A stretch of 64,000 nt of DNA from Thalassotalea sp. (lineage in GTDB: Bacteria > Pseudomonadota > Gammaproteobacteria > Enterobacterales > Alteromonadaceae): contig JAKVCY010000013.1 of NCBI GenBank assembly GCA_022448425.1, positions 1 to 64,000 of the forward strand, given 5' to 3'. A program made the translations under genes and the position numbers. A model generated the notes under the pieces. The model was not told where the DNA came from and did no database searches. It was given only the letters and a program-made list of their open reading frames with translations. This document shows, one piece after another, positions 1-64,000 of this stretch (position 1 is its first letter; each line of letters opens with the position of its first letter).

Positions 1-2
1 CA

Positions 3-212
3 TTTTTATTAGAAAACATTGATGTGACAAGTGATGACGTAGCTAAGATTAAGTCGGTGTTTTACCTTAGTGACTTCCCAAACACCAATGTAAAGTATTA
101 TCAAGCATCACTAATTGCTGTGGAGCCGATGAACCCAAAGGGCATGTACAGAGCCTTAGAAAGATTGAACAATGGCGAACAGTTTGAGGACGTTTTTAAC
201 GAATTCTTTTAA
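3..212 (+). CDS. C-terminal fragment of an unrecognised protein, cut by the left edge
   Basis: The frame is open from the first bases of the window and stops with TAA at 210-212. The track starts it at an internal GTG (24), but the codons before it are also open, so this is probably the tail of a longer gene. About 69 residues are visible; the end is acidic and aromatic (EDVFNEFF). I recognise no family. A hairpin (GTGTTGAT ... ATCAACAC, 213-248) follows directly but has no T run. It could be the end of a regulatory or toxin-antitoxin-like protein, but nothing visible settles that. Confidence 0.55.
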   Translation, partial: FLLENIDVTSDDVAKIKSVFYLSDFPNTNVKYYQASLIAVEPMNPKGMYRALERLNNGEQFEDVFNEFF

Positions 213-366
213 GTGTTGATTAATATTGAAATTTTATTATATCAACACAGAAATGGATCAGAGCCTAGTTATAGCCTACATTTCTTCTTTGCTAGTACCT
301 TTTTATTCAATGGAGCATAGTGGATATCTGCTTAAATCTTACCTTTCTAACGACAAGCTAAAGCCC

Positions 367-456
367 ACCAAAACGAAAAAAGGGTAATAACCTTATGGCT
401 ATTACCCTTTTTGATTGTATGTCTAATAGAAATTAGTGGTTTTCAGACACCATGTT
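367..456. repeat. Left copy of a 90-bp direct repeat: displaced fdx 3' end plus terminator (attachment-site-like)
   Basis: This stretch matches 2628-2717 at 81 of 90 positions by hand alignment. The first 28 bases and the last 24 (TTAGTGGTTTTCAGACACCA onward) are identical. Read on the minus strand the inner end encodes MVSENH-stop, the last residues of ferredoxin Fdx, with only a non-matching remnant and a stop codon upstream. It is therefore a displaced fdx 3' end with its terminator, as expected of the outer attachment site of an element that integrated at the end of fdx and rebuilt the gene with its own copy. No integrase is visible. The rest of the gap 213-521 holds only a weak hairpin and nothing else I recognise. 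Confidence 0.7.
376..412 (-). terminator. Duplicated fdx-type terminator hairpin
   Basis: Inverted repeat AAAGGGTAATA ... TATTACCCTTT. On the minus strand it is followed by a T run, and on the plus strand by TTTTTGA, so it could act in both directions. It duplicates the terminator of fdx at 2636-2671. Confidence 0.6.
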
Positions 457-521
457 GTTGATATATTCGATTTAGGACAAATGCTATTTCAAAATAGATA
501 GCAATATAAGCCCCAAAATTA

Positions 522-2492
522 TTACTGAGAACGTTTAACAATCAAAATGATTGAAAGAAGAAGCAAGCACCACAAAGCCCCCCCTGAACTATTTTTAGGC
601 TTATCTAAAACTTTTATAGTAGTAGTCTCACTCACACTCAATTCACCGTCACTTACAGTAACTTTGAAACGATAGTCTTCATCGCCTGAGACACTCGGTG
701 CAACGAAAATAAATGATGTTATTGCATTAGCTAAATCTAAAGCTGTAGCGCCAGATAACTGTTCCCAAATAATAGTTAATTCATCACCATCCAAATCTTG
801 AACTTCTAGATTGACGGCTAATTCTTCATTTTCTATTACGTTTGCAGACATAGGAGTAAGCTGTATAGTGGGGGCTTTATTAACATCAACAATATTAACG
901 TCCAAAAATACTGTTTTAGCATAATTACCATCTGAAACTTCTACAGAAAAAGCGATCGTCGTATCGCGTTCAACTTCTGGCGCTAAAAAGCTTAAATCTT
1001 TTTCTTTTTCTGAAAAATCTAGCACTAACTCGTCGGATAGCTGTCGCCAACGATACTCTAGCTCATCATTATCTTCATCATATATCGATAACTCTAGAAA
1101 AAAAGTATCTCCTTCATTAGCCATTAACTGCTCTTCAGGCAAAGCAATTGCTGGGGCTATATTAAGTTGCGAAACATTTGTGACACTATTGGTTACAGGA
1201 TCATAGTACGTTAAGTTGCCAACTGATTCGGAATTTTTGGAATGGAAAAATAATTTATTATCAAACGATTGAAAATTAACAGGATTGGAACTTACATCTC
1301 CTGAGTTTATATCGGCCACCTGCTCAATCGTTAAAGTTGACTTATTGACCTTCCACAACTCTCTCCCTAGAGTTTCAGTAAAACCAGAAAAATAGAGTTC
1401 ACCTGCAAAAATAAACAAATTATCAGGTTCAAGGCTTCCTGAGCCCTCCATTGTAGATGCATATAAATCTATTTTATTTTCGTTTAAATCAAGCTCAAAT
1501 ATTTCACTTCCAGTCTCTGGAGATTTGGCAACAAAATAAACCTTATTCCCTTGCCTAGCAAATGAATCAGAAAAAGATTCCAGCTGGGCTAACCACTCAC
1601 CGTCAAGTAAAGTTTCATCGTGAGTATCGGGGTTATAAACAACTACCCCTCCTTTTTTAACGGAAAAATCAACAAGATCTAATCTATGGTCGTAACGAAT
1701 AGTAGAATTGAAAAACGTATAAGTATTTTCTTCACTTGAAATAACTTTTTGAATTTCAAAAGTTTCAGATGACTGAGCATCGTTGAGATATCCTAATGCG
1801 CGAGCACAAACTGCAGAGTCGGTTTGCGTAGCAGTTACCGTATCATAAAAAATGGCACAATCTTTTCGTTTAAAATGTGAAGATTCACGATAAACCTTAA
1901 TCAAATAGTGTTGATGTGCGACAAAATCAAAGCCTTTTAATTGTGCGTTTGATGAAGTAGAAAAGTTGTCACTCAGATCGATATTCGTAACTTCACCAGA
2001 ATTAATAACAATTTGATTAAAGAGCCATTCATGTCCGGCAAAGAGTGCAACAAAAACCAGTTGGCTATTAAATACTAGCGGGTTAAAAATATCGTAAAGG
2101 TTATTCGAGTCTTTTTTAAGCTCTATTCCTTCAACCATTTCTATTGTGTTGGTCAGTGGATTGATATACCTAAGCCTTGTCGACCACGAAGACACTTGGC
2201 TCAAATTGCTGAAATATAAACGTCCACCATAGCTCACTAAATTTTCAGGGTCAGAGCTTGAAGCCCCGTCTAAAAAATCCTCTATTAATGTAGCCACGTT
2301 TGACTGCGGATCATATTGCCATAGCTCCTGACCATGAATTGCATCTTCGGCAGTAAAATATAACTTCCCATCGTGAACAGTAAGTTCAGATAGATTGGTA
2401 AAATGGAAGTTAGCATTTGCGACAGCTGTTTTTGAACCGAAAAATGTAAGTAAAAAGCCAATTAATACGATTGCCCTAATATTAGAAACCAT
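522..2492 (-). CDS. Secreted beta-propeller/Ig-like repeat protein with GlyGly-CTERM-like tail
   Basis: A 656-residue protein with an N-terminal signal segment (hydrophobic to about residue 25, ending AVANA). Residues ~30-430 carry irregular repeats of the form ELWQYDP / ELWKVNK, like the ELW-repeat propellers of secreted marine proteins. Residues ~445-630 look like two tandem PKD/REJ/cadherin-like folds (FSVEVSDG, FKVTVSDG). The C terminus has SSGGALW, a hydrophobic stretch and KRSQ, the layout of a GlyGly-CTERM sorting signal handled by rhombosortase and the type II secretion route. It is the only gene between the two fdx-end repeats, so it is probably the cargo of an insertion. Function unknown; surface attachment or polymer binding would be a guess. 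Confidence 0.75.
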   Translation of the reverse strand: MVSNIRAIVLIGFLLTFFGSKTAVANANFHFTNLSELTVHDGKLYFTAEDAIHGQELWQYDPQSNVATLIEDFLDGASSSDPENLVSYGGRLYFSNLSQVSSWSTRLRYINPLTNTIEMVEGIELKKDSNNLYDIFNPLVFNSQLVFVALFAGHEWLFNQIVINSGEVTNIDLSDNFSTSSNAQLKGFDFVAHQHYLIKVYRESSHFKRKDCAIFYDTVTATQTDSAVCARALGYLNDAQSSETFEIQKVISSEENTYTFFNSTIRYDHRLDLVDFSVKKGGVVVYNPDTHDETLLDGEWLAQLESFSDSFARQGNKVYFVAKSPETGSEIFELDLNENKIDLYASTMEGSGSLEPDNLFIFAGELYFSGFTETLGRELWKVNKSTLTIEQVADINSGDVSSNPVNFQSFDNKLFFHSKNSESVGNLTYYDPVTNSVTNVSQLNIAPAIALPEEQLMANEGDTFFLELSIYDEDNDELEYRWRQLSDELVLDFSEKEKDLSFLAPEVERDTTIAFSVEVSDGNYAKTVFLDVNIVDVNKAPTIQLTPMSANVIENEELAVNLEVQDLDGDELTIIWEQLSGATALDLANAITSFIFVAPSVSGDEDYRFKVTVSDGELSVSETTTIKVLDKPKNSSGGALWCLLLLSIILIVKRSQ

Positions 2493-2627
2493 CTCATAAA
2501 ATCCTTTTATTTTCTATTACTTAAAGCTATAAGAGTGAGACAATACTACATTGTGAAGCACTATGCAAATCAACAGTATACGTTTGTTCGTATTGTAAAG
2601 AGGTATGGATATCAGTTAATTAAAAGT

Positions 2628-2717
2628 ACCAAAACGAAAAAAGGGTAATAACCTTCTGATTATTACCCTTTCTCATCGTATGTCTATGAGAAGTTAGTGG
2701 TTTTCAGACACCATGTT
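2628..2717. repeat. Right copy of the 90-bp direct repeat (functional fdx 3' end plus terminator)
   Basis: Contains the last codons of the intact fdx gene (MVSENH), the intergenic bases and the terminator. It pairs with 367-456, about 2.26 kb away in the same orientation. The mismatches lie in the middle while both ends are perfect, which suggests an old duplication or an element brought in from a related strain. Confidence 0.7.
2636..2671 (-). terminator. fdx / isc operon terminator
   Basis: Stem AAGGGTAATA ... TATTACCCTT; on the minus strand the hairpin is followed by TTTTTTCG. It lies 23 bases beyond the fdx stop codon and would end the isc operon. Confidence 0.7.
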
Positions 2718-3032
2718 CACGGTGTACTTAGGGATTTCTACCACTAAGTCTTCATCCTTGATGATAGCTTGGCAACCTAAACGTGACTCGGGCTCTAAGC
2801 CCCAAGCTTTGTCTAGCATGTCGTCTTCAAGTTCATCAGACTCATCTAATGAGTCGAAACCTTCACGAATAATCATGTGACAAGTTGTACACGCACATAC
2901 TTTCTCACATGCATGCTCAACACCAATGCCATTTTTTAAGGCAACGTCTAAAACCGTCTCGCCCGTTTCCGCTTCAATAACGGCACCGTCTGGACATAAC
3001 TCTTCATTTGGTAAAAATATAATTTGTGGCAT
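2694..3032 (-). CDS. fdx: ISC-system [2Fe-2S] ferredoxin
   Basis: 112 residues, the usual length for Fdx (111 in E. coli). Cysteines 42, 48 and 51 (HACEKVCACTTC) and the later LGCQ cysteine are the four [2Fe-2S] ligands of the adrenodoxin-type fold. It supplies electrons during Fe-S cluster assembly on IscU. It is the last gene of the isc operon, 2 bases after hscA. No iscX follows; downstream comes a duplicated fdx end and a probable insertion. The start ATG is preceded by the hscA stop, consistent with translational coupling. Confidence 0.95.
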   Translation of the reverse strand: MPQIIFLPNEELCPDGAVIEAETGETVLDVALKNGIGVEHACEKVCACTTCHMIIREGFDSLDESDELEDDMLDKAWGLEPESRLGCQAIIKDEDLVVEIPKYTVNMVSENH

Positions 3033-3034
3033 GG

Positions 3035-4897
3035 TTACACCTTATCTACAGATTGACCAGACAATGCAGTGCGAATGGAGGAATCCATTCTACGCTCTGC
3101 AAATGTAGCGGTTGCCTGATTCACAACTTCAATTTGTTTTTCTATATCGTCAGTAGCATTGGTTTTTGCTACTTCTGCCAATGTTGACAGTGCATTTTCA
3201 ATCACGGCTAATTCTTCTTCGCTCAATAATGCTTTATCACTATCTAAAGCTGACTGCACAGCTTCAATCACGCGAGCAGCCTCTACTTGCTGTTCTTTTA
3301 ACATACGTGCTTGAATATCCTCTTTGGCGTTAGCCATTGAGTCTTTGATCATATTCGCAATCTGGCTTTCATCCAAGCCAAATGATGGCTTAACCTCGAT
3401 GCTGGCTTCAACACCAGTAGATTTTTCCATTGCACTCACTTCAAGCAAACCATCAGCATCCACTTTAAAGGTCACGCGAATATGCGCAGCACCAGCGGCC
3501 ATTGGCGGAATATTTCGCAACTCAAAGCGTGCTAACGAACGACAAGCATCAACCAACTCTCGCTCACCCTGCAGCACGTGAATCGCCATTGCTGTTTGGC
3601 CGTCTTTGAACGTTGTGAACTCTTGTGCCTTAGCTACAGGAATAGTGGTGTTACGAGAAATCACCTTCTCAACCAAGCCGCCCATTGTTTCTAAGCCAAG
3701 TGATAAAGGGATAACGTCTAATAACAGCATTTCGCTGTCAGGCTTGTTACCCGCTAAGATATCAGCCTGAGTCGCTGCACCAATTGCTACCACTTTGTCT
3801 GGGTCAATTGATGTTAGAGGTGGCTGTTTGAAAAAGCTTTCTACTTCCTTACGCACTAGTGGCACCCGAGTAGATCCGCCAACCATAACCACTTCGATGA
3901 CTTCATCACTCGTTACCTCAGCATCTTTTAGTGTGCGACGACAAGCACGTAGCGTTTGAGCGACTAGTTTTTGAATTAATGATTCAAACGTTTCTTTACT
4001 TAACTCATGCTGCCACTTCTTGCCATCTTCAAGCTCAAGCGTAATTTCACATGACTCAGCAGAAGATAACGTTTCTTTAGCCTGACATGCCTGCATCGTT
4101 AATTGGCGTTCAAGCGAAGGAGAAAGTGGGCGAGTTAGGCCAGCTTGCTCTACCAAGTAATCTGCAATCGCTAAATCGAAGTCGTCTCCGCCAAGCGCAG
4201 AATCGCCGCCTGTCGCTAACACTTCGAATACACCTTTGTTAAGACGTAAGATTGAGATATCAAATGTACCGCCACCTAAATCGTAAACAGCGATAACACC
4301 TTCTTTACCTGAATCTAAACCATATGCTATGGCAGCGGCTGTTGGCTCATTCAAAAGTCTTAGCACATTTAAACCAGCAAGCTTAGCTGCATCTTTAGTA
4401 CTTTGACGTTGTGCGTCATCAAAATAAGCAGGAACAGTAATAACTGCACCCACTAATTCACCGGCCAATGAAGCTTCTGCACGTGAGCGCAATGTGCTCA
4501 GAACTTCTGACGACACTTGTACTGGGTTGACCTTACCCTTTCGCGTCACTAACTCAGGATGGTTTTCATCACCGCAGAATTGATATGGCAAAGATGGATA
4601 CTTGGCTTGAATGTCCGCTAATGATCGACCAATAAGTCGTTTCGCAGAGACTATGGTATTTTCTGGATCAGTTACCGCATGCGCTTTAGCGGCATCGCCA
4701 ACTAATGTTCCATCATTCTGATAGCTCACAATTGACGGCAAGACATCGCTACCATCAGCTGCTTTAAGCGTAGTTGCCTCGCCACTTAACACACTGGCCA
4801 CGAGTGAGTTCGTCGTACCTAAATCAATACCGACAGCAAGTCGATGCTCATGAGGTACAGTACTTTGCCCTGGTTCGGCTATCTGTAATAAGGCCAT
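3035..4897 (-). CDS. hscA: Fe-S assembly chaperone HscA (Hsp70 family)
   Basis: 620 residues, close to E. coli HscA (616). Hsp70 signatures are present: [12 protein letters not shown] near residue 23, [11 protein letters not shown] near 205 and [11 protein letters not shown] near 345, followed by the substrate-binding beta domain and a helical lid. HscA uses ATP to bind the LPPVK motif of IscU and drive cluster transfer, with HscB as its J-protein. Its place between hscB and fdx separates it from DnaK. ATG start as listed. Confidence 0.96.
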
Positions 4898-4986
4898 TTG
4901 TTACTCTTAATTTTGTAGGATGCTGTTTATAGCTTGGTAATTCATAGGTGGAATTTTAGCGACTTTCCACCTATTTATCAGGATTT

Positions 4987-5514
4987 TTATGTTTCGAACA
5001 AAAAATCTTCTAAGCGATCGAGCTCTAGGTGTAACTTTTGGTAAAACTTAAGTTTACGCAAGTTGTCGCTGGCAAGTTGATTAGCTTCTTCGGTATTATC
5101 AGCTAGCTGCGTTTGCATGGTTTTAAACAAACCTTCAAATTCGATTTCTAACACTTGAGTGGCTTCGAATATCGCCGCGTCAATGTCATCAGCAAACTTT
5201 ACTTCTGCAAGCATTTCACGCAACTCCATTTGGCGCATTAAGAACATATTATCTTTAAACGACGCTTGCTCATTAGGCATTTCAGTGCCACGTAAGGTAA
5301 GCATGTATTCCGCGCGCTTTAACGGATTTTTTAACGATTGGTAAGCATCGTTAATCATGGAAGATTTTTGAACAGCCAACATTTGTTCTTGGCTAGAAGC
5401 GTGAGCGAAACGGTCAGGATGAACACTTCGCTGTAATTTTTGGTAAACCTGCGCTAGACGTTCCGTATCCAGGTTGAATTTTTCTTCCAGACCGAATAAT
5501 TGAAAGTAATTCAA
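4987..5514 (-). CDS. hscB: Fe-S assembly co-chaperone HscB
   Basis: 175 residues. The N-terminal J-domain (about 1-75) has the HPD motif (SVHPDRFAH) and starts MNYFQLFGL as HscB does; the C-terminal three-helix domain binds IscU. It stimulates HscA ATPase and delivers IscU to it. It follows iscA by about 30 bases and precedes hscA by about 90 bases, a gap with no promoter that I can support. Confidence 0.95.
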   Translation of the reverse strand: MNYFQLFGLEEKFNLDTERLAQVYQKLQRSVHPDRFAHASSQEQMLAVQKSSMINDAYQSLKNPLKRAEYMLTLRGTEMPNEQASFKDNMFLMRQMELREMLAEVKFADDIDAAIFEATQVLEIEFEGLFKTMQTQLADNTEEANQLASDNLRKLKFYQKLHLELDRLEDFLFET

Positions 5515-5545
5515 AACAACTCCGATACTTTACTGTTTGGGTTAG

Positions 5546-5869
5546 TTAAACGTTGAAGCTCTCACCACAACCACATTCGCCTTTCGCGTTAGGGTTAGTG
5601 AATTTAAAGCCTTCGTTTAAGCCTTCCTTAACGAAGTCTAATTCGACTCCGTCAAGGTATACTAGGCTCTTGGCGTCAATAATAACGTTAACGTCATCAA
5701 TTTCGAACATCTGATCGTCTTCGTTCATGTCATCAACAAACTCAAGCACGTATGCTAAACCAGAACATCCAGTGGTTTTAATGCCTAGGCGTAAGCCTAA
5801 ACCTTTACCACGGTTTACTAGAAAAGACCTTACGCGATCTGCCGCCGATGCGGTCATAGTGACTGCCAT
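5546..5869 (-). CDS. iscA: Iron-sulfur assembly A-type carrier IscA
   Basis: 107 residues with the A-type cysteines: GCSGLAY (about residue 35) and the C-terminal CGCGESF pair. These bind iron or a transient Fe-S cluster that is handed to apo-targets. Length and position after iscU match IscA rather than ErpA or SufA. The gap to iscU is 9 bases, so the genes are almost certainly cotranscribed. Confidence 0.95.
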
Positions 5870-5878
5870 TATACTTCC

Positions 5879-6262
5879 TTAGCTGTCTTGCTTACTTTGG
5901 TAATCTTCTAATGCAGCTTTAATTGCATCTTCAGCTAAGATTGAGCAGTGAATTTTCACCGGTGGTAATGCTAACTCTTCAGCAATTGCAGTGTTCTTAA
6001 TTTCTGCTGCTTCTTCAATGCTTTTACCTTTTACCCACTCAGTAACTAGTGAGCTTGATGCAATTGCACTACCACAACCGTAGGTTTTGAATTTAGCATC
6101 TTCAATAATACCTTCATCAGTGATTTTAAGCTGTAGTTTCATCACATCACCACATGCTGGTGCACCAACCATACCGGTTGCTACTTGTGGATCGTTCTTA
6201 TCAAGAGAGCCTACATTTCTTGGGTTTTCGTAATGATCGATTACTTTTTCGCTATATGCCAT
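5879..6262 (-). CDS. iscU: Fe-S cluster scaffold IscU
   Basis: 127 residues, the usual size (128 in E. coli). The three cluster-binding cysteines are visible in GAPACGDVMKL, TYGCGSAIASS and KIHCSILAEDA. LPPVK, the HscA recognition motif, stands just before the last cysteine. The scaffold receives sulfur from IscS and builds [2Fe-2S] and [4Fe-4S] clusters. It is 16 bases downstream of iscS. Confidence 0.97.
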   Translation of the reverse strand: MAYSEKVIDHYENPRNVGSLDKNDPQVATGMVGAPACGDVMKLQLKITDEGIIEDAKFKTYGCGSAIASSSLVTEWVKGKSIEEAAEIKNTAIAEELALPPVKIHCSILAEDAIKAALEDYQSKQDS

Positions 6263-6278
6263 TTTTCAACTCCTGCGC

Positions 6279-7493
6279 TTAGTGCGCTACCCATTCAACT
6301 GATTCTAAATCAACACCGTCTTGGAACATTTCCCAAAGTGGTGACATTTCACGTAGATGACCAATTGCGTTTTGAATTAATTCGATTGCATAGTCAATTT
6401 CTTCTTCTGTGGTAAAACGACCAAAACTGAAGCGAATTGAACTGTGTGCTAGTTCGTCATTCAGACCTAATGCACGTAAAACATATGAAGGCTCTAAGCT
6501 AGCAGACGTACAAGCAGAACCACTTGATACCGCTAAGTCTTTAAGTGCCATGATAAGCGACTCACCTTCAACGAAGTTGAAGCTAACGTTTAGGTTACCT
6601 GGGTAACGCTTGTCGAAGTCACCGTTAACAAAAACCTGTTCCATATCTTTGATACCTGCCCATAGGCGGTCACGCATTTTAGTTACGTGTTCAAGGTCTT
6701 TTGCCATTTCTTCTTTGGCGATACGGAAAGCTTCACCCATACCAACGATTTGGTGTGTCGCTAGTGTACCACTGCGCATACCGCGCTCGTGACCACCACC
6801 GTGCATTTGTGCTTCTAAACGCATGCGTGGCTTACGGCGAACATATAACGCACCAATGCCTTTAGGGCCATAAATTTTGTGCGCTGAGAACGACATTAAA
6901 TCAACTTTTAAGTTTTGCATGTCGATTGGCAATTTGCCTGCACTTTGCGCAGCGTCAACGTGGAATGCAATCTTACGTGCACGACACATTTCACCAATTT
7001 CAGCGATATCTTGAATCACGCCAATTTCGTTGTTGATGTGCATAACTGATACAACAACCGTATCATCACGCATCGCTGCTTCAAGTTTTTTAAGGTCAAT
7101 TAAGCCATTTGGCTCTGGATCAAGGTAAGTTACTTCGAAGCCTTGACGCTCTAGTTCACGACACGTATCAAGTACAGCTTTATGCTCTGTTTTACACGTG
7201 ATGATGTGCTTACCTTTCTTGCTATAAAAGTGCGCAGCACCTTTGATTGCAAGGTTGTTTGATTCTGTTGCACCTGAAGTGATAACAATTTCACGGGAGT
7301 CTGCATTGATTAAGTCAGCAATTTGGTTACGTGCGATATCAACTGCTTCCTCAGCCTGCCAGCCGAATTTGTGAGAGCGAGATGCTGGATTACCAAAATG
7401 CCCTTCATTTGTCATATATTCCATCATTTTCTCAGCAACGCGCTTATCAACTGGCGTTGTTGCAGAATAATCAAAATAAATCGGTAATTTCAT
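6279..7493 (-). CDS. iscS: Cysteine desulfurase IscS
   Basis: 404 residues, identical in length to E. coli IscS. PLP-dependent class V aminotransferase fold: the Schiff-base lysine is in [12 protein letters not shown] (about 206) and the persulfide cysteine in [14 protein letters not shown] (about 328). It removes sulfur from cysteine for IscU, and also for tRNA thiolation through TusA and ThiI (thiI lies later in this window). It is 33 bases downstream of iscR. Confidence 0.97.
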
Positions 7494-7526
7494 GGATTAT
7501 ATTTCTCCAATGCTTGAACGAGCTAG

Positions 7527-8033
7527 TTAAGACCAGTCGTTTACAATGTTTCGGGTTGCAATCAAGGTTTCTAAACTTGGCTCAGGCTGATTCATTTGTT
7601 CTGCATCCTGACGTTTTGAAACCGATTTGACATCTCGTTGTTCTACGAGCTCTGACAATGAGATGCTTTGTAAGAATTCTTCAATGCGCTTACTTAAGTC
7701 TGACCAAAGGGTATGAGTTAAGCATTGATTACCGCCTTGGCAGTTGCCCTGTCCCATACATTTCGTTGCATCGACACTTTCGTCTACTGCACTAATCACA
7801 TCAGCGACAGCGATTTGTGCCGAACATTTACCCAAACGATAACCGCCACCTGGGCCTCGTACGCTAGTCACTAAGCCGTGTTTGCGTAAGCGAGAGAAAA
7901 GTTGTTCTAAGTAAGAAAGTGATATTCCTTGACGTTCAGAAATATCAGCTAGCGGCACAGGTCCAGAGGCTGCATGAATCGCAACGTCTAACATAGCTGT
8001 TACGGCATAACGCCCTTTTGAAGTTAATTTCAT
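7527..8033 (-). CDS. iscR: Rrf2-family Fe-S regulator IscR
   Basis: 168 residues. The N-terminal winged helix ([16 protein letters not shown], residues 1-60) is the Rrf2 DNA-binding domain. The cysteine set [13 protein letters not shown] (about 92-104) ligates the [2Fe-2S] cluster. Holo-IscR represses the isc operon, and two matching operators lie upstream (8093-8117 and 8149-8173). The C-terminal tail is a little longer than in E. coli (162 residues). Confidence 0.96.
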
Positions 8034-8060
8034 AATGTGCCCTAGTTAATTCGCCGCGCA

Positions 8061-8088
8061 ATTATATATATCCTTGTAAATTAGTCAA
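8061..8088 (-). promoter_or_regulatory. Probable sigma-70 promoter of the isc operon
   Basis: On the minus strand a -35 box TTGACT is followed after 16 bases by a perfect -10 box TATAAT, about 28 bases upstream of the iscR start codon. The proximal IscR-type box begins 4 bases upstream of the -35 box, a repression-compatible arrangement. Confidence 0.65.
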
Positions 8089-8092
8089 ACAT

Positions 8093-8117
8093 ATACCCGA
8101 CTAAATCACTCAAGTAT
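8093..8117. promoter_or_regulatory. IscR type 1 operator (proximal)
   Basis: ATACCCGACTAAATCACTCA with AGTAT following matches the type 1 IscR consensus (ATASYYGACTRWWWYAGTCRRSTAT) with one mismatch by eye, a C for the G of AGTC. It sits directly upstream of the iscR promoter. Confidence 0.75.
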
Positions 8118-8148
8118 TATACGTGCGAATTTGCATTTGGGTCAATAA

Positions 8149-8173
8149 ATACCTGACTAAATTACTCAAGTAT
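8149..8173. promoter_or_regulatory. IscR type 1 operator (distal)
   Basis: A second near-copy (ATACCTGACTAAATTACTCA followed by AGTAT), again one mismatch from the consensus, 56 bases from the first. Tandem sites fit autoregulation of the isc operon by holo-IscR. The site is also upstream of nothing on the plus strand, since cysE is convergent in orientation with isc transcription. Confidence 0.72.
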
Positions 8174-8302
8174 TTATTATTCATGTGTGGAATGTACTGA
8201 AAAGGCCTGTAATTATAAAGGATGACGAAGTGACGATTCAAACATTTTCTATCGTTAAATAGCCACTCTATTGACGTAAAACTCAATTCGTTAATAGGCT
8301 AA

Positions 8303-9109
8303 TTAAATTGTTGGATCAAAAGCTTCTACAGACTGCTTTCTGCGTTCAGCTGCTTTTTTCTCGTCTTCAACAAACTCACCAACGCGCAATTCAGGCAACT
8401 CTTTATCACAAACATTACCACCAAGGTGATTAACTTCTTTACATAAATCAGTCACTTTGCCGTCCATCAGGTGAATGTGATCAAGTAAACGTCCAATCGC
8501 TTTGGCAACGGGATCTGGATTGTCTTCTGATACCGCATAAGCATCAAAACCATACTTTTGAGCAACAGCATCCCTTGCACCGTTGCCTTTCTTGCCATTT
8601 GGATTGACAATCTTGCCTGGAATGCCGACTGCTGTTGCATTTGCAGGTACGTCTTTAACCACAACAGAGTTAGAACCAACCTTACCACCCTTACCGATAG
8701 TAATTGGGCCAAGAATTTGTGCACCAGCACCAATAACAGCATTATCTTCAAGCGTTGGGTGGCGTTTACCTTCCTTCCAGCTAGTACCACCTAAAGTAAC
8801 ACCATGGTAGATGGTTACGTCATCGCCTATTTCAGCAGTTTCACCAATCACCACCCCCATACCGTGGTCGATAAAGAAACGGCGTCCAAGTGTCGCACCG
8901 GGGTGTATTTCGACACCTGTTAACCAACGAGAAAAAGTTGATAGCAAGCGCGCCAATAATTTCCAATTATGGCGCCACAGTTTATTACTTAGTCGGTGGA
9001 CCCAAATGGCATGCATACCTGGATAATTGGTTAACACTTCAAACCAATTACGTGCTGCTGGATCTCTATCGAAGATACTTTGAATATCTTCTCTAATTCG
9101 ACTAAACAT
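8303..9109 (-). CDS. cysE: Serine O-acetyltransferase
   Basis: 268 residues. An N-terminal helical part (1-65) is followed by left-handed beta-helix hexapeptide repeats (about 67-165: [47 protein letters not shown]). The active-site histidines are in FIDHGMGV and IYHGVTLG. It makes O-acetylserine, the carbon acceptor for cysteine synthesis, and so feeds IscS with substrate in the next operon. It lies 12 bases after trmJ and is probably cotranscribed with it. The short N-terminal domain is the compact type found outside the enterobacteria. Confidence 0.94.
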
Positions 9110-9121
9110 AATGTGTCCTAT

Positions 9122-9913
9122 CTATTTATCGTCTTTTTCCGCAAGGCGTTTTGCCGTCTTCTCTACTGAGGACAAAATGCCACGCCACATTTTTACTTCT
9201 TTACTGTCAGGTCGAGCGCGATTAATGAAACGTCTCAACTTCGTCATGACAAGGCCGGGGTGGCTTGGCACTATAAAGCCAGTTGCTTTCAATGCATCTT
9301 CAAAGTGCTGGAACATGCGCTCTGTTTCTTCAACAATAGGGTATTCTTCATCATCGGCTTTTTCTGCAAATACTGCGTTCTCTGCAGCCAAGTAAGCCAT
9401 GCGAACTTCGTAGCTAAGTGTTTGCACTGCCATCGCTAAATTAAGCGAGCTGTATTCAGGATTAGCAGGAATTTGTACATGGAAATGGCAAAGTTGCAGC
9501 TCTTCATTTGTTAGACCGCTACTCTCTCTACCAAATACTAAAGCAACCGGGTAGTCGGTCACTTCTTGAATGAGTTTTTCACCACAATTTCTTGGTTCAA
9601 GCATTGGCCATGGTAAAGTACGTGAACGTGCACTTGTACCTACTACCAACCCACATTCAGTAATAGCTTCTTCAAGTGTTTTTACCACTTGTACATTAGC
9701 AAGCACATCTGTTGCGCCTGCTGCTAGTGCTTGCGCTTGACCATTCGGCATTTCGATTGGGTCAACTAGCACCAACTGGCTTAACCCCATGGTTTTCATC
9801 GCACGAGCTGCTGAGCCGATGTTGCGACAATCTGACGTATTAACTAATACAATTTTAACGTTCGCTAAATTTGGCGAAGTCTTTGAGTTTTCATTTTGAC
9901 TTTGATTAGACAT
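9122..9913 (-). CDS. trmJ: tRNA (cytidine/uridine-32-2'-O)-methyltransferase TrmJ
   Basis: 263 residues with the SPOUT (SpoU/TrmH) fold: [22 protein letters not shown] at the N terminus (motif 1), [14 protein letters not shown] (motif 2) and [10 protein letters not shown] (motif 3). TrmJ methylates the ribose of position 32 in several tRNAs. The C-terminal 80 residues match TrmJ-type extensions. Neighbours cysE and the isc operon are its usual companions in gammaproteobacteria. Confidence 0.93.
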
Positions 9914-10191
9914 TAAATAACTATCTAGATGGCTAAAATTGACAGTAGTTTAACATAACTTTGTTATCTCAGCAGCCTCGTATTTTGACGCTTATTCATC
10001 TAACTCGCTATTTAGTTTCATTATGAATTAGTGTTTTTTGTTCTAATTCAAACTTCGCTAGTTAAATCTACTTTACTATGCGCGCCTCAATCGTAAGGAA
10101 TAGACTATGATTAATAGCACTAATTAGTGCTTTAAGCTCTCGATACTTGTTAATTACTCCTGTTGTAAAGCTAAATAAGGAGTAACGAGAA

Positions 10192-10509
10192 ATAAAGGAG
10201 AAGACAGACAAAACAAAGTGTGCGTCATTCCGCTACACCTTCACTATTAAAGGGCATTTACCGAGGGATATCTGTCAGCTAATACTACGTCATCATGATC
10301 ACAGTTATGTAAAGCAAGGCACAGGTGACGCCAATGAATTAGCCTATTGCGTGCTCAAGGCGGCAGAAAACCTAACCGAAAATTTTAAGCGGTATGCCAA
10401 TTCGGCTGACTGGCCGCATATCCATCGCGATGTGCTCTCGACGTTAGGTATATCTGACGAAGATTATAGAGACTTAGCCGATGACTACATGCAAGTTTAT
10501 GAAGGCTAA
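10192..10509 (+). pseudogene. Small conserved-looking gene with ATA in place of a start codon
   Basis: From 10186 to the TAA at 10507-10509 the frame is open for about 105 codons and reads like a real protein (FRYTFTIKGHLPRD, ANELAYCVLKAAENL, DDYMQVYEG). There is no ATG, GTG or TTG until a GTG deep inside. The best start position is an ATA at 10192, 9 bases after a strong AAGGAG (10177-10182); a G in the third base would give MKEKTDKTKC. Either the start is lost (decay or sequence error) or a rare AUA start is used. No family recognised. The rest of the gap 9914-10647 holds no other gene. Confidence 0.6.
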
Positions 10510-10535
10510 AACGTAAAACGTTTAATTTTTAAACA

Positions 10536-10566
10536 CCAGCAACTAGCATTTCATAATTGTTGCTGG
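10536..10566. repeat. Hairpin downstream of the small gene
   Basis: Perfect 8-bp inverted repeat CCAGCAAC ... GTTGCTGG with a 15-base loop, 27 bases after the small ORF. There is no T run on the plus strand, so it is a weak terminator candidate at best. Confidence 0.35.
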
Positions 10567-10647
10567 TAAAATGCACGCCGCGTTGGCGACGAGTGGGTTG
10601 TCAGCACTGTTCTTTTACATGCTGTTTTACAAGTTAAAGGTAGTTAT

Positions 10648-11451
10648 ATGCATCCTATGCTAAATATCGCTGTGCGCGCTGCGCGTTCAGCAGGAAACGT
10701 TATCGCTCGTGCATTCGAGCAGCAAGATAAAGTAGAAGTTGAGTCAAAAGGTAGCAACGATTTTGTTACTAATATCGACAAACAAGCAGAGCAAGTTATT
10801 GTTGATGCAATTCAAAAAGCCTATCCATCACACAGTATCGTTGGTGAAGAATTCGGTTTAATCGAAGGCACAGATCCTGACTATCAATGGATCATCGACC
10901 CATTGGACGGTACTACTAACTTTGTAAAAGGCATTCCTCACTTTGCCGTATCTATTGCGTTAAAAGTTAAAGGTAAATTAGACCAAGCTGTTGTTTTCGA
11001 TCCAATTCGCGGTGAATTATTCACAGCGAGTCGTGGTAAAGGCGCGCAATTAAACGGCTTCCGTATTCGCGTTAAAAACTCAAAAGAGCTAACTGGTGCA
11101 GTTTTAGCAACAGGCTTCCCGTTCAAGAAGAAGCAACACACTGATGCTTACCTAAATATGTTCAAAGCACTATTCACTAAAACAGCTGACATGCGTCGTG
11201 CAGGCTCTGCTGCGCTAGACTTAGCCTATGTTGCAGCTGGTCGTGTTGATGGTTACTTTGAAATGGGCTTAAAGCCTTGGGATACAGCAGCAGGTGAACT
11301 TATTGTTATCGAAGCTGGTGGTTTAGTAACTGACTTCGTTGGCGGCCACAACCATGCTAAATCAGGCAACCACGTTGCTGGCGGTACAAAAGTACTTCGC
11401 GAAATCTTAAAAGACATTCGTCCATACTTAGGTGATGCACTAGCAAAGTAG
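10648..11451 (+). CDS. suhB: Inositol-1-monophosphatase family protein SuhB
   Basis: 267 residues, as in E. coli SuhB. Metal and phosphate ligands of the family are in GEEFG (about 70), IDPLDGTTNFVKG (about 84-96) and KPWDTAAGELI (about 210). Besides inositol phosphatase activity, SuhB acts in rRNA antitermination and folding with the Nus factors in enterobacteria. AAAGGTAG precedes the ATG. It is divergent from trmJ, the usual arrangement. Confidence 0.94.
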   Translation: MHPMLNIAVRAARSAGNVIARAFEQQDKVEVESKGSNDFVTNIDKQAEQVIVDAIQKAYPSHSIVGEEFGLIEGTDPDYQWIIDPLDGTTNFVKGIPHFAVSIALKVKGKLDQAVVFDPIRGELFTASRGKGAQLNGFRIRVKNSKELTGAVLATGFPFKKKQHTDAYLNMFKALFTKTADMRRAGSAALDLAYVAAGRVDGYFEMGLKPWDTAAGELIVIEAGGLVTDFVGGHNHAKSGNHVAGGTKVLREILKDIRPYLGDALAK

Positions 11452-11476
11452 TCGTTAGCACAATATCGATTCTCAT

Positions 11477-11503
11477 AAAAAGCCGACTCTAGTCGGCTTT
11501 TTT
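11477..11503 (+). terminator. Terminator after suhB
   Basis: AGCCGACT CT AGTCGGCT with an A run before and TTTTTT after: a strong intrinsic terminator 26 bases beyond the suhB stop. Confidence 0.85.
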
Positions 11504-11666
11504 AGTTTTAGCGCCACACACAGCCTTATCTTATAACAAATTGGAATTTATAAACTTCAATTTATACTCTTTTTTTCTTAGTAAAACTTGTTACTATAAG
11601 TGCGGTAAACAGGTTGTTGGCTTATCAATCGCTACTTTCTATTCATGTATCTGTTTCGGGCACATT

Positions 11667-12470
11667 ATGACACTCAATATCAATCCGAATAAACAAGCCT
11701 TTTTAAAAGGTGATATAGCGCTAGTGGGTGCTGGGCCTGGTGATCCTGACTTACTAACATTGCAAGCCTATCGTTTTATCAACCAAGCAGATGTTGCCGT
11801 TTACGATAGATTAGTCAGCGACGAAATTATGGCTTTGCTACCAGATGGCTGTGAAAAAATCTATGTGGGTAAAAAGCAAGCGGTTCACAAAGTTCCTCAA
11901 GAACGTATTAATGAAATCTTGGTAGAACAGGCCCAAGCTGGAAAAAGAGTTGTTCGCCTAAAAGGTGGTGATCCGTTTGTTTTTGGACGAGGTGGCGAAG
12001 AAGCACTTCACGCTCTTGCACAGGGTGTTGCCTGTCATATTGTACCCGGCATGACTGCAGCATCTTCATGTGCAGCATATGCTGGCATTCCATTGACTCA
12101 TCGACAAGTATCTCGCGCTTGTACATTAATCACAGGCCATGTACAAAATGATGGCTCCTTGGATTTACCTTGGACCGCATTGCAAGACAAACAGCAGACC
12201 ATTGTTTTTTATATGGGCGTAAAAACCCTTAAGACCATTGTCGAGCAATTATATCTGGCAGGAAGAGATAGACACACACCTGTTGCCTTGATTCAACGAG
12301 GTACAACGCCGCAACAGAAAGTGGTTAAAGGACAGTTACAAGATATCGTTTACTTGGTCGAAGAGCATCAAATTAAACCACCAACACTAATTATGATTGG
12401 TGATGTAGTCACCACATTTGATGACCACAACATTGAAAATCTTGGCTATGTAACGCCAGCATCTAATTAG
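11667..12470 (+). CDS. cobA: Uroporphyrinogen-III C-methyltransferase (SUMT)
   Basis: 267 residues from the ATG at 11667; the track's TTG start adds 42 residues (MEFINFNLYSFFL) with no family likeness, so I reject it. Tetrapyrrole methylase fold: VGAGPGDPDLLTLQA near the N terminus, YVGKK, VRLKGGDPFVFGRGGEE and PGMTAASSCAAYAGIPLTHR. It uses two SAM to make precorrin-2 for sirohaem (and possibly cobalamin). It stands alone, without the CysG dehydrogenase/chelatase domain, so those steps must be encoded elsewhere. Confidence 0.9.
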   Translation: MTLNINPNKQAFLKGDIALVGAGPGDPDLLTLQAYRFINQADVAVYDRLVSDEIMALLPDGCEKIYVGKKQAVHKVPQERINEILVEQAQAGKRVVRLKGGDPFVFGRGGEEALHALAQGVACHIVPGMTAASSCAAYAGIPLTHRQVSRACTLITGHVQNDGSLDLPWTALQDKQQTIVFYMGVKTLKTIVEQLYLAGRDRHTPVALIQRGTTPQQKVVKGQLQDIVYLVEEHQIKPPTLIMIGDVVTTFDDHNIENLGYVTPASN

Positions 12471-12583
12471 CTGGCATTAGTTTCAATATTGAGAGTTTGA
12501 CTTAAGCTTTACTTAGACCCTAGTTAAGCGTTAGTTGTTCTCTTTACTTATTGGCCTTACTTGGACGTCTTGCAGGACGTTTG

Positions 12584-14077
12584 TTACCGTTTTTTACTAC
12601 TACCCTTGTTGCCGTTTGACTGACTTCCACCACCAGCTTTGTTTCCGCGATTAGGACGACCTCGTCCGCCAGTTGTTTTTGGCTTTTGTGCTAACTGATG
12701 CTTAGGGTTTTGACGTCGCGTTCTATTCGATTTACTCGCTTTATTTTCAGACGAGCCATTGCCCTTCTTACGGTTTTTATCGCCCTGCTTTTGGCTTCGA
12801 TTTTCTCCATTCTCACCATCAGCTTGTTTAGCCTTTACCGACTTAGGTGGCACTTTGTCAGTTAGTTTTTTAGGCTTTTTAGGTTTCTTTTTCTTCAATG
12901 GACGAATTTCACGCGATGGTTCAAGCGGGTTATGAGGAACAAAACCCTCGACTTCACGGCGTGGAATATGTTGTTGAATGATGTATTCAATATCTACTAG
13001 TTGCTTATATTCATCAGCACAAACCAGTGAAATAGCCTGACCGTCAACGCCAGCTCGACCGGTGCGACCAATACGGTGCACATAGTCTTCCTGTACATTT
13101 GGTAAATCAAAGTTAACAACGATAGGCAGCTGGCTGATATCAATACCACGAGCCGCTATATCTGTAGCAACTAACACCTGAATCTTTTTGTCTTTAAATG
13201 CTGCTAGCGCTTTAGTACGTGCGCCCTGACTTTTATTACCGTGAATCGCTAGCGCTTGAGTACCCTCACCTTCCAAGTAGCGAGTTAATCTATTGGCACC
13301 GTGCTTAGTTCGAGTAAACACTAGTACTTGCTGCCAGTTGTTATCACGAATTAACTTGTTCAACAGCGCTGGCTTTTTCTTTTTATCCGTACTTACTAAC
13401 CAATGTTCGATTGTTGCAGCGGTCGAATTTTCGGGGGTAACTGAAATCTCAACAGGCTTGTGAACTAGCCCTTTGGCTAGCTCTCGAATATCTGGTGAAA
13501 ACGTTGCAGAGAACAATAAGTTCTGACGCTTCTTCGGCAATAACGCTAAGATTTTCTTGATGTCTTTGATAAAGCCCATGTCCAACATACGATCGGCTTC
13601 ATCAAGAATAAGCACATCAAGCTCATTAAATTTAATCGCATTTTGTTGGTAAAGGTCTAAAAGTCTGCCAGGAGTTGCCACCAAAATATCAACACCGCGA
13701 CGAAGGCGCATCATTTGTGGGTTTATCTTAACGCCACCAAATACTACATCATGAGAAACATCAAGGTTTTGCCCATAAGTTTCAACACTTTTTGCCACTT
13801 GCGCAGCTAGCTCTCGTGTTGGCGTTAACACCAATGCTTTTATGCAATTGCTTGAGGCCTTTTTGTTACCTTCAGCAAGCATTTGAAGTAGCGGTAAGGT
13901 AAAGCCAGCTGTTTTACCTGTACCTGTTTGCGCCGCTGCCATAATATCCTTACCTGTAAGTACGGCAGGAATAGCTTGTGCTTGTATTGGCGATGGCTCG
14001 GTATAGCCTTGTGCTTCAACAGCTTGCAATAAGTGTTGTGACAAACCTAACGACGCAAAAGAAGAGGATGCTGACAT
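12584..14077 (-). CDS. rhlE: DEAD-box RNA helicase, RhlE-like, with shortened basic tail
   Basis: 497 residues. Q motif and motif I ([11 protein letters not shown], about 49), PTRELAAQV (Ia), [12 protein letters not shown] (II), SATFS (III) and the helicase C motifs [13 protein letters not shown] and [10 protein letters not shown] are all present. The last ~110 residues are a disordered Lys/Arg/Gly/Asn tail typical of RhlE/SrmB-like RNA-binding tails. The stop TAA comes right after an A6 run; with one A fewer the frame would continue [15 protein letters not shown] and stop at about 12547. So the listed end may be a homopolymer indel. Likely role: ribosome assembly or RNA turnover at low temperature. 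Confidence 0.88.
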
Positions 14078-14252
14078 AGAAAACCTTGGTTGATGTACTG
14101 TTTAAAAATCAAAAACGCGACAGTTTACCATAAAGCAGACGTCGCGTTTAATGAAAATGAAGCAGGACTTTAATCGTGGTGTGTTTCACCCCTGTCGCTT
14201 AATTATAGCTGGATCAGATTATTCTGTATAAATACCAACCTGAGCAGTCAAC

Positions 14253-14876
14253 TTAGCCAAAGAATAAACGCCACAACCAGCTTTTGTTTAAGTCCTCTTC
14301 GCAACTCTTTAGCTGACTTGAATAACGACGAGCACGGTTATCCACTTTACGTGATACTTTAACCAACCATGGTTTTTTCTTGTAGCTTTTACGTTTAAAA
14401 CCACCCCAGCCTTCGTGATAATTTAGGTATTGATTATAGGCATCCCACTTAGACACTTTATTAAGTTTATTGGTTTTGAAGATAAACCACCCCATAAAGT
14501 CAATGGCATCATCGAAATCGTCCCGGTCTGCGCCAGAGTTGCCAGTTTCACGGATATAGTCGTCCCAAGTCATTGTCTTTGCTTGCGAATAACCGTACGC
14601 ACTACTCACACGTCCCCAAGGAATAAAGCCGAGCAAATAGTCTCTTGGTGGCAGCGCTTTAGCTTTGAATGAGCTCTCTTGGTACATCATACTCATCGGC
14701 ACGTGAATAGGAACTCCCCAGCGGTCTCTCATATCTTTGGCCGCAAAATACCAATCGCGGTGCTCTCGAAATATTTCACAAAGATTTTCTGGGTTTTTAG
14801 GGGGTGGCGTAGCACAACTCGCTAGCAAGAAACTGCAGCAAACAGCAAAAATTAACGACTGTAGTTTACTATTCAT
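14253..14876 (-). CDS. Outer-membrane lipoprotein with SLT-type transglycosylase domain
   Basis: 207 residues. Signal peptide ends at a lipobox LASC (about 18-21), so the protein is a lipoprotein. The rest resembles a short lytic transglycosylase SLT domain: MMYQESSF carries the probable catalytic Glu, SAYGYSQA the following family motif, and NQYLNYHEGWGG the late motif. It would cleave peptidoglycan. It is divergent from the small-RNA array at 14.95-15.9 kb. It is not one of the standard MltA-F enzymes by length. Confidence 0.8.
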   Translation of the reverse strand: MNSKLQSLIFAVCCSFLLASCATPPPKNPENLCEIFREHRDWYFAAKDMRDRWGVPIHVPMSMMYQESSFKAKALPPRDYLLGFIPWGRVSSAYGYSQAKTMTWDDYIRETGNSGADRDDFDDAIDFMGWFIFKTNKLNKVSKWDAYNQYLNYHEGWGGFKRKSYKKKPWLVKVSRKVDNRARRYSSQLKSCEEDLNKSWLWRLFFG

Positions 14877-14952
14877 AGGTCGACAGACACATCAAGAAAA
14901 TACCGATTTTTCGCTATCATGCCAGAGCAATAAAAAAAAATCTCAAATAAAT

Positions 14953-14981
14953 TTGAACTATCAAGCAACTAGGTACTCTCA
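14953..14981 (+). promoter_or_regulatory. Candidate promoter of array sRNA 1 (ECF/sigma-E-like)
   Basis: TTGAAC and, 17 bases later, CTCTCA. The same two boxes at the same spacing recur before all four array units. The form resembles a sigma-E/ECF promoter (GAACTT ... GTCTnA) more than sigma-70, because no TATAAT-like box is present. Confidence 0.45.
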
Positions 14982-14987
14982 CTAAGC

Positions 14988-15055
14988 GAGAGACTTTTGT
15001 TATATTTCCCTTAATTGTATTGTTGACGCGCTACTTAAGTATGCGCGTTTTTTTT
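14988..15055 (+). ncRNA. Array small RNA 1
   Basis: About 68 nt, starting near GAGAGACTTTT (start inferred from the promoter-like boxes), containing TTTCCCTTA and ending in a hairpin ACGCGC ... GCGCGT with T8 (15026-15055). It shares the order of parts with three further units downstream. No open reading frame of note lies inside. The bases between units (15056-15224) show nothing recognisable. Confidence 0.6.
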
Positions 15056-15224
15056 GTCTGTTACTTTTGTTCTGTGACTTTTGAAGAGCCAGATGATGTA
15101 AGTTTCACGAGCAAAGCCCATTAATAACAGTGCGTATTGGATTTTCTTATTTGATACCCCACCTCTGCTTAATTTGCTACTTGTCCGGTATTTATCTAGT
15201 AGAAAGAAAAATATTTAAAAATTT

Positions 15225-15253
15225 TTGAACTAATTCAAAAACCAGTGTTCTTA
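15225..15253 (+). promoter_or_regulatory. Candidate promoter of array sRNA 2
   Basis: TTGAAC, 17 bases, TTCTTA; aligned with units 1, 3 and 4 without a gap. Confidence 0.42.
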
Positions 15254-15259
15254 TTAAAT

Positions 15260-15344
15260 GAGAGGCTTACTCCCTTAGTGTTTCATGTTTATATTTTTGT
15301 TTATATAGAGCGCGCGTTAATGATTAGTTAACGCGCTTTTTTTT
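15260..15344 (+). ncRNA. Array small RNA 2
   Basis: About 85 nt. Begins near GAGAGGCTTACTCCCTTAGT and shares CCCTTAGTGTTTCATG exactly with unit 3. An AT-rich middle precedes a 9-bp stem GCGCGTTAA ... TTAACGCGC and T8: a strong intrinsic terminator. Hfq-dependent sRNAs have this build (5' seed, terminal hairpin, long U tail). Confidence 0.65.
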
Positions 15345-15574
15345 ACCCCATATTTAGTGTGCAATGTATAGAGCTTTAACGTTTAGTGCGTTGTCCTCAG
15401 TTGCGAGAACTAGCTTTCGCTTTAATTAAATCCAATATAAGCCGTTCAAACCATTAAAAACTTCTCTAGGTTTCGAAGTAATAAAAGCTATTACTTTCCA
15501 TGCCCTTACATTGTATATCTGGGCTCAAACCATGCCTAAGGATATCGAATAATGACAAACTTATTCATTTGATA

Positions 15575-15603
15575 TGAAACTTATCTGAATACTTGCGGTC
15601 ATA
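15575..15603 (+). promoter_or_regulatory. Candidate promoter of array sRNA 3
   Basis: TGAAAC, 17 bases, GTCATA. The -35-like box is the most divergent of the four, but the distance to the conserved ATTAAATGAGAGG is exactly the same as in unit 2. Confidence 0.4.
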
Positions 15604-15609
15604 TTAAAT

Positions 15610-15679
15610 GAGAGGTTTTTATTTCCCTTAGTGTTTCATGAAAGCTTAACGCGCTTACACCAGTTAGCGCGTTTTTTTT
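15610..15679 (+). ncRNA. Array small RNA 3
   Basis: About 70 nt. ATTAAATGAGAGG and CCCTTAGTGTTTCATG are identical to unit 2, while the bases between them differ. It ends with AACGCGCT ... AGCGCGTT and T8. Closest pair in the array is units 2 and 3. Confidence 0.65.
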
Positions 15680-15799
15680 GTCTAGAATTTTGCCTACAAC
15701 AAGCCCTGTTTAGTTCCCCAAAAAACAATCATCAAAAGCTTCAACTGAAATGCATCAATAACCATACTTGTACTTCGCAGAACAACAACTGTTTATTTT

Positions 15800-15828
15800 T
15801 TGAACCAATTTAAAAAGGCGTAGTCTCA
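15800..15828 (+). promoter_or_regulatory. Candidate promoter of array sRNA 4
   Basis: TTGAAC, 17 bases, GTCTCA, the best match of the four to a sigma-E-type -10 box (GTCTnA). Confidence 0.45.
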
Positions 15829-15835
15829 TTATTGT

Positions 15836-15897
15836 GAGCAAACCTCCCTAGACTGCTTTCTTGATTCTAGTAGCGCGTTGCCCTAACGCGCTTTTTT
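15836..15897 (+). ncRNA. Array small RNA 4
   Basis: About 62 nt. Most diverged unit: GTGAGCAAACCTCCCTAGAC replaces the GAGAGG/CCCTTAG block, but the order of parts is the same. An internal CTAGA ... TCTAG stem and a terminal AGCGCGTT ... AACGCGCT stem with T6 follow. The sequence from here to the gshA terminator (15898-16006) shows nothing recognisable. Confidence 0.55.
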
Positions 15898-16006
15898 GGC
15901 TTGGCTTCTTGAGCTCTCCTTGCTCCTATCCTCTTGTGCCTCTCCCTTTGTTCTTCAATATCAACATGCTCCAAACATCAATTGCTTTAATGCTGCTTTC
16001 CGCTGC

Positions 16007-16042
16007 AAAAAAAGAGCGCCCAAATTAGGGCGCTCTTTTTTT
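16007..16042 (-). terminator. Terminator after gshA (bidirectional)
   Basis: GAGCGCCC ... GGGCGCTC flanked by A7 and T7, so it can work on both strands. It closes gshA (minus) and isolates the small-RNA array. Confidence 0.85.
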
Positions 16043-16084
16043 ATTGTGATGGCAATATAAAACTGAGGCAGTCAATTGCTATCT

Positions 16085-17728
16085 CTATTGCTGACTAAAG
16101 TAATTTTCCAAGAAACTATCAAAATCTAAAGTGTCTGCTTGCTCTATAGCTAACTGATCTTGATGAGATTGTTGCGAGGTTTCTTGTAGGTGTTCAAAAC
16201 TAAACGCTTGATAGTCATTGGCTAAATGCTGAGCGCGATACTGTTCGGCCAATTCTAAGGCCAATGCAGTAAAACGCACATTTTGCTCGACGACTAAATT
16301 AAGTATTTTTGCAGATGGAGTAAGGCGACTATCATTGATTTTAGCGAACTCGGTTTTCGTTGCTTGCTGGTAATGCTCATCTCCATAGGCTTTATCAAGC
16401 AATTTACTTATCTCTGTAAACTCGCCAAACAACACATTCCCCCACTCAGGAATTGATTTGCATTCACCGTCATCAAGTAATCTTAACTCTGGGTCTCTAC
16501 CACGCAGAACTACTTCATCCATATTCGACTCATAAGTCTTTTGTAGCTCAGCAGTCATCGCTGGACTAGGCGCTAATGCACAATAAGTTAAAAATACATC
16601 TAAGAAGCGAACTTGCTCTAAACTAATGCCAGTACTTGCAAAAGGGTTCACATCTAACGCACGAACTTCGATATATTCGACACCTCTGCGGTTTAACGCC
16701 TCCGAAGGCTTTTCGCCTGAACGTGCAACTCGCTTGGGCCGAATAGGTGCATAAAGTTCATTTTCGATTTGTAATACATTGCTATTCAGTTGACGGTACT
16801 CGCCATCAACCTTAACACCAATATTTTCGAAATCTGCTGACTTAAGGGAGATCGCTTCTTTAACACCACTAACATAGCTTTCTAAATTGTTATAACAAAT
16901 GTTAAGCGCAGACTGTGCACTGTTGGTGTAACCAAGGTCGCTCATTCGTAAAGAAGTCGCATGCTCTAGATATAAATAACCATTATCCGAACGTTTGAAT
17001 GGCAAGTTTTGCGGTTTACCCTGTAAGAATGAACCACAAATAACAGGAGAGCTGCCATACAAATATGGAATAAGCCAACACAAGCGTTTGTAATTTCGGA
17101 TAAGCGCAAAATATCTCTCTGAGATAAACTCTTGTAGCGGTCGACTATCACCATCGATTTTTTGCACGGTCCGCCAAAAGTCCTCAGAGAAGGAAAAATT
17201 AAAGTGAATACCAGAAATAACCTGCATCATGCTTCCGTAGCGGTTTTTGAGCCCCTGACGGTATACAGTCTTCATTTTACCTATATTCGAACTTCCGTAC
17301 TGAGCTAACGGTATCTTGTCGTCGTCTTCAACAAAACACGGCATGCTCAGTGGCCAAAGCAATTCGCCATCGATATTTTCATAGGTATAACGCTGAATAT
17401 CTTTGAGTTGCTGCAGTGTAGTTTCGGCTGACTGGCTAACTGGGGTAATGAACTCCAGCAAGGTTTCCGAGTAATCTGTCGTGATGTATGGATGTGTAAG
17501 TGCCGACCCTAAGCTTTCTCGGTGCGGCTGTTCAGATAACTGCCCTTCTTTTAAGACTCTTAACGCCTCTCGTTCAACACCACGTTGAATACCAGTTAAC
17601 GCCGATAGGTTTTCGGATAAAGAAAAAGCCGACAAGTAGTCTGATAATGAAGTTGTCAAATTAGCTCCGCTGCGCAGCGCATTTTTAAATTGTTTACTTC
17701 TATGTAAGGGTAATTGAAGATAATTCAA
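16085..17728 (-). CDS. gshA: Glutamate-cysteine ligase
   Basis: 547 residues, somewhat longer than E. coli GshA (518), with an extended C-terminal tail. Family motifs: GIQRGVEREALRV near residue 46, DYSETLLEFITP near 94, HFNFSFSEDFW, and VEYIEVRALDVNPF near 350. It catalyses the first, rate-limiting step of glutathione synthesis. The likely start may be the downstream LSDYLSAFSLSENLSAL region, since the first ~25 residues are not typical; I keep the listed start. Confidence 0.92.
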   Translation of the reverse strand: MNYLQLPLHRSKQFKNALRSGANLTTSLSDYLSAFSLSENLSALTGIQRGVEREALRVLKEGQLSEQPHRESLGSALTHPYITTDYSETLLEFITPVSQSAETTLQQLKDIQRYTYENIDGELLWPLSMPCFVEDDDKIPLAQYGSSNIGKMKTVYRQGLKNRYGSMMQVISGIHFNFSFSEDFWRTVQKIDGDSRPLQEFISERYFALIRNYKRLCWLIPYLYGSSPVICGSFLQGKPQNLPFKRSDNGYLYLEHATSLRMSDLGYTNSAQSALNICYNNLESYVSGVKEAISLKSADFENIGVKVDGEYRQLNSNVLQIENELYAPIRPKRVARSGEKPSEALNRRGVEYIEVRALDVNPFASTGISLEQVRFLDVFLTYCALAPSPAMTAELQKTYESNMDEVVLRGRDPELRLLDDGECKSIPEWGNVLFGEFTEISKLLDKAYGDEHYQQATKTEFAKINDSRLTPSAKILNLVVEQNVRFTALALELAEQYRAQHLANDYQAFSFEHLQETSQQSHQDQLAIEQADTLDFDSFLENYFSQQ

Positions 17729-17885
17729 TGCGCTAGGCGATAATATTGAGAAAATAATTTTTCGTTGCTTGGCAAATCAAAAAAATCGAATCCCAAACTA
17801 GAAATACAGTGGCGCTTTTGTTGCGCTAATGACAAAATAGCCGGCTCAAGCTAAGTGTTTACCGCGTTACTGATAAGAAAAAGAT

Positions 17886-19244
17886 ATGCAAGACAGTCCA
17901 TTAAGCCTACTTCCTCCGTTTGTTGCCATCGCGATTGCCATTTGGCGAAAAAATGCAATGCTGGCATTACTAAGCGGCGTGATTTTGTGCCACATCATGA
18001 TAACCCAATGGCAACCTTTATCAGGCGTAATGAACTCAGTGGGAGGTATTGCAGAAGTATTTAGCTCTACTGGTAACGTATACATTATTGTTTTTAGCTT
18101 ATTTATTGGCGCGATGGTAAAGCTGCTAAGTGACTCAGGTGCCGTTAATGGTTTCATTAACCATCTTGCAGACTTAAAGCTGGTAAAAGGGAAGCGCAGT
18201 GCGAGCTTACTTCCAACTGTCATTGGCACCAGCATATTTACTGACACAAATCTTAGTATGTTCACCTCAGGTATGGCTAGCCAGCAAGTATTTGACCGAT
18301 ACAAATTGAGCAGAGCACGCTTAGCCTACTTACTTGACTCTACCTGTGCACCTATCAGCATACTGTTCCTCATTAACGGCTGGGGTGCATACGTGCTTGG
18401 GCTGTTAGATGGTTTTAGCTTTGACGATCCAGTCGGTATTTTAATTGGTACCGTTGGTTACAACTTTTACGCGATTGTTGCAGTAGCACTCGCCTATTAC
18501 ACCGCGTACTCAGGCAAGGTATATGGTCCTCTTGCGAATGCTGAACCTCAGTCAGGTATAAGTGAAAGCGAGACTGAGATAAAGTCAGGCCCTGCACGTG
18601 TCATGTGGCTACCACTTATTTCACTGTTAGCCATCACTTTAAGCCTACTTTATATTACAGGCGAAGGTGACATGCGTCGTGGTTCTGGCGCATTTTCAGT
18701 ATTCTGGGCAATAACTGCTAGCTGCGCCATGGTGATTGGCTTAGTGCTTTACTACAAGCTGTTAAGTGTCAAAGAAGTCGCAAGCACCTTTGTTAAAGGG
18801 CTAGGCTATATGGCGCCAGCAGTGATTATTTTGGTGTTGTCTTTCGCATTTGGCGATGCGATTAAGTTATTGGGCACAGGCGGCTATGTCAGTGAGCTAA
18901 TGAATGTAGAAGTGCCGCTTGTACTGATTGCACCTATCTTGTTTATTGTCGCTGGTATCATGGCGTTTGCGACAGGTACATCATGGGGTACGTTTGCAAT
19001 TTTAGTCCCTATTGCCGTGCCAATTGCATTAGAAACTGGCCTACCTGTACCTTTCCTCGTAGCTGCAGTATTAGGTGGTGGTGTATTTGGTGACCACGCT
19101 TCACCAATTTCAGACACTACCGTTGTAGCTTCTATTGCGAGTGGCTGTGACCATTATGAGCACGTTAAGACACAGCTACCGTACGCCTTATTTGCAGCCG
19201 TTATTACATTAATTGGCTACGTACTTGTTGGTTTGGCGCTTTAA
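17886..19244 (+). CDS. Na+/H+ antiporter, NhaC family
   Basis: 452 residues, 11-12 hydrophobic segments. Family features: GTSIFTDTNLSMFTSGM near residue 115, FATGTSWGTFAILVPIAVPIA near 360 and GGGVFGDHASPISDTTVVASIASGCDHYEHVKTQLPYA near 395, the signature of the NhaC/TetA(Na) group. Exchanges sodium (or amino acids in some members) for protons. Its stop overlaps the next ATG (TAATG), so the two genes form an operon. One of three sodium antiporter/symporter genes here. Confidence 0.88.
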   Translation: MQDSPLSLLPPFVAIAIAIWRKNAMLALLSGVILCHIMITQWQPLSGVMNSVGGIAEVFSSTGNVYIIVFSLFIGAMVKLLSDSGAVNGFINHLADLKLVKGKRSASLLPTVIGTSIFTDTNLSMFTSGMASQQVFDRYKLSRARLAYLLDSTCAPISILFLINGWGAYVLGLLDGFSFDDPVGILIGTVGYNFYAIVAVALAYYTAYSGKVYGPLANAEPQSGISESETEIKSGPARVMWLPLISLLAITLSLLYITGEGDMRRGSGAFSVFWAITASCAMVIGLVLYYKLLSVKEVASTFVKGLGYMAPAVIILVLSFAFGDAIKLLGTGGYVSELMNVEVPLVLIAPILFIVAGIMAFATGTSWGTFAILVPIAVPIALETGLPVPFLVAAVLGGGVFGDHASPISDTTVVASIASGCDHYEHVKTQLPYALFAAVITLIGYVLVGLAL

Positions 19245-19930
19245 TGGCGTCGTTTCAAATTGTCGATGACCAACCTGATTTCGTTGTCATCGATAAAGCG
19301 CCGAATGTTAACTTCCACGACGAAGGCAATTTTGGCCAAGGGCTATTCCATCAAGTGAAAACCGTTCTTAGCCTCGAAGAACTCTACCCTGTTCACCGCC
19401 TAGATAAAATAACCTCAGGTTTACTAGTCTTTGCTAAAAACTCAGAAGCTGCGGCTACCTTTCAAAAGCTATTCAGTGAACATAAGATTGAGAAATACTA
19501 TCTAGCACTGAGCACTCAAAAACCAAAGAAGAAGCAAGGCCTAGTCAAAGGCGATATGGCAAAAAGCCGTCGTGGCATGTGGAAATTAATGCGTACCACA
19601 GAAAACCCCGCGATAACGCAGTTTTTCTCATATAGCCTCGGCACAGGTAAACGTGCTTACTTACTTAAACCCCATTCAGGTAAGACTCACCAAATTCGCG
19701 TAGCAATGGCGAGTATTGGCGCGCCAATTCTTGGTGACCCTTTGTATAGTATAGTAGAGAGCGAACGCGGTTATTTGCATGCTTTTGCCCTGCAATTTAA
19801 ATGGCAAGAAAAGAGCTTTGAGTATGAGTTACCTCCTGTTATCGGAGAAGAGTTCACCTCAACAGAGTTCCGCAACTGGCTACAGAGCATGAATAAACCA
19901 TGGGCGTTAGCATGGCCGAAAACGAAGTAG
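19244..19930 (+). CDS. RluA-family RNA pseudouridine synthase
   Basis: 228 residues without an S4 domain. The catalytic motif HRLDKITSGLLVFAK (Asp near residue 51), KYYLAL, and GKTHQIRVAMASIGAPILGDPLY are classical RluA/RsuA signatures. Its single-domain size fits the TIGR01621-type synthases; the RNA target is not evident. Overlaps the nhaC-type gene by 1 base (TAATG coupling). Confidence 0.88.
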   Translation: MASFQIVDDQPDFVVIDKAPNVNFHDEGNFGQGLFHQVKTVLSLEELYPVHRLDKITSGLLVFAKNSEAAATFQKLFSEHKIEKYYLALSTQKPKKKQGLVKGDMAKSRRGMWKLMRTTENPAITQFFSYSLGTGKRAYLLKPHSGKTHQIRVAMASIGAPILGDPLYSIVESERGYLHAFALQFKWQEKSFEYELPPVIGEEFTSTEFRNWLQSMNKPWALAWPKTK

Positions 19931-19964
19931 CGTATTCCATTCAAACTCAAAAACGTCAAGAGCA

Positions 19965-19996
19965 TAAAAAAGCCCATTATATGATGGGCTTTTTCT
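19965..19996. terminator. Bidirectional terminator between pseudouridine synthase and NSS gene
   Basis: AGCCCAT TATATG ATGGGCT flanked by A6 and T5, between two convergent genes. Confidence 0.8.
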
Positions 19997-20040
19997 TAAT
20001 ATCGTTCTATGCACTTATCGCATTTACAGATTACAACACG

Positions 20041-21390
20041 CTATAACAAGCTATGAACAAACACGGCAGCAATTGCTACAGGACATACAAACTTGATGTA
20101 TACCGGCCAAATCTTCCAGAAGAGGCTTGATTCTGCCGCTTCAAAACCTTCTTTGATTTCAGCTAGAAGTGAGGCTCTGTGCCAAATCCAACCCGCGAAT
20201 ACACAACAAAGCATCGCAATGATTGGCTGACCATATTCCGTCGATAATGTTGCAACGAAATCTAACATCACACCTAGATTAGAAATAATACCAAAGCTGA
20301 TCGCAAGAATAATAATACCGATAATTGTCGTGGCTTTCTTACGATCCAAATCATGGCGCTCTACCGCATAAGATACAGGACCTTCTAACATAGAGATAGA
20401 TGATGTTAATGCCGCAATAGACATTAGTAAAAAGAAAGCTAAGCCGATAAATAAACCCAGTGACCCCATACCATCAAATAACGATGGTAATACGGTGAAT
20501 ACCAGTGCTGGGCCAGCTAATAGACTGCCATCATCTGCAAAAATTTGTACCCCTTGGCTTTGCGCCACATACATTGCAGGAATAATTAACAAACCTGCTA
20601 AAAACGCGATACTCACGTCAATTAACGTTACCTGAGCACCTATGGTGACCATATTCTCTTTCTTAGAGATATACGAGCCATAAATAACCATGACAGATGT
20701 ACCAAGAGATAACGAGAAGAACGCTTGACCTAATGCACTTAATAATAAGCTTGGCTCAAGTACACGCGAGATATCAGGGTTAAGGTAAGCATCTAATCCC
20801 TCTGCTGCCCCCTCTAGTGTCATAACATAGCCAATAAGCAAGACAAGAAGGCCAATCATCAATGGCATTAAACGCTTTGACCACTTTTCAATACCATCTT
20901 CTACGCCACGGCGAATAATGAATACGGTGAGAAACATGAATAATGTGGTGAAGAATACGTTGCGTAATATTGAATCACCGACGGCCCATGACGCAACAGC
21001 ATCTGCTCCCGCAATTTGCGCTGCTGACTCTACAGCGAAAGACATCATCCAACCAGCAAGGATGCCGTAAAAACTCAGAATTAAAGCCGCACAAATAATA
21101 CCGCCAAAACCTACGACAAAAGCGAAGCGTTTTTGCCATAGGTTGCTCGACATTTTCTGTAAGCTAGTTACCGCATTCGCTTGGCCATAGCGCCCTATTA
21201 ATATTTCTGCCATAAACGCTGGGTAGGCTAAACAAAATGCTAAGACTAAATAAACTAGTACAAACGCCGCACCACCGTTACTGGCAGTTTGTGTTGGAAA
21301 ACCCCATACGTTACCAAGACCAACTGCAGAACCTGCAGCCGCCATAATAAATCCTAAACGCGAGCTGAACTCGCCTCTTGAAACACCCAT
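20041..21390 (-). CDS. Sodium-dependent transporter, NSS (SNF) family
   Basis: 449 residues and about 11 transmembrane segments. The N terminus FSSRLGFIMAAAGSAVGLGNVWGFP is the family hallmark (sodium site and unwound TM1), followed by GGAAFVLVYLVLA. Length is typical of bacterial LeuT/MhsT-like amino-acid importers. The substrate cannot be read from sequence. No operon partner: convergent with the synthase gene and followed by yajQ on the other side. Confidence 0.9.
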   Translation of the reverse strand: MGVSRGEFSSRLGFIMAAAGSAVGLGNVWGFPTQTASNGGAAFVLVYLVLAFCLAYPAFMAEILIGRYGQANAVTSLQKMSSNLWQKRFAFVVGFGGIICAALILSFYGILAGWMMSFAVESAAQIAGADAVASWAVGDSILRNVFFTTLFMFLTVFIIRRGVEDGIEKWSKRLMPLMIGLLVLLIGYVMTLEGAAEGLDAYLNPDISRVLEPSLLLSALGQAFFSLSLGTSVMVIYGSYISKKENMVTIGAQVTLIDVSIAFLAGLLIIPAMYVAQSQGVQIFADDGSLLAGPALVFTVLPSLFDGMGSLGLFIGLAFFLLMSIAALTSSISMLEGPVSYAVERHDLDRKKATTIIGIIILAISFGIISNLGVMLDFVATLSTEYGQPIIAMLCCVFAGWIWHRASLLAEIKEGFEAAESSLFWKIWPVYIKFVCPVAIAAVFVHSLL

Positions 21391-21553
21391 CTACTATCAA
21401 CTTTTATTATTATATAAGCGCCTTAATTTACTTAAACTCATCCCACAAAGACAAGCTATTTACTCGTAAATTCACTAGGCCATTTAGATATAAATTAAAC
21501 TAGGAGTGTAAACTATTAATTACTTTGGTAATTTACGGCTTACCCTTAGCAAA

Positions 21554-21582
21554 GAAAAAACGAGGGGTTAGCTCGTTTTTTC
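21554..21582. terminator. Terminator upstream of NSS gene / between yajQ and NSS
   Basis: AAAAAACGAG ... CTCGTTTTTT, downstream of yajQ on the minus strand; the symmetrical A and T runs allow both directions. Confidence 0.75.
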
Positions 21583-21621
21583 GATGTGTATACATACTGC
21601 CTAAACTATTTACAGTTTGGG

Positions 21622-22104
21622 CTAGTCGCGAAAGTTATTAAATTGGAATGGCTGATCCATTTCTGCTTCACGCACAAGTTGCATTATCGCTTGTAAATCG
21701 TCACGCTTTTTACCTGTTACGCGCACTTGCTCGCCTTGAATAGCTGCTTGTACTTTAATTTTACTGTCTTTAATTAATTTAACGACTTTCTTAGCAACGT
21801 CTTTTTCGATACCTTCTTGGAATGTAACACGCTGCTGACAGTTTTTACCGGAAAACTCTGGATCAGAAATTTGCATCGCTCGTGGATCGATTTTTCGTTT
21901 CACAAGCTGGTTACGTAAGATATCAACCATTTGCTTCACCTGAAAGTCACCTTCCGCCTTTACGGTCACCGCTGGTGATTTCCATTCAAAGCTTGCTTCA
22001 ACACCGCGAAAATCGAAGCGAGTGCTAAGTTCACGTGTTGAATTTTCAGTCGCGTTACGAACTTCTTCTAAATTAATTTCTGAGACAATATCAAAAGATG
22101 GCAT
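21622..22104 (-). CDS. yajQ: YajQ family nucleotide-binding protein
   Basis: 160 residues, matching YajQ (about 163). It starts [10 protein letters not shown] and has the ESTREL-like [17 protein letters not shown] and [13 protein letters not shown] blocks. YajQ binds cyclic di-GMP in some bacteria and nucleic acids or phage factors in others. Single gene with its own terminator. Confidence 0.93.
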
Positions 22105-22362
22105 AGTCTTCTCTCGTTTTTAAATTTGCCCACATAGTATCAAAAAAACGTGTTATTTCTAGCTTGTTCGCCGCTAACTTTCACGCTTTTATCGCAACTG
22201 CTGCTAATTTACACAAATGCTCAATAAACACTGTGTAAGCATATGTATCACGACGATTGCGAACAACGGCTTTTTACTTTCATCTACCCCTGATTCTGTT
22301 ATCATCAAACATGCTTAATCCGCTTTAGTGCGGCCTTGATAATTATCTTTACAGGCATTTCA

Positions 22363-22719
22363 TTGAAGAACCTTCACCATATTTTATTCTCGCTGATATT
22401 ATTGTTAGTGGCAGTCATCATATTTATCGCAGACGACTTCAGAGATGTAATTTTCCAAAATACACAAATAGATACCGTCGGCCACTGCATCGGATTTTTT
22501 ATTCTCACATGGCTTCTAAGTAACCTAGGCAAACTACCTACAACGGCACTTGTTTTTGCCCTTATTGCTTACGCAGCTCTGAGCGAAATTGGACAATACT
22601 ACTTGGGCTTTAGAAATGGGGAATTTAAAGATTTCATTGCCGACGTGATCGGAATTTTACTCTTTGTCGTGCTCAAATGGGGCTGGCTCATTTACGGTAA
22701 AAAGACAGTTAAAGGGTAA
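22363..22719 (+). CDS. VanZ-like integral membrane protein
   Basis: 118 residues from a TTG at 22363 (preceded by AGG at a 7-base spacing); the listed TTG at 22336 would add nine hydrophobic residues. About four transmembrane segments with the VanZ-type features DTVGHCIGFFILTWLL and SEIGQYYLGFRNGEFKDFIADVIG. Small VanZ proteins of this kind have unknown roles in the envelope. It ends 6 bases before the panE-like gene and is probably cotranscribed. Confidence 0.75.
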   Translation: MKNLHHILFSLILLLVAVIIFIADDFRDVIFQNTQIDTVGHCIGFFILTWLLSNLGKLPTTALVFALIAYAALSEIGQYYLGFRNGEFKDFIADVIGILLFVVLKWGWLIYGKKTVKG

Positions 22720-22725
22720 ACGGCA

Positions 22726-23670
22726 ATGAATGTTGTCGTTCTCGGAAATGGTGCTATTGGTAGCCTTTGGGCATATCATTTAAAACGATTTAGCACCGCA
22801 AACGTTTCGATTAAAACGCGCTCTGCACTCGATACTGGCAGTGCTAATGGTACTTATGCTTGCAAGAACAACTTTAGCTTTACTTCCTCTCATGGCCTGA
22901 GCTTACAGATAGAATACACTTTGGCTGATCAGCACAGCCTGCAAAACGCCGATTTGATCATCACTTGCCTGAAATCTACCGAGACAGCATCTGCACTTAA
23001 TGGCCTGTCTCACTTACTATCGAATAACGTAGATATCGTATTATGCCACAATGGGCTGGGTGTCTATGAAGCGCTCAATAACGAACTGAAGCTAAACAAT
23101 CGAATATATGCAATGCTCACCACTCATGGCTGCTTTCGCGCTAGTAAACATCACGTCATTCACACAGGATTAGGACACTGCGACTTGGGCTTACTTACGT
23201 CGCCCGCAGATAAAATGGGCGACAAGGAAAACCAACAACCAGCATGGCTAGAATTCTTAAACCATTCACTACCCTCAGTTTATTGGAGCGATGATATCAA
23301 AGCAAAGCAATGGCTAAAGCTAGCCATCAATTGTGTGATTAACCCGATCACAGCTATCCATAAGATAAACAATGGTAAGGTGGCAGAAAACGTTTTTCGC
23401 CAGCAAATAGAAACTGTAGCTGAAGAAGTGTCCATTGCAGCATGCACTCAAGGAATTCAACTCGCTCCTCAAGATATTGTTAGTACATCATTGGAAGTCG
23501 CTAAAAAGACAAGTAAGAATACTTCATCAATGCTTTCGGATGTACTCGCTAATAGAGAGACAGAAATAGCCAATATCAATGGTTACATATGCGAACTTGC
23601 GACAAAATACGGTTTTTCAGCGAAGGCAAATCAATCACTTTTCGAGCAAGTAAAAAGTTTGTCTGCATAG
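22726..23670 (+). CDS. panE: 2-dehydropantoate 2-reductase
   Basis: 314 residues. N-terminal NAD(P) site VVLGNGAIGSLWA, then LITCLKSTETASAL and HNGLGVYEALN; the catalytic lysine region is KQWLKLAINCVINPITAI (about 205). NADPH-dependent reduction of ketopantoate to pantoate in coenzyme A synthesis. Other ApbA/PanE-fold reductases with different substrates exist, so the assignment is by family likeness. Confidence 0.8.
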   Translation: MNVVVLGNGAIGSLWAYHLKRFSTANVSIKTRSALDTGSANGTYACKNNFSFTSSHGLSLQIEYTLADQHSLQNADLIITCLKSTETASALNGLSHLLSNNVDIVLCHNGLGVYEALNNELKLNNRIYAMLTTHGCFRASKHHVIHTGLGHCDLGLLTSPADKMGDKENQQPAWLEFLNHSLPSVYWSDDIKAKQWLKLAINCVINPITAIHKINNGKVAENVFRQQIETVAEEVSIAACTQGIQLAPQDIVSTSLEVAKKTSKNTSSMLSDVLANRETEIANINGYICELATKYGFSAKANQSLFEQVKSLSA

Positions 23671-23787
23671 CTGCTAGAACAGCTATTTTTGCGCACAAAA
23701 TCGCGTCAAAAGAATGCATAAACGGACGGCGACTAAAGCATGTTAATTGAACACAGGTACGTTAATTGAGAACGTTTATTTAAGACA

Positions 23788-24762
23788 ATGTTATCAAATA
23801 AAAATAGCTTTCGACACTTAGAGCTCATTTCCACTACCTGCCTTGCCCTAATCACTTTTGCGGCGAACTCCGTGCTTTGTCGATTGGCACTAAAAGACGA
23901 ACTTATCGACCCTGCGGGCTTTACTATTATTCGCTTAATGTCGGCAGCAGCGATGTTTGCTTTGTTATTGGCGTTTACGAATAAAAAATCAGAAAAGTTT
24001 GAGACTACAGAAGTCACCAAAGACATTTTCAACAAAACTAAGCTCGAACAAAATAGGCTTGAACAAACTAAGCTCACAAGCAATCACATTAAAAGCTTTC
24101 GATTAAACGACTTAAAATTGCGCTGGAAAAGTGCCCTATCACTATTTGCCTACGCTATCGCTTTTTCTTACGCCTACACCTTGCTGGATGCCGCCAGCGG
24201 CGCACTCATCCTATTCGGTTCAGTGCAGTTAACCATGATAGTTGCTAGCTTTCGTTCTGGGCTTTATTTGAATCCACTCGAATGGCTTAGCATGGCCTTA
24301 TCTTTTGGTGGTTTAGTATATTTAATGTTGCCAAATGCCAGCTACCCTAAACCTACAGGTTTTGCGCTAATGGTACTTTCCGGTATTACCTGGGGCATCT
24401 ATACATTATCTGGAAAACAGAGTCGTCAGCCTTTTCTCGATACTGCACATAACTTTCTGTTAACCCTTCCATTTGTCGTGTTACTTGGGATTGTCACTTT
24501 GGCAACAATTGAGTTCACTTCATTCGGGGCACTTTATGCCCTACTTTCCGGTATACTTGCTTCCGCTTTGGGTTATACCCTCTGGTTTAAAGCCTTACCG
24601 AGTATAACGGCAACAGAAGCTGGTGTACTGCAATTGTCAGTGCCCATTATGACTACGATAGCGGGTGCCATATTATTGTCTGAAGTGATAACTTTACCAC
24701 TGGTAATCTCAAGTACGCTTGTACTAGGTGGCATAGCACTAGTTATTATCGCTAAGAAATAA
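23788..24762 (+). CDS. DMT-superfamily (EamA) transporter with an internal Lys/Gln-rich insert
   Basis: 324 residues, ten hydrophobic segments in two EamA repeats. Between TM2 and TM3 (about residues 70-110) is an unusual hydrophilic insert made of repeats such as TKLEQNRLEQTKL. EamA proteins export metabolites or amino acids; the substrate is unknown. Single gene, 117 bases downstream of panE. Confidence 0.82.
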   Translation: MLSNKNSFRHLELISTTCLALITFAANSVLCRLALKDELIDPAGFTIIRLMSAAAMFALLLAFTNKKSEKFETTEVTKDIFNKTKLEQNRLEQTKLTSNHIKSFRLNDLKLRWKSALSLFAYAIAFSYAYTLLDAASGALILFGSVQLTMIVASFRSGLYLNPLEWLSMALSFGGLVYLMLPNASYPKPTGFALMVLSGITWGIYTLSGKQSRQPFLDTAHNFLLTLPFVVLLGIVTLATIEFTSFGALYALLSGILASALGYTLWFKALPSITATEAGVLQLSVPIMTTIAGAILLSEVITLPLVISSTLVLGGIALVIIAKK

Positions 24763-24824
24763 ATAAGGAAGAAAGAAGGCAGATAGCTGAAGTTAAACGA
24801 GAATTTCAGCTTGATGTAGCTGAA

Positions 24825-24861
24825 AACCCAAAGCCCCGCCAAATGGCAGGGCTTTGGGTTT
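24825..24861 (-). terminator. Probable terminator after thiI
   Basis: Long inverted repeat ACCCAAAGCCC ... GGGCTTTGGGT between the convergent EamA and thiI genes. The T run is weak, but the stem is strong. Confidence 0.55.
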
Positions 24862-24887
24862 ATAAGTCGTTTACCGCAACCTATCGA

Positions 24888-26345
24888 TTATGGGCGATAA
24901 ACGTGCACATTGGCAAAACCGTTGTCGTGCAAGTATAGTGCTTGTAACTTGCTCATCACGCCACGGTCACAATACAACAAGTACTCTTTTGACTTATCTA
25001 GGTCGCCAAATTGCGTGCCTAACTTGAAGAAAGGAATATGCACCACGTCAACACCATCTAACTCCAATGGATTTTCGTCTTCTTCTTCTGGGCTACGGAT
25101 ATCTACAACCACAGTGTTCTCGCCAATTTCAACTAACTCTTTAATAGCGTGAACTTCTTTTTCAGTTTCTTCACCGATATCACGAATATCGAAAACACGC
25201 GCTTGGTCTACAACTTTCTCTAGAATATCAAAATCGAAGTTGCTTTCTTCTTCTTCTTCAACTTTTGACAATATCGCTTTAACTGTCGGTTTCTTAGAGA
25301 TTACACCGCAGTACTCCGGGATTGTTTTCGCGAAATCTTCTGTACCAATTTCGCGAGCAATATCAATAATACCTTGCTTATCGTATGCAGCTAGAGGACG
25401 TAAAATTAAAGTCTCTGTTACACGGTCAATAACATTTAAATTTGTTAACGTTTGGCTAGATACCTGCCCTAAAGCTTCACCTGTAACCAACGCCTGAATA
25501 TTTAGTTTGTTAGCAACCATGCTACCTGCACGCATCATCATACGCTTTAAGATAACACCCATTTGGCCGTTTTCGACTTTCTCTAGGATTTCAGCGACTA
25601 CGGGATCAAAATCAACTGCAATGAATTTCACGCGATGCGATGCGCCATATTTGTTCCATAAGAAGTGGCTTACTTGTCTAACGCCAACCTCGTGGGCCGT
25701 ACCGCCAAGGTTAAAGAATAAGAAGTGCGTACGAGCACCCTTTCTAATCATTTGGAAGCTAGACACACCTGAGTCAAAACCACCAGACATCAACGATAAT
25801 ACGTCTTCTTGCGTTGCGATTGGGAAGCCGCCTAAACCTTTGTGAAGTTCAGTAACGATAAACAGCTTAGCTTTATTGATCTCTAAGCGAATCGTTACAT
25901 CTGGCTTTTTAAGTTTTACCTTCGAAGATTCAACCGCTTGGTTTAAGCCACCGCCAATGTACTGTTCTGCTTTAATCGAGTTGAATTCATGTTCGCCAGA
26001 ACGCTTAACACGCACGCAGAAGGTTTTGTTTTCAATCGTTTTTGCATGAACCGCCAGCGTCTTTTCAAAGATATCGTGTAAGTCAGTAAACTCGTCTTGC
26101 TGAACTTCTAAGAACGAAGCAATACCAGGAATACACTTAAGGGTTTCTACTAACGCGATACGATTTTCTTCCGTATCGTTTTTAGTATTAATCTCAATGC
26201 TATCCCAGTTAAGTTGCGTAGTTACTTGCTCGTCGATGCGACGCAATACGTTCTTGATATTTGACTCAAGAATCTTAGTAAAACGTTTACGAACAGAACG
26301 ACTTTTAATGGCTATTTCAGCTTGCAATTTAACGATGAATTTCAT
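24888..26345 (-). CDS. thiI: tRNA 4-thiouridine / thiazole sulfurtransferase ThiI
   Basis: 485 residues from the ATG at 26345 ([22 protein letters not shown], as in E. coli); the listed 18-residue extension is rejected. Ferredoxin-like and THUMP domains at the N terminus, PP-loop [12 protein letters not shown] (about 180), Cys in EYCGVISKK, and a C-terminal rhodanese domain with catalytic YCDRGVMSK. It thiolates U8 of tRNA and gives sulfur to thiazole synthesis using IscS as donor (iscS is in this window). Divergent from the pomAB/xseB area. Confidence 0.94.
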
Positions 26346-26393
26346 TGATTTCCCCCAGCGCTGGTTAAACTGGCGCGCATTATACACTAGTTC

Positions 26394-26424
26394 AAACAAA
26401 AAGAGCGACTCATGGTCGCTCTTT
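26394..26424 (-). terminator. Terminator after pomAB
   Basis: AGAGCGACTCATGGTCGCTCT with TTTTTG following on the minus strand. It lies in the stretch between the pomB stop and the thiI start, just upstream of the thiI start codon. Confidence 0.7.
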
Positions 26425-26495
26425 CGATATGCATATAGAGATTAGCTTCCGCCAACCCTCTATTAACCTCTCTGTACTAGCGCGTTTTAAATCAA

Positions 26496-27452
26496 CTAAT
26501 TTGCTGACTCGCTTATTGAGATAGGCTCAGTTACTTTTGCCTTACCTTGGTTAATTGATATCTCAACCCGGCGATTGCGACGACGGTTAAGTGCATTGGT
26601 GTTTGGTACTAGTGGCCTTGTGTCAGCATGGCCAACAACCATTAAACGCGTCGGGTCAAACCCCGGCACTTTCACCATTTCATGGGCAATTGCTACTGCA
26701 CGCTGGCTCGATAAGTCCCAGTTTGAACGATAAAGTTCACTGCTAATACCTTGATTATCCGTATTACCCGAAATCATAATTTCGCCCGGTACAGTATTTA
26801 ACAACTCGCCAATATCTTGGATTATCTGTTTAAACTTCGGCTGTAAAAACGCAGAACCTGACGGGAATGAGCCGTTCTCGCGGATGCGAATAGTAATTTG
26901 CTGACCTAATGATTCAAGCTCGATCGCACCGTCTTGAATCTGTTGCTCAAGCTGTTCAGCTATTTTCTTCACTAGCTCATTCACTTGCTCTTGTTGAGCT
27001 TGTTCAAGTTGCTCTTGCGCTTGCTGAATTTGCTGTTGCGACATTTGTGAATCAGTGCTTTGTGACTGACCACCGCGCTCAGTACCGCGCTGCTCTTGGC
27101 GACCACCTGCAGACGTTTCATCACCCGCTTGGAACTCCAACATTTGCTGGGTCATTTCCATAGTCTGCTGTTGAATCACTTCAATAGGCGTTGGCTCAGG
27201 CTTACCCGGCCTGAACTCTTGCGCGATTATGCTAGTACCTTTAGGAATGTCTTTGACCTCGATTTTATTTTGCACACCAAAGGCAAACTTCATCGAGCCT
27301 GCAATTTGCTTAAACTTCAATACATCCATCTCGGAGAAAGACAGTAGTAATACGAAGAAACACATCAGCAGTGACATTAAATCAGCGAAAGTACCCATCC
27401 ACGCCGGCAAACCTGCGGGTGGGCACTTACACTCTGGAGGAGGGCTAGACAT
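26496..27452 (-). CDS. pomB: Sodium-type flagellar stator subunit PomB
   Basis: 318 residues. Residues 15-40 hold the single membrane segment with the essential Asp (TFADLMSLLMCFF), then a long Gln-rich linker (about 105-170) and an OmpA-like peptidoglycan-binding domain (NTDNQGISSELYRSNWDLSSQRA). It forms the stator with PomA and anchors it to the wall. It follows pomA with an 11-base gap, on the minus strand next to thiI. Confidence 0.92.
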   Translation of the reverse strand: MSSPPPECKCPPAGLPAWMGTFADLMSLLMCFFVLLLSFSEMDVLKFKQIAGSMKFAFGVQNKIEVKDIPKGTSIIAQEFRPGKPEPTPIEVIQQQTMEMTQQMLEFQAGDETSAGGRQEQRGTERGGQSQSTDSQMSQQQIQQAQEQLEQAQQEQVNELVKKIAEQLEQQIQDGAIELESLGQQITIRIRENGSFPSGSAFLQPKFKQIIQDIGELLNTVPGEIMISGNTDNQGISSELYRSNWDLSSQRAVAIAHEMVKVPGFDPTRLMVVGHADTRPLVPNTNALNRRRNRRVEISINQGKAKVTEPISISESAN

Positions 27453-27463
27453 AGACTAAGCTC

Positions 27464-28228
27464 CTACTCGTCCGTGGTATCTATGGCACGCTTGCCAGAC
27501 GCAAGATAATTCTTCAGTAACCCTTCGATTACGCGGGGGTTCTGACCATCCTGAATGCCAAGTACCGCATCAAGAATCAAGTTTTGGTTAAGCTTTTCTT
27601 CTTCCATACGAAGCTTGAGTTTGTTCGCAATTGGAATTGCAATTACGTTTGCTAGGAAAGCACCATATAATGTTGTTAAAAGTGCTACCGCCATCGCAGG
27701 GCCTATAGCCTTAGGATCATCCATGTTTGAAAGCATCGCAACCAGACCGATTAGCGTACCGATCATCCCCATTGCTGGGGCTACTTCCGCTAAGCCCATC
27801 AACATGCCAACACCTGTTTCGTGTCTTTCGGTTGTCAAACTAATATCTTTCTGTAGGGTGCCACGAACCACGTCACCATCATGGCCATCAACTAACATGT
27901 CGACGCCCTTTTGCATAAATTCGTTTGAGATTTCAGCCTCTTCTAGGGCAAGGAAACCACCTTTGCGAGCCGCATCAGCCATTTCTACTGACTTTTCGAT
28001 TAGCTCTTCAGGTTTTTCTATTTTGAACATAAAGGCTTTACCGATGATTTTGCCGATGGTAAAGAATTGCCCCATATTGTAGTTAGACAGTACAACGAAA
28101 ATTGAACCACAGAATACGATCAAGATTGATTGCGTATCGACGAACATCGAAATGTCACCGCTGAGAATCATTGCCATCACTATGAAACCGATAGCGCCAA
28201 GCATCCCAACCAGCGTAGCTAAATCCAC
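27464..28228 (-). CDS. pomA: Sodium-type flagellar stator subunit PomA
   Basis: 254 residues, four membrane segments, PomA/MotA length. Starts MDLATLVGMLGAIGFIVMAM, and GMIGTLIGLVAML (about 155) is the ion-channel part conserved with MotA/ExbB/TolQ. The sodium-driven type is inferred from the close match to Vibrio-like PomA and from the partner PomB. Divergent from xseB. Confidence 0.92.
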   Translation of the reverse strand: MDLATLVGMLGAIGFIVMAMILSGDISMFVDTQSILIVFCGSIFVVLSNYNMGQFFTIGKIIGKAFMFKIEKPEELIEKSVEMADAARKGGFLALEEAEISNEFMQKGVDMLVDGHDGDVVRGTLQKDISLTTERHETGVGMLMGLAEVAPAMGMIGTLIGLVAMLSNMDDPKAIGPAMAVALLTTLYGAFLANVIAIPIANKLKLRMEEEKLNQNLILDAVLGIQDGQNPRVIEGLLKNYLASGKRAIDTTDE

Positions 28229-28267
28229 AAAAGCCTCCTAAATAGTGTCTTTAACGACAAAAACTCA

Positions 28268-28287
28268 TTTGATAATACATTATCAAA
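28268..28287. promoter_or_regulatory. Perfect inverted repeat in the pomA/xseB divergent region
   Basis: TTTGATAAT AC ATTATCAAA, 9-2-9. It has the look of an operator (somewhat Fur-like in base content), 40 bases upstream of the pomA start. Binding protein unknown. Confidence 0.4.
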
Positions 28288-28445
28288 TCATTATTCGCGA
28301 ATAGTAATATTGATATTATCGCCCTAATCGTCAATAACTTAACTGAATTTACTATACTTTTAGCATTTTAACTTTAATTGACCTTATGCCGCCTGTGTTG
28401 TACCTTTGCGCCTAATTCTCTCGGGATAATTTAAACGTTGAAATA

Positions 28446-28688
28446 ATGGCTAAAAAGAAAATTGAAAATTTAAGCTTCGAAGAGGCACTTACTGAACTCG
28501 ACACCCTTGTCCAGCAGTTAGAGCAAGGCGACTTAAGTCTAGAAGACTCTATGTCGACGTTTGAGCGAGGTTTAAAGCTTAGCCAGTTGAGCCAACAGAA
28601 GTTAAAAGATGCCGAGCAAAAAATACAAATCCTAATGACACAAAATGGTCAGCAAGGACTTACCGATTTCGACGCTTCTGAGAGCTAA
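28446..28688 (+). CDS. xseB: Exodeoxyribonuclease VII small subunit
   Basis: 80 residues, exactly the E. coli size. Contains the XseB core LSFEEALTELDTLVQQLEQGDLSLEDSM. Partners XseA in exonuclease VII. First gene of xseB-ispA-dxs, the conserved order. Confidence 0.95.
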   Translation: MAKKKIENLSFEEALTELDTLVQQLEQGDLSLEDSMSTFERGLKLSQLSQQKLKDAEQKIQILMTQNGQQGLTDFDASES

Positions 28689-28690
28689 TC

Positions 28691-29581
28691 GTGAGCGAGC
28701 TATCACAACTTACCGAGTTGCAATCGCGGGTAAATCAATTACTCACGGAAAAGCTCGACACGCTTCCTGTTAATGACGAAAAGCTACTTGAAGCAATGCG
28801 CTATGGCCTGCTTATTGGCGGCAAACGCATGCGCCCTTACCTTGCCTATATAACGGGTGAAACTGTTGGTGCAGAACAGAACGACATTGATGGCGTTGCC
28901 TGTGCGTTGGAATGTATTCATGCCTACTCACTATTGCACGACGATTTACCAGCTATGGATGACGATGACTTACGTCGTGGCAAACCGACATGCCATAATG
29001 CATTTGATGAAGCGACTGCTATCTTGGCAGGTGATGCATTACAAACACTAGCATTCGACTTTTTAGCCAACCACAATTTTTCAACGCATGTTCAAAACAA
29101 ACGCTTTGAGTTATTAAAGCAACTTGTTGCAGCGTCTGGCTATCAGGGTATGTGTGGTGGTCAAGCACTGGATTTGAGTGCGACAGACAAAGCCATTTCG
29201 CTTGCTGAATTAGAACAAGTTCACGCCCTTAAAACTGGTGCACTACTAAAAGCTTCTGTCTTAATGGCTGCCGAATGTAGCCCTACCATTTCAGAAGAAC
29301 AAAAAACCTTGTTGGCTAAATATGCCAAATTAGTCGGTTTGGCGTACCAAGTTCAAGACGACATCATCGACATCACGTCAAGTGAAGAAGAGCTTGGTAA
29401 ACCAAAGGGTTCAGATGTCGCTGCGAACAAATCTACCTATCCGGCGTTACTTGGACTAGAAGGCGCGCAACAAAAAGCCCAAGACTTATACCAAGAATCA
29501 CTTCAAGCTTTAGCCAGTTTGCCATACAATACGCAGACTTTGGCTGACTTTGCGACATTCATTATTCGTCGCACTCACTAA
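28691..29581 (+). CDS. ispA: Farnesyl diphosphate synthase (polyprenyl synthetase)
   Basis: 296 residues. Both aspartate-rich motifs are present: DDLPAMDDDDLRRG (FARM, near 82) and YQVQDDIID (SARM, near 218). Condenses DMAPP and IPP to farnesyl diphosphate. 2 bases from xseB and 33 bases ahead of dxs. Confidence 0.95.
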   Translation: MSELSQLTELQSRVNQLLTEKLDTLPVNDEKLLEAMRYGLLIGGKRMRPYLAYITGETVGAEQNDIDGVACALECIHAYSLLHDDLPAMDDDDLRRGKPTCHNAFDEATAILAGDALQTLAFDFLANHNFSTHVQNKRFELLKQLVAASGYQGMCGGQALDLSATDKAISLAELEQVHALKTGALLKASVLMAAECSPTISEEQKTLLAKYAKLVGLAYQVQDDIIDITSSEEELGKPKGSDVAANKSTYPALLGLEGAQQKAQDLYQESLQALASLPYNTQTLADFATFIIRRTH

Positions 29582-29614
29582 TATTAGTTACTACAAGTTG
29601 ATACAAGAATTACT

Positions 29615-31477
29615 ATGACCATAAACCTTGCTGATTACCCGCTATTATCAACAATTGATACGCCTGACGAGTTGCGTTTAATACAACAGGATCAGCTACC
29701 TCAAGTCAGCGAAGAATTGCGTAATTACTTATTAAATTCAGTAAGTAAGAGTAGTGGTCACTTTGCTTCGGGGCTTGGCACTATCGAACTTACGGTAGCC
29801 TTGCATTATGTTTACAACACGCCATTTGACCATCTTATCTGGGATGTTGGCCATCAAGCTTATCCGCACAAAATCTTAACCGGTCGCCGTGACAAGCTGC
29901 ATACGATTCGTCAAAAAGAAGGTTTACACCCATTCCCATGGCGTGAAGAAAGCGAATATGACGTACTGAGTGTTGGTCACTCGAGTACATCTATCTCAGC
30001 TGCGTTAGGTTTAGCTGTAGCAGCAGAGAAAGAAGGAAAAGACCGTAAAGTGGTTGCTGTTATTGGTGATGGTGCCATGACCGCTGGTATGGCATTTGAA
30101 GCTTTAAACCACGCAGGTGATATTCACAAAGACATGTTGGTTATCTTAAATGATAACGAAATGTCAATTTCAGAGAATGTGGGCGCGTTAAACAACCATC
30201 TAGCGAAAATGCTATCGGGTAGTTTTTACACTGGCTTTAGAGAGGGTAGTAAAAAGCTACTTAACAACATTCCACCAATTAAAGAACTTGCCAGCCGTGC
30301 AGAAGAGCACTTAAAAGGCATGGTAGTTCCTAGCACCTTCTTCGAAGAATTAGGTTTCAACTACATCGGCCCAATTGATGGCCATGATGTTAATGGTTTA
30401 GTTGATACCATCCGCAATATGCGCTCTTTGAAAGGACCACAGATCCTTCATATAGCAACTAAGAAAGGTAAAGGTTACCAAGCAGCTGAACAAGATCCGA
30501 TTAAGTATCATGCGGTGCCCAAATTTAACCCTGCCGATACATCATTACCTAAAAGCGCTCCAAGTTTGCCAACCTATTCGCAAATTTTTGGCGACTGGTT
30601 ATGTAAGATGGCAAAGGCTGACAGCAAGCTAATGGCGATTACGCCTGCAATGCGTGAAGGTTCAGGCATGGTTGAATTTAGCCAACGTTTCCCTGAGCAA
30701 TATTTCGATGTTGCAATTGCAGAGCAACATGCAGTCACATACGGTGCTGGGTTAGCGATTGGTGGTTACAACCCTGTAGTTGCGATTTACTCTAGCTTCT
30801 TACAGCGTGGCTATGACCAGTTAATTCACGATGTCGCTATTCAAAACTTACCTGTATTGTTCGCTATTGATCGCGCGGGTATTGTTGGTGCTGATGGCCC
30901 AACCCACCAAGGTGCATTTGATTTAAGTTTTATGCGCTGCATTCCAAACATGGTCATTATGACACCGTCAGATGAATGTGAATGTCAATTAATGCTTACC
31001 ACTGGCCACAAGCATAATGGCCCAGCTGCGGTTCGCTACCCTCGTGGCAGCGGTACTGGAGAAACTCTGCCGAACATCGATGAAACCATTGAACTCGGCA
31101 AAGGTATCGTTAAACGCGAAGGACAATCGATTGCTCTGCTTAACTTCGGTACTATGCTAGGCGAAGCTAGTAAAGCGGCAGAAGCGTTAAATGCCACATT
31201 AGCAGACATGCGTTTTGTAAAACCGCTTGATGAAGCGCTTATTATCGAACTAATCGAAAGTCATGATGTGTTAGTCACGTTCGAAGATAATGCGATTGCA
31301 GGCGGCGCAGGCTCCGCGGTTAACGAGTTTATTCTAAGCAAAGGACTACCAGTTAAAATGCTTAACATTGGTTTACCAGACAGCTTTATCAAACACGGTA
31401 CGCAAGCAGAAATCCATCAAGAACTCGGATTAGACTGCGAAGGAATCGTCACTAAAGTTAACGCATTTATGGGCTAA
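29615..31477 (+). CDS. dxs: 1-deoxy-D-xylulose-5-phosphate synthase
   Basis: 620 residues, as in E. coli. [18 protein letters not shown] (about 152) is the thiamine-diphosphate/Mg site; the transketolase middle domain has [20 protein letters not shown] and [10 protein letters not shown]. First committed step of the MEP isoprenoid route, which feeds ispA in the same operon. The order xseB-ispA-dxs is conserved in gammaproteobacteria. Confidence 0.96.
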
Positions 31478-31523
31478 CCGCCTGGCGCGTTCTAGATTCT
31501 ATTTACGGAAACGTAGTCCCAAT

Positions 31524-31551
31524 AAAAAAGCCGCTAATGCGGCTTTTTTGA
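31524..31551 (+). terminator. Bidirectional terminator between dxs and the MCP gene
   Basis: AGCCGC TAAT GCGGCT flanked by A6 and T6, between convergent genes. Confidence 0.85.
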
Positions 31552-31601
31552 TTTAATTTACCTGACGCCTATCTAACAATTAAATAGCACTTACCTAATG
31601 C

Positions 31602-33617
31602 CTAACTAACGGTAAACGCATCTACTGCTCTTTCTAATTGTTTAGCAAGTGAGGCTACTTCCTGACTATAAGTCAGCGTCGTATTAGAGCGCTTACTACT
31701 TTGCTGACTCACATCAGACACCTTAATAATGCTCGCGTTAATATTATTACTTAAATCATTTTGTTGATGAGCAGCAGCGGAAATATCACCACTAAGTGAA
31801 TACATTTGCTCAATAGCAACACTAATACTTGATAAGGTCGTTAATAACTGCTGAGTATCTTGATGGCAGTCTTGTGCGCCGGATTTACCTTGTTCGATAT
31901 CAGCAACAACGCTTCCTGTTTGCTGTTGCAAAGATTCTATCATGGCATTTATTTCTGCTGTCGACTCTTGCGTGCGGCTGGCAAGTATTCTTACCTCGTC
32001 AGCTACGACAGAGAACCCTCTGCCAGCCTCACCTGCTCTAGCCGCTTCAATCGCCGCATTTAAGGCAAGTAAGTTTGTCTGGTCGGCAATACTTTGAATA
32101 GTTTCTAGGATACTACTAATGTTTGTCGCTTCCTTATTCAATACCGCCATGCGTTCCGCCGCACCATCCAATAAGCCACTCAGGTTAGATATCTTGCCAG
32201 CGGTGCTGTTAGCCTGTGATTTCAATTCATTACTACGGCTAAGCGCATCGGTCATTTGCTGCTCGGCATCGCCTGATTTGGCTAATACATCATCGGCATT
32301 GCTACTCAGCGCCTGCGTCATATCGGTCATCTCACTCACCGTTTCTTGTTGTGAGCCCAATGACACAGCTACAGATTGAAGCTCACTCTCCGATTGATTG
32401 GCAGCCAAATTAAGCGCAGATGAGTTTTGACCAATTTCCGCAATAAGTGCTTTAAGGTGAGATACCACCGAATTAACATTGTTTGATAGTTGGCCGTATT
32501 CGTCTTCACTTTCAACGTTGAGTTGCTTAGACAAGTTACCATTGGCGATATCATTAAGAATGTGATTTATACGCGTTAACGGGGTGATCATCGATCGAAT
32601 AGTTATAAACGCAATCACGACACTGGCGCCAATACTTAGCAACAAGGTGATTATTGTAATCATCTGGCCATTGCCTACGAAATCAAACACCTCTTGTTGT
32701 AAATAACTCAAGTTATTATCGACGGTTTCAAGCATTGCCACTACAGTTGCAATGGCCTGTTCAACCTGCTCGTTGGAAAGTTGCGTTGCTTGTGTTAATT
32801 TGGCTTGCTCTGCTAACTGAGCTAATTTGATGTCAAAAACATTATCGCTACCTATTAGCAATACTTTCGACTTTTCAAACTCTTCAACAAAAAGCTCGAT
32901 GATACCGTCAGTATTATAATCTTCTTCTAACCTTACGAGGTAGCTGATCTGCTGCTCAATATTGCCAATGGCTTGCAGAATAACCTCTTGGCTTGCTTGA
33001 ACTTCAGTAGTTTCAGTAAGAGTTAGGACACCTTTAGTCGCGTCTATGACATTGATCAGCCAACCTTCAATTTGACCCGCGGCACCAACGATCCTATCAA
33101 TCATAGCTTGCTGCTCGTAATCTTCTAAATAAGTAAGATCGACAAGCAAAGCTGCTGCTTCATCCAAATGAAGATTCAATCCTTCTTCAAGCTCACTCAA
33201 TTGTTTTTTATAGGCCACCAAGCGAGACTCATGAGCAAACATTCGCTGCACGGTTTTATCGAATGCTTGATACTGACCTTCAAACGACTTCAATTGAGTT
33301 GCTGTGCGTTCATCAAGAGACAAGGCTTGTAACTGCTGTTTGTGATTGTTAAGCCGCTTACCTTGGGCTACGAAAGCTTGTTCTAGCGCTTGAAGATTTG
33401 CTTGTGATGATATTTGAGAAGCTTGCTTGGCTTGAGTAAGCAACTTTACTTGGATTGCATTGCTTTCCCTTTGAATTGGCAATGCTACCTGGTCAACTTG
33501 TGTTGTCGCTTTTTCGATATTCGCCAAAATAGCTATAGAGCTAACACTGGCAAGTATCAGCAACAATAGAATAACTGTGAACCCTATGATGATCTTATGA
33601 GCGATCTTTAAGTTCAT
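31602..33617 (-). CDS. Methyl-accepting chemotaxis protein
   Basis: 671 residues. TM1 (about 10-30), a long periplasmic helical sensor (about 30-315) with no recognised ligand domain, TM2 (318-340), HAMP, then a signalling domain with the hairpin tip [25 protein letters not shown]. Signals through CheA/CheW to the flagellar motor (pomAB nearby). Single gene; ligand unknown. Confidence 0.93.
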
Positions 33618-33793
33618 TTCGACACCTACTACTTTACTTTATTGCAATAATTATACTTTTTGTCGGTCTTCGCCAACTACGCAGATCAGTATGTAAAATA
33701 GTTAACCGCTTGTATACATTTTTATTACGTATAAAGGGTATAGATACAACGATAAGCGAATAAGGCGATAGGAATTAAAAACCGTCAGAAAAT

Positions 33794-33823
33794 AAAAAAC
33801 CACCTGTATCAAGGTGGTTTTTT
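33794..33823 (-). terminator. Terminator after ribBA
   Basis: ACCACC ... GGTGGT with T6 on either strand; it closes the rib operon on the minus strand. Confidence 0.8.
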
Positions 33824-33851
33824 ATGCTTTAACTATGTCAGTTATCAATTG

Positions 33852-34961
33852 TTATTCCTGGATGTATTCTACAACTTCCAAGCCAAACCCAGATAGTGAA
33901 TGATATTTCGTTTGCGAGCTCAGTAAGCGCATTTTCCCGACGCCTAAATCAGCTAATATCTGCGAGCCAACACCGACATTACGCGACCCAACGTGACGCT
34001 TAACTTCTTTAATCGTCTCGCCTGCATCTAATTTGGCATATTTCTGTACTTGCTCAATTAAGCTATCAGGCGACTCGTGTTTACCAAGTAATACCAGCAC
34101 ACCGCCCTCGTCAGCAATACGTGATAAAGCATCGCCAATTGGCCACTTGTTAATGCTGTCACGTTGGCTAAAGAGTAAATCTCTGAAAGTGTTTTCTAGA
34201 TGCACTCTCACTAATGTTGGCTTGTCTGATGTTATCTCACCTTTGGTCAAAGCAAAATGCGCTTGGCCATCAATGGTGTCTTTAAATACGGTTAAATCGA
34301 ACTCACCAAACGACGTCGGTAACTTACATTGAGAGATACGCTCAATCGTCGTTTCATTAGCGTTGCGGTATTCAATAAGGTCAGCAATTGTACCTATTTT
34401 TAAGTCATGCTTTTCTGCAATTTTCTCAAGATCCGGGCGACGTGCCATGGTGCCGTCTTCATTAAGAATTTCAACAATTACGGCCGCTGGCTCTAAGCCA
34501 GCTAAACGCGCTAAATCTACACCAGCTTCTGTATGACCAGCTCTGTTTAAGACGCCACCATCTTTAGCAATGAGTGGGAAAATATGGCCCGGTTGCACGA
34601 TAGAGTTTTCATCTGCATTTGGTCCAACAGCGGCAAGAATCGTTGTTGCGCGGTCTGCTGCAGAAATACCAGTTGTTACCCCTTCAGCAGCTTCGATAGA
34701 AACAGTGAAATTAGTGGTAAATTGCGCATCATTCTTATCCACCATCAGTGGTAGTTTTAACGTTTCACAGCGTTGACGTGACATCGGCAAACAAATCAAT
34801 CCACGGCCATGAGTAGCCATGAAGTTAATTGCTTCTGGTGTAACGAGCTCGGCTGCCATGATGAAGTCACCTTCATTTTCGCGATCTTCGTCATCCATCA
34901 AGATCACCATCTTACCTTGCTTGATGTCCTCTATAATTGCGTGTGGCGTATGTAATTGCAT
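33852..34961 (-). CDS. ribBA: 3,4-dihydroxy-2-butanone-4-phosphate synthase with degenerate GTP cyclohydrolase II domain (RibBX type)
   Basis: 369 residues. The N-terminal RibB part (1-205) has [11 protein letters not shown] and [15 protein letters not shown], the active-site blocks. The C-terminal RibA-like part (about 206-369) lacks the zinc motif (normally HSECLTGD ... CDC); [13 protein letters not shown] stands there with no cysteines. So only the butanone phosphate step should be active, and a separate RibA is expected elsewhere. Last gene of nrdR-ribD-ribE-ribBA here; no ribH or nusB follows. Confidence 0.9.
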
Positions 34962-34974
34962 GAATGCCTCTTTA

Positions 34975-35631
34975 TTATTTAATAAAACCGCTGCTGGCTA
35001 GCAGCTCGTGCGTCACGCCTGACGGCGCGCCTGCATTGTGTTTGGTGGTCAGTAGGCGCTCAATATAGCGCGCCATCACGTCGACTTCTATGTTCACCTT
35101 TGTGCCAGCTTGGTATTGCATGATAATGGTTTCTTCAGCAGTATGGGGCACTATCGTTAAACGAAAGCTACTGTCAGTAATGCTATTAACCGTTAGACTC
35201 ACGCCATCAATGGTTATTGAGCCCTTTTCAGCAATGTAAGGTGCAATTTCTTCGCTCATGCTAAGCCAGTACTCAACACTGTTGCCGCTTGGCGCAACCG
35301 AGATAATTTCACTTACCGCATCAACATGGCCAGAAACAATGTGCCCGCCAAATCGTGTCGTCGGTAACATCGCTTTTTCAAGATTTACTCGTTGCCCAAC
35401 TTGATAACTAGCAAAACCTGTGCGCTTGAGTGTTTCAGTTGAAACATCAGCACTAAAGGAGTGACAGTCAAAGTCAACGACGGTCAAACAAATACCATTA
35501 GTAGCAATTGAGTCACCCAATTTCACGTCACCCATATCGAGTTTGCCAACAGCGATATCTATTCGCGCACCTTGGCTGTTGATATTGGTAGCTTTGATTG
35601 AACCGATAGCTTCGATTATTCCGGTAAACAT
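34975..35631 (-). CDS. ribE: Riboflavin synthase, alpha subunit
   Basis: 218 residues with two lumazine-binding repeats: [12 protein letters not shown] opens the first and [13 protein letters not shown] marks the start of the second half; SLTVNSI and CLTVVDF are the paired motifs. Converts two lumazines to riboflavin. Ends 13 bases before ribBA and begins 2 bases after ribD. Confidence 0.94.
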
Positions 35632-35633
35632 GA

Positions 35634-36761
35634 TTAATTCTCTGTAAATGCAGCAACAACTTTTATGTCATTTCCAACTTGCGTAACTTGTTTGAGCTTC
35701 AGCTTTTTAGCATCTGCTAGACGTTCAATATTCGGCATAGAGACTAAACCTTTGTTTCCTTGCCCCATTAATTTAGGTGCTTGATACAAGATTAATTCAT
35801 CTACTAAATTTTGCTCGATAAACGCGCCAGCTAGTCCTGCTCCTGCCTCAATAAATAGGTCATTAAGACCTTTCTCAGATAAATACGAGATAAGCGCATC
35901 AAGGTTCACGCCATCACTATTTTCATTAGGCAATTCGATTTGTTCTACAAAATGAGGCCATTGCAGCGATTTTTCAAGCTTCACGGTTACGATTAAAATG
36001 GGAAATGGTGCTGAAAACAGTGCTAAATCAGGAGTTAGACGTCCCTTGCTGTCGATAATGACACGTACTGGTTGGCGCAATGCGTCTTCGGAATAGTCGT
36101 TGGCTAGATCTCCCAGTTCACTATGGCGTACCGTTAACTTAGCATTATCTGTCACCACGGTTTTGGCACTTGAGATGATGGCACAGCTTTGCGCTCGCAA
36201 ACGCTGAACGTCTCTTCTCGCGGCAGATTCTGTTATCCATTTACTCTCGCCCAAGGCCATTGCGGTTTGGCCATCAAGACTCGCCGCTAACTTACAACGA
36301 ACATATGCACGTTTGGTTTCCATCAACTGAATAAAACCTGGATTTAGTGCCCTAGCTTCCTGTTCAAGCAAGCCATCAGCAACTTCAATACCTGCGTCAG
36401 CTAACATCGTTAAGCCACGGCCGGCAACCTTCGGATTAGGATCCACCATAGACGCAACAACTTTAGCAACCTTTGCGTCTGTCAATGCTTGGGCACACGG
36501 TGGTGTTCGTCCAAAGTGGCTGCAAGGCTCCAGTGTCACATAAGCTGTCGCACCCTCAGCATTAGCACCGGCCATGCGAAGTGCATAAACTTCGGCATGG
36601 GGCTCACCAGCTTTTTGGTGAAAACCTTCGCCTACAATCTTGCCATCTTTGACAATGACACAGCCCACCCTCGGATTAGGCGACGTAGTGAAGTGACCAC
36701 GCTTTGCAAGCTTGATAGCTCTTGTCATGTATTGATAATCTTGTGCAGAAAACTTTGACAA
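35634..36761 (-). CDS. ribD: Bifunctional pyrimidine deaminase/reductase RibD
   Basis: 375 residues from a TTG at 36761 preceded by AGAGGA at 9 bases; it opens SKFSAQDYQYMTRA, the conserved RibD start, while the listed TTG at 36797 adds 12 unlikely residues. Deaminase zinc site HAEVYALRMAG and TLEPCSHFGRTPPCAQAL; reductase domain from about 150. Performs two riboflavin steps. It follows nrdR, the standard gammaproteobacterial order. Confidence 0.93.
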   Translation of the reverse strand: MSKFSAQDYQYMTRAIKLAKRGHFTTSPNPRVGCVIVKDGKIVGEGFHQKAGEPHAEVYALRMAGANAEGATAYVTLEPCSHFGRTPPCAQALTDAKVAKVVASMVDPNPKVAGRGLTMLADAGIEVADGLLEQEARALNPGFIQLMETKRAYVRCKLAASLDGQTAMALGESKWITESAARRDVQRLRAQSCAIISSAKTVVTDNAKLTVRHSELGDLANDYSEDALRQPVRVIIDSKGRLTPDLALFSAPFPILIVTVKLEKSLQWPHFVEQIELPNENSDGVNLDALISYLSEKGLNDLFIEAGAGLAGAFIEQNLVDELILYQAPKLMGQGNKGLVSMPNIERLADAKKLKLKQVTQVGNDIKVVAAFTEN

Positions 36762-36857
36762 AACGTTGAATCCTCTTAAGTTAAAATCGTCGTTCAAGGT
36801 ATGACGAAAAGCCAGGGAGCTGAAACCTAGACGATCAGGCTTGTATGCTACCCAAGC

Positions 36858-37313
36858 TTATTTAGCATCACCTAAGCGTGCAATTTCTTCGCCAAACTCT
36901 TTTATATCTTCGAAAGAGCGATAAACAGATGCAAAACGCACATAAGCAACTTTATCAAGTTCAATAAGCTGCTCCATAATGAGGTTGCCCAACATTTTAG
37001 ATGAGACTTCTCGCTCGCCTGTGGCGCGTAATTGAGACTTTAGTTTATTAATGGCGAGCTCGACTTTTTCAACACTAACAGGTCGTTTTTCTAAAGCTCT
37101 TTGCAAGCCACTACGCATTTTGTCTTCGTTAAACGGTTCACGTGAGCCGTCACGTTTAACTATTTTCGGCATCAGAAGCTCAGCTGTTTCAAACGTTGTG
37201 TAACGCTCGTGACATTCTACGCATTCGCGACGACGTCTTATTTGATGTCCGTCAGCGACTAATCGGGAGTCGATAACTTTTGTGTCAGTTGCAGAGCAGA
37301 AAGGACAATACAT
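36858..37313 (-). CDS. nrdR: Transcriptional repressor NrdR
   Basis: 151 residues. Zinc ribbon [15 protein letters not shown] ... [16 protein letters not shown] at the N terminus, then the ATP-cone domain ([15 protein letters not shown]). Represses ribonucleotide reductase genes according to ATP/dATP. Head of the rib cluster. Confidence 0.96.
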
Positions 37314-37417
37314 AACAGACCTTGTTTTGAAAAGATGGCTAATTCTAATCTAAAACAGCTTAATCTAAAACAAGATTCAGTAAAAAGAAGGGAAGCAAAC
37401 GGATTGATCTAATAGCA

Positions 37418-37460
37418 AAAATAGCGAGCCGTTGATGTCTCATCAGCCCGCTCTTCTATC
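37418..37460 (-). terminator. Weak terminator after ggt
   Basis: Imperfect stem around AGCGAGCCGTTGATG ... CATCAGCCCGCT, followed on the minus strand by ATTTTTGC. Moderate candidate only. Confidence 0.4.
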
Positions 37461-39216
37461 ATTTTGAAGCCACTGTGCCAGCGCCCGGTCGACGAGGGTC
37501 TGATACGCCATAGAACAGACCATCTTTGTACATGATAGACTGAACACTCCCCATCGTTTTACTTCTCTCGACGTTTTGTCCCATCGCTTTAAGCAAGCCG
37601 ATGGTGTCAGGACTAAAGCCCGGTTCAAGCTGGAAGACATCAGGCAACCATTGATGGTGAACCCTTGGTGCGTGAACAGCTTCAGCAATTCCCATGTCGT
37701 GATCAATGATGTTAACAATGACTTGCAATACGGTTGTGATAATACGGCTTCCACCGGGACTCCCCACAACGACATAAGGTTTGCCGTCTTTTAAGAGCAT
37801 AGTCGGTGTCATCGAGCTTAACGGACGTTTCGTTGGCTGAATGGCATTAGCTTCACCGCCAATCAGTCCGAAACCATTTGGTACGCCCGGCTTGGAAGAA
37901 AAATCATCCATTTCATTGTTCATCAGCATGCCTGTGCCAGGAATAACAATACCTGAGCCATAAGAGAAGTTAAGAGTATAAGTATTTGAGACTGCATTAC
38001 CGAATTTATCCATTACCGAGAAATGCGTAGTATCAGGGCTTTCATAAGGTGCGGGGTTACCCGGGTTTATCTCGCTCGACGGTGTTGCCTTACTTAGCGA
38101 TATAGCTTGTGACAAAACTTTGGCATAAGCTTTACTCGTTAGCCCATCCACCGGTACATCAAAATGATCTGGATCACCCAGATACTTGCTTCGATCAGCA
38201 TAAGCGAGTTTCATGGTTTCACTTAGCAAATGTAGGTTTTTAGCACTGCCAAAGCCTTGCTGCTTAACTGGGTGATGTTCAAGAATATTTAGCATCTGTG
38301 CTACGTGCACGCCGCCAGAGCTTGTTGGCGGCATAGAGACCACTTCATAACCACGATAGGTTGTGGTAACTACTTCGCGCTCAGCAACATTATAATTGGC
38401 AAGATCTTCCATGGTAATTAGACCGCCTTGCTTACGCATTTCCTCGGCGATAAGTTCAGCTGTTTTACCGTGATAAAACTCTCTAGGGCCATGCTTCGCT
38501 ATACGCTTAAGGGTTTTAGCTAAGTCAGGTTGAACAAGTACTTCACCCGCTTCATAAGGAACTTTATTTGCTTTATAAAATGCCGCTGCGGTAGCAGGGT
38601 TGGCAGTGAGCCAAGCATGTCGGCTTTTAAGATTCTCAGACAAGTCGTAGGAAACTAAAATACCTTCCTCAGCAAGCTTTATCGAGGGCTCTACAACTTC
38701 TTTCCACGACATGGTGCCATATTTTTCTAGTGCATGAGCTAAGCCCGCAACCGTGCCCGGTACCCCAGATGATGCATGACTGAATCGCGCTTTTTGATTG
38801 TCTACTTTCCCCTTGCTATCGAGAAACATATCTCTATGGGCTGCACTCGGTGCCATTTCACGATAATCAATGGCGATAGTTTTCTGCTTATCAGCAAGAT
38901 GTACCAGCATAAAGCCGCCTCCACCTAAGTTACCAGCTCTTGGTAACGTCACTGCCAAGGCAATACCAGTAGCAACAGCGGCATCAACAGCATTACCACC
39001 TTTTGACAATATGTCTGCGCCAATCTGACTCGACAACATGCGTTGGCTAGAGACCATCCCCTGTTTTCCAATAACGGGATGATGAATAGTGTCGTAGCGA
39101 ATTACTGCTGCACTCTCGTTGACATGCCCATGAGCGATAACATTAGGTGCAGTCGATACCAGGCTTACAGCAACCAAGTTAAGCAGCATATGCTTAACAT
39201 TGAAAAATTTACTCAT
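37459..39216 (-). CDS. ggt: Gamma-glutamyltransferase
   Basis: 585 residues with a signal peptide (to about residue 28, NVIAHG). The self-cleavage threonine is in DTTHFSVMD (about 400), and the GSGIVIPGTGMLMNNEMDDFS lid and GSPGGSRIITTVLQ blocks of the family are intact. Periplasmic enzyme that cleaves glutathione, linking to gshA in this window. Single gene, divergent from the SBP gene. Confidence 0.94.
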   Translation of the reverse strand: MSKFFNVKHMLLNLVAVSLVSTAPNVIAHGHVNESAAVIRYDTIHHPVIGKQGMVSSQRMLSSQIGADILSKGGNAVDAAVATGIALAVTLPRAGNLGGGGFMLVHLADKQKTIAIDYREMAPSAAHRDMFLDSKGKVDNQKARFSHASSGVPGTVAGLAHALEKYGTMSWKEVVEPSIKLAEEGILVSYDLSENLKSRHAWLTANPATAAAFYKANKVPYEAGEVLVQPDLAKTLKRIAKHGPREFYHGKTAELIAEEMRKQGGLITMEDLANYNVAEREVVTTTYRGYEVVSMPPTSSGGVHVAQMLNILEHHPVKQQGFGSAKNLHLLSETMKLAYADRSKYLGDPDHFDVPVDGLTSKAYAKVLSQAISLSKATPSSEINPGNPAPYESPDTTHFSVMDKFGNAVSNTYTLNFSYGSGIVIPGTGMLMNNEMDDFSSKPGVPNGFGLIGGEANAIQPTKRPLSSMTPTMLLKDGKPYVVVGSPGGSRIITTVLQVIVNIIDHDMGIAEAVHAPRVHHQWLPDVFQLEPGFSPDTIGLLKAMGQNVERSKTMGSVQSIMYKDGLFYGVSDPRRPGAGTVASK

Positions 39217-39252
39217 ATTTTCTGTTTTCCTCTCATCTTGGCGAATACCGCC

Positions 39253-39290
39253 ACTCGACTGATTGAGCTTATTCGGGTAAGTAGTCGAGT
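39253..39290. repeat. Inverted repeat in the ggt/SBP divergent region
   Basis: ACTCGACT and AGTCGAGT separated by 22 bases, 37 bases upstream of the ggt start. Possible operator; nothing else is evident in this 290-base gap. Confidence 0.3.
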
Positions 39291-39506
39291 TAACACGTGA
39301 GTATTAGCTAATTAGTCATAATGTAAGTTCTCGTTTACTGTCGCCAATGACTAACCATATTAACGGTATAACATTTGGTTATAGCTATAGTTTTCCCTAG
39401 TAAACAACTCTCAACCGCTGAAACATTTTATCTACGATACTGGCGGAATTTCAAACAATCACCAATAATTAACGCTAAATAGACCTTACATAAGACTCAG
39501 GGACTG

Positions 39507-40286
39507 GTGTTTTTATTTTCGTTTTCTGCCGCAGTAATCTTCGCTTTCAATCTGGGGGAACCAATCGCCGTTGACTCGCCCAATGAGCAATTAACTATTC
39601 GAAGTGCAGTATCACCAGACTTCCTTGACGGGCTTCATAGCAAGTACTTACATTATATTGCAAAGAAAATGGACATGAAGCTAGATATCAAACCATTATC
39701 ATTTGCTCGCCGTTTAAGAGCACTAAAACACGGTGATCTTGACCTACTCGTAGGTTTACAAATACCTCAGCAGCGAAGTACTCGATTAGTTTATATTGAA
39801 CCGCCATATCAAGAATTAGCATCCACTATATTTATGCGAATTCAAGAAGCTGAGCAAGTTAACGAATATCAAGATTTAAAGGATTTACGCATCGCGATCA
39901 CAGAAAAGGTGACTTATTTTGATCAATTTGACAACGATCGCAAGTTATCAAAAGTTGCCGTGGATTCTCTACAGCAAAAAATACACTTGCTAACAATGCA
40001 ACGGGTCGATGCTTTTATTCACAACAAAGACAGTACGCAAGCAACATTGAAAGCGATGGAGTTGACGAATCAAGTTGTTACCGCGAGTTATCAACCAGAG
40101 CAAGTGCGTAAGTATCATTTTGCTATCAGCCGCACTTCTTTTCTAGGCTCCCATCAGAAAGCCATTGTTAGTGTAGTTGAGCAAGGTATAAACAATGGAG
40201 ATTTCCAGAGAATTAGAGAACATCATTACGCGGGTTTGGTTAAGCGACAGCAAGAAGAATTACGATCCAACCTCACCGTTGAGTAA
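39507..40286 (+). CDS. Periplasmic solute-binding protein, SBP_bac_3 type
   Basis: 259 residues from a GTG. A short hydrophobic signal (FLFSFSAAVIFAFN) is followed by a type 3 substrate-binding fold (LTIRSAVSPDFLDG, KMDMKLDIKPLSFARRLRALKHGDLDLLVGLQ). The signal lacks the usual basic N terminus; the open frame reaches HKTQGLVF upstream to a TAG at 39480 with no better start, so an original start may have been lost. No permease is adjacent. A MITE begins one base after the stop codon. Confidence 0.72.
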   Translation: MFLFSFSAAVIFAFNLGEPIAVDSPNEQLTIRSAVSPDFLDGLHSKYLHYIAKKMDMKLDIKPLSFARRLRALKHGDLDLLVGLQIPQQRSTRLVYIEPPYQELASTIFMRIQEAEQVNEYQDLKDLRIAITEKVTYFDQFDNDRKLSKVAVDSLQQKIHLLTMQRVDAFIHNKDSTQATLKAMELTNQVVTASYQPEQVRKYHFAISRTSFLGSHQKAIVSVVEQGINNGDFQRIREHHYAGLVKRQQEELRSNLTVE

Positions 40287-40645
40287 TACCAGTTGAAATA
40301 AATATTTAACCACTTCAGAGCTATGTCAGGGAAGTTAGAATAAAGCAAGTTTATGCTGTTGTAGCATTCTCCAACGAGGAAATTTGTGAAGTTATCACTT
40401 TCCTGACAAGCTCCCTGAGGGCGAGTTTAAAAGGCTCATATGCTGCGTTATTGATTTTGACAAGGGAATCACATGGATGTGGTGAATTAGGACAACGCAG
40501 GACGCGGTTGTCGAGAGTAACCATTCTCTGCAATCAAAGCCACGCGTACATGGATGTAAGTGCTAAGGTTTTGCAGGAGCACAAAACCAATACCTATAAG
40601 CCTTTTAATTCTCACTGAATGATCAAATATTTAATTCAATTGGTA
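40287..40645. mobile_element. MITE-like element (about 360 bp)
   Basis: Terminal inverted repeats TACCAGTTGAAATAAATATT and TACCAATTGAATTAAATATT (right end, reverse complement) with TA next to both ends. The inside is non-coding and imperfectly palindromic (CTGCGTTATTG, CATGGATGT), the pattern of MITEs I associate with Colwelliaceae/Shewanella-type genomes. It starts directly at the stop codon of the SBP gene. No transposase within. Confidence 0.65.
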
Positions 40646-40666
40646 TAATGTAAAAAGCAGTTTCAA

Positions 40667-40700
40667 ACAAAAAGCCCGAGCAAATGCTCGGGCTTTTTTT
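40667..40700 (-). terminator. Terminator after rplS
   Basis: AGCCCGAGC AAAT GCTCGGGCT with long A and T runs; it closes the rpsP operon. The right end of the MITE lies just beyond. Confidence 0.88.
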
Positions 40701-40738
40701 CTGGGGTATAAAAGTAAAACTTTTTACTATCGTAAAAA

Positions 40739-41092
40739 TTACTTCTTCGCCAACTTCTCTTTGATACGTGCCGAACGACCTGAACGCTCACGTAAGTAGT
40801 AAAGTTTAGATTGACGAACATCACCGCGGCGTTTAACTGCAATTGAGTCAACTAATGGGCTGTGTGTCTGGAATACACGTTCAACGCCTACACCGTTTGA
40901 AATCTTACGAACAGTGAAAGCAGAATGTAAACCACGGTTTTTAACAGCGATAACTACACCTTCAAATGCTTGAAGACGCTCTTTATCACCTTCTTTAACT
41001 TTTACTTGTACAACAACTGTGTCACCTTGCGCGAACGCAGGTACATCAGTTTTCATTTGCTCTTGTTCAAGAGCTTTAATAATGTTACTCAT
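40739..41092 (-). CDS. rplS: 50S ribosomal protein L19
   Basis: 117 residues, the usual length. [12 protein letters not shown] at the N terminus, then [17 protein letters not shown] and [12 protein letters not shown]. Last gene of the rpsP-rimM-trmD-rplS operon. Confidence 0.97.
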
Positions 41093-41104
41093 AATTACCT
41101 CTTC

Positions 41105-41890
41105 CTAGGATTCACGGTCAGTGGCTTTTTGCTTGTGTTTGTTAATAACAGTTTCAAGCATCTCAGCCTGCTCTGCCGTCAGAGCTAGGTCAGTTAAAAG
41201 TTCTGGTCGCCTGAGCCATGTTCTCTCAAGTGACTGAAGTTGTCGCCATTGTCTAATGTGTTCGTGATTTCCACTTAACAATACTTTCGGTACCGACTTT
41301 TCCTGAGGAGAATTAGCGTCTAATACTTCTGGTCTTGTATAGTGTGGACAATCTAATAAACCGTCAGAGAAAGAATCTTGCTCTGCCGATTGTTCATGTC
41401 CTAGCACTCCCGGAACAAAACGTGCTAACGCGTCAATTACATTCATCGCTGGCAGTTCACCGCCACTTAAAATGTAATCACCAACTGACCATTCTTCATC
41501 AATATCTGACTCAATGATCCGTTCGTCTATTCCTTCATAACGGCCTGCTACAAATATTAAGCAGTCGTCTTGTGCAAGTTCACTCACACCAACTTGGTCC
41601 AACTTTCGGCCTTGCGGTGATAAATAAATCACCTTTGGTGAGCGCCCTTCTGCAATCGCTTTCGCCTTTGCAGCATGAATCGCATCACGCAGCGGTTGTA
41701 CCATCATTAGCATGCCTGGTCCGCCGCCATAAGGTCGGTCGTCCACAGTGCGATGCTTATCATGGGTAAAGTCTCTTGGGTTCCACTTGTGAAACTCAAT
41801 CAAACCTTTACGAATCGCTCGGCCTGTCACCCCGTATTCTGTAATGGCATCAAACATTTCAGGAAAAAGGCTTATCACCCCTATCCACAT
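41105..41890 (-). CDS. trmD: tRNA (guanine-37-N1)-methyltransferase
   Basis: 261 residues from the ATG at 41890 ([16 protein letters not shown], as in E. coli); the listed GTG start adds MTSSK. Trefoil-knot motifs: [31 protein letters not shown] and [20 protein letters not shown]. Methylates G37 to prevent frameshifting. Between rimM and rplS. Confidence 0.95.
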
Positions 41891-41908
41891 TTTGCTGCTC
41901 GTCACAGT

Positions 41909-42442
41909 TTAAAAACCTGGGTCCCAGTCAACACAAATTTGTTTCTCTTCATTGCTTACCGAAACAATTACTTGGTCGAAAATGTAAGGAATTAACCTTT
42001 CTTTTTTCCCAAAACCATCGTTACGGTTCGCTTTTACAACCAATACATCGTTAGCGCCGGTTTCCATGATATCGGTCACCTGACCAAGGTCGTAACCTTT
42101 GTCTGTCACAACACTCATGCCGATTAAATCACGCCAGTAGAACTCACCTTCAGGCAGTTCAGGAAGCTGACCTTCATCAACAAATATTTCTGAGCTAACC
42201 AAACTCTGCGCTTGGTCTCTGTCATCAACACCCTCAATCTTAGCGATTAAGCCATTGTTGTGTTTGCGCCAATCAATAATTTCTACTGATTGTTCTTTGC
42301 CACCTAATTTTAATGACCAAGGTGAATAGTCAAAAATTGCTTGGGGATCTTCAGTAAACGCGTGGATTTTCACCCAACCCTTGATGCCGTAAACTGCGCC
42401 TACTTTACCTAGGAGGACTTTTTCGTCCATATTACTCACCAA
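41909..42442 (-). CDS. rimM: 16S rRNA processing protein RimM
   Basis: 177 residues. Starts ..VLLGKVGAVYGIKGWVKIHAFT, the RimM N-terminal barrel, followed by a PRC barrel (LIGMSVVTDKGYDLGQV). Assists 30S head assembly next to S19. Overlap-free gap of 24 bases from rpsP and 3 bases from the listed trmD start. Confidence 0.95.
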   Translation of the reverse strand: MVSNMDEKVLLGKVGAVYGIKGWVKIHAFTEDPQAIFDYSPWSLKLGGKEQSVEIIDWRKHNNGLIAKIEGVDDRDQAQSLVSSEIFVDEGQLPELPEGEFYWRDLIGMSVVTDKGYDLGQVTDIMETGANDVLVVKANRNDGFGKKERLIPYIFDQVIVSVSNEEKQICVDWDPGF

Positions 42443-42466
42443 ATCTCCTCAAACTTACTAAATTAA

Positions 42467-42715
42467 TTAAGCAGCCGCTTGCGCGTCTTTAACTAACTTA
42501 GCCACACGATCAGATAAACCAGCTCCTTGACCAACCCAGTGGTTGATGCGGTCTAGGTCTAAGCGTAATTTCTCAGCTTGACCTTGTGCTGTTGGGTTGA
42601 AGAAACCAATTTTCTCGATGAAACGACCATCGCGAGAATTACGGCTGTCTGCAACAACAATCTGATAGAATGGACGCTTCTTCGCGCCACCACGAGCTAA
42701 ACGAATGGTAACCAT
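42467..42715 (-). CDS. rpsP: 30S ribosomal protein S16
   Basis: 82 residues from the ATG at 42715, preceded by [23 protein letters not shown] is the true S16 start. The listed 18-residue extension is spurious. First gene of the operon. Confidence 0.97.
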
Positions 42716-42900
42716 ACCGTCCTCTATATATTTAATGTTAAACGAATTTTCCAGACACTTTCTGACCAACTGATAATTCAGTACGGACAGAAAAGCTCGC
42801 GTATTCTACGCTTTTTGACTGATATTGCAAGTAATATCTCTAACGATGAAAGACTGATTCGGTGGCATTAAACCACCGAAAACAGATGGAGAGCCTGAAC

Positions 42901-43140
42901 TTAAGGTTTTGCGCTTTCCTTTTTTAAGGAAATGATAAGCTCTATATGCGGGGTTAATTCTTCAATTTCTGCGATATGCTCTCTTAACGCCTGCCATTGT
43001 TCAAGCTCCAGCTTGCCCGAATCTAATATGGCTTGCTTTATTTCACTCGCAAGAGAGTCACTCTTTTTTTGCTCAATAAATTCATTAATGTGCAACAAGC
43101 TATCAAGGTCTGCTTGGCTAAGAATTTCTTTTTCCACCAT
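42901..43140 (-). CDS. Small hypothetical protein
   Basis: 79 residues, helical and acidic (EIKQAILDSGKLELEQWQALREHIAEIEE). No family recognised. It lies between rpsP and nhaD on the same strand, with 82 bases to the next gene. Could be a small regulator or adaptor; nothing supports a choice. Confidence 0.6.
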   Translation of the reverse strand: MVEKEILSQADLDSLLHINEFIEQKKSDSLASEIKQAILDSGKLELEQWQALREHIAEIEELTPHIELIISLKKESAKP

Positions 43141-43222
43141 AGCTTACGTCTACCTCACTTCTTTTTAAGTATTAGTATTAACTATAGACACTTCATCGTT
43201 AAAGACCTAATTGGCCCATCTA

Positions 43223-44467
43223 CTAAGTAGCAAGCGCGTACTTAGCTACCCAATAACTCAACCAGTAACCAACCGAATAGGCTATAAGTAAATAACCAGC
43301 CATGCTTAAGTAACTAATAAAGCTGAGTTCTTTCATTTTACTCATTGCGATAATACCTGCCGCAGAGCCAATAACCAGCAACGACCCGCCAACACCTGTC
43401 GCATAAGTCAATGCTAGCCAGTTAGGTGTATTCATCGTTATTTCGGCCTTTAATAGTGCGGCCGTTAATGGCACGTTATCTAAAATGGCTGACAGCACTC
43501 CTAAGCAATAATTAGCGAAGCTGGTATCCATCACGCTATAAATCTCAGTTAACTGTTTGAGTACCCCTATTTCTTTGAGCATACCAACAATAAGTAAAAC
43601 CCCTAAAAAGAACAGTAAAGTATCGAACTCAATCTCTCTTATATAATGAAGTAAATCCTCATCGTGCTCTCGCCCTAGGTATTTGCCAACTAAGAACATA
43701 CAGCTAAGCCCGAATAAAAAGGTAAGCACTGGTGGAATATGAAATATAGCGTTGCCCAGTAAGGTCGCGATAATGGTACTAATGAAAACAAGCGCGATAA
43801 TTTTATCGTGGCTGTCGACTGGCTTAGGAGAATTATCGAACTGCAACTCCCCTTCTAGATTCCATGACAACAAAATGGCTAGCACAATGACTGCAGTTAA
43901 TGAAGGGAGGATTAAGTATAATAAATCGGTAATACTGACTTTACCCGCTAAGAAAATCATCAAAGTCGTGACATCGCCAGTTATCAGTGAAACCCCGCCA
44001 CTGTTAACAGCAAAAATGATCAAAGTAGCAAACTTCAATCGTTGTTTTGCTGGCACATCAAGTGAGGCGATAACGGCCACCGATACCAAGGTTGCTGTCA
44101 CATTGTCAGCAAAGGAACTAAAGATGAAGGCAAACAACCCAATGAGCAGCATGAATTTTCGTTCACCCATATGTGATGGCAATAAATGCTGAACAAGGTT
44201 TGCAATAAATCCTTTACTGTTTAGGTAAGCAACAAAGGTCATCGCTGCGGTTAAGAATAACCAGAGCGTCGCTATCTCAAGTAAGTTCTCATTGAAATAG
44301 AATGATATTTCGGTTGTAGACTCATGATGGACCGGAAAAAAGTAAGCAAGTATCCAACACAAAGTACCAATGAAAAGTGTGGTTTCTGCTTTATTGACAT
44401 GAATGACCTCTTCAAAAACTACGAACAAGAGGGCGATAAATGCCAAAATAAGAATTACAGTTTCCAT
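43223..44467 (-). CDS. nhaD: Na+/H+ antiporter NhaD
   Basis: 414 residues, about 12 membrane segments. Family signatures ADNVTATLVSVAVIASLD and LDNVPLTAALLKAEI (conserved Asp residues in a transport core), as in Vibrio NhaD. Provides sodium/lithium extrusion in alkaline, salty conditions. Single gene. Confidence 0.92.
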   Translation of the reverse strand: METVILILAFIALLFVVFEEVIHVNKAETTLFIGTLCWILAYFFPVHHESTTEISFYFNENLLEIATLWLFLTAAMTFVAYLNSKGFIANLVQHLLPSHMGERKFMLLIGLFAFIFSSFADNVTATLVSVAVIASLDVPAKQRLKFATLIIFAVNSGGVSLITGDVTTLMIFLAGKVSITDLLYLILPSLTAVIVLAILLSWNLEGELQFDNSPKPVDSHDKIIALVFISTIIATLLGNAIFHIPPVLTFLFGLSCMFLVGKYLGREHDEDLLHYIREIEFDTLLFFLGVLLIVGMLKEIGVLKQLTEIYSVMDTSFANYCLGVLSAILDNVPLTAALLKAEITMNTPNWLALTYATGVGGSLLVIGSAAGIIAMSKMKELSFISYLSMAGYLLIAYSVGYWLSYWVAKYALAT

Positions 44468-44617
44468 AGTTCCTCTTTTTCAATCACAGAAACATAGACG
44501 CACATTGCTGGAGTCGGCTTGTTTATCTCAAGAATAGCTGCTGCACTTATTTAAGTAGCAAAAACCTAAAGCGGGCTCTCAGTGCCATATCCATCAATGT
44601 TGCCACCTTTTAAAAAC

Positions 44618-44647
44618 AAAAATGCAGCCCAACGAGCTGCATTTTTA
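44618..44647 (-). terminator. Terminator after ffh
   Basis: AAATGCAGC ... GCTGCATTT with T5 on the minus strand, about 30 bases after the ffh stop. Confidence 0.75.
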
Positions 44648-44675
44648 AGAATAGTGAACACATCAATAATTGCAA

Positions 44676-46070
44676 CTAACGGCCAAACATACCGCCACCG
44701 CCGCCAAAGCCACCCATGCCTCCCGGAGGCATCATACCTTTCATGCTGCGCATCATTTTCTGCATACCACCTTTACCAGACATCTTCTTCATCATCTTCT
44801 GCATCTGTGTAAATTGCTTCAGTAACTTATTAACATCTTGAATTTGTGTGCCAGAACCCGCAGCGATTCGACGTTTGCGTGAACCTTTAATAATGTCAGG
44901 GCGTTCCCGTTCCGCTGGTGTCATCGAATTAATAATCGCTTCCATACGGACTGTTAACTTATCGTCCATTTGGTCTTTGATTTGATCAGACATGTTGCCC
45001 ATGCCAGGAAGTTTATCCATCAATCCCATCATGCCGCCCATGTTCTTCATTTGAACGAGCTGCTCTCGGAAGTCTTCCAGATCGAAACCCTTACCCGATT
45101 TAACTTTCTTCGCTAACTTTTCCGCTTTCTTTTTATCGACTTTCTGTTCAACTTCTTCAATAAGCGACAATACGTCACCCATACCCAAAATACGCGATGC
45201 AATACGGTCTGGGTGGAAAGGTTCTAAAGCATCTGTTTTCTCACCAACACCAATAAATTTAATTGGCTTACCGGTAATATGACGAATAGAAAGCGCCGCA
45301 CCACCGCGTGCATCACCATCAGTTTTGGTAAGAACAACACCAGTTAAAGGCAATGCATCATTGAAGGCTTTTGCTGTGTTAGCAGCATCTTGACCTGTCA
45401 TAGCATCAACGGTGAATAGGGTTTCTACTGGGTTAATTGCTTTGTGAAGCTCTTGAATTTCACCCATCATGTCTTCATCGACATGCAAGCGACCTGCTGT
45501 ATCGACAATCAATACATCAAAGAAATTCTTCTTAGCGTGGTCGATAGCGGTATTGGCGATATCAAGTGGTTTTTGTTCAATCGTACTTGGAAAGAACTCA
45601 ACACCAACTTCACTTGCCAATGTCTCTAGCTGTTTGATCGCGGCTGGACGATATACATCAGCACTTACCACAAGTACTTTTTTCTTTTCTCTGTCTTTTA
45701 GAAACTTAGATAGCTTTGCAACTGAGGTTGTTTTACCCGCACCTTGCAAACCTGCCATCAAAACAACCGCTGGTGGCGCCGTTTTAAGGTCAAGTGCTTC
45801 ATTCACTTCACCCATTGCAGTTTCAAGTTCGGTACGGACAATTTTTACAAATACTTGGCCCGGTGTGAGGCTTTTAGAAACTTCCTGCCCAACAGCGCGT
45901 TCTTTTACCTTGGCTATAAATTCACGAATAACAGGTAACGCAACATCGGCCTCTAATAACGCCATGCGCACTTCACGCAGGGTGTCTTTGATATTTTCTT
46001 CGGTTAGTCGGCCTCTGCCGCTAATATTTTTAAGCGTTTTGGTTAAACGATCTGATAGGTTCTCGAACAT
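44676..46070 (-). CDS. ffh: Signal recognition particle protein Ffh
   Basis: 464 residues. NG GTPase domain: GLQGAGKTTSVAKL (G1), DTAGRLHVD (G3), TKTDGDARGGAAL (G4). Met-rich M domain (KMMKKMSGKGGMQKMMRSM) binds 4.5S RNA and signal sequences. Divergent from the Cu/Zn permease; the C-terminal Gly-rich tail (GGFGGGGGMFGR) is usual. Confidence 0.97.
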   Translation of the reverse strand: MFENLSDRLTKTLKNISGRGRLTEENIKDTLREVRMALLEADVALPVIREFIAKVKERAVGQEVSKSLTPGQVFVKIVRTELETAMGEVNEALDLKTAPPAVVLMAGLQGAGKTTSVAKLSKFLKDREKKKVLVVSADVYRPAAIKQLETLASEVGVEFFPSTIEQKPLDIANTAIDHAKKNFFDVLIVDTAGRLHVDEDMMGEIQELHKAINPVETLFTVDAMTGQDAANTAKAFNDALPLTGVVLTKTDGDARGGAALSIRHITGKPIKFIGVGEKTDALEPFHPDRIASRILGMGDVLSLIEEVEQKVDKKKAEKLAKKVKSGKGFDLEDFREQLVQMKNMGGMMGLMDKLPGMGNMSDQIKDQMDDKLTVRMEAIINSMTPAERERPDIIKGSRKRRIAAGSGTQIQDVNKLLKQFTQMQKMMKKMSGKGGMQKMMRSMKGMMPPGGMGGFGGGGGMFGR

Positions 46071-46208
46071 GGACGTCTCAAATTACACTGGGTCGATAAA
46101 ACTGCGGGCTATTATACTCTTTCAGCGCTCAATTTAAATAAGCTGATAACAATTGAGCAAAACCCAAGCGAAAGCGACACTCACTTAGTCAAATATGATA
46201 GTCTAGCA

Positions 46209-47390
46209 ATGTTAATTACTGATATTGGGGTTCAAGTGGAAACTGCAAGTTTATTTATCACTAATTTTTGGCTGCTAACGCTCGATGCTAGTCCTTGGTT
46301 GTTATTAGGCTTACTCATTGCTGGTCTGATGAAAGCTTGGCTGCCTGCGAGTTTACTTTCTCAACATTTGGGTAAAGGTAATGGTGCAATAGTTAAAGCG
46401 GCATTTATCGGTGCCCCTCTTCCTCTGTGTTCGTGTGGTGTTATTCCTGTCGCTACCGAATTAAGACGCAGTGGCGCATCTGCACCTGCTACCTCCTCAT
46501 TTTTAGTGGCGACACCGGAAACTGGTGTCGATTCTATTTCAGTGTCCTATGCGATGTTAGGCCCTATATTCGCAATTTTTAGACCTTTTGCGGCCATCAG
46601 TTCGGCAATCATCACTGGAGTTATGGTGAAAACCGCAAAGGTTCAAACTCCATCAGAAAGCTCTCAAACTACAAGCTGTTGCGCTAGCAAAACTTCGAGT
46701 ACTGCGCATCAAGCAGAGCTCCAACTTGCGCTGACAGAAACTAAAACGAGTTGCTGTGCCAGCAAAGCAACTAGTGACGATACAGCCAATGCTGATGCCA
46801 GAACACAACAACTGGCCAGTAAAACTGTTTTTGGTGTTAGGTATGCACTGACACAACTCATTGACGATCTAATTAAATGGCTTATGGTTGGCTTAATGTT
46901 CGCAACCATAGTCAAAACATTTATCCCCACTGAAATGCTAACTCAATATGGCAGTGGAATTGGCGCCATGTTGATTATGATCTTAATTTCTATTCCTATG
47001 TATATTTGCGCAACCGCCTCAACACCTGTCGCAGCTGGATTTATCATGGCCGGCATATCTCCAGGCACAGCCTTAGTGTTTATGATGGCTGGCCCTGCAA
47101 CAAATATTTCGACATTAGGCGTTATCAAAAATGAGATGGGGACAAGTGTGTTAATCCGCTATTTGCTTGGCGTTAGCTTGAGTGCTATTGGATTTGGCCT
47201 GTTATTAGACTTCCTGGTCAACCACTTTGGCATCAATGTCGCCGACCAAATGCAGCATAGCCACGAATTGGTACCGTATTGGTTGAGCGTTAGTACAGCG
47301 CTCACCTTGGCTTTTTGCGCAATAAAACCTATACGCAATAAATTGTTAACAAATACTGGACTAGGTCATGGCGTAGAAAAACAAATCTGA
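46209..47390 (+). CDS. SO_0444-type Cu/Zn efflux permease
   Basis: 393 residues, about eight hydrophobic segments. The permease core (GAPLPLCSCGVIPVATELRRSGAS; CATASTPVAAGFIMAGISPGTALVFMMAGPATNIS) is the DUF318/SO_0444 type. The central loop (about 155-205) has two CC motifs, TSCCASKTSS and TSCCASKATS, plausible metal ligands. Upstream of the divergent ffh gene. Confidence 0.8.
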   Translation: MLITDIGVQVETASLFITNFWLLTLDASPWLLLGLLIAGLMKAWLPASLLSQHLGKGNGAIVKAAFIGAPLPLCSCGVIPVATELRRSGASAPATSSFLVATPETGVDSISVSYAMLGPIFAIFRPFAAISSAIITGVMVKTAKVQTPSESSQTTSCCASKTSSTAHQAELQLALTETKTSCCASKATSDDTANADARTQQLASKTVFGVRYALTQLIDDLIKWLMVGLMFATIVKTFIPTEMLTQYGSGIGAMLIMILISIPMYICATASTPVAAGFIMAGISPGTALVFMMAGPATNISTLGVIKNEMGTSVLIRYLLGVSLSAIGFGLLLDFLVNHFGINVADQMQHSHELVPYWLSVSTALTLAFCAIKPIRNKLLTNTGLGHGVEKQI

Positions 47391-47439
47391 TAAACTGTCA
47401 TAGTTTTCTATTTTTATACTCTTTTATACAGGATAAGTA

Positions 47440-48240
47440 GTGGAGTTTATTAACATTAGCACCGTGATTGCAGTTATTTGCTATTTAGCTGCAACGGCGT
47501 CGATTCTAAGTCGATTGTTTCATAGTAGCGGGCCAAACCACGTGCGTGTTTTGTTGTTAGCTTGCTTTGCCATAGTGCCTCACACATTAGTGACCACCAC
47601 GCAACTTTTCGATGCTGAAAGTATAAACTTTAGCTTACCTAATGTGGTGACTTTTGTTTCACTTATCATCACTTTACTTATTTCAGCTGTTGCCATTAAA
47701 AATAAATTAAACCTGTTACAACCAGCAGCATATGGCTTTGCTGGCATTTGGCTACTCATCACATTATTGATGCCAGAGGTGGCTCATACGCCATTAGCAA
47801 TATCTAAGGGAGCGGTAATTACTCATATCACCTTGTCACTGATTTCCTACTGCGTGTTAGTAATTGGTTGCCTTTACAGCTTTCAAGTCGCGTATATTAA
47901 TATGAAGCTTAAGAGTAAAAACCTAGCGGCGGTGAATCATTTACCACCGCTGATGCTGGTTGAGCAGCAACTCTTCTTTATTTTAGCTATTGGTACCATG
48001 GCGCTTATCGCAACTGAGATATCTGGCTTTATATTTTTAGAGGGATTATTCAATAAGGATAATGCTCATAAAACCGTCTTCTCATTAATTGCATTGGCAA
48101 TTTATATAACGATCCTTTGGGGACATTATAAGCAAGGGTGGCGTGGCCATCGTGTGCTATCTTTAACCGTTTTAGCGACATTTATTCTCACATTATCATA
48201 TTTTGGCAGCCGTTTTGTGAAAGAATTTCTCATCAACTAG
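47440..48240 (+). CDS. CcsA/YpjD-like integral membrane protein
   Basis: 266 residues from a GTG, about eight membrane segments. Cytochrome c assembly (CcsA) features: LSLISYCVLVIGCLYSFQVAY and KTVFSLIALAIYITILWGHYKQGWRGHR. YpjD is the E. coli counterpart beside ffh, and its role is not settled. Here it is also next to corB/yfjD, the same neighbourhood as in E. coli. Confidence 0.82.
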   Translation: MEFINISTVIAVICYLAATASILSRLFHSSGPNHVRVLLLACFAIVPHTLVTTTQLFDAESINFSLPNVVTFVSLIITLLISAVAIKNKLNLLQPAAYGFAGIWLLITLLMPEVAHTPLAISKGAVITHITLSLISYCVLVIGCLYSFQVAYINMKLKSKNLAAVNHLPPLMLVEQQLFFILAIGTMALIATEISGFIFLEGLFNKDNAHKTVFSLIALAIYITILWGHYKQGWRGHRVLSLTVLATFILTLSYFGSRFVKEFLIN

Positions 48241-48315
48241 TTTTTAAGGTATAACCGTATTGGGTTCAGATGAAAAATTCTGAACCTACGTGTTTAGCTA
48301 CATAGGACACCCTTT

Positions 48316-49599
48316 TTGGACAACATTTCAACCAGTATGCTGTTTATAATGCTTGGCATACTTCTTTTTATTTCTGCCTACTTTTCAGGTTCAGAAACCG
48401 GCATGATGTCGCTTAATCGTTACCGATTAAGACATTTAGAAAAGCAAAAACATCGAGGTGCAAAGCGAGTTAGTAAGCTACTCGAACGCCCAGATCGGCT
48501 TATCGGACTCATACTTATTGGTAATAACCTCGTCAATATTGCCGCCTCAGCAATCGCTACCATCATTGGAATTCGACTATTCGGTGACGTTGGCGTCGTA
48601 TATGCGACCTTTGCACTGACGTTAGTCGTTTTAATTTTTGCAGAAGTAACACCAAAGACATTAGCCGCACTTTATCCAGAGAAAGTCGCGTTTCCAAGTT
48701 CAGTGATATTAGCGATGCTATTGAAGGTACTTTACCCTGTCGTTGTATTCGTTAACTTTATTACGAATGGTTTCTTGAGCTTATTAAGAATTAGCTCTGA
48801 ACAACGAGAACAACATAGCTTAAGTACGGAAGAACTAAAAACTGTTGTAAATGAATCAAGCGCCCTTTTGCCGGAGCGTGACCAAAACATGTTGGTTGGT
48901 ATTCTTGATCTAGAAAACGTTACTGTTGAAGACATCATGATTCCCCGCAGTGAGCTTGTGGGTATCGATATCAATCAAGACTGGAAACGTATTCAAAAGC
49001 AATTAACGCAATCTAATCACACACGTGTCCTTTTATATCGCGATAATATCGATGACGTTGTAGGTTATGTGCATATGCGTGATGCATTGCGCCTGTTATC
49101 AAAAAGCCAGTTCACTAAAGCAACGTTATTGCGTGCAACTCGCGAGCTTTATTTTATCCCAGAAGGAACGCCACTTAATGTGCAACTATTGAAATTCCAA
49201 CACGCAAAAGAACGTTTAGGATTAGTTGTAGACGAGTATGGTGACATACAAGGTCTTGTAACGCTCGAAGACATCCTAGAAGAGATTGTCGGCGACTTTA
49301 CAACAACGATGACTCCAACCCCTTCTGAAGAAGTCCACAAGCAGCCAGATGGCAGCTACCTAATTGACGGAAGTGCTACCATTCGAGACATAAATAAGGA
49401 AATGGATTGGCATTTACCCACAGATGGCCCTAAAACACTTAATGGGTTAATAGTGGAGCATTTAGAGGACATTCCACAAGCAAAGTTAAGCTTAAAGATC
49501 GCAGAATATCCCGTTGAGATCGTAGACATTAGCGACAACATGATTAAAACTGTTCGTATTCTACCCGATCTGATGAAAAAGCAAACGCTAGATATATAA
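48316..49599 (+). CDS. CNNM/CorC family inner-membrane protein (YfjD/CorB)
   Basis: 427 residues from a TTG (48316), with AGGA 8 bases ahead; the start DNISTSMLFIMLGILLFISAYFSGSETGMMSLNRYRLRHLE matches YfjD. A CNNM membrane domain (1-190) is followed by two CBS domains (about 200-330) and a CorC-HlyC domain (DGSYLIDGSATIRDIN). Members are linked to magnesium/cobalt handling. Confidence 0.88.
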   Translation: MDNISTSMLFIMLGILLFISAYFSGSETGMMSLNRYRLRHLEKQKHRGAKRVSKLLERPDRLIGLILIGNNLVNIAASAIATIIGIRLFGDVGVVYATFALTLVVLIFAEVTPKTLAALYPEKVAFPSSVILAMLLKVLYPVVVFVNFITNGFLSLLRISSEQREQHSLSTEELKTVVNESSALLPERDQNMLVGILDLENVTVEDIMIPRSELVGIDINQDWKRIQKQLTQSNHTRVLLYRDNIDDVVGYVHMRDALRLLSKSQFTKATLLRATRELYFIPEGTPLNVQLLKFQHAKERLGLVVDEYGDIQGLVTLEDILEEIVGDFTTTMTPTPSEEVHKQPDGSYLIDGSATIRDINKEMDWHLPTDGPKTLNGLIVEHLEDIPQAKLSLKIAEYPVEIVDISDNMIKTVRILPDLMKKQTLDI

Positions 49600-49607
49600 A
49601 GGTCTCC

Positions 49608-49650
49608 AGGGCGTTTTTCAATCAATTAAAGAGCGCCCTTGTTGTTTTAG
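49608..49650 (+). terminator. Possible terminator after the YfjD-like gene
   Basis: GGGCG ... CGCCC with a long loop, followed by TTGTTGTTTT: a weak candidate. Confidence 0.35.
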
Positions 49651-49770
49651 TTGCACTAAGAGGATCCCGCAGCGCTAAAAATTAATCTTCTTGATTCACG
49701 ATTAAACAAAGTACTGATCATTTTTACATGCAGTTAAAGCTAGCATATTTATCTCCTCGGCTAGCGAACT

Positions 49771-49832
49771 TTAACCACAAACTTATCCACAAGCATTTCA
49801 TTTATTCAACTTTCCACATTTTCTGTGGATAA
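49771..49832. promoter_or_regulatory. DnaA-box cluster
   Basis: TTAACCACA (one mismatch, 49771), TTATCCACA (perfect, 49783), TTTCCACA (49811) and TGTGGATAA (perfect, opposite strand, 49824) within 62 bases, in an AT-rich stretch. Might be a DnaA titration or regulatory site, or chance. The rest of the 49600-50317 gap shows no gene. Confidence 0.45.
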
Positions 49833-50317
49833 CATAGCCAACCCCCCAAAAATAACGAGCTCCCATTTTGCAATGGTTTTTTAATAAAAAAATCATCTTT
49901 TTTTATCACTCATTTGGTGCAAGCAAGTTGATGCTAAAATCATCACTGGTGCGCCACTTTATTTTGTTTATCCAAAGAAATTGGTCAGACAATCTTGCGA
50001 GTTTAAGAGGTGTTTGAATCTATCTGTCTATCGCATTTAAGAAGGTTAAAGCGCGCGTATAAACATCAGACTAGTGTAATACTAAAACTGAATATTCAAG
50101 CGTAGCTGAGCAATCTGTGTTATCTGAATTACTGCACCCCAGCTTTCGATACACAAGTTAATCCTTTCCCAACTAGATGCGAACATTTAACGTAATCTTA
50201 GGTTTTTACAAGACAGGTAAGGGCTTTCGTCTTAAAGCATTTATAAGTTATGGGAGTTGGTTTGATGGTGGGAGAAAGCTGAGCTTAGCGAACCAGCTAA
50301 ACTCAGTAGAAGTTACA

Positions 50318-52374
50318 TTAAAGTGCCTTAAAGCGAATTGCAGTGCCACCTGATATGGCTAGCTTGAAGGTAAGGTTGCTTGTAGCAGTAACCTGACGCG
50401 TTTCGATAACATAATCATATGGATTGTCTTTCCAGTTAGCTTTTTCTCCATCACGATAGATTTGCGCTTCGTACGTTTTATTTTTATCTAGGAAGTCCAA
50501 ATTGATATCGATAGTTCTAGCCTCTTCATTAGTGATCGCGCCGAGGAACCAGTCGTCACCAGACTATCTCCCACTCTTCCGTGCTTTACGAGCGAATACG
50601 ACAAAGTCACCCACGGCGCCATCTAACGCGATACTCTGTTCCCAGTCGGTGGTCACATCGACAATAAACTGGAATGCATCCAATTTGGCTTCATAGTTTT
50701 CTGGCAAATCTGCCGCCATGTGAATAGGACTGTAGTGGGTTACGTAAGTCGCTAACTATTTGGCGATAGTTGTTTGTGGACGATTAATTTTGTCACCTAA
50801 CTCTTTGCCGTTAAAGCCCATATCAAATACGCCTGGCGTGAAACCCATAGGACCCGATAACATGCGAGTAAAAGCTAGCATAGGTAAATGCTCTGGCGGG
50901 TTTGGTGGCGTCCCCCAAGCATTGAATTCCATGCCACGGGCACCTTCACGCGTTATCCAGTTAGGGTAAGTGCGACGCAAGCTTGTATCTTTAATCGGTT
51001 CATGGGTGTTGATACTGATCTTACGTTTGGCCGCTTCAATGATATTATATAAGTACTCGTTAAACCATAAACTGACCATCGTGCCACTCTTTACGCCCGA
51101 TACCGTTTTCATCGATACGTTTGATGTTGCCACCCTCAGCAACATAGCCTGTTTTAATTTGCTCAACGCCCTTGGCTTTATACAAATCTAACGCCTCTTG
51201 CATTTGATTTCTGTAATTAGTGACATTACCTGAAGTTTCATGATGACCCACTTGTTTTACACCTCTCTTCTCGGTGTATTTTCTTAGTTCATCTAGATCG
51301 AATGCCGGATAGCTTTCAGTAAAGCTAAATACGTCACCATTAAAGAACCAGTCACCATCCCAGCCTTCATTCCAACCTTAAACCAATACACCATCGAAGC
51401 CATGTTTGGCGGCAAAGTCGATATATTTTTTGGTATTGGCTGTCGTAGCACCACGAGGCTTGTTAGGGTCTGTGGTGCCCCAAGCAGATTTGTTGATATG
51501 CATTTCCCACCAAATACCAACGTATTTTCCTGAATTAACCTAGGATACGTCACCGAGCTTATTTGGCTCATTTAAATTAAGGATAAGGTCCGAGTTTAAA
51601 AGCCCTTTTGCATCTGCAGATACTTGTACTGTGCGCCAAGGGGGTTTGAAATCGGTTTCGGTTTTGATCGCGATGCCATCGTACCAAGGGGTTAAGTCAG
51701 CGACATAACGACCCGGGCGTCGTTGGTTTAAGGTCATAGCTGCATAATCGACAAGTGCCGCTTCATGAATACTTAAATGCACACCTTGTTCAGTTTTGAA
51801 AGTTGCCGGAGTATGAATATGCTGCGCTTCATACACAAGCGTTTCACTGTAAGTGTACTCATAACGGTTCCAACCACGCGCAGGGATCCAATATGCCGTC
51901 GTCGATTGTGCATTAGACAATGCAAATTCCGTCGACTCTTCAACAATTTCTACTCGCTCGTAGCCTTTTTGCTTTGGTACTTCGTAGCGAAAGCCGAATC
52001 CATCATCAAACATGCGAATTCGAACAGACTAAGTAGCTGCATCTAATTCAGGGTTTTCAAACTTAACGACTAGCTCATTGTGTTTATCTTCAACTACTCA
52101 GCGCTCCCCCCAAGGCTGCTCCCAGCTTGTATCGACAGAACTCATTTTGGCATCTGTGATCTTAAAGCCTTCTGTAAAGGCGGCTTGCTGTTTAAATACT
52201 AAACCCAGTGCAGAGTTATCAATAATGGCCTTGCCGCTATAGCTAACAACATAGTTTGGCTGGCTAGTTTGGTCAGTGATTGTGAAAGTAAGGTTGCCGT
52301 CAGATGAAGATACAGATAAAGGTGGCATAGCTGCTAGCAGAAATGGCTAGTAAGCTGATTAACGCTAATCTCAT
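50318..52374 (-). pseudogene. Ruined GH97 family alpha-glucosidase (SusB-like)
   Basis: Joined fragments read as a full-length GH97 protein: signal peptide MRLALISLLAIS at 52374, then VRIRMFDDGFGFRYEVPKQ, YVGIWWEMHIN, LVxGWNEGWDGDWF, and HEPIKDTSLRRTYPN with GARGMEFNAWG. Six in-frame stops lie at 52098 (TGA), 52029 (TAG), 51540 (TAG), 51378 (TAA), 50756 (TAG) and 50564 (TAG), with frameshifts near 52325 and 51060. Track ORFs in the area are fragments. Once probably a periplasmic starch/maltose enzyme; now non-functional. Confidence 0.88.
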
Positions 52375-52467
52375 TGTTTATCCTGATGTTTTAATCGTTT
52401 CTCCTATTGTCGCTAGCTCCGAGAATTTATCCACTACATACGTATTCAAAGGATATTTTGCTTTAGA

Positions 52468-52497
52468 GCAAAAAAAAGCCCCGCAAAATGCGAGGCT
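52468..52497 (-). terminator. Terminator after the DUF3718-like gene
   Basis: AGCCTCGC ATTT GCGGGGCT with a T8 run on the minus strand. Confidence 0.75.
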
Positions 52498-52546
52498 CAG
52501 AAAGCTCAAGTGTTGGGGGGAGAGCTTAAAATTCCTAATGAGGTGA

Positions 52547-52984
52547 TTAACCTCTTTGCTTTTTAACAAAGCGAGAAATATATTCGCCGTTACAGTAAAC
52601 GTCTTTCACATTGAAACGCATTGATGCTTTGCTTAAACCGTTATCTACAGCGTACTTACAAATTTCGCTCGCTTGGCTGTTGTCAGCAGTAACGTATCGC
52701 TTAGCTACTGAAACTTTTTCAGTTGTTTCAGTTTTAGCAGTGAACATAGATGCAAAGCGCACTAGTCCTTGGTCATTACAGAATGTTGAACGCTTTGCTT
52801 CGTTGAACTTAATACCAAGTTCAGTAGCAACTGCTTTAGCTGCAGGCATGCCGCCTTGCGCTGCTGCAACACACATTTGTGTTTCTGCAGATTGATCTAA
52901 TGCTCTAAACTCAACATTTGAAATATTCGCTGAAGCGCCAGCAGAAACAGCGAATGTCAATAAAGCAACTAATACATTTTTCAT
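52547..52984 (-). CDS. DUF3718-like secreted protein with two repeats
   Basis: 145 residues. Signal peptide (MKNVLVALLTFAVSAGASA). Two related halves of about 40 residues: QMCVAAAQGG ... STFCNDQGLVRF and EICKYAVDNG ... DVYCNGEYISRF, each with a Cys pair, as in DUF3718 proteins. Role unknown. A 31-bp palindrome lies upstream. It has its own terminator. Confidence 0.75.
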   Translation of the reverse strand: MKNVLVALLTFAVSAGASANISNVEFRALDQSAETQMCVAAAQGGMPAAKAVATELGIKFNEAKRSTFCNDQGLVRFASMFTAKTETTEKVSVAKRYVTADNSQASEICKYAVDNGLSKASMRFNVKDVYCNGEYISRFVKKQRG

Positions 52985-53062
52985 AAAACCACCTCAGTAA
53001 TGAACCAAAAACAAACGAATCTCGATTGGCTTTTAGTATATAGAGTCTAAACTCTAATGTAA

Positions 53063-53093
53063 ATAAATAATGTAATATAATTACATTATTTAT
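53063..53093. promoter_or_regulatory. 31-bp palindrome, candidate operator
   Basis: Perfect 14-3-14 inverted repeat centred on TGTAATATAATTACA, about 80 bases upstream of the DUF3718-like gene. A shorter sister site (TGTAATTTTATTACA) follows at 53121-53137. The binding protein is unknown. Confidence 0.55.
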
Positions 53094-53120
53094 GATTTCA
53101 TTTAAAAACCACACAATAAA

Positions 53121-53137
53121 ATGTAATTTTATTACAT
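53121..53137. promoter_or_regulatory. Second TGTAAT-N3-ATTACA site
   Basis: 7-3-7 inverted repeat ATGTAAT TTT ATTACAT, 28 bases from the 31-bp palindrome. Shared core suggests two sites for one regulator. Beyond it, 53138-53402 shows only a weak GGGCA/TGCCC hairpin near 53195. Confidence 0.5.
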
Positions 53138-53402
53138 GAGAACTAATTTATTATGAAAAAGCGTTAGTAAAAAGTGTGTATCTGCATTTTGAACGGGCAA
53201 CCAGAAGAATGCCCTCCCCCTTTTTTAAATAAGGCACAAGAAAAGGTAAAGAATAAGCATCTCACTAATAAAAAGCATTAAATATGCCTACAGGTGTATC
53301 TATCGGCAGAATAAGTAATTAAATTACAACACAACTATAAGGACACTAGATATTGAGAAACTTTAGCAAATAGGTAAATAGATAAGTCGAGATAGGCACT
53401 AA

Positions 53403-54134
53403 TTAAAGCAGCTGAGCAAAAAGAACAACAACACTATGGACCACTATTGGATAGAGCAAACTTCCGGTTTTTAGTCGCAACCACAAAAGACAGATGCCCA
53501 TGACGCCCGTTGTGACAAGACCATGTGCATGAAGGTGCGCTACCCCATTAAAGTAGGAAATACTCAGGCTCACGCTAGACAGAACAATAACCAGTAGTTC
53601 TGCCCCACCAAGCTTAACATTGCTCATCAAGATTTTAGGTGAATTGATTGCTGAACTGCAAGCCGCCAATAAGATACCATGAAAGAATACCTCACCAACA
53701 ACACCGTAACTTAGAAAAATAAACAGCAGTTCTTCAATATCTGTCGAGCCATCATCTCCACCTAAGAGGCTCGCGAAAACAAAACGATAGGCCAGAAGTA
53801 AAAGTAAGATCTTAAGTGCAAAGACATGGCTACCTGAATTTTGCTTTGTCGTAAAACCAAACCGTTGAACATCCCTTTCTCCTTTAGAGCAAGAATGAAT
53901 AAGCAAACGGTAGCAAAGACCAACAATTGCTGCGTAAAAAAGTAACAACAGTTGATGCCACCATGGCCAGTCTAATCCCTTTGGAAAAAGATGGGAGTAC
54001 TGCTCTAGTAAGTCGCTACCAAATTGCAATGCGACGTATTTTAGAAAGATAAATCCAGTAACAGAGAGAAAAGCGAAAAGCAGCAAGTAATAGTCAAATG
54101 ACCATGCTTTTTTATTAAAGTGAACACCCAACAT
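53403..54134 (-). CDS. CPBP-like intramembrane protein with altered active-site motif
   Basis: 243 residues, about eight hydrophobic segments. The family layout is recognisable: GEVFFHGILLA where EExxxR is normal, FNGVAHLHAHG for the second motif, and LKTGSLLYPIVVHSVVV for the last. The second Glu and the Arg of motif 1 are replaced (Val, His), so proteolytic activity is doubtful. The decayed DUF7661-like gene lies just upstream, 24 bases before its start. Confidence 0.7.
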   Translation of the reverse strand: MLGVHFNKKAWSFDYYLLLFAFLSVTGFIFLKYVALQFGSDLLEQYSHLFPKGLDWPWWHQLLLLFYAAIVGLCYRLLIHSCSKGERDVQRFGFTTKQNSGSHVFALKILLLLLAYRFVFASLLGGDDGSTDIEELLFIFLSYGVVGEVFFHGILLAACSSAINSPKILMSNVKLGGAELLVIVLSSVSLSISYFNGVAHLHAHGLVTTGVMGICLLWLRLKTGSLLYPIVVHSVVVLFAQLL

Positions 54135-54155
54135 GTGAGTAGAGATATCAAGCCT

Positions 54156-54377
54156 TTATTGTCGTACTACACGAGGATGCTTTTCTGTAGCCAATTAGTG
54201 ATAGATATCGTCTCAATAGGTGAGCAATTCGTCTTCGCCCAGCTGAATTAGCTCAGCAGGTATAACAACATCATAAACACGTGAACGAATACCAATGTCT
54301 GGCTCATTAAATAATTGCCACTCATTATTGATTTTAAGGACAGACATTGTTCTGCCAAAAACATTAAACTTTATCAT
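54156..54377 (-). pseudogene. DUF7661-like small protein with two nonsense codons
   Basis: From ATG 54377 the frame gives MIKFNVFGRTMSVLK ... EDELLTY then TGA (54213), DDIYH, TAA (54195), LATEKHPRVVRQ and TAA (54156). The family ending is roughly ELxxYLADIFHExA, so both stops lie inside the conserved end and replace Leu and Glu. The ORF track misses it because of length. Either a recent pseudogene or a shortened 54-residue protein. Confidence 0.6.
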
Positions 54378-54494
54378 GCTGCTACTTTTCTTGTTTTCTG
54401 CTTCGATACAATAATTTATTGGGTCGTCACAGTATTATTCAACAGCAGAGTAACTTTATTCCATGTCGAAAGAAGAAGTATTAAAAGAAACATA

Positions 54495-54523
54495 TAAAAA
54501 AAGCCGCATTAAGCGGCTTTTTT
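54495..54523. terminator. Terminator after the TonB/TPR operon
   Basis: AGCCGC ATTA GCGGCT-type stem with A7 and T7 on both sides. Confidence 0.82.
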
Positions 54524-54583
54524 TATAATAAGCGAGTCTTGTTAAAACTATCTCAAGACGGAAGCATTTATGAAAGAGCAACA

Positions 54584-55882
54584 CTAGTTCATAGCTAATC
54601 GCGCTTGGTGCTCTTTTTCTTTCTTAACGTAAGAAGACCATTGTTTTGCTGTTTTAGCTACTTTCTTAAATGCCAATGCATTATCAAAAGCACCTAACGC
54701 TTTGTCGAACTCACCTAAATTGAAATAAGACATACCTAACGCCAAATGCATGTTACCCTCATTATCCAAGCCACCACGCGTAATTGCAGCGTTAGCAGAA
54801 TCGATAGATAACTTCCAGCGTTCTGTATTTAAGTAAGCTTGTGCAAGCTGCTCATCAAATTTGCCGTCTTCAGCAATCTCAGTACCTTTAATCAGCACAG
54901 GGATCGCTTTTTCATCTTCCTTGGCCATCACATAGGCTTGAGCCATTAACTGAATGCGTTTTTCATCAGCAACAACAATACCTTTGGCAATAGAGTCATC
55001 CAATAACTTCGCTGCTTTGTAAGGCAGTTGGTTAAATAAATAGAGTTGAGCCAGCATAATGATATCTGTCGATTTTGTCACAAATCCGGCCTGCCATGCT
55101 GTTTCCATTGCACCTAGTTGCTTTTTCTCTTCACCGATTTCACCGTACATACCAGCAAGTTGAATCCAGTACTCAGGTTTTTGGTAAAGGCGAACAAGCT
55201 CTTCCATCACTTCTGTGACTTTCTCTGGCTGTTTTAGCTCATAATATGCTGCGCGTTGCAGAATCAACCAGTTCTCTTTTGGTGTCTCTTGTTTAGCTTT
55301 TGACAAATCAATAGCAGCGTTAATGTGCGTCAATGCGTCAGCATACTTCTTGTCTTGATAGTAAACCTGCGCAAACATAATGTGCTGGCTACTTTGCAAT
55401 TCCTTTTCATTGTTTGCTTGCCACTGCTTTAAAAAGCCTAGCGCTTTTTCGTAGTCTTGTTGTTGCATCGCTAACTGTGCAAGAGAGAAGACAGTAGAAA
55501 GGTAAAGCGAATCAGGAATTGCCTCCTGCGCAATTACGTTTTCAAAGCTTGTAATTGCATTGGCAATATCATCGTTACCGTAGTGCATAAAACCAAAGAA
55601 GTTCCACAGCATTGCTTTCTCATAGCTGTTTAACTGGTTAATACGCTCTTTCACATCGTTAAGCACTTCAAAGCCTGCCGCTTTATCGCCAGCATCCGCT
55701 AACTGTTGTGCCCTAGCCAGCTGCGTGTAAACGCGATTTCTCATCGCTGGCACGCGCTTAGATTCACGCTTAGTCGGTTCAGCTGCATTAGCAACCGCAC
55801 CAGTAACATCGCCAAGCACCGTTGGTGCGCTGTATAGCGTTGCTGCAGCAATCAGAGAGATAATTAATTTAGTTTTCATCAT
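54584..55882 (-). CDS. TPR-repeat periplasmic protein of the TonB system
   Basis: 432 residues, signal peptide (to about 25), then helical TPR-like repeats (for example AKLLDDSIAKGIV, LNTERWKLSIDSANAAI, YFNLGEFDKALGAFDNAL). Last gene of the six-gene TonB operon; such TPR proteins accompany TtpC-type systems and probably support energy transfer in the periplasm. Confidence 0.85.
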   Translation of the reverse strand: MMKTKLIISLIAAATLYSAPTVLGDVTGAVANAAEPTKRESKRVPAMRNRVYTQLARAQQLADAGDKAAGFEVLNDVKERINQLNSYEKAMLWNFFGFMHYGNDDIANAITSFENVIAQEAIPDSLYLSTVFSLAQLAMQQQDYEKALGFLKQWQANNEKELQSSQHIMFAQVYYQDKKYADALTHINAAIDLSKAKQETPKENWLILQRAAYYELKQPEKVTEVMEELVRLYQKPEYWIQLAGMYGEIGEEKKQLGAMETAWQAGFVTKSTDIIMLAQLYLFNQLPYKAAKLLDDSIAKGIVVADEKRIQLMAQAYVMAKEDEKAIPVLIKGTEIAEDGKFDEQLAQAYLNTERWKLSIDSANAAITRGGLDNEGNMHLALGMSYFNLGEFDKALGAFDNALAFKKVAKTAKQWSSYVKKEKEHQARLAMN

Positions 55883-55900
55883 TTACGCCTCAAATATGCT

Positions 55901-56536
55901 CTAGCCGTCAATTTCGAATGTAATTTTGTTTTGAACGCCAGCAACTTCGGTCGCTTCGCCGTCAACAACTCGCGGCTTATACTTAAACTTAAGTGCCGCA
56001 TCAAGCGCTGCGCGGTTAAAGATGTTCTCAGGTTGCGCTTCCACCACAATAGGGTCACGAACAGAGCCATTTTTTGTCACCGTGAACTCGACGATTACAT
56101 AGCCTTCAATACCGCGAGATTGAGCACGACGTGGGTAAATAGGTGCAACTTTCACAATGGGTAAGTAGTCACCGTCACCACTGTCTAGACTCAAACCACC
56201 AGCTAAGCCAGTATCAGCAGCAATGTCAGCCGTAAATGATGTGCTAACTGCATCAGCATTTGGGTTTGCCTGCTGCATTTGTGGTTGCTGCATCGGCGGC
56301 GGTGGCGTTTGTGGCTTAGGCGGCTTTTGTGGTTTACGTTCTTTTTTCTGTACCGTTTCTTCTGGCTTTAAACGAATAAAGTCGAGAACGTTTCCACGCG
56401 GCGGCTCTGTTAATGCATCTTTACCACCGGTGATCAACATTTGCATGCCCCAAAGCAATACAAAGGTGACACTAACCGCTAGTGCTAAGGCCAAACCGTA
56501 GCGAGAAATTGGATTAGGTGCTACCGTAGCTGTCAT
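55901..56536 (-). CDS. tonB: TonB energy-transducing protein
   Basis: 211 residues. A single N-terminal membrane anchor (LALALAVSVTFVLLWGMQ), a Pro/Lys-Gln linker (PQKPPKPQTPPPPMQQP), and the C-terminal TonB domain (KVAPIYPRRAQSRGIEGYVIVEFTV). Delivers energy from ExbBD to outer-membrane receptors. Gap of 18 bases to the TPR gene. Confidence 0.94.
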   Translation of the reverse strand: MTATVAPNPISRYGLALALAVSVTFVLLWGMQMLITGGKDALTEPPRGNVLDFIRLKPEETVQKKERKPQKPPKPQTPPPPMQQPQMQQANPNADAVSTSFTADIAADTGLAGGLSLDSGDGDYLPIVKVAPIYPRRAQSRGIEGYVIVEFTVTKNGSVRDPIVVEAQPENIFNRAALDAALKFKYKPRVVDGEATEVAGVQNKITFEIDG

Positions 56537-56538
56537 TG

Positions 56539-56952
56539 CTAACCCTCTTGTGCAGCAATTGACACATCAAATACACCCGCAGCGCGTGCTGAGTCCATAA
56601 CTTTGATTAACGTGTCTGTCGTTGCTTTTTTGTCTGCTTGAATAACAACAGTCCCTTGCGGGTTTTCTGCTTTTAAACGCTCGATGTTTGCTTGTACTGC
56701 TCTAACATCAACGCGACGTTTATTAATCCAAATCTCACCTTTGTCGCTTATTGCCACTAAGATGTTTGCTCGCTCTTTCTTAACCGCTGTTGCCGCTTCC
56801 GGACGGTTAACTTCAATACCAGCTTCTTTAACAAACGAAGCGGTAACGATGAAGAAGATAAGCAGGATGAAAACAACGTCCAGCATTGGCGTCATATTAA
56901 TTTCTTCTGCTTCTTCTTGCTCTTGTAAAACTTTTGCTAATTGAGAACGCAT
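56539..56952 (-). CDS. exbD: ExbD biopolymer transport protein
   Basis: 137 residues. The anchor with the essential Asp is in MTPMLDVVFILLIFFIVTASF; the rest is periplasmic. Works with ExbB as the proton channel. Confidence 0.94.
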   Translation of the reverse strand: MRSQLAKVLQEQEEAEEINMTPMLDVVFILLIFFIVTASFVKEAGIEVNRPEAATAVKKERANILVAISDKGEIWINKRRVDVRAVQANIERLKAENPQGTVVIQADKKATTDTLIKVMDSARAAGVFDVSIAAQEG

Positions 56953-56991
56953 GTTTAATACCTTGGTTCTATTTCTAAACGGCGCTTCAGC

Positions 56992-57519
56992 TTAATGCTG
57001 AAGCAGTAATGAATCTTCTAATTGCTCAGTACGGCGTTTTGATTTGCGCTGAAAATAAGTCACAAGGAAAACACCTGAAAGTGAGCCCACCATACCTGCC
57101 ATCGTTGGGATAGTGGCACGTGATACACCTGAAGCCATCGAGCGAGCGTTACCGCTACCAGAAATCGCCATTACGTCAAACACTTGAATCATACCGGTAA
57201 CCGTACCTAGTAGACCAAGCAGAGGACATAACACCACCAGGCTTTGAATCAAAGCGACATTGTGGTTAAGCATTTCCGTCAAACGCGATACTTGCGCGAT
57301 GCGAATTTGCTCAGCATTCCAAGAGCTTTTGTCAGCTCTTTCATTCCAGTCTGCAATTACTGATTGCTTTAAGCCGTTGTAGGTTTTTAAGAAAAACACT
57401 AAACGTTCGAAAATCAGTAACCACATAAGGCATATGATGCCGGCGATCACGGTCAATACAGGTCCGCCGGTATCGAGGAACTCCCTGATGCTATTCATCA
57501 TGTCGATGAATAAAACCAT
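56992..57519 (-). CDS. exbB: ExbB-type proton channel protein
   Basis: 175 residues, three membrane segments. Core PLLGLLGTVTGMIQVFDVM and ATIPTMAGMVGSLSGVFLV as in ExbB/TolQ. Shorter than E. coli ExbB, typical of the ExbB2 of TtpC systems. Confidence 0.92.
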   Translation of the reverse strand: MVLFIDMMNSIREFLDTGGPVLTVIAGIICLMWLLIFERLVFFLKTYNGLKQSVIADWNERADKSSWNAEQIRIAQVSRLTEMLNHNVALIQSLVVLCPLLGLLGTVTGMIQVFDVMAISGSGNARSMASGVSRATIPTMAGMVGSLSGVFLVTYFQRKSKRRTEQLEDSLLLQH

Positions 57520-57521
57520 GA

Positions 57522-58901
57522 TTAAGCTCCTTGTTCAGCACGTTCGGCTACAATGCCAGCGCTCTGCTGTTGTAACACGTTGATAATGCCGCGGCTGCGC
57601 GTAGTTAAGATGGTCGAGATAAATACCATTGGAATCGCAACTACTAGACCAAGAACTGTTGTTACAAGCGCTTGAGAAATACCACCAGCCATCAGTTTAG
57701 GGTCACCTGTACCGAATAAGGTAATCGCTTGGAACGTGTTAATCATACCGGTAACCGTACCTAGTAGACCGATAAGTGGTGCGACAACAGAGATGATTTT
57801 GATCATTGTTAAACGAGATGTTAAGTGTGGAACTTCTTTCAAAATACGCTCAGACAGCTTCAACTCAAGTGTTTCGATATCTGCTGTTTTGAACTCTTCT
57901 TTCGCCATCAATACACGACCTAATGGGTTATCGTTAGAAGGCGCAGCAGATTTAAGCTGACGGTTAACCTTGTTACCGATGATAAATAGTGCAATGAAGC
58001 GCTCGATGGCAATTAATAGACCAATCAAACCAATTGCTAGAATTACATAACCAACCGGACCACCTTGGTCAACACGCTCTTGTGTATCTGGTGCTTGAAC
58101 TAATAGGCTTAGGATAGAGCCACCTGTTGGGTCTAAAGCAAACGCTACTTGTGCATTGCTTGCATTTGTCATATCACCAGCGGTGTTTAAGTAACGGCCT
58201 GATGGTTGACGAATTAGCTCCGCAACACTACCTGTCTCACTGATAAATTCTAAGTATTTACCGTTAGCCACTAAGTTGAAGTTACCAACGCGTGTTACGG
58301 TTGCGTTTTGTTTTGAGCCGTCTGCTAAAACTACTTCACGGTCAAAGCGAGTTACTTTGCCGCTCTCAGTCATTTCGCGTTGTAATTCAAACCAAATCTT
58401 TTCAATTTCTTCAATTGATGCAAGCTTTGAAGAAGAACCCATTGATTGTGCAAACTCGTCTAAGAAGGCTTCACGACCAGGAATTTGTGCCGACACTACA
58501 GAGTTTTGGAACTTGCTCTTAGTATCACCAGCGACTTGCTGAAGTACACCAAAAAGCTCTTTTAATTCACCTAAACGTTTGTTCAATGCTTCTTGGCGAT
58601 TAGCTAACGAGATTTCATTTTGTTGAAATGCCGCTTCTAATTCCGTACTTAGCTTAATTTGACCATCACGTTCGTTAACAGCATCAGCTAATAAACGATC
58701 TTGCTCTGACTTACGTGCAACAAAATCTGCTTCACGTTGCTTGTTCTGTTGAGTTTGGGCAACTTTACCTTGTGCTAACTGGTTTAAAAGCTCGTCTAAA
58801 TTAGCGGCTTCTTGTGCATTAGCTGCGCCAGCGATTACAGCAGTCGAAGAAAGCGTAACCGCTGCTAAAAACGTAGAAATTTGTTTTTTGATAGTTTTCA
58901 T
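57522..58901 (-). CDS. ttpC: TtpC-like MotA/TolQ/ExbB proton-channel protein
   Basis: 459 residues from the ATG at 58901 (MKTIKKQIS, followed by a signal peptide to about 30); the track's extension of 16 residues overlaps the upstream gene. A long periplasmic coiled region (40-270) precedes a TolQ-like channel (APLIGLLGTVTGMINTFQA). Required with TonB2/ExbBD2 in Vibrio. Divides the operon between DUF3450 and exbB. Confidence 0.9.
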   Translation of the reverse strand: MKTIKKQISTFLAAVTLSSTAVIAGAANAQEAANLDELLNQLAQGKVAQTQQNKQREADFVARKSEQDRLLADAVNERDGQIKLSTELEAAFQQNEISLANRQEALNKRLGELKELFGVLQQVAGDTKSKFQNSVVSAQIPGREAFLDEFAQSMGSSSKLASIEEIEKIWFELQREMTESGKVTRFDREVVLADGSKQNATVTRVGNFNLVANGKYLEFISETGSVAELIRQPSGRYLNTAGDMTNASNAQVAFALDPTGGSILSLLVQAPDTQERVDQGGPVGYVILAIGLIGLLIAIERFIALFIIGNKVNRQLKSAAPSNDNPLGRVLMAKEEFKTADIETLELKLSERILKEVPHLTSRLTMIKIISVVAPLIGLLGTVTGMINTFQAITLFGTGDPKLMAGGISQALVTTVLGLVVAIPMVFISTILTTRSRGIINVLQQQSAGIVAERAEQGA

Positions 58902-58920
58902 TGTGAACAACAACCTTAAG

Positions 58921-59706
58921 TTATTCTGATACGTTGACAGGTACAACAACTAAGTCAGGTGCTAGTTGCTTGCGCGCAATGCGAAGTGCTTTGTTGATGT
59001 CGGTACGGTAACCAGCATCTAAATCATCCCAAGCACCCTTTTCGTTATTCCATAAGCCCATACGTGAACCGTCACGAGTTTGGTAGATAAATGCAACACG
59101 ACCAATGCGCAAGAAATCAACGTCCATTTCTTTGCCGTCTAGGCTAAGTAAGTCGCTGTATGCTTCAATTGTGCGACCGTAGTCTACTTCAATTTGGTAA
59201 GCCTCCATTACGCGGCGGAACTTCTCTGAAGCTGCAACATCTGCGCGCTCCATCAATGCCTTTAGTTTTGCAATGCGATCGTTACGCTCTTCAGGAAGGA
59301 AAGGAACATCTAATGAAATAAATGCGTCAAGCGTATCAATCATACGCGCCATTAGCGGTGAGATTTGACGTTCAATGATGCTAACTTGCTCCATTGACGC
59401 TGCTAACTGGCTAAGCTCTGACATTTGGTTGTCAATTTGCTTTTGCATTTGGCCATTGTAGACCTGCAAACCATCAATTTCTTTGTTAACAGATTTAAAC
59501 TGTTGAAGCTTGCTTTGAATTTGATCAGCGATTTTGTCGATTTTTTGTTGTGATTTTCCCGCCGACTGGTTGATCTCTTGACCTGCTTGAACAACTTTAT
59601 CAAGCTGTTGAGCGTCAGCAGCAATAGCGCTAGACGCAAGCCCTGTCATGCCTAAAGACGAGATACCTACAAATAGGCTAGCTTGCGCCAGTTTTGACAA
59701 TTTCAT
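58921..59706 (-). CDS. DUF3450 periplasmic coiled-coil protein
   Basis: 261 residues, signal peptide (to about 30), then a helical coiled region (40-110) and a C-terminal part with VDFLRIGRVAFIYQTRDGSRMGLWN. First gene of the TonB operon; DUF3450 proteins almost always precede TtpC. Function presumed structural. Confidence 0.9.
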   Translation of the reverse strand: MKLSKLAQASLFVGISSLGMTGLASSAIAADAQQLDKVVQAGQEINQSAGKSQQKIDKIADQIQSKLQQFKSVNKEIDGLQVYNGQMQKQIDNQMSELSQLAASMEQVSIIERQISPLMARMIDTLDAFISLDVPFLPEERNDRIAKLKALMERADVAASEKFRRVMEAYQIEVDYGRTIEAYSDLLSLDGKEMDVDFLRIGRVAFIYQTRDGSRMGLWNNEKGAWDDLDAGYRTDINKALRIARKQLAPDLVVVPVNVSE

Positions 59707-60008
59707 AAGTAAACCTTAAGTAATTAAAAAAAAGCAACTTTCCTGTATGTGAACAGAAAAATTTCATAATGCATTTAAACGATGGGAGAATTTTAGGCGC
59801 AAAATATGACATTTATGTTTCTGCGATATTTCAACTTTATTAAATTACAGAAACGTGACGTTTTTTTTACCACCATCAAATTAGTGTCATAAAAACGTAT
59901 TGAAAATTATTTATTAATATTTTTAGTTAATTACAGAAGCTATTGAGTTGAATTTGACTCTGAAACACAAATTATTTCGTTAAAAACTTGACCAAAAAGG
60001 CAGATTTT

Positions 60009-60626
60009 ATGAACAGGATGTTAAAGCAAACACCACGATTTTTATGTGCAATATTACTCTCTTTTGCACTGATAAGTTGTAGCTCAGTTTCACTCGTTGG
60101 CATGTACAAATTAAGTAAAGTTGATCCCCTATCGGCAGATCCTGCACACATTAAAGTAGCGATAAAAACGGATAAGGTGATCAAGGTAAATGATGGCGCA
60201 GTTAAGATAAAGTTTGGCTACCAAAGCGACGATGGCACTATCGACATAAACGACGAATTTGACGTAAATATTGATTATCAATCACCAATCGCTCAATCAC
60301 TATTTACCGAAATCGCAGCCAACGAATACGTTACTGTACTTTCGTTGAATGAAAGTGATGCGAAGAAGTTTCGACAAAACCAATTTGTGATTAGCAAACA
60401 TAAAGCTGAAGATAAAAAGGGGCAAGGCTACTTTTCACTGGGCTTAGACAATTTTTGTTTGCCTAATCCATTGCCTGAGCGAGAGTTAACTGTCGACGTA
60501 TTCTTACAAACTGAACGTCAGGACGGCTTTTTCAAATTCCTTAGTGATGTTGATCTGAAAGACCAGTTTGACGACATTGACCCCGAAGATCTAAAGACAT
60601 TACAAGACTCCTGTCAGCAAAGCTAA
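60009..60626 (+). CDS. Lipoprotein of unknown function
   Basis: 205 residues from the ATG at 60009; the listed TTG start adds seven residues. Lipobox LISC (about 21-24). The rest is a beta-rich domain with DPAHIKVAIKTDKVIKV, then an acidic tail (DDIDPEDLKTLQDS). No family recognised. Divergent from the TonB operon and convergent with the ABC cluster. The 59707-59987 gap shows only AT-rich sequence. Confidence 0.65.
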   Translation: MNRMLKQTPRFLCAILLSFALISCSSVSLVGMYKLSKVDPLSADPAHIKVAIKTDKVIKVNDGAVKIKFGYQSDDGTIDINDEFDVNIDYQSPIAQSLFTEIAANEYVTVLSLNESDAKKFRQNQFVISKHKAEDKKGQGYFSLGLDNFCLPNPLPERELTVDVFLQTERQDGFFKFLSDVDLKDQFDDIDPEDLKTLQDSCQQS

Positions 60627-60658
60627 CACCTTACTTTCACAAGTTACCGTATTAAAAA

Positions 60659-60704
60659 CAAGTTCGATTCGATTAATGACAACAAAGAGAATCGAGCTTT
60701 TTAT
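60659..60704. terminator. Bidirectional terminator after the lipoprotein
   Basis: AGTTCGATTC ... GAATCGAGCT (10-bp stem with one G-T pair) and T5, with TTTTT on the other strand. Confidence 0.6.
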
Positions 60705-60753
60705 AATTCAAGGCTGCGAACGGCAACTACTGAAATAATACCTATTCAAAGCA

Positions 60754-61992
60754 CTAGTCAGAATGAAGCGCTTCAATAGGGTTAAGTCTAGAAGCTTTAA
60801 TCGCAGGAAAAGCACCAAACAAGACACCAATCGCCATACAAATAAACAATGCGATAAATATGGCGAATCCAGACCAAGAAACCGCCCATTCAGAATAAAA
60901 ACCAATAAGCTCTGAGAGGAATAAGCCAAAGACTACGCCCAGCAAACCGCCAATAATTGAAATCACAAAGCTCTCAGATAAAAATTGAAGCTTAATATCT
61001 TGCTGTGTAGCGCCTACAGCCCTAAGCAAACCGATTTCTTTTGTTCGCTCCAGTACATTGGCTAGCATGATATTCATGATACCGATACCACCAACGAGTA
61101 GCGATATGCCTGCAACACAAGCCATAACGATATTGAATATCTGCTGCGTTTTCTTTTGCTGCGCTAGCAGCTTAGCCGGAATAATAACTTCATAATCTTG
61201 CACACCACCATGGCGGAACTCCAACAAATGGCTTAATGCTTTGGCCGCTTGATCTGTTGCGACATCTTTTGCCACTTGCACTTTAAAGCTATCAATTTCA
61301 CTCGCTAAATAGACTGACTTCAACTTTTTAATGCTGGTTTGCAGTGGTATGAATACACGGCTAGCGTTATCGTCTAACTGCACCCCTTGAAATTCATCCT
61401 TATCGACTTCTGAGGATTTCAGCACGCCAACAACTTCCAGCCACAAGTGGTTTAGTTTCACGAACTGCCCAACCGCATCTCTATCTGCAAAGAGTTGCTT
61501 TGCTACCTGCTCACCTAATACTGCGACCTGATTAAGGGTCAGATTGTCGTCATCAGTTAAAAAGCGCCCTGACAGAAGTTCGGCCTTAGCCAATGGAAAA
61601 TAGCTGCTTGTCACGCCAAAAGCTTTGGTGTCAGATTTATCAAAGTCGCTATACAAGTTAAACACTTTAATCGTCTTTTCAGCGCTATAACCTTCAACAA
61701 AGTCTAATGTTTGCTTCACAGCTTCAAGGTCTCTTAAAGATAAGCCCTGAGACTCTTTACGCACTTCCTTCAATTCATCGCTAGGGATTTCTTTTGCTTT
61801 AACAATTATGTTATTAACCCCCATTGACTCAATCATCTTTAGGGCTTCGTTTTCAGCACCTTCACCGATATTGAGCATCGCTATAACGGCACCTACACCA
61901 AAAATCATACCGAGTAGCGTTAATAAGGTCCTAAGTTTATGGCCCCATAACTCAATGAAAGAGTTTATTAGCAGTGGTTTAAGTGTGTTCAT
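60754..61992 (-). CDS. MacB/FtsX-type ABC transporter permease
   Basis: 412 residues. MacB_PCD domain (LLTLLGMIFGVGAVIAMLNIGEG at the N terminus), a large extracytoplasmic part, then three membrane helices with the FtsX motif GIMNIMLANVLERTKEIGLLRAVGATQ. Mechanotransmission-type transporter, exports lipids or peptides. The ATPase partner is not in the window. Overlaps the adaptor gene by 4 bases (ATGA). Confidence 0.9.
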   Translation of the reverse strand: MNTLKPLLINSFIELWGHKLRTLLTLLGMIFGVGAVIAMLNIGEGAENEALKMIESMGVNNIIVKAKEIPSDELKEVRKESQGLSLRDLEAVKQTLDFVEGYSAEKTIKVFNLYSDFDKSDTKAFGVTSSYFPLAKAELLSGRFLTDDDNLTLNQVAVLGEQVAKQLFADRDAVGQFVKLNHLWLEVVGVLKSSEVDKDEFQGVQLDDNASRVFIPLQTSIKKLKSVYLASEIDSFKVQVAKDVATDQAAKALSHLLEFRHGGVQDYEVIIPAKLLAQQKKTQQIFNIVMACVAGISLLVGGIGIMNIMLANVLERTKEIGLLRAVGATQQDIKLQFLSESFVISIIGGLLGVVFGLFLSELIGFYSEWAVSWSGFAIFIALFICMAIGVLFGAFPAIKASRLNPIEALHSD

Positions 61993-63173
61993 ATCGCCAT
62001 TCCCTCCGGCAAAGACAGCGCGACTTCTTGTCCCGCTTGTAAACCGTCCAACACTTCAACAAAATGTAAGTTTTTCTCCCCCAATGTAACCTGCACTAGT
62101 TGGTATTCGCCCGCGCTTCTAACGGCCACAAAAGATTGGCCGTCTTTATTAATCAAGCTCTGGATAGGTACCACCAATCGTTCGGAAGGTCTCTGCACTT
62201 GTATACTCGCGGTCGCCTTTCTACCAGGTTCTAGTAATGATTCCTGACCACCAGTGATTTCAACTTTTAACTCAAAATACTTAGTGGGGTCGCCACGATT
62301 AATACTTCTCGAAAACGCTGCGACATCAATCACTTTTCCGGCAAACGCAGCATCAGGAAATGCATCCAAGCGCAAGCTAACTTGCTGTTCAACGGCTAGA
62401 TTGATCGCTTCTTTGTCTAGCACATAGAGTTTAACTTGTATTTTCCTAAGGTCAGGTAACTTTGCAATGTTGGCACCGGGAAACATTGTTTGACCGACAA
62501 TAGGCTTTTCGCCTCGCCAATTCTGCGCATAAATTAATAAGCCATCAAATGGCGCGCGAATTTCTAGTTCTTGTAATGATTTTTGATGCCTCTCCAGCTT
62601 GGTAGTATGGCCCTTTTTTGTGATATTTAAGACAGCCAACTTACCACTACTTTGCTCTTCGATACTGTCTTGCTTCCAGTCAAGAAAACTACTTTTTTCT
62701 TTCAGGTACTCTTTATTTTGCATCGAGTCGATAATTTCTAACTGAGAGTACACACGCAAGTCGTCTACTTGGAATGTGTCGACGAAGTCCATCTCATAGT
62801 CAATCACTTGCTGCTCTGTTTCTAACTCGAAACTCGCCACTTCGTTTTCTACCTCTTTTAGGTTCAAATCAGCATTCAGTGCTTCCAAGGCAAACATCTC
62901 TTTCTGGGCTTTGATACTAAGCTGCTGAGGATCGAACTTAACGATAAGGTCTCCTTTTTTCACATACGAGAACTCAGGCGCTAACCATTCTATGGTCATA
63001 CTCGAAGAAGGCGGCGAAGTTATCATGTACGAGTTTGCAGCTTCAAGTTCACCAAATGCAGGGATTTCAATGTCAAACGATCGTTTCTCAACGGTGTAAG
63101 TCAGTTGTGTTTCGGGAGCCTGACTACAACCAAATACTAGTGCTAGGCAAGCAAAAATGATGAAGATTCTCAT
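61989..63173 (-). CDS. HlyD/MacA-type periplasmic adaptor lipoprotein
   Basis: 394 residues. Signal with lipobox LVFGC (about 12-16), then biotinyl-lipoyl half (TIEWLAPEFSYVKKGDLIVKFDP), coiled hairpin (100-200), and beta-barrel (LVVPIQSLINKDGQSF). Couples the MacB-like permease to an outer-membrane channel. Overlaps the next gene by 4 bases (ATGA). Confidence 0.88.
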   Translation of the reverse strand: MRIFIIFACLALVFGCSQAPETQLTYTVEKRSFDIEIPAFGELEAANSYMITSPPSSSMTIEWLAPEFSYVKKGDLIVKFDPQQLSIKAQKEMFALEALNADLNLKEVENEVASFELETEQQVIDYEMDFVDTFQVDDLRVYSQLEIIDSMQNKEYLKEKSSFLDWKQDSIEEQSSGKLAVLNITKKGHTTKLERHQKSLQELEIRAPFDGLLIYAQNWRGEKPIVGQTMFPGANIAKLPDLRKIQVKLYVLDKEAINLAVEQQVSLRLDAFPDAAFAGKVIDVAAFSRSINRGDPTKYFELKVEITGGQESLLEPGRKATASIQVQRPSERLVVPIQSLINKDGQSFVAVRSAGEYQLVQVTLGEKNLHFVEVLDGLQAGQEVALSLPEGMAI

Positions 63174-64000
63174 GAGCTTTGCTCCACTACTAGTTCAACT
63201 TTTGTCGGCATTCCTGGCCTTAATTGGTTGTTTTGACTTTCATTGAGTTCGATGAAAACATCAAAAACGATCTTTGGATTGCGATTTGATTTCGGTTTGA
63301 AGGTTTTACCCAAGGACGTAATTCTTCCGGTAAGTGGCAATTCAGGATAAGCGTCTAAGGTTAACTTAACCGATTGATTCACTTTTACTTTACTAAATTC
63401 AGATTCATCAAATTGCGCTTTAATCGCCAATTTATCTAAGGAAGGAAGTGTAAGGACACTTCGTCCCATCCAAATAGTCTCACCAACTGCCAACTTTTCG
63501 CCTTTGTGGTCAGTAACATACATGACGATTCCATCTTTTGGCGCTTTAACTGACAACCTAACAAAGTCAGCGTTTAGCTTATCGACATCCACTTGTAACT
63601 TGTTCACTTTACTTTGGTTGACTTCTTTGTTTAAAACCGCGCTTTTTGAATGATGTGCCAAAATCTGTTCAGCTTGAGAGAGTTGTAGCTTCGCGATTTC
63701 GTACTGTTTAGCTTGTTTCATTCGATCAACTTTTGATGCTGCGACATCGACAATTTCTGAGCGACGCTTCTCTTTATCAAAGTTCATTTTTGCCTCGGCA
63801 AGCGATAACCGAGCAGATCGCAATTTTTCATCTAACATCAAGTCGTCTTGTTCAACCTGCTTTACTGCAGCACTGAGGGCACTTTGTTTTTCCACCAACG
63901 TGTTTCTGAGGTCTTGTGTGTCAAATCGAACGATCAATTCCCCCGTTTTTACTGGCTTGTTTTCCTTAACAAGAAAATCGATTTTGTATTGCCACATTCG
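63170..64000 (-). CDS. Second HlyD-type adaptor, 5' end beyond the window
   Basis: At least 276 residues; the frame is open to the right edge, so the ATG at 63997 is unlikely to be the true start. Lipoyl half (VKTGELIVRFDTQDLRNTL), long coiled coil (about 35-120), second lipoyl half (VKAPKDGIVMYVTDHKGEKL) and barrel region. A second adaptor directly upstream of the first is unusual and suggests a duplicated or two-component adaptor. Confidence 0.82.
   Translation of the reverse strand, partial: RMWQYKIDFLVKENKPVKTGELIVRFDTQDLRNTLVEKQSALSAAVKQVEQDDLMLDEKLRSARLSLAEAKMNFDKEKRRSEIVDVAASKVDRMKQAKQYEIAKLQLSQAEQILAHHSKSAVLNKEVNQSKVNKLQVDVDKLNADFVRLSVKAPKDGIVMYVTDHKGEKLAVGETIWMGRSVLTLPSLDKLAIKAQFDESEFSKVKVNQSVKLTLDAYPELPLTGRITSLGKTFKPKSNRNPKIVFDVFIELNESQNNQLRPGMPTKVELVVEQSS

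Follow-up and report, generated by a model that had tools for sequence, protein, structure and literature searches.

The window, a 64,000-nt stretch of DNA from Thalassotalea sp. whose base 1 is the first base of its contig, contains the 3' end of fdx twice with another gene in between. The gene itself (2694..3032, minus strand) encodes an isc-type [2Fe-2S] ferredoxin of 112 amino acids with the C-terminus NMVSENH*; integration, as discussed here, targets the 3' end of this gene. The direct repeats at 367-456 and 2628-2717 are identical at 81 of 90 positions without gaps. Read on the fdx strand, both copies contain AACATGGTGTCTGAAAACCACTAA (NMVSENH*) and, after it, a hairpin terminator; the repeat thus comprises the final eight codons of fdx, counting the stop, together with this terminator, and its first 24 nt are the same in both copies. 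Identity sets in abruptly at AACATGG and ceases just past the terminator. The fdx-proximal copy (2628..2717, minus strand) provides the last codons, stop and terminator of the gene, with the hairpin (AAAGGGTAATAAT...GTTATTACCCTTTTTT) at 2636..2675 on the same strand. The other copy (367..456, minus strand) is a displaced 3' end without a reading frame, and its terminator lies at 375..414 (minus strand). In the shuffled window, a 20-mer from the shared fdx end is expected 0.01 times. Across the 216 contigs of the 4.4-Mb draft genome no third copy of the fdx end was found, at an fdx paralogue or elsewhere, and the idea that the repeat is itself mobile in the genome was rejected on this ground.

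Between the repeats lies a single gene (522..2492, minus strand), which encodes a secreted protein of 656 amino acids with ELWxxDGT repeats, PKD/Ig-like domains and a GlyGly-CTERM-like tail, the C-terminus resembling those of rhombosortase substrates. This protein is 96% identical in the same cassette of a congener, G002, and has domain-level matches only in the other genomes searched. The initial annotation of this locus had described two roughly 90% identical 90-bp repeats spanning the fdx end and terminator, one of them closing the gene and the other displaced, with one GlyGly-CTERM-type secreted gene between them; open reading frames and alignment bear out each of these points. Its further proposal, that the DNA integrated site-specifically at the fdx 3' end, is supported by varied cargo, a conserved element end, tandem arrays and a pair of empty and occupied sites, as described below.

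The 25 nt adjoining the displaced copy (TTTGTCCTAAATCGAATATATCAAC; 457..481, minus strand) are a separate conserved element end, or P arm, and not decayed fdx. Alignment of 25 such ends revealed a sharp border and the consensus TTTGTCCTAAAGTGAACATACCATC|AAYATGG for element end and junction; TTTGTCCTAAAGTGAACATACCATC is absent from fdx, and in genomes with two fdx-end copies it precedes the displaced one. The displaced copy with its terminator has the form of an attR-type P-B' junction. In the window the element end is partly decayed relative to the consensus; in the G002 copy of the cassette the ends are better preserved. The aligned ends come from 16 of the 399 family genomes in the sample in which some of our counts were obtained by pattern search. 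Element end and fdx share a contig in 11 of the 16, and fdx or the end lies near a contig edge in four; the sixteenth, G366, has a real element end and stands outside this tally of fdx proximity. At TTTGTCC the information content of the alignment climbs from about 0.2 to 1-2 bits, and it is still high within the fdx end. The element-end pattern was matched 26 times in 18 of the 399 genomes, versus two matches for the reversed pattern. Matches in G156 and G091 (C1:3415182) were set aside as chance, both lying inside ordinary genes with no terminator. The exact NMVSENH* end occurs in 83 family genomes, eight of which carry it twice, and fdx homologues were found in 48 of 61 genomes searched.

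The gain of a segment is visible in two genomes that share a genus with each other, G020 and G153, on which the empty-site comparison is based in place of the species itself. In G020, fdx directly precedes a 424-aa gene, and in G153 a 300-aa gene is inserted between the two. The displaced fdx end of G153 and the DNA downstream of it are 89% identical to the empty site of G020, versus 65% for the fdx-proximal end and its downstream DNA; therefore it is the old end that was displaced, and fdx now uses an end borne by the insert. A related gene order is found without the unit in G028 and with it in G157. Relatives that have the gene order and lack the repeat are thus empty sites, and the integration reading stands. 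By analogy with G153 and G020, the window copy at 2628-2717 would be the fdx end supplied by the insert.

Comparison of the fdx locus in relatives, which the initial annotation had proposed, found different cargo at the same place, and in some genomes more than one insert. Tandem arrays of two to three units with differing cargo occur in G131, G078, G069, G032 and G002 (three units in G078, two each in G069 and G032). Behind fdx in G131, a unit with an amino-acid permease and a deiminase-like gene, a unit with a tricorn-like protease and a four-gene unit are arranged in series. Units terminate in an element end, an fdx end and, in most, a terminator, and most contain no recombinase gene. Single-gene cargo is common: besides the ELWxxDGT protein of the window, it includes an 896-aa LVIVD/Ig protein (G108), an endonuclease I with a lamin-tail domain (G120) and, by inspection, a PD40-like protein (G153). 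The cargo of G069 comprises a leucine-rich-repeat protein and a protein of 1967 amino acids. GlyGly-CTERM-like (rhombosortase) tails were recognized by inspection on the large secreted proteins encoded by window 522-2492, G108 (L112:3395-6085) and the 1967-aa ORF of G069 (L149).

Several further features of these islands were recorded. Rhs-type protein fragments are found among the cargo of the fdx islands of G217 (C4, C79), G290 and G201, together with a full Rhs-like protein of 2351 amino acids and a small downstream gene. The fdx-proximal island of G290 (C1, ~1526000-1547000; L156, L164, L165) contains two related multi-gene modules that look like a separate mobile element; in each, a DDE-type protein of 517-519 aa and a tyrosine recombinase (314/319 aa) are accompanied by two or three small proteins. 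The first 300 nt after fdx form a conserved non-coding left-end region in G002, G003, G032, G091, G153, G217, G290, G323 and G386, and this region contains the TCCTAAAGTGAACATAC site in inverted copies. Left ends of another type, starting GATCGGACATTATGTC, are present in G078, G131 and G069.

In Thalassotalea and its relatives among the Alteromonadales, a family of integrative elements uses the fdx 3' end as its attachment site in the chromosome, and we regard the status of this end as an insertion hotspot as close to certain. Insertion takes place at the block AAYATGGT within the last fdx codons; fdx is given a new end and terminator, its former end comes to lie behind the 25-nt element end, and units stack in tandem. 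In the window, the block common to attB and attP is AACATGGT (2710..2717, minus strand), as judged from fdx ends, displaced ends and the P' ends of G002 and G290, and it is the putative crossover region on the fdx side. The insertion envisaged by the initial annotation is therefore retained, but the stacked units of relatives make fdx a hotspot, not the scene of a single event.

G002, the uncultured Thalassotalea sp. 454-G, is a congener of the window's species. Its isc operon is about 96% identical to that of the window up to the last fdx codons, where the gene ends in NMVSER*; there follow 39 kb of DNA and then the window's cassette at 96% identity. The G002 copy of the cassette has intact element ends and diverges from the window exactly past the distal terminator. 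Positions 1..366 of the window, the DNA past the displaced copy, are unrelated by blastn to the DNA that succeeds the same cassette in G002; they include the end of a plus-strand ORF (3-212) with a single weak match (38%, G012). Because G002 has 39 kb between fdx and the same cassette, the window's species thus displays the state without this element, and G002 a composite structure in which large element and cassette lie side by side. Two side observations were made at this locus. The fdx-end copies flanking the cassette (G002:C4:173481-175765) are mutually identical over ~100 nt and each differs more from its window counterpart, which looks like gene conversion between the copies. The G002 array exceeds two units, since a further element end, weaker than the other two and accompanied by a terminator, lies 15 kb past the window's cassette (G002:C4:158400).

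The 39-kb element encodes a serine recombinase of 566 amino acids with Resolvase, Recombinase and Zn_ribbon domains, all above Pfam cut-offs, which is the domain set of a large serine recombinase. Its best NCBIfam match is CcrB (E 3e-17, 62.7 bits against a cut-off of 900), and XisF is second best, below its own cut-off. At high similarity the recombinase was found in two of 101 genomes, G002 and G290, in both cases at fdx; the G290 version is a truncated fragment, 89% identical to that of G002, directly adjoining fdx. The P' end that follows AAYATGGT on the G002 fdx, TAGTGAGCGATAGGACAAATTT, is present without mismatch in G290 and in no others of 80 genomes. Co-occurrence of recombinase and P' end in the same two of 80 genomes would have a chance of about 1/3160 if the two were independent and phylogeny is ignored. 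The P and P' arms match as a palindrome at 18 of 26 positions (shuffle p = 2e-5), AAYATGGT is the block in common with attB, and a palindromic attP is what is expected of serine integrases. A pattern-based scan of GTDB, which finds close relatives only, returned no close relative of the enzyme besides G002 itself. The draft genome to which the window belongs yielded no such recombinase. Viral contigs contained neither a relative of it nor an fdx end and the phage collection gave no match, and a known phage was rejected on this ground.

It is hypothesized that in autonomous elements a CcrB-like large serine recombinase joins a palindromic attP, which may be written AATTTGTCC-N13-CCAT CAAT ATGG-N13-GGACAAATT, to attB in fdx. 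Decayed or partial elements would stay behind as cassettes, and new elements would then integrate at fdx beside them; an autonomous element so placed could carry the neighboring cassette along, as the arrangement in G002 would allow (accretion and cis-mobilisation). Small cassettes like that of the window, bordered by an fdx attB end and an attR-type end, would be remnants or hitch-hikers. That the fdx 3' end serves as an attachment site at which cassettes accrete through a serine recombinase is, taken as a whole, the best explanation, and we hold it with good confidence. For its parts, it is fairly likely that the window insert is an accreted cassette, and the sequence comparisons lean modestly towards the CcrB-like large serine recombinase as the enzyme. 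The absence of an integrase from the unit and the partial decay of its element end support a stranded cassette and not a self-moving element; the decayed end and the failure to detect such a recombinase in the draft genome indicate that the cassette is probably fixed in place. The initial annotation had likened the event to integration of elements at tRNA and other gene ends, which holds for insertion at a gene end but not for the likely enzyme, which in relatives is a large serine recombinase and not a tyrosine integrase of the tRNA type.

Three features speak against this explanation. The fdx-proximal end in the window is B-B'-like, whereas a plain serine-integrase attL would carry P'. The fdx-like end of the cassettes might come from recombination with incoming isc DNA, from excision of an upstream element or from an attP resembling fdx. 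In several genomes, G003 and G323 among them, the terminator and the 160-300 nt of left-end sequence after the fdx-like end resemble those of G002, suggesting that ordinary fdx DNA may have taken the place of P' by recombination. Secondly, the left ends carry extra inverted TCCTAAAGTGAACATAC copies, which serine integrases do not normally need. Thirdly, the recombinase is truncated in G290, in G002 some 7 kb separate it from the right end, and tyrosine recombinases are also present in both islands.

In a different account, the insertions are the work of a tyrosine recombinase, which would recognize the fdx 3' end as a usual attB of its class and bind the repeated TCCTAAAGTGAACATAC sites of the left end as arm-type sites. 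Inverted copies of this site lie ~100-200 bp in from the left end, and tyrosine recombinases occur in the islands of G002 and G290. Gene 3' ends as targets and an identical stretch that restores the gene are typical of tyrosine integrases (PMC5704250). However, the 196-aa tyrosine recombinase of G002 is unlike those of G290 (~314-319 aa, in repeated multi-gene modules), and neither kind adjoins the ends, whereas the gene common to the very two genomes that possess the P' arm is the serine recombinase. We consider a tyrosine enzyme unlikely, at perhaps one chance in a few.

A less probable account treats the fdx 3' end as an integron-like entry point in marine Alteromonadales, where single-gene cassettes, each consisting of a gene with fdx end, terminator and 25-nt border, would be gathered in succession behind an essential gene by a recombinase whose own gene usually lies elsewhere than in the array. 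The equally doubtful mechanism would be individual excision and re-insertion at fdx, with the recombinase acting in trans. One-gene units free of recombinase in the window, G108, G120, G131 (unit 2), G153 and G069 are in keeping with this, as is the unrelated cargo within arrays. Yet no cassette was found in two genomes except in the pair of G002 and the window's species (G000), unit sizes reach 15-39 kb, and in most genomes no dedicated recombinase gene adjoins the array. In the window there is no integrase gene beside fdx, and the borders are fdx ends that by inspection are not attC-like. A Tn7-like transposon aimed behind fdx, with terminal inverted repeats, would account for inverted TCCTAAAGTGAACATAC copies at both ends and for a conserved gene end as target, but is very improbable: the gene end itself is exchanged (SER* versus SENH*), what is displaced is a 24-nt coding end with a terminator and not a short target duplication, and no obvious TnsABC-like genes were noticed by eye. 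Local tandem duplication of fdx, with decay of all but the end of the second copy, would explain two direct copies near each other but can be practically dismissed and was rejected, as a conserved non-fdx element end, not eroded fdx, precedes the displaced copy in 16 genomes and the empty and occupied pair shows gain of a segment.

Several known systems resemble the fdx inserts. SCC/SCCmec and the Enterococcus cassette chromosome insert through CcrA/CcrB at the 3' end of rlmH, leave the gene intact, have repeats at their borders and form composite tandem arrays. The fdx inserts likewise sit at the 3' end of a conserved, intact protein gene, with border repeats and tandem arrays; they differ in the target, in the lack of any ccrA/ccrB pair or mec genes seen, and in a recombinase that is not CcrB itself (62.7 versus the cut-off of 900). 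In Anabaena, the fdxN element splits the nif gene of that name until its excision during development. A ferredoxin gene as target and XisF as second-best family match are points of likeness, but here the isc fdx remains intact and the recombinase is below the XisF cut-off. In Dehalococcoides, tandem islands lie behind one essential gene, ssrA, each bounded by a gene-3'-end repeat; the displaced repeats bear a conserved short neighboring motif, some islands encode the CcrB-related serine recombinase DsiB and others none, and cis-mobilisation has been suggested (PMC3146451). The fdx arrays share the tandem arrangement, gene-end repeats, conserved border motif and patchy CcrB-like recombinase, but differ in phylum, in having a protein gene and not a tmRNA as target, and in that most units are small, many with one gene, and the recombinase was seen in two of 101 genomes searched. 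In CIME/ICESt1-type accretion, border sites are kept, recombination genes are lost and a larger element is joined at the shared site (PMC5704250). The window cassette, which has neither recombination nor transfer genes (its ORF list contains no recombinase and one cargo gene), is of CIME kind in this respect, and a larger element is joined at the shared site in G002. A CIME has attL and attR, whereas the left border of the fdx cassettes is a full fdx-like end; in the window cassette the borders are an attR-type end, decayed here and intact in G002, and an attB-like left border.

The principle is already known. The fdx site, the 25-nt signature and the element family appear to be undescribed in the open-access papers covered by our limited search; these, in line with the initial annotation, mention no hotspot at this gene. 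Should the recombinase prove active, its predictable attB within a conserved gene would make it useful as a tool. The 25-nt signature detects such inserts even where no integrase remains, and arrays across several genera permit study of tandem accretion beyond Firmicutes and Dehalococcoides. A conserved iron-sulphur-cluster gene thereby joins the list of integration hotspots. Because three single-gene inserts (window, G108 and G069) encode secreted proteins with GlyGly-CTERM-like tails, the fdx site may spread surface proteins.
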